DNA of 6,613 nt from Oscillospiraceae bacterium. GTDB taxonomy: Bacteria; Bacillota; Clostridia; Oscillospirales; Oscillospiraceae. The stretch spans positions 1 to 6,613 of the forward strand of contig JAITGW010000164.1 of assembly GCA_031280325.1 (NCBI GenBank). The letters run 5' to 3'. Positions 1 through 6,613 of the stretch are shown one piece after another (the stretch's first letter is position 1; each line of letters starts with the position of its first letter). A program made the position numbers and the translations under genes. The notes below the pieces were generated by a model. That model saw nothing but the letters and a program-made list of their open reading frames with translations, did no database searches and was not told the DNA's origin.

Positions 1-154
1 GTCGGAGCTGTCGGCGTATATCACGGGTCTGTGCATGTATGTTGGCGGCGGGATAGGATATGTATACTCTCACCCGCAGAGCTTTTTGCTCGGCAAAACA
101 CCGACCGGAAATCAGCAGACAGCGGAAACGAAGTCAGAAAATGTGAAATTATGA
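1..154 (+). CDS. C-terminal fragment of a probable membrane protein (transporter?)
   Basis: The window opens inside a gene whose reading frame (first full codon at base 2) ends at a TGA at 152-154. The visible 50 residues begin with a hydrophobic, glycine-rich stretch (LSAYITGLCMYVGGGIGYVY) that could be the last transmembrane helix. A polar tail rich in T, N, Q, E and K follows, as at the cytoplasmic C-terminus of many secondary transporters. Codon use (G/C-rich third positions) resembles the downstream genes. The stop lies 18 bases before the GRE start, so the two are probably co-transcribed, and an importer of the GRE substrate would make sense here. The family (for example MFS or another symporter) cannot be assigned from this piece. 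Frame 1 is also open across the region, but it encodes a charged, less protein-like sequence, so frame 2 is preferred. Confidence 0.5.
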   Translation, partial: SELSAYITGLCMYVGGGIGYVYSHPQSFLLGKTPTGNQQTAETKSENVKL

Positions 155-156
155 AT

Positions 157-163
157 GGTGAGG
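157..163 (+). promoter_or_regulatory. Ribosome binding site for the GTG-started GRE gene
   Basis: GGTGAGG lies 9 bases upstream of the GTG at 173. It supports that GTG as the start: no in-frame ATG exists nearby, and the ATG at 151 is in a different frame that stops after 12 codons. Confidence 0.5.
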
Positions 164-172
164 TAAGCGAAA

Positions 173-2683
173 GTGACCAGTATAAGTAAAGAAGAAATTA
201 AATCGGTGCAGGTGCTTACGCCGCGTTTGCAAAAGCTGAAAAAAGAATGGGAGGACGCCGAGCCGCAGGTATACGTTGACGATTCGCTCCTGTTCACACA
301 GTCGTGGAAGGAAACCGAGGGGCTGCCGGTAGATGTGCGCTGGGCAAAGGCGCTTGAGAAGCGCCTTTTGGAGTGTCCGCTGCTGATTCGTGACGGTGAG
401 CTTATCGTCGGCTCGCTGTCAAAATTCATCCGCGGCAACGGAACGCTGTGCGCCATGAAGCCGCATGAGATCCTGACGATGGCGGAGAGCGGGAAATTCG
501 ACCGCAAGACGAGTGACATTTCTTCAACGCGCATTGACCCCGCAGATTTAGAGGCGCTGCGCGCCGACGCGCAGTATTGGATCGAGAATATGCCGAAGGT
601 ATCGAGCGTCAACGCCGCCGTCGAGCTTGACATGGGCTGCGAGGTGTTCGATTTGCTGTTTGACCGCGGCATGGTCTTTGAGGGGCGCGGCGTGCGCTAT
701 AAAATGGACAGAGGGCTGTTCCAAAACTATTCTGCATACGGCGGCGGAGTGGCGCAGGTGTCTGTCAAGTGCATTGCGAACGGACTGAATTATATCATTG
801 ACCTGTGCAGCGCGGAGCGTGAGCGTATGCTGCGCGAGGGGGACGAGAATTCCCGCGGCACGGCGCAGTTCATGCGCAAATACTGGCTGCTCAAGGCATG
901 TATCATCTCGTGCGAGGCGTTCATCAAATACGCGCGGAGGCACGCTGATTTGGCGCGCGAAATGGCAAAGACGGAGACGCGAACCGCGCGCCGGGAGGAG
1001 CTTTTGCGCATTGCCCGCGCGTGTGAGCGCGTGCCGGCGGAGCCTCCGCGGGACTTTTTCGAGGCTGTTCAGTGCGTGCGGCTGTACCATCTTGTATGCT
1101 GGAAGGAATCCTCCGACCGTCCGGAGGTTCCGATCGGACGGCTTGACCAGCTCCTCTACCCATATTATGAAAAGGACGTGACGGAGGGAAAGATTACGGC
1201 GCAGGCCGCCGCGGAGCTGCTTGGCGCACTGTGGCTGAAGATCCGCGAGTGCGAGAACCTTGTGACAATTCCGAGAGAGCAGCGAGCGGCGCCCGGGTCG
1301 CTCCTGCCGAACATCACGCTGTGCGGCACAGACGAGAACGGAAACGATTTGACAAACGACATTTCGTGGCTTGTGCTGGAGGCCATGGCGCAGATAAAGC
1401 TGTCGGAGCCGGCGATATACGTGCGCTATAATCCCAACATGGACAGTGAATTTCTTCTCCACGCGCTGGAGTGCAACCGTGAGTTCGGCGGCGGAAACCC
1501 GGCTTTTCTAAACGACGTTTTGGGTACGCAGCGTTATCTTGACAGGGGAGTGCCGCTCTCTGACGCGTGCAACTGGAACGCGTCCGGCTGCCTTGGATAT
1601 CACCTTGACAGCCTCGAGCACATGGGTGGAGGACACAATATCTCGCAGCTCAAGGTTTTAGAGCTTGCGCTGAACGACGGATTTGACAAGCGCACCGGAA
1701 AGCAGCTCGGCCCGCACACCGGGGATGTGCGCGCGTTTACGGGCTTCGAGCAGGTGTTGGACGCGTATTGCGCGCAGCTTGATTATTTCACGAAAATGCT
1801 GAGACGGTTCAAAATGATCTCTTGGGGGACTGAAATCGCTGACGGTCCGATGAGCGGGCTGCGCGTCGCGATGCAGTATGAGGACTGTATTCCCGCGGGG
1901 CTTGCCTCGCGCGAGGGCGGCGCGCGTTATCCGGAGGGACGCGCCGCATGGCTCGGATCCCGCGGGCTTGTGGATCTGGCGGACACGATGACGGCGATCA
2001 AAAAGCTGGTGTTTGATGAGAAAAAAACGACGATGGCGGAGCTTCTGGACGCCTGTGACAGGAACTGGCAGGGATATGAAAACCTGCGGAGTCTCTGCCT
2101 GGGCGCGCCGAAATACGGTAACGACGACGATTATGCCGACGAGGTGTATGACGAGCTGTCAACCCGGGTTCCGGAGATAATGCAGCAGGATGTCGATCCG
2201 CTTACGGGCAAGAAGCCGATGCTTTTTATCGGCGCCGCCGCGGGGCACGTCGGAATCGGAAAGGCGATCGGCGCGATGCCGAACGGACGCATGGCGGGAA
2301 CGCCGACGTGCGACGCCGCCTGCTCTGTATCGCCGGGGTGCGACGTGAACGGGCCGACGGCTGCGATTAATTCAGCGACAAACGGCGAATATTCCAGAGA
2401 ATACGCGGGCTACGCGATGAATATGAAATTCTCCAAGGCGCTGCTGAACACGCCGGAAAAGCTGCGGCAATTGGCGTTTCTCGTGCGCGTGTTCATGAAG
2501 CGCGGCGGCTGGCACATACAATTCAACATACACTCGCGCGAGGAGCTGCTCGACGCGCGGGCGCACCCCGAGGATCATCGCAATCTCCTTGTCCGCGTCG
2601 GAGGCTACAGCGCGTATTTCATCGATCTTCCGCCCGGACTCCAGGCGGAAATTGTCAACCGCACAATGCACGAGCTGATATAG
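173..2683 (+). CDS. Glycyl radical enzyme, PFL-like family, unknown substrate
   Basis: This is an 836-residue cytoplasmic glycyl radical enzyme of usual length for the non-PFL branch (about 790-900). The N-terminal PFL-like barrel is recognisable from TESYKETEG-like and DGELIVG-like segments (here FTQSWKETEGLP, IRDGELIVGS) to GRLDQLLYPYY and KYGNDDDYADEV. The C-terminal glycyl radical domain ends in RVGGYSAYF, with Gly811 the predicted radical site 25 residues from the C-terminus. The predicted thiyl cysteine is Cys473 in NASGCLGYH. Known eliminating members (glycerol/diol dehydratase, choline TMA-lyase, isethionate lyase, hydroxyproline dehydratase) have a Cys-x-Glu motif at this place; here the +2 residue is Gly475. 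The usual ADGG-SP segment near the active site is replaced by CDAACSVSPG (713-722). It is therefore not PFL (no Cys-Cys pair) and not a standard dehydratase; the reaction is unknown. The start is GTG. There is no N-terminal extension suggesting microcompartment targeting, and no shell genes are in view. The activase follows 15 bases downstream. Confidence 0.93.
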   Translation: MTSISKEEIKSVQVLTPRLQKLKKEWEDAEPQVYVDDSLLFTQSWKETEGLPVDVRWAKALEKRLLECPLLIRDGELIVGSLSKFIRGNGTLCAMKPHEILTMAESGKFDRKTSDISSTRIDPADLEALRADAQYWIENMPKVSSVNAAVELDMGCEVFDLLFDRGMVFEGRGVRYKMDRGLFQNYSAYGGGVAQVSVKCIANGLNYIIDLCSAERERMLREGDENSRGTAQFMRKYWLLKACIISCEAFIKYARRHADLAREMAKTETRTARREELLRIARACERVPAEPPRDFFEAVQCVRLYHLVCWKESSDRPEVPIGRLDQLLYPYYEKDVTEGKITAQAAAELLGALWLKIRECENLVTIPREQRAAPGSLLPNITLCGTDENGNDLTNDISWLVLEAMAQIKLSEPAIYVRYNPNMDSEFLLHALECNREFGGGNPAFLNDVLGTQRYLDRGVPLSDACNWNASGCLGYHLDSLEHMGGGHNISQLKVLELALNDGFDKRTGKQLGPHTGDVRAFTGFEQVLDAYCAQLDYFTKMLRRFKMISWGTEIADGPMSGLRVAMQYEDCIPAGLASREGGARYPEGRAAWLGSRGLVDLADTMTAIKKLVFDEKKTTMAELLDACDRNWQGYENLRSLCLGAPKYGNDDDYADEVYDELSTRVPEIMQQDVDPLTGKKPMLFIGAAAGHVGIGKAIGAMPNGRMAGTPTCDAACSVSPGCDVNGPTAAINSATNGEYSREYAGYAMNMKFSKALLNTPEKLRQLAFLVRVFMKRGGWHIQFNIHSREELLDARAHPEDHRNLLVRVGGYSAYFIDLPPGLQAEIVNRTMHELI

Positions 2684-2698
2684 GCGGCTTGTTTATAT

Positions 2699-3679
2699 AT
2701 GGCAAAAGAAATTTTGGCGGCGGCGTGGGACGGCGTTTTGCCGAAAGAAACACTGCGGATGGAGGATTTGCCCCAACCGCGCGGACGTGTATTCAATATA
2801 CAGCGGTACAGTCTGGACGACGGTCCGGGCATACGCACGACGGTATTCTTAAAAGGCTGTCAGCTGCGGTGTCCGTGGTGCTCTAATCCGGAATCGCAGA
2901 GTTTTGAGCCGCAGATACTCTATCGCTATACCGCGTGTAAAATGTGCGGCGCATGCATTGCCGTGTGTCCGCAGGGAGCTGTAACCATGGGCGCGGATGG
3001 TATTGATATTGACCGCGCGCGATGCGCCGTCTGCGGAGAGTGCGCGGCCGCGTGCGTCCAAGGCGCGCTGAAGATTTCCGGCGAGGACATGACCGTCGAG
3101 CAGGTATTCAAAGTTATCCGAAGGGACGCCGCATATTATGAGGAGTCCGGCGGAGGAGTGACCTGCTCCGGAGGGGAGATACTCGCGCAGGCGGATTTTG
3201 TGCGGGAGCTTTTCAAAAAATGTCGGGAAGCCGGATATCATACCTGTGCGGATACGTCGGGCTTCGGCACGGCGGAGGCAATGGAAAAAGTGCTGAAATT
3301 TGCGGATTTGGTGTACTTTGACCTCAAGCATGCGGACGACGGCTGGCATCTGGCTAACCTCGCCGTACCAAGGGATGTGATAATCCGCAATCTGCGCCTG
3401 TGCGCTTTGCGCGGAGTTCCCGTTGTGATACGCGTTCCGCTCGTTCCGGGGCAAAATGATTCCGAGGAAAACCTGACTGCCATGGCAGAGCTTGCAAAAT
3501 CGATCGTACCGCGTGCGCAGGTCAATATTCTGCCGTATCACAAGTATGGCGAGAGCAAGTATAGGTCTGTCGGTATGGAATACACCTTATCGCACTTGCG
3601 CGAGAACACGCCGGAGGAGCTTGAGCGCGCCGCGGCGGTGTTCGTGGAGTGCGGACTTGAATGTACGATCAGCAAATAG
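2699..3679 (+). CDS. Glycyl radical enzyme activating enzyme (radical SAM)
   Basis: This 326-residue radical-SAM protein would use SAM and a 4Fe-4S cluster to abstract a hydrogen from Gly811 of the upstream GRE. The N-terminal signature VFNIQRYSLDDGPGIRTT (31-48) is typical of PFL-activase family proteins. It is followed by the cluster motif CQLRCPWC (Cys54, Cys58, Cys61; CX3CX2C). An inserted ferredoxin-like domain holds two CX2CX2CX3C motifs (Cys80/83/86/90 and Cys109/112/115/119), as in activases of the non-PFL GREs. SGGE (157-160) is the SAM-binding segment, and DLKHAD, RVPLVPGQND and the NILPYHKYG region complete the barrel. About 30 residues precede the conserved start of the family. 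A shorter start at the ATG at 2759 (Met21) is possible, but the ATG at 2699 has a weak GGCGG about 11 bases upstream and continues the operon spacing. The dedicated partner is almost certainly the adjacent GRE. Confidence 0.95.
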   Translation: MAKEILAAAWDGVLPKETLRMEDLPQPRGRVFNIQRYSLDDGPGIRTTVFLKGCQLRCPWCSNPESQSFEPQILYRYTACKMCGACIAVCPQGAVTMGADGIDIDRARCAVCGECAAACVQGALKISGEDMTVEQVFKVIRRDAAYYEESGGGVTCSGGEILAQADFVRELFKKCREAGYHTCADTSGFGTAEAMEKVLKFADLVYFDLKHADDGWHLANLAVPRDVIIRNLRLCALRGVPVVIRVPLVPGQNDSEENLTAMAELAKSIVPRAQVNILPYHKYGESKYRSVGMEYTLSHLRENTPEELERAAAVFVECGLECTISK

Positions 3680-3683
3680 AGAC

Positions 3684-3690
3684 GGAGGAG
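3684..3690 (+). promoter_or_regulatory. Strong ribosome binding site fixing the first OYE start
   Basis: GGAGGAG ends 5 bases before the ATG at 3696 (GGAGG core spacing 7). This fixes the start there: the reading frame stays open upstream to 3492, inside the activase gene, but the extra residues are arginine- and serine-rich out-of-frame sequence. Confidence 0.85.
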
Positions 3691-3695
3691 TTATT

Positions 3696-5657
3696 ATGGC
3701 GTCATTTAACCGTTATAAGTATTTATTCAGCCCGCTGGCGGTCGGGAAGCGGACGTTCAAATCACGAGTGGAATTCGCGCCCATGGTCTGCGATATGACG
3801 GACGGCGGGGGCGAGGCGACGGAGGGATATGTCGATTTTGTCGAGCGCCAGGCGGAGAGCGGCGTTGCGATCATCCACCTTGGCGCGACGCCGGTGGACG
3901 ACGTCGCGGCGGCCGACTATCGCTCGGAGCTTTGCGTCACGGATGAGAGCAAGATCGCGCACCTTGTTCGCCTTGTCGAGGCGGCGCACAGGCACGGCGC
4001 GCTTTTGTCGGTGGAGCTTGTACATGCCGGACGCGGCGCCGATCAGGAGCTTTTGAACACTGACAGGGCGCTTGCGCCGTCGAATTTCACGATACCCGGC
4101 CGCGCGAGGTATATAAAGGAAATGGATCAGCACGATATTGAGCAGGTTATCGACGCTTATGTTGACTGTGCGGCGCGCGTGAAGCGCTGCGGCTTTGACG
4201 GCGTGCTCATTCACGGCGCGCATGGCAATCTTATCGCGCAGTTTCTCTCGCCCATGACGAATCACCGCACCGACATGTACGGCGGAAGCCTTGAGAACCG
4301 CGCGCGCTTTCCTCTTATGCTGTTGTCCGCCGTGCGTGAAGCCGTCGGCGATGATTTTATTATTGAGCTGCGTATTTCCGGAGACGAAATTGTTGACGAG
4401 GGTATGCGCACGGGCGAGGTTATTGAGTTTTTGAAGCTTGCGCAGGAGTATATTGACCTTGTAAACGTTTCGGCGGGGCTTATTGTCGAAACGCGCGGGC
4501 AGTTTTATTCAATGCCGCCATATTTCCGGCCGCGCGGCAGCAATGTGCCTTTCGCGCGGGAAATCAAGGCTTGCGGCGATATAAAAATCCCGATAAGCGT
4601 CGTGGGCGGGATAATGACGGCAGAAATGGCGGAGGAGATCATCGCCGACGGCAGCGCCGATATGGTCGCGATGGCGCGCGCGCTGCTTGCCGATCCCGAC
4701 ATGCTGCGAAACGCCTATCGCGGAGCCGAGGAGCGCTCGCGCCCCTGTCTGCGTTGCTGGAGCTGTGCGGAAGGATACGGCACGCACATACATTGCGCCG
4801 TGAATCCGCAGCTTGCGCGAACGTATCGCTACAGCCGCCCATGGCGCGCTGAGGTTCCGAAAAAAGTCGTCGTCGTGGGCGGAGGCGTCGCCGGCTGTCA
4901 GGCCGCGATGACCCTTACAAAGCGCGGACACGCTGTAGTGCTGTTTGAGAAGAACGCGGCGCTTGGCGGATTGCTGCGCGACGTTAATAAGCTTCCGTTT
5001 AAGGACGATATGCTCCGCTATACGCAGTGGCTGGAGCGTGAAACGATGAGCTGCGGCGCGGATATACGGCTTGGAGCCGCGGCTGACGCGCAGAGCGTAA
5101 TGGCGGAGAATCCTGACGCGATAATCGTCGCGGTTGGCTCTGTTCCGGGGCGCCCGGCCATACCGGGAATTGATGCCGAAAACGTATTCAATGTGCTGGA
5201 AATCGACTCCGGACGGGTAAAAATTGCACCGGGCGCGCGCGTCGTAGTCTGCGGCGGAGGACTTTCGGGGTGCGAGTCCGCGCTTGCGCTCGCAATGGAG
5301 GGGTGCGCTGTGACTGTTGTGGACATGATTCCGGTCGCGGACTTTGCGAATGGGGCGCACGATTTGACGCGCAATATGCTGCTGCATCTGCTGCGTGAAA
5401 ACGGCGTTGAGCTGATTGGAGAGCATATTGTGCGCAGCATAGGCGACGGACGCGTCGCTGTCGAGGGGCGCGACTGGAAATTCAAGGCGCTCGATGCGGA
5501 CGTCGTCGTCGAAGCGTTTGGAATGACGTCAAACGCCGAGATGCGCGATCAATTTTTCGAGCTTATTCCGGACGTGTACTATGTCGGGGATTGTGCGGAG
5601 CCCAAGAATATTCTCCGCGCGAATTTCACGGCGTATGACCGCGCGCTTAACATTTAA
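3696..5657 (+). CDS. OYE-type FMN/Fe-S/FAD oxidoreductase (dienoyl-CoA reductase/BaiCD/TMADH-like)
   Basis: This 653-residue protein matches the length of 2,4-dienoyl-CoA reductase, BaiCD/BaiH and trimethylamine dehydrogenase. An N-terminal FMN TIM barrel (about 1-345) carries LFSPLAVGKRTFKSRVEFAPM, VELVHAGR (His110), IHGAHGNLIAQFLSP (His173, His176) and YGGSLENRARF. The 4Fe-4S motif is CLRCWSC...C (Cys351, 354, 357, 367). A nucleotide-binding half follows, with GGGVAG (395-400) for FAD or ADP, a second GGGLSG (520-525) for NAD(P)H, and a C-terminal VYYVGDCAEP that closes the FAD site. Electrons would pass between NAD(P)H, FAD, Fe-S and FMN. The family reduces activated C=C bonds (enoyl-CoAs, bile-acid enones, other enones) or oxidatively demethylates amines; the substrate here is unknown. 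The oddities are Asn178 in place of the usual proton-donor Tyr (HGAHGYL) and a short last Fe-S spacing. The gene begins 16 bases after the activase, so its substrate may be the GRE product. Confidence 0.92.
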   Translation: MASFNRYKYLFSPLAVGKRTFKSRVEFAPMVCDMTDGGGEATEGYVDFVERQAESGVAIIHLGATPVDDVAAADYRSELCVTDESKIAHLVRLVEAAHRHGALLSVELVHAGRGADQELLNTDRALAPSNFTIPGRARYIKEMDQHDIEQVIDAYVDCAARVKRCGFDGVLIHGAHGNLIAQFLSPMTNHRTDMYGGSLENRARFPLMLLSAVREAVGDDFIIELRISGDEIVDEGMRTGEVIEFLKLAQEYIDLVNVSAGLIVETRGQFYSMPPYFRPRGSNVPFAREIKACGDIKIPISVVGGIMTAEMAEEIIADGSADMVAMARALLADPDMLRNAYRGAEERSRPCLRCWSCAEGYGTHIHCAVNPQLARTYRYSRPWRAEVPKKVVVVGGGVAGCQAAMTLTKRGHAVVLFEKNAALGGLLRDVNKLPFKDDMLRYTQWLERETMSCGADIRLGAAADAQSVMAENPDAIIVAVGSVPGRPAIPGIDAENVFNVLEIDSGRVKIAPGARVVVCGGGLSGCESALALAMEGCAVTVVDMIPVADFANGAHDLTRNMLLHLLRENGVELIGEHIVRSIGDGRVAVEGRDWKFKALDADVVVEAFGMTSNAEMRDQFFELIPDVYYVGDCAEPKNILRANFTAYDRALNI

Positions 5658-5666
5658 CGGCCGACG

Positions 5667-6206
5667 GTGGAAGAATTTTACAATTCGGCGGCGTGGAAAG
5701 AGTTTTCCCGCCGCAATGGGGGACATCCGGGAGGACTTGGAGCGACGCGGGAGCTTATCGAGGCGGCAAGCCTCGTGCCGGGCGCGCGCATCCTTGACCT
5801 GTGCTGCGGCGGAGGGGAGAGCGTCGCGCTGCTTGCGGAGCTTGGGTATGAGGCGTTTGGGCTTGCGGGTGCGGAGGAATTATCGGGCATTGCGCCGCAG
5901 TCGTTCGACGCCGTGATGTGCGAATGCTCGATCTCGCTGCTTGACAGCGGCGCGGCGCTGTTAGAGTTAGACCGCATACTTAAACCGCGCGGCGCGCTTT
6001 TGTTATCGGACGTGTATGACGGAACACCGCCGGTTTTCCTCGGGTTTTCGGAGATATATTTTAAGGACAAGCGGCGGGAGCTTATTGATTACGCGGCGCA
6101 ATGGCTTTGGGAGACGGGGGAAAGCTTTCCGCTGTGCGCAGACGTTAAAACAGTGTCATACTACCACTGGGTTGGATTGAAAGGAGATACATATGGCGGG
6201 CTTTGA
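5667..6206 (+). CDS. Short class I SAM-dependent methyltransferase-like protein
   Basis: This 179-residue protein has the front half of a Rossmann methyltransferase: HPGGLGATRELIEAA, then motif I ILDLCCGGGESVALL (42-56). After a very short connection comes FDAVMCECSISLL (80-92) and then LKPRGALLLSDVY (105-117). The HPGG...CEC...LLLSDVY combination recalls a family of small anaerobe methyltransferases typified, from memory, by Desulfovibrio DVU_1556; this link is tentative. Only 14 residues separate the second beta strand (AFGL, 63-66) from the FDAV strand, so the usual acidic residue after strand 2 and the following helix and strand are missing. It may bind SAM poorly or have another role. 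The start is GTG with no convincing ribosome binding site, 9 bases after the upstream stop and in the same frame, suggesting translational coupling. The end overlaps the next gene by 14 bases. The substrate is unknown. Confidence 0.75.
   Translation: MEEFYNSAAWKEFSRRNGGHPGGLGATRELIEAASLVPGARILDLCCGGGESVALLAELGYEAFGLAGAEELSGIAPQSFDAVMCECSISLLDSGAALLELDRILKPRGALLLSDVYDGTPPVFLGFSEIYFKDKRRELIDYAAQWLWETGESFPLCADVKTVSYYHWVGLKGDTYGGL
6181..6186 (+). promoter_or_regulatory. Ribosome binding site for the second OYE gene
   Basis: AAGGAG ends 6 bases before the ATG at 6193 and lies inside the 3' end of the methyltransferase gene. It makes the overlapping start credible. Confidence 0.85.
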
Positions 6207-6613
6207 GCATAAATATCCACACTTATTCAGCCAAATCACACTTGGGAACACGGTTTTCCGCAACAGAATTTTCGCTTCGCCCACTGGCTGGCAGAACTAT
6301 GAGGCGGGGCCAATTTTCCCGGAGGCAGCGGCGGCGTATTACGGGCGCAAGGCGCAGGGCGGCGCGGCAAGCGTCGCCGTCGGCGAGCTGTATGTTGACG
6401 CAAAGCGTGGGCTCGGCGGACCGATGAGCGCGCAGCTTGACGACCCCGGGATTACCGGGTCACTCACGCGGCTCACCGACGCGATCACGCGAAACGGCGC
6501 CGTTGCCGTGGCGGAACTTCAGCACGCGGGTATGTTCGCGCAAGAGTCCCAGCGGCGCGGAAACCAGATTTATGGTCCGGTGGACATGGAGGTTCACGGT
6601 GAAATCGCCCACG
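6193..6613 (+). CDS. Second OYE-type NADH:flavin oxidoreductase, N-terminal part
   Basis: The window contains the first 140 codons, and the gene runs off the end. The protein begins with HKYPHLFSQITLGNTVFRNRIFASP, the first strand of an OYE-type FMN barrel. AAYYGRKAQGGAASVAVGE (48-65) matches the family's YYERRAKGG region, and VAELQHAGM (106-114) matches the QLxHAGR segment, where His111 would sit near the flavin. It is clearly a paralogue of the upstream OYE-type enzyme but diverged (SPTGWQNY against APMVCDMT after the first strand). It could be a partner with different stereochemistry or substrate, in the way BaiCD and BaiH form a pair, or a later step in the same pathway. Whether it carries the Fe-S and FAD halves cannot be seen. 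It overlaps the methyltransferase gene by 14 bases. Confidence 0.88.
   Translation, partial: MAGFEHKYPHLFSQITLGNTVFRNRIFASPTGWQNYEAGPIFPEAAAAYYGRKAQGGAASVAVGELYVDAKRGLGGPMSAQLDDPGITGSLTRLTDAITRNGAVAVAELQHAGMFAQESQRRGNQIYGPVDMEVHGEIAH

Follow-up and report, generated by a model that had tools for sequence, protein, structure and literature searches.

Some of the most difficult reactions of anaerobes are carried out by glycyl radical enzymes (GREs), and we know of no function assigned to the branch sampled here, in which the Cys loop is devoid of the Cys-X-Glu (CXE) motif. The present locus raises the question of which reaction such an enzyme may catalyze and which other enzyme it may work with. 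The window, i.e., the whole stretch of 6,613 nucleotides that was analysed, carries the GRE gene together with the genes listed in Table 1.

Cys loop and glycyl radical site

The features of the GRE class were all present, namely the PFL-like and Gly_radical domains (PF02901 and PF01228, both above cut-off in the profile search), a Cys loop, a Gly loop and an adjoining radical SAM activase. Among the other genes of the window, the BaiCD-like oxidoreductase gene had a counterpart in part of the related loci. For the methyltransferase-like ORF, whose last 14 bases are shared with the beginning of the following gene, clustering of the related loci gave no counterpart.

Table 1 Features of the window and the evidence for each
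Feature	Position	Strand	Evidence
Glycyl radical enzyme (GRE), 836 aa, GTG start	173..2683	+	PF02901 494.8 bits, PF01228 94.6 bits
Cys loop CNWNASGCLGYH, residues 466-477	1568..1603	+	Alignment to solved GREs; conservation in 115 relatives
Codon of Cys473, predicted thiyl residue	1589..1591	+	
Codon of Gly475 (+2)	1595..1597	+	
Codon of Arg564, mark of the mutase-linked clade	1862..1864	+	115/115 relatives
Codon of Gly811, predicted glycyl radical site in RVGGYS	2603..2605	+	Gly in 115/115 relatives
Radical SAM GRE activase, 326 aa	2699..3679	+	TIGR02494 340.2 bits, cut-off 174.35
Old-yellow-enzyme / BaiCD-like flavin and Fe-S oxidoreductase, 653 aa	3696..5657	+	PF00724, PF07992; BaiCD model 399.7 of 825 bits
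Short methyltransferase-like ORF, 179 aa	5667..6206	+	PF08241 29.7 bits
Second old-yellow-enzyme family protein, start only, cut by the contig end	6193..6612	+	PF00724 45.6 bits

In HMMER alignments with the solved GREs 8iof, 1r8w, 8id1, 9f3w and 5i2a, Cys473 was aligned with the Cys and Gly475 with the Glu of their Cys-Val-Glu, which bore out the sequence-only reading that Cys473 is the predicted catalytic residue and is followed by Gly at +2. Conservation was assessed in 115 full-length relatives (59-100% identity), 5 of the 120 listed homologues having been dropped for being shorter than 780 aa. In the Cys loop, W468, C473 and L474 were invariant, Y476 and H477 were each present in 114 relatives, and Gly475 was present in 113, the other 2 having Ala; such conservation across relatives indicates that the SGCLG-type loop is not a product of chance. 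The alternative that Cys466 is the thiyl site, with a Glu at +2, was rejected, as this Cys was kept in just 94 of the relatives and was not aligned with the catalytic Cys. In the Gly loop, Gly810 was found in 114/115 relatives (RVGGYS), whereas most of the other GREs aligned have Ala at this position.

Four arginines, R316, R368, R371 and R564, were invariant in the 115 relatives. Arg564 was present in 15/15 mutase-linked GREs (see below) versus 0/27 of the others, in which Ser, Asn or Met was found. An AlphaFold model of the window GRE had a pLDDT of 82.7, with diol dehydratases as the top structural matches, and confidence was low at the pocket loops (pLDDT 53-65 in blocks 311-320, 361-380 and 471-490). 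Eliminases also have a His close to the CXE Glu (His160 in HypD). In the alignments with the solved GREs, Q195 lay opposite His164 (numbered by counting) of glycerol dehydratase, and HypD proxies showed Val at this position in another alignment.

Placement among glycyl radical enzymes

None of the 12 NCBIfam GRE equivalog models listed for the window GRE exceeded its cut-off; the enzyme scored 419.2 of 1100 bits on the HypD model, 309.9 of 1150 on the HPAD model and 390.4 of 1100 on the indoleacetate decarboxylase model. Its identity to the reference proxies (CutC, HypD, HPAD and PFL) was 20.8-31.3%; these four sets served as references in the tree. Among the 40 of 140 matches listed from a plasmid search for GRE references, identity was 27.3-35.3% and no X-succinate synthase was recognised, and a PDB search yielded no usable X-succinate synthase sequence. 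When L076, L078 and two PFL proxies were set aside, the sequences without Glu at +2 (26 of the 44 sampled) formed one clade with a support of 0.997, but they were not one clade with these four included; the support for the GCL[GA] clade was 0.998. The window GRE did not group with any of the proxies, and these results, drawn from sequence comparison, support the view that it represents a distinct GRE subfamily with a conserved Gly475. The proposal of an undescribed subfamily thus held as regards distinctness, whereas the lack of Glu at +2 proved not to be unique, since GCLA, GCAG, GCVY, GCVD and GCVQ were seen in other GREs.

Several relatives deserve mention. A paralogous GCLG/GCLA clade (L069, L122 of genome G043 and L123 of genome G101) was 44-46% identical, and no mutase match was found in G043; ten proteins encoded near the G043 and G101 paralogues belonged to housekeeping families or had no Pfam match. 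The GRE of genome G527 has GCLA, not GCLG. Sister GREs (L070-L073, 36-40% identical) read GCAGS and also have Gly at +2. Two sequences placed near CutC, L076 (G063:C52) and L078 (G166:C133), have Thr for the radical Gly (RVATYS), and their Cys loops read GCAT or GCAS; perhaps they are kin to the aminoacyl radical enzymes, which a passage of PMC12358834 mentions. The genome to which the window belongs (1.1 Mb, 64% complete) had seven PF02901 matches on six contigs, one of them with GCVY.

According to passages of two papers (PMC8473560 and PMC7077986), CXE in the Cys loop is a feature of GRE eliminases, its Glu is conserved among these, and the substitutions E436Q (HypD) and E470Q (IslA) abolish activity. 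This motif was not found in the window GRE, which has GCLG instead. Compared with the B12-independent glycerol and 1,2-propanediol dehydratases (1r8w and 5i2a, 30-31% identity), it has Gly for their Glu at +2 and differs in the aligned pocket residues. The GRE fold and the SGC lead-in (TSGC or ASGC in the proxies) are shared with trans-4-hydroxyproline dehydratase HypD, but not the CXE, and identity to the HypD proxies was 28.4-31.3%. Proxies of the arylacetate and 4-hydroxyphenylacetate decarboxylases read GCLE (25.5-27.2% identity) and thereby differ from the CXE-free window GRE, which also lacks the Cys-Cys pair of pyruvate formate-lyase (20.8-21.1% identity to the PFL proxies). With the X-succinate synthases BSS and MASS the GRE fold is held in common; a passage of PMC12358834 locates a fumarate-binding Arg at Cys+15 in both, whereas residue 488, at the same distance, was His in 80, Phe in 24, Tyr in 7, Ile in 2 and Ser in 1 of the relatives, which accounts for 114 of the 115. 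An ORF scan detected no gene for a BSS-like small Cys-rich (Fe-S) subunit within 2.5 kb of 61 loci; the two ORFs that it did find corresponded to the start of the activase (L012) and to a minus-strand ORF (L008). On the BssD model, the window activase scored 239.8 bits against a cut-off of 496.45.

A fused B12 mutase accompanying the GRE

Association with a B12 mutase was the strongest lead and one that goes beyond what the window alone reveals. No mutase gene lies beside the GRE there; in this genome, the mutase is encoded on another contig (C218:858-2792). Among 200 genomes of the family (cut-offs of at least 72% identity for the GRE and at least 60% for the fused mutase), the GRE was found in 16; all of these had the mutase as well, which none of the 184 others had (for G101, the match was a mutase fragment); these 16 genomes are related to each other and hence not independent. 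Nine further family genomes had only mutase relatives, with 35-39% identity over the E part. The occurrence of GRE and mutase in exactly the same genomes of this sample suggests that they are likely to serve one breakdown pathway, as yet undescribed. In a phylum sample, 4 of 398 genomes (that of the window included) had a GRE of at least 60% identity, and 3 of these 4 had a mutase of 63-72%; in G592, which is listed as 98% complete and carries the GRE gene on a contig of 3,000 bases, the mutase was not found. In 76 other genomes, there were only relatives of 31-41%. Protein distances of GRE and mutase were correlated (r = 0.71 for 28 genomes or loci), a value reached in 0 of 10,000 permutations.

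Both genes were present in 19 of the 45 loci fetched. In 17 of the 19, they were separated by one gene, which was the activase in 16 and an Fe-alcohol dehydrogenase in L039, while in L033 and L015 they lay farther apart; L051 contained only the S part of the mutase within its 22.5 kb. In many of the fetched loci, the order was GRE, activase, fused mutase and GlmL/MutL, often preceded by one or two Fe-alcohol dehydrogenases, and genes for Fe-alcohol and aldehyde dehydrogenases occurred near many GRE loci. In Sporobacter termitidis DSM 10068, a cultivated type strain, two Fe-alcohol dehydrogenases, GRE, activase, mutase and GlmL are encoded consecutively. GRE and mutase shared a locus, with differing flanks, under seven phylum-level labels (Bacillota, Bacteroides, Spirochaetes, Deltaproteobacteria, Synergistaceae, Acidobacteria and Actinobacteria). 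These labels come from the record titles and may be wrong, as the majority of the records are metagenome bins. Many of the remaining loci were short contigs, and in L010, L047 and the window other genes were found beside the GRE.

The partner protein (about 640 aa) matches methylaspartate mutase E (PF06368) and S (PF02310) in a single chain and scored 382.7 of 390.1 bits on the glutamate mutase E model. It resembles the E and S subunits of glutamate mutase GlmES over their full length, and a GlmL gene adjoins. An alignment with the glutamate mutase structures 6h9e and 1cb7 was made using 120 of the 1057 homologues, 2 deep relatives and 7 canonical loci. Counterparts of Arg66, Arg100 and Arg149 were kept in 120/120 homologues used and 2/2 deep relatives, whereas Glu171, Tyr177 and His150, all kept in the 7/7 canonical sequences, were replaced in 122/122 by Pro, Trp and Ser or Cys, respectively. 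In glutamate mutase, both carboxylates of the substrate are bound by the three arginines, and its amino group by Glu171. Retention of the arginines with replacement of Glu171, Tyr177 and His150 suggests that the fused mutase likely acts on a dicarboxylate that has no amino group. B12-dependent rearrangement of a free, non-amino dicarboxylate is known from 2-methyleneglutarate mutase of nicotinate fermentation, a likeness at the level of the reaction.

Wider gene clusters were seen in two deep-branching genomes, G527 and G288, in which genes for GRE, mutase, PrpD and caprolactamase/acetophenone-carboxylase-like subunits are closely grouped (on G527:C4 and G288:C1); the same stretch also contains genes for a Mo-hydroxylase, an aldehyde:ferredoxin oxidoreductase and TRAP components. 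Nicotinate fermentation is a CoA-free N-heterocycle route, and by analogy these clusters recall routes of that kind. MmgE/PrpD genes were seen in the neighbourhood of the GRE in five separate loci (L033, L037 and L044, together with L131 of G527 and L132 of G288). As a core partner MmgE/PrpD was rejected, being above cut-off in 6/16 GRE genomes versus 9/45 GRE-negative ones (7/16 versus 11/45 at E 0.001), the latter hand-picked and mostly of the more complete kind. The Mo-hydroxylase (PF20256) was uninformative, as it was present in 130 of the 200 family genomes. On the same contig as the G288 mutase, about 36 kb away, a 4-hydroxyphenylacetate decarboxylase homologue scored above the NCBIfam cut-off (G288:C1:5098-7797). 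Beside the GRE in L028 and L051, NuoF-like, NuoG/GltD-like and FAD enoate-reductase-like proteins are encoded, perhaps forming an NADH-linked reductase.

Possible reaction and its meaning

As a best reading, we tentatively propose that the new GRE subfamily and the fused glutamate-mutase-like B12 variant serve the same catabolic route, by which a free dicarboxylic acid would be degraded. The adjoining activase would generate a radical on Gly811, from where it would pass to Cys473, and the Cys473 thiyl radical would abstract hydrogen from a substrate that bears a carboxylate. Conserved arginines, R316 and R564 among them, may bind this substrate. It is conceivable, with somewhat less than even confidence, that the GRE runs a carbon-carbon bond reaction on this substrate, coupled to the mutase: it would make or break such a bond in place of a CXE-type 1,2-elimination, which we infer solely from there being no Glu at +2. 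Absence of 1,2-elimination, as the sequence-only reading had proposed, would follow from the missing CXE Glu, although another residue could serve as the base. The role of the mutase would be to isomerize, between branched and linear forms, the dicarboxylate that either results from the GRE step or precedes it.

The main rival, which we regard as rather unlikely, supposes just such a substitute base (e.g., His477, Glu482 or His483), so that the GRE would still be an eliminase and would likely dehydrate a hydroxylated dicarboxylate to an unsaturated diacid for the mutase. Its model is nicotinate fermentation, the steps of which include 2-(hydroxymethyl)glutarate, 2-methyleneglutarate and 3-methylitaconate. 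However, the CXE Glu is conserved among GRE eliminases and its replacement abolished activity in HypD and IslA, as stated in the passages cited above, and neither PrpD nor Mo-hydroxylase was tied to the GRE-mutase module in the family sample. It appears improbable that the two genes are neighbours through inheritance only, with the GRE likely working in an alcohol/aldehyde route of its own: the dehydrogenase genes near many loci, the missing mutase match in G592 and the non-independence of the family genomes agree with this, but the distribution in the family (16/16 versus 0/184) and the common loci with differing flanks under seven phylum-level labels speak against it.

Quite improbable, too, is a divergent X-succinate synthase, in which fumarate or a related enoate would likely accept the substrate radical and the substituted succinate would afterwards be rearranged by the mutase; residue 488 is not Arg, the small-subunit gene was not detected in the scan and the activase scored below the BssD cut-off. 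A PFL-like lyase, whose thiyl radical would likely attack a carbonyl carbon, is highly improbable in view of the missing Cys-Cys pair and the low identity to the PFL proxies.

Among the papers listed in searches of the open-licence literature, none dealt, to judge from titles and beginnings of abstracts, with a GRE that adjoins a glutamate-mutase-like enzyme. The known reaction type of the partner and its altered pocket narrow the substrate question to free diacids that can be rearranged by a carbon-skeleton mutase, and the gene row of S. termitidis DSM 10068 makes the idea directly testable. If the reading with a carbon-carbon bond reaction is true, GREs would gain a new reaction class and the GlmES fold a new substrate. 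B12 and glycyl radical enzymes have been described as substitutes for one another; here, in contrast, they occur in the same genomes and loci, and they would be partners. It is possible, though we advance it with caution, that a widespread anaerobic pathway takes one free dicarboxylate through a base-free, C-C-acting GRE and a glutamate mutase variant for non-amino diacids in succession.
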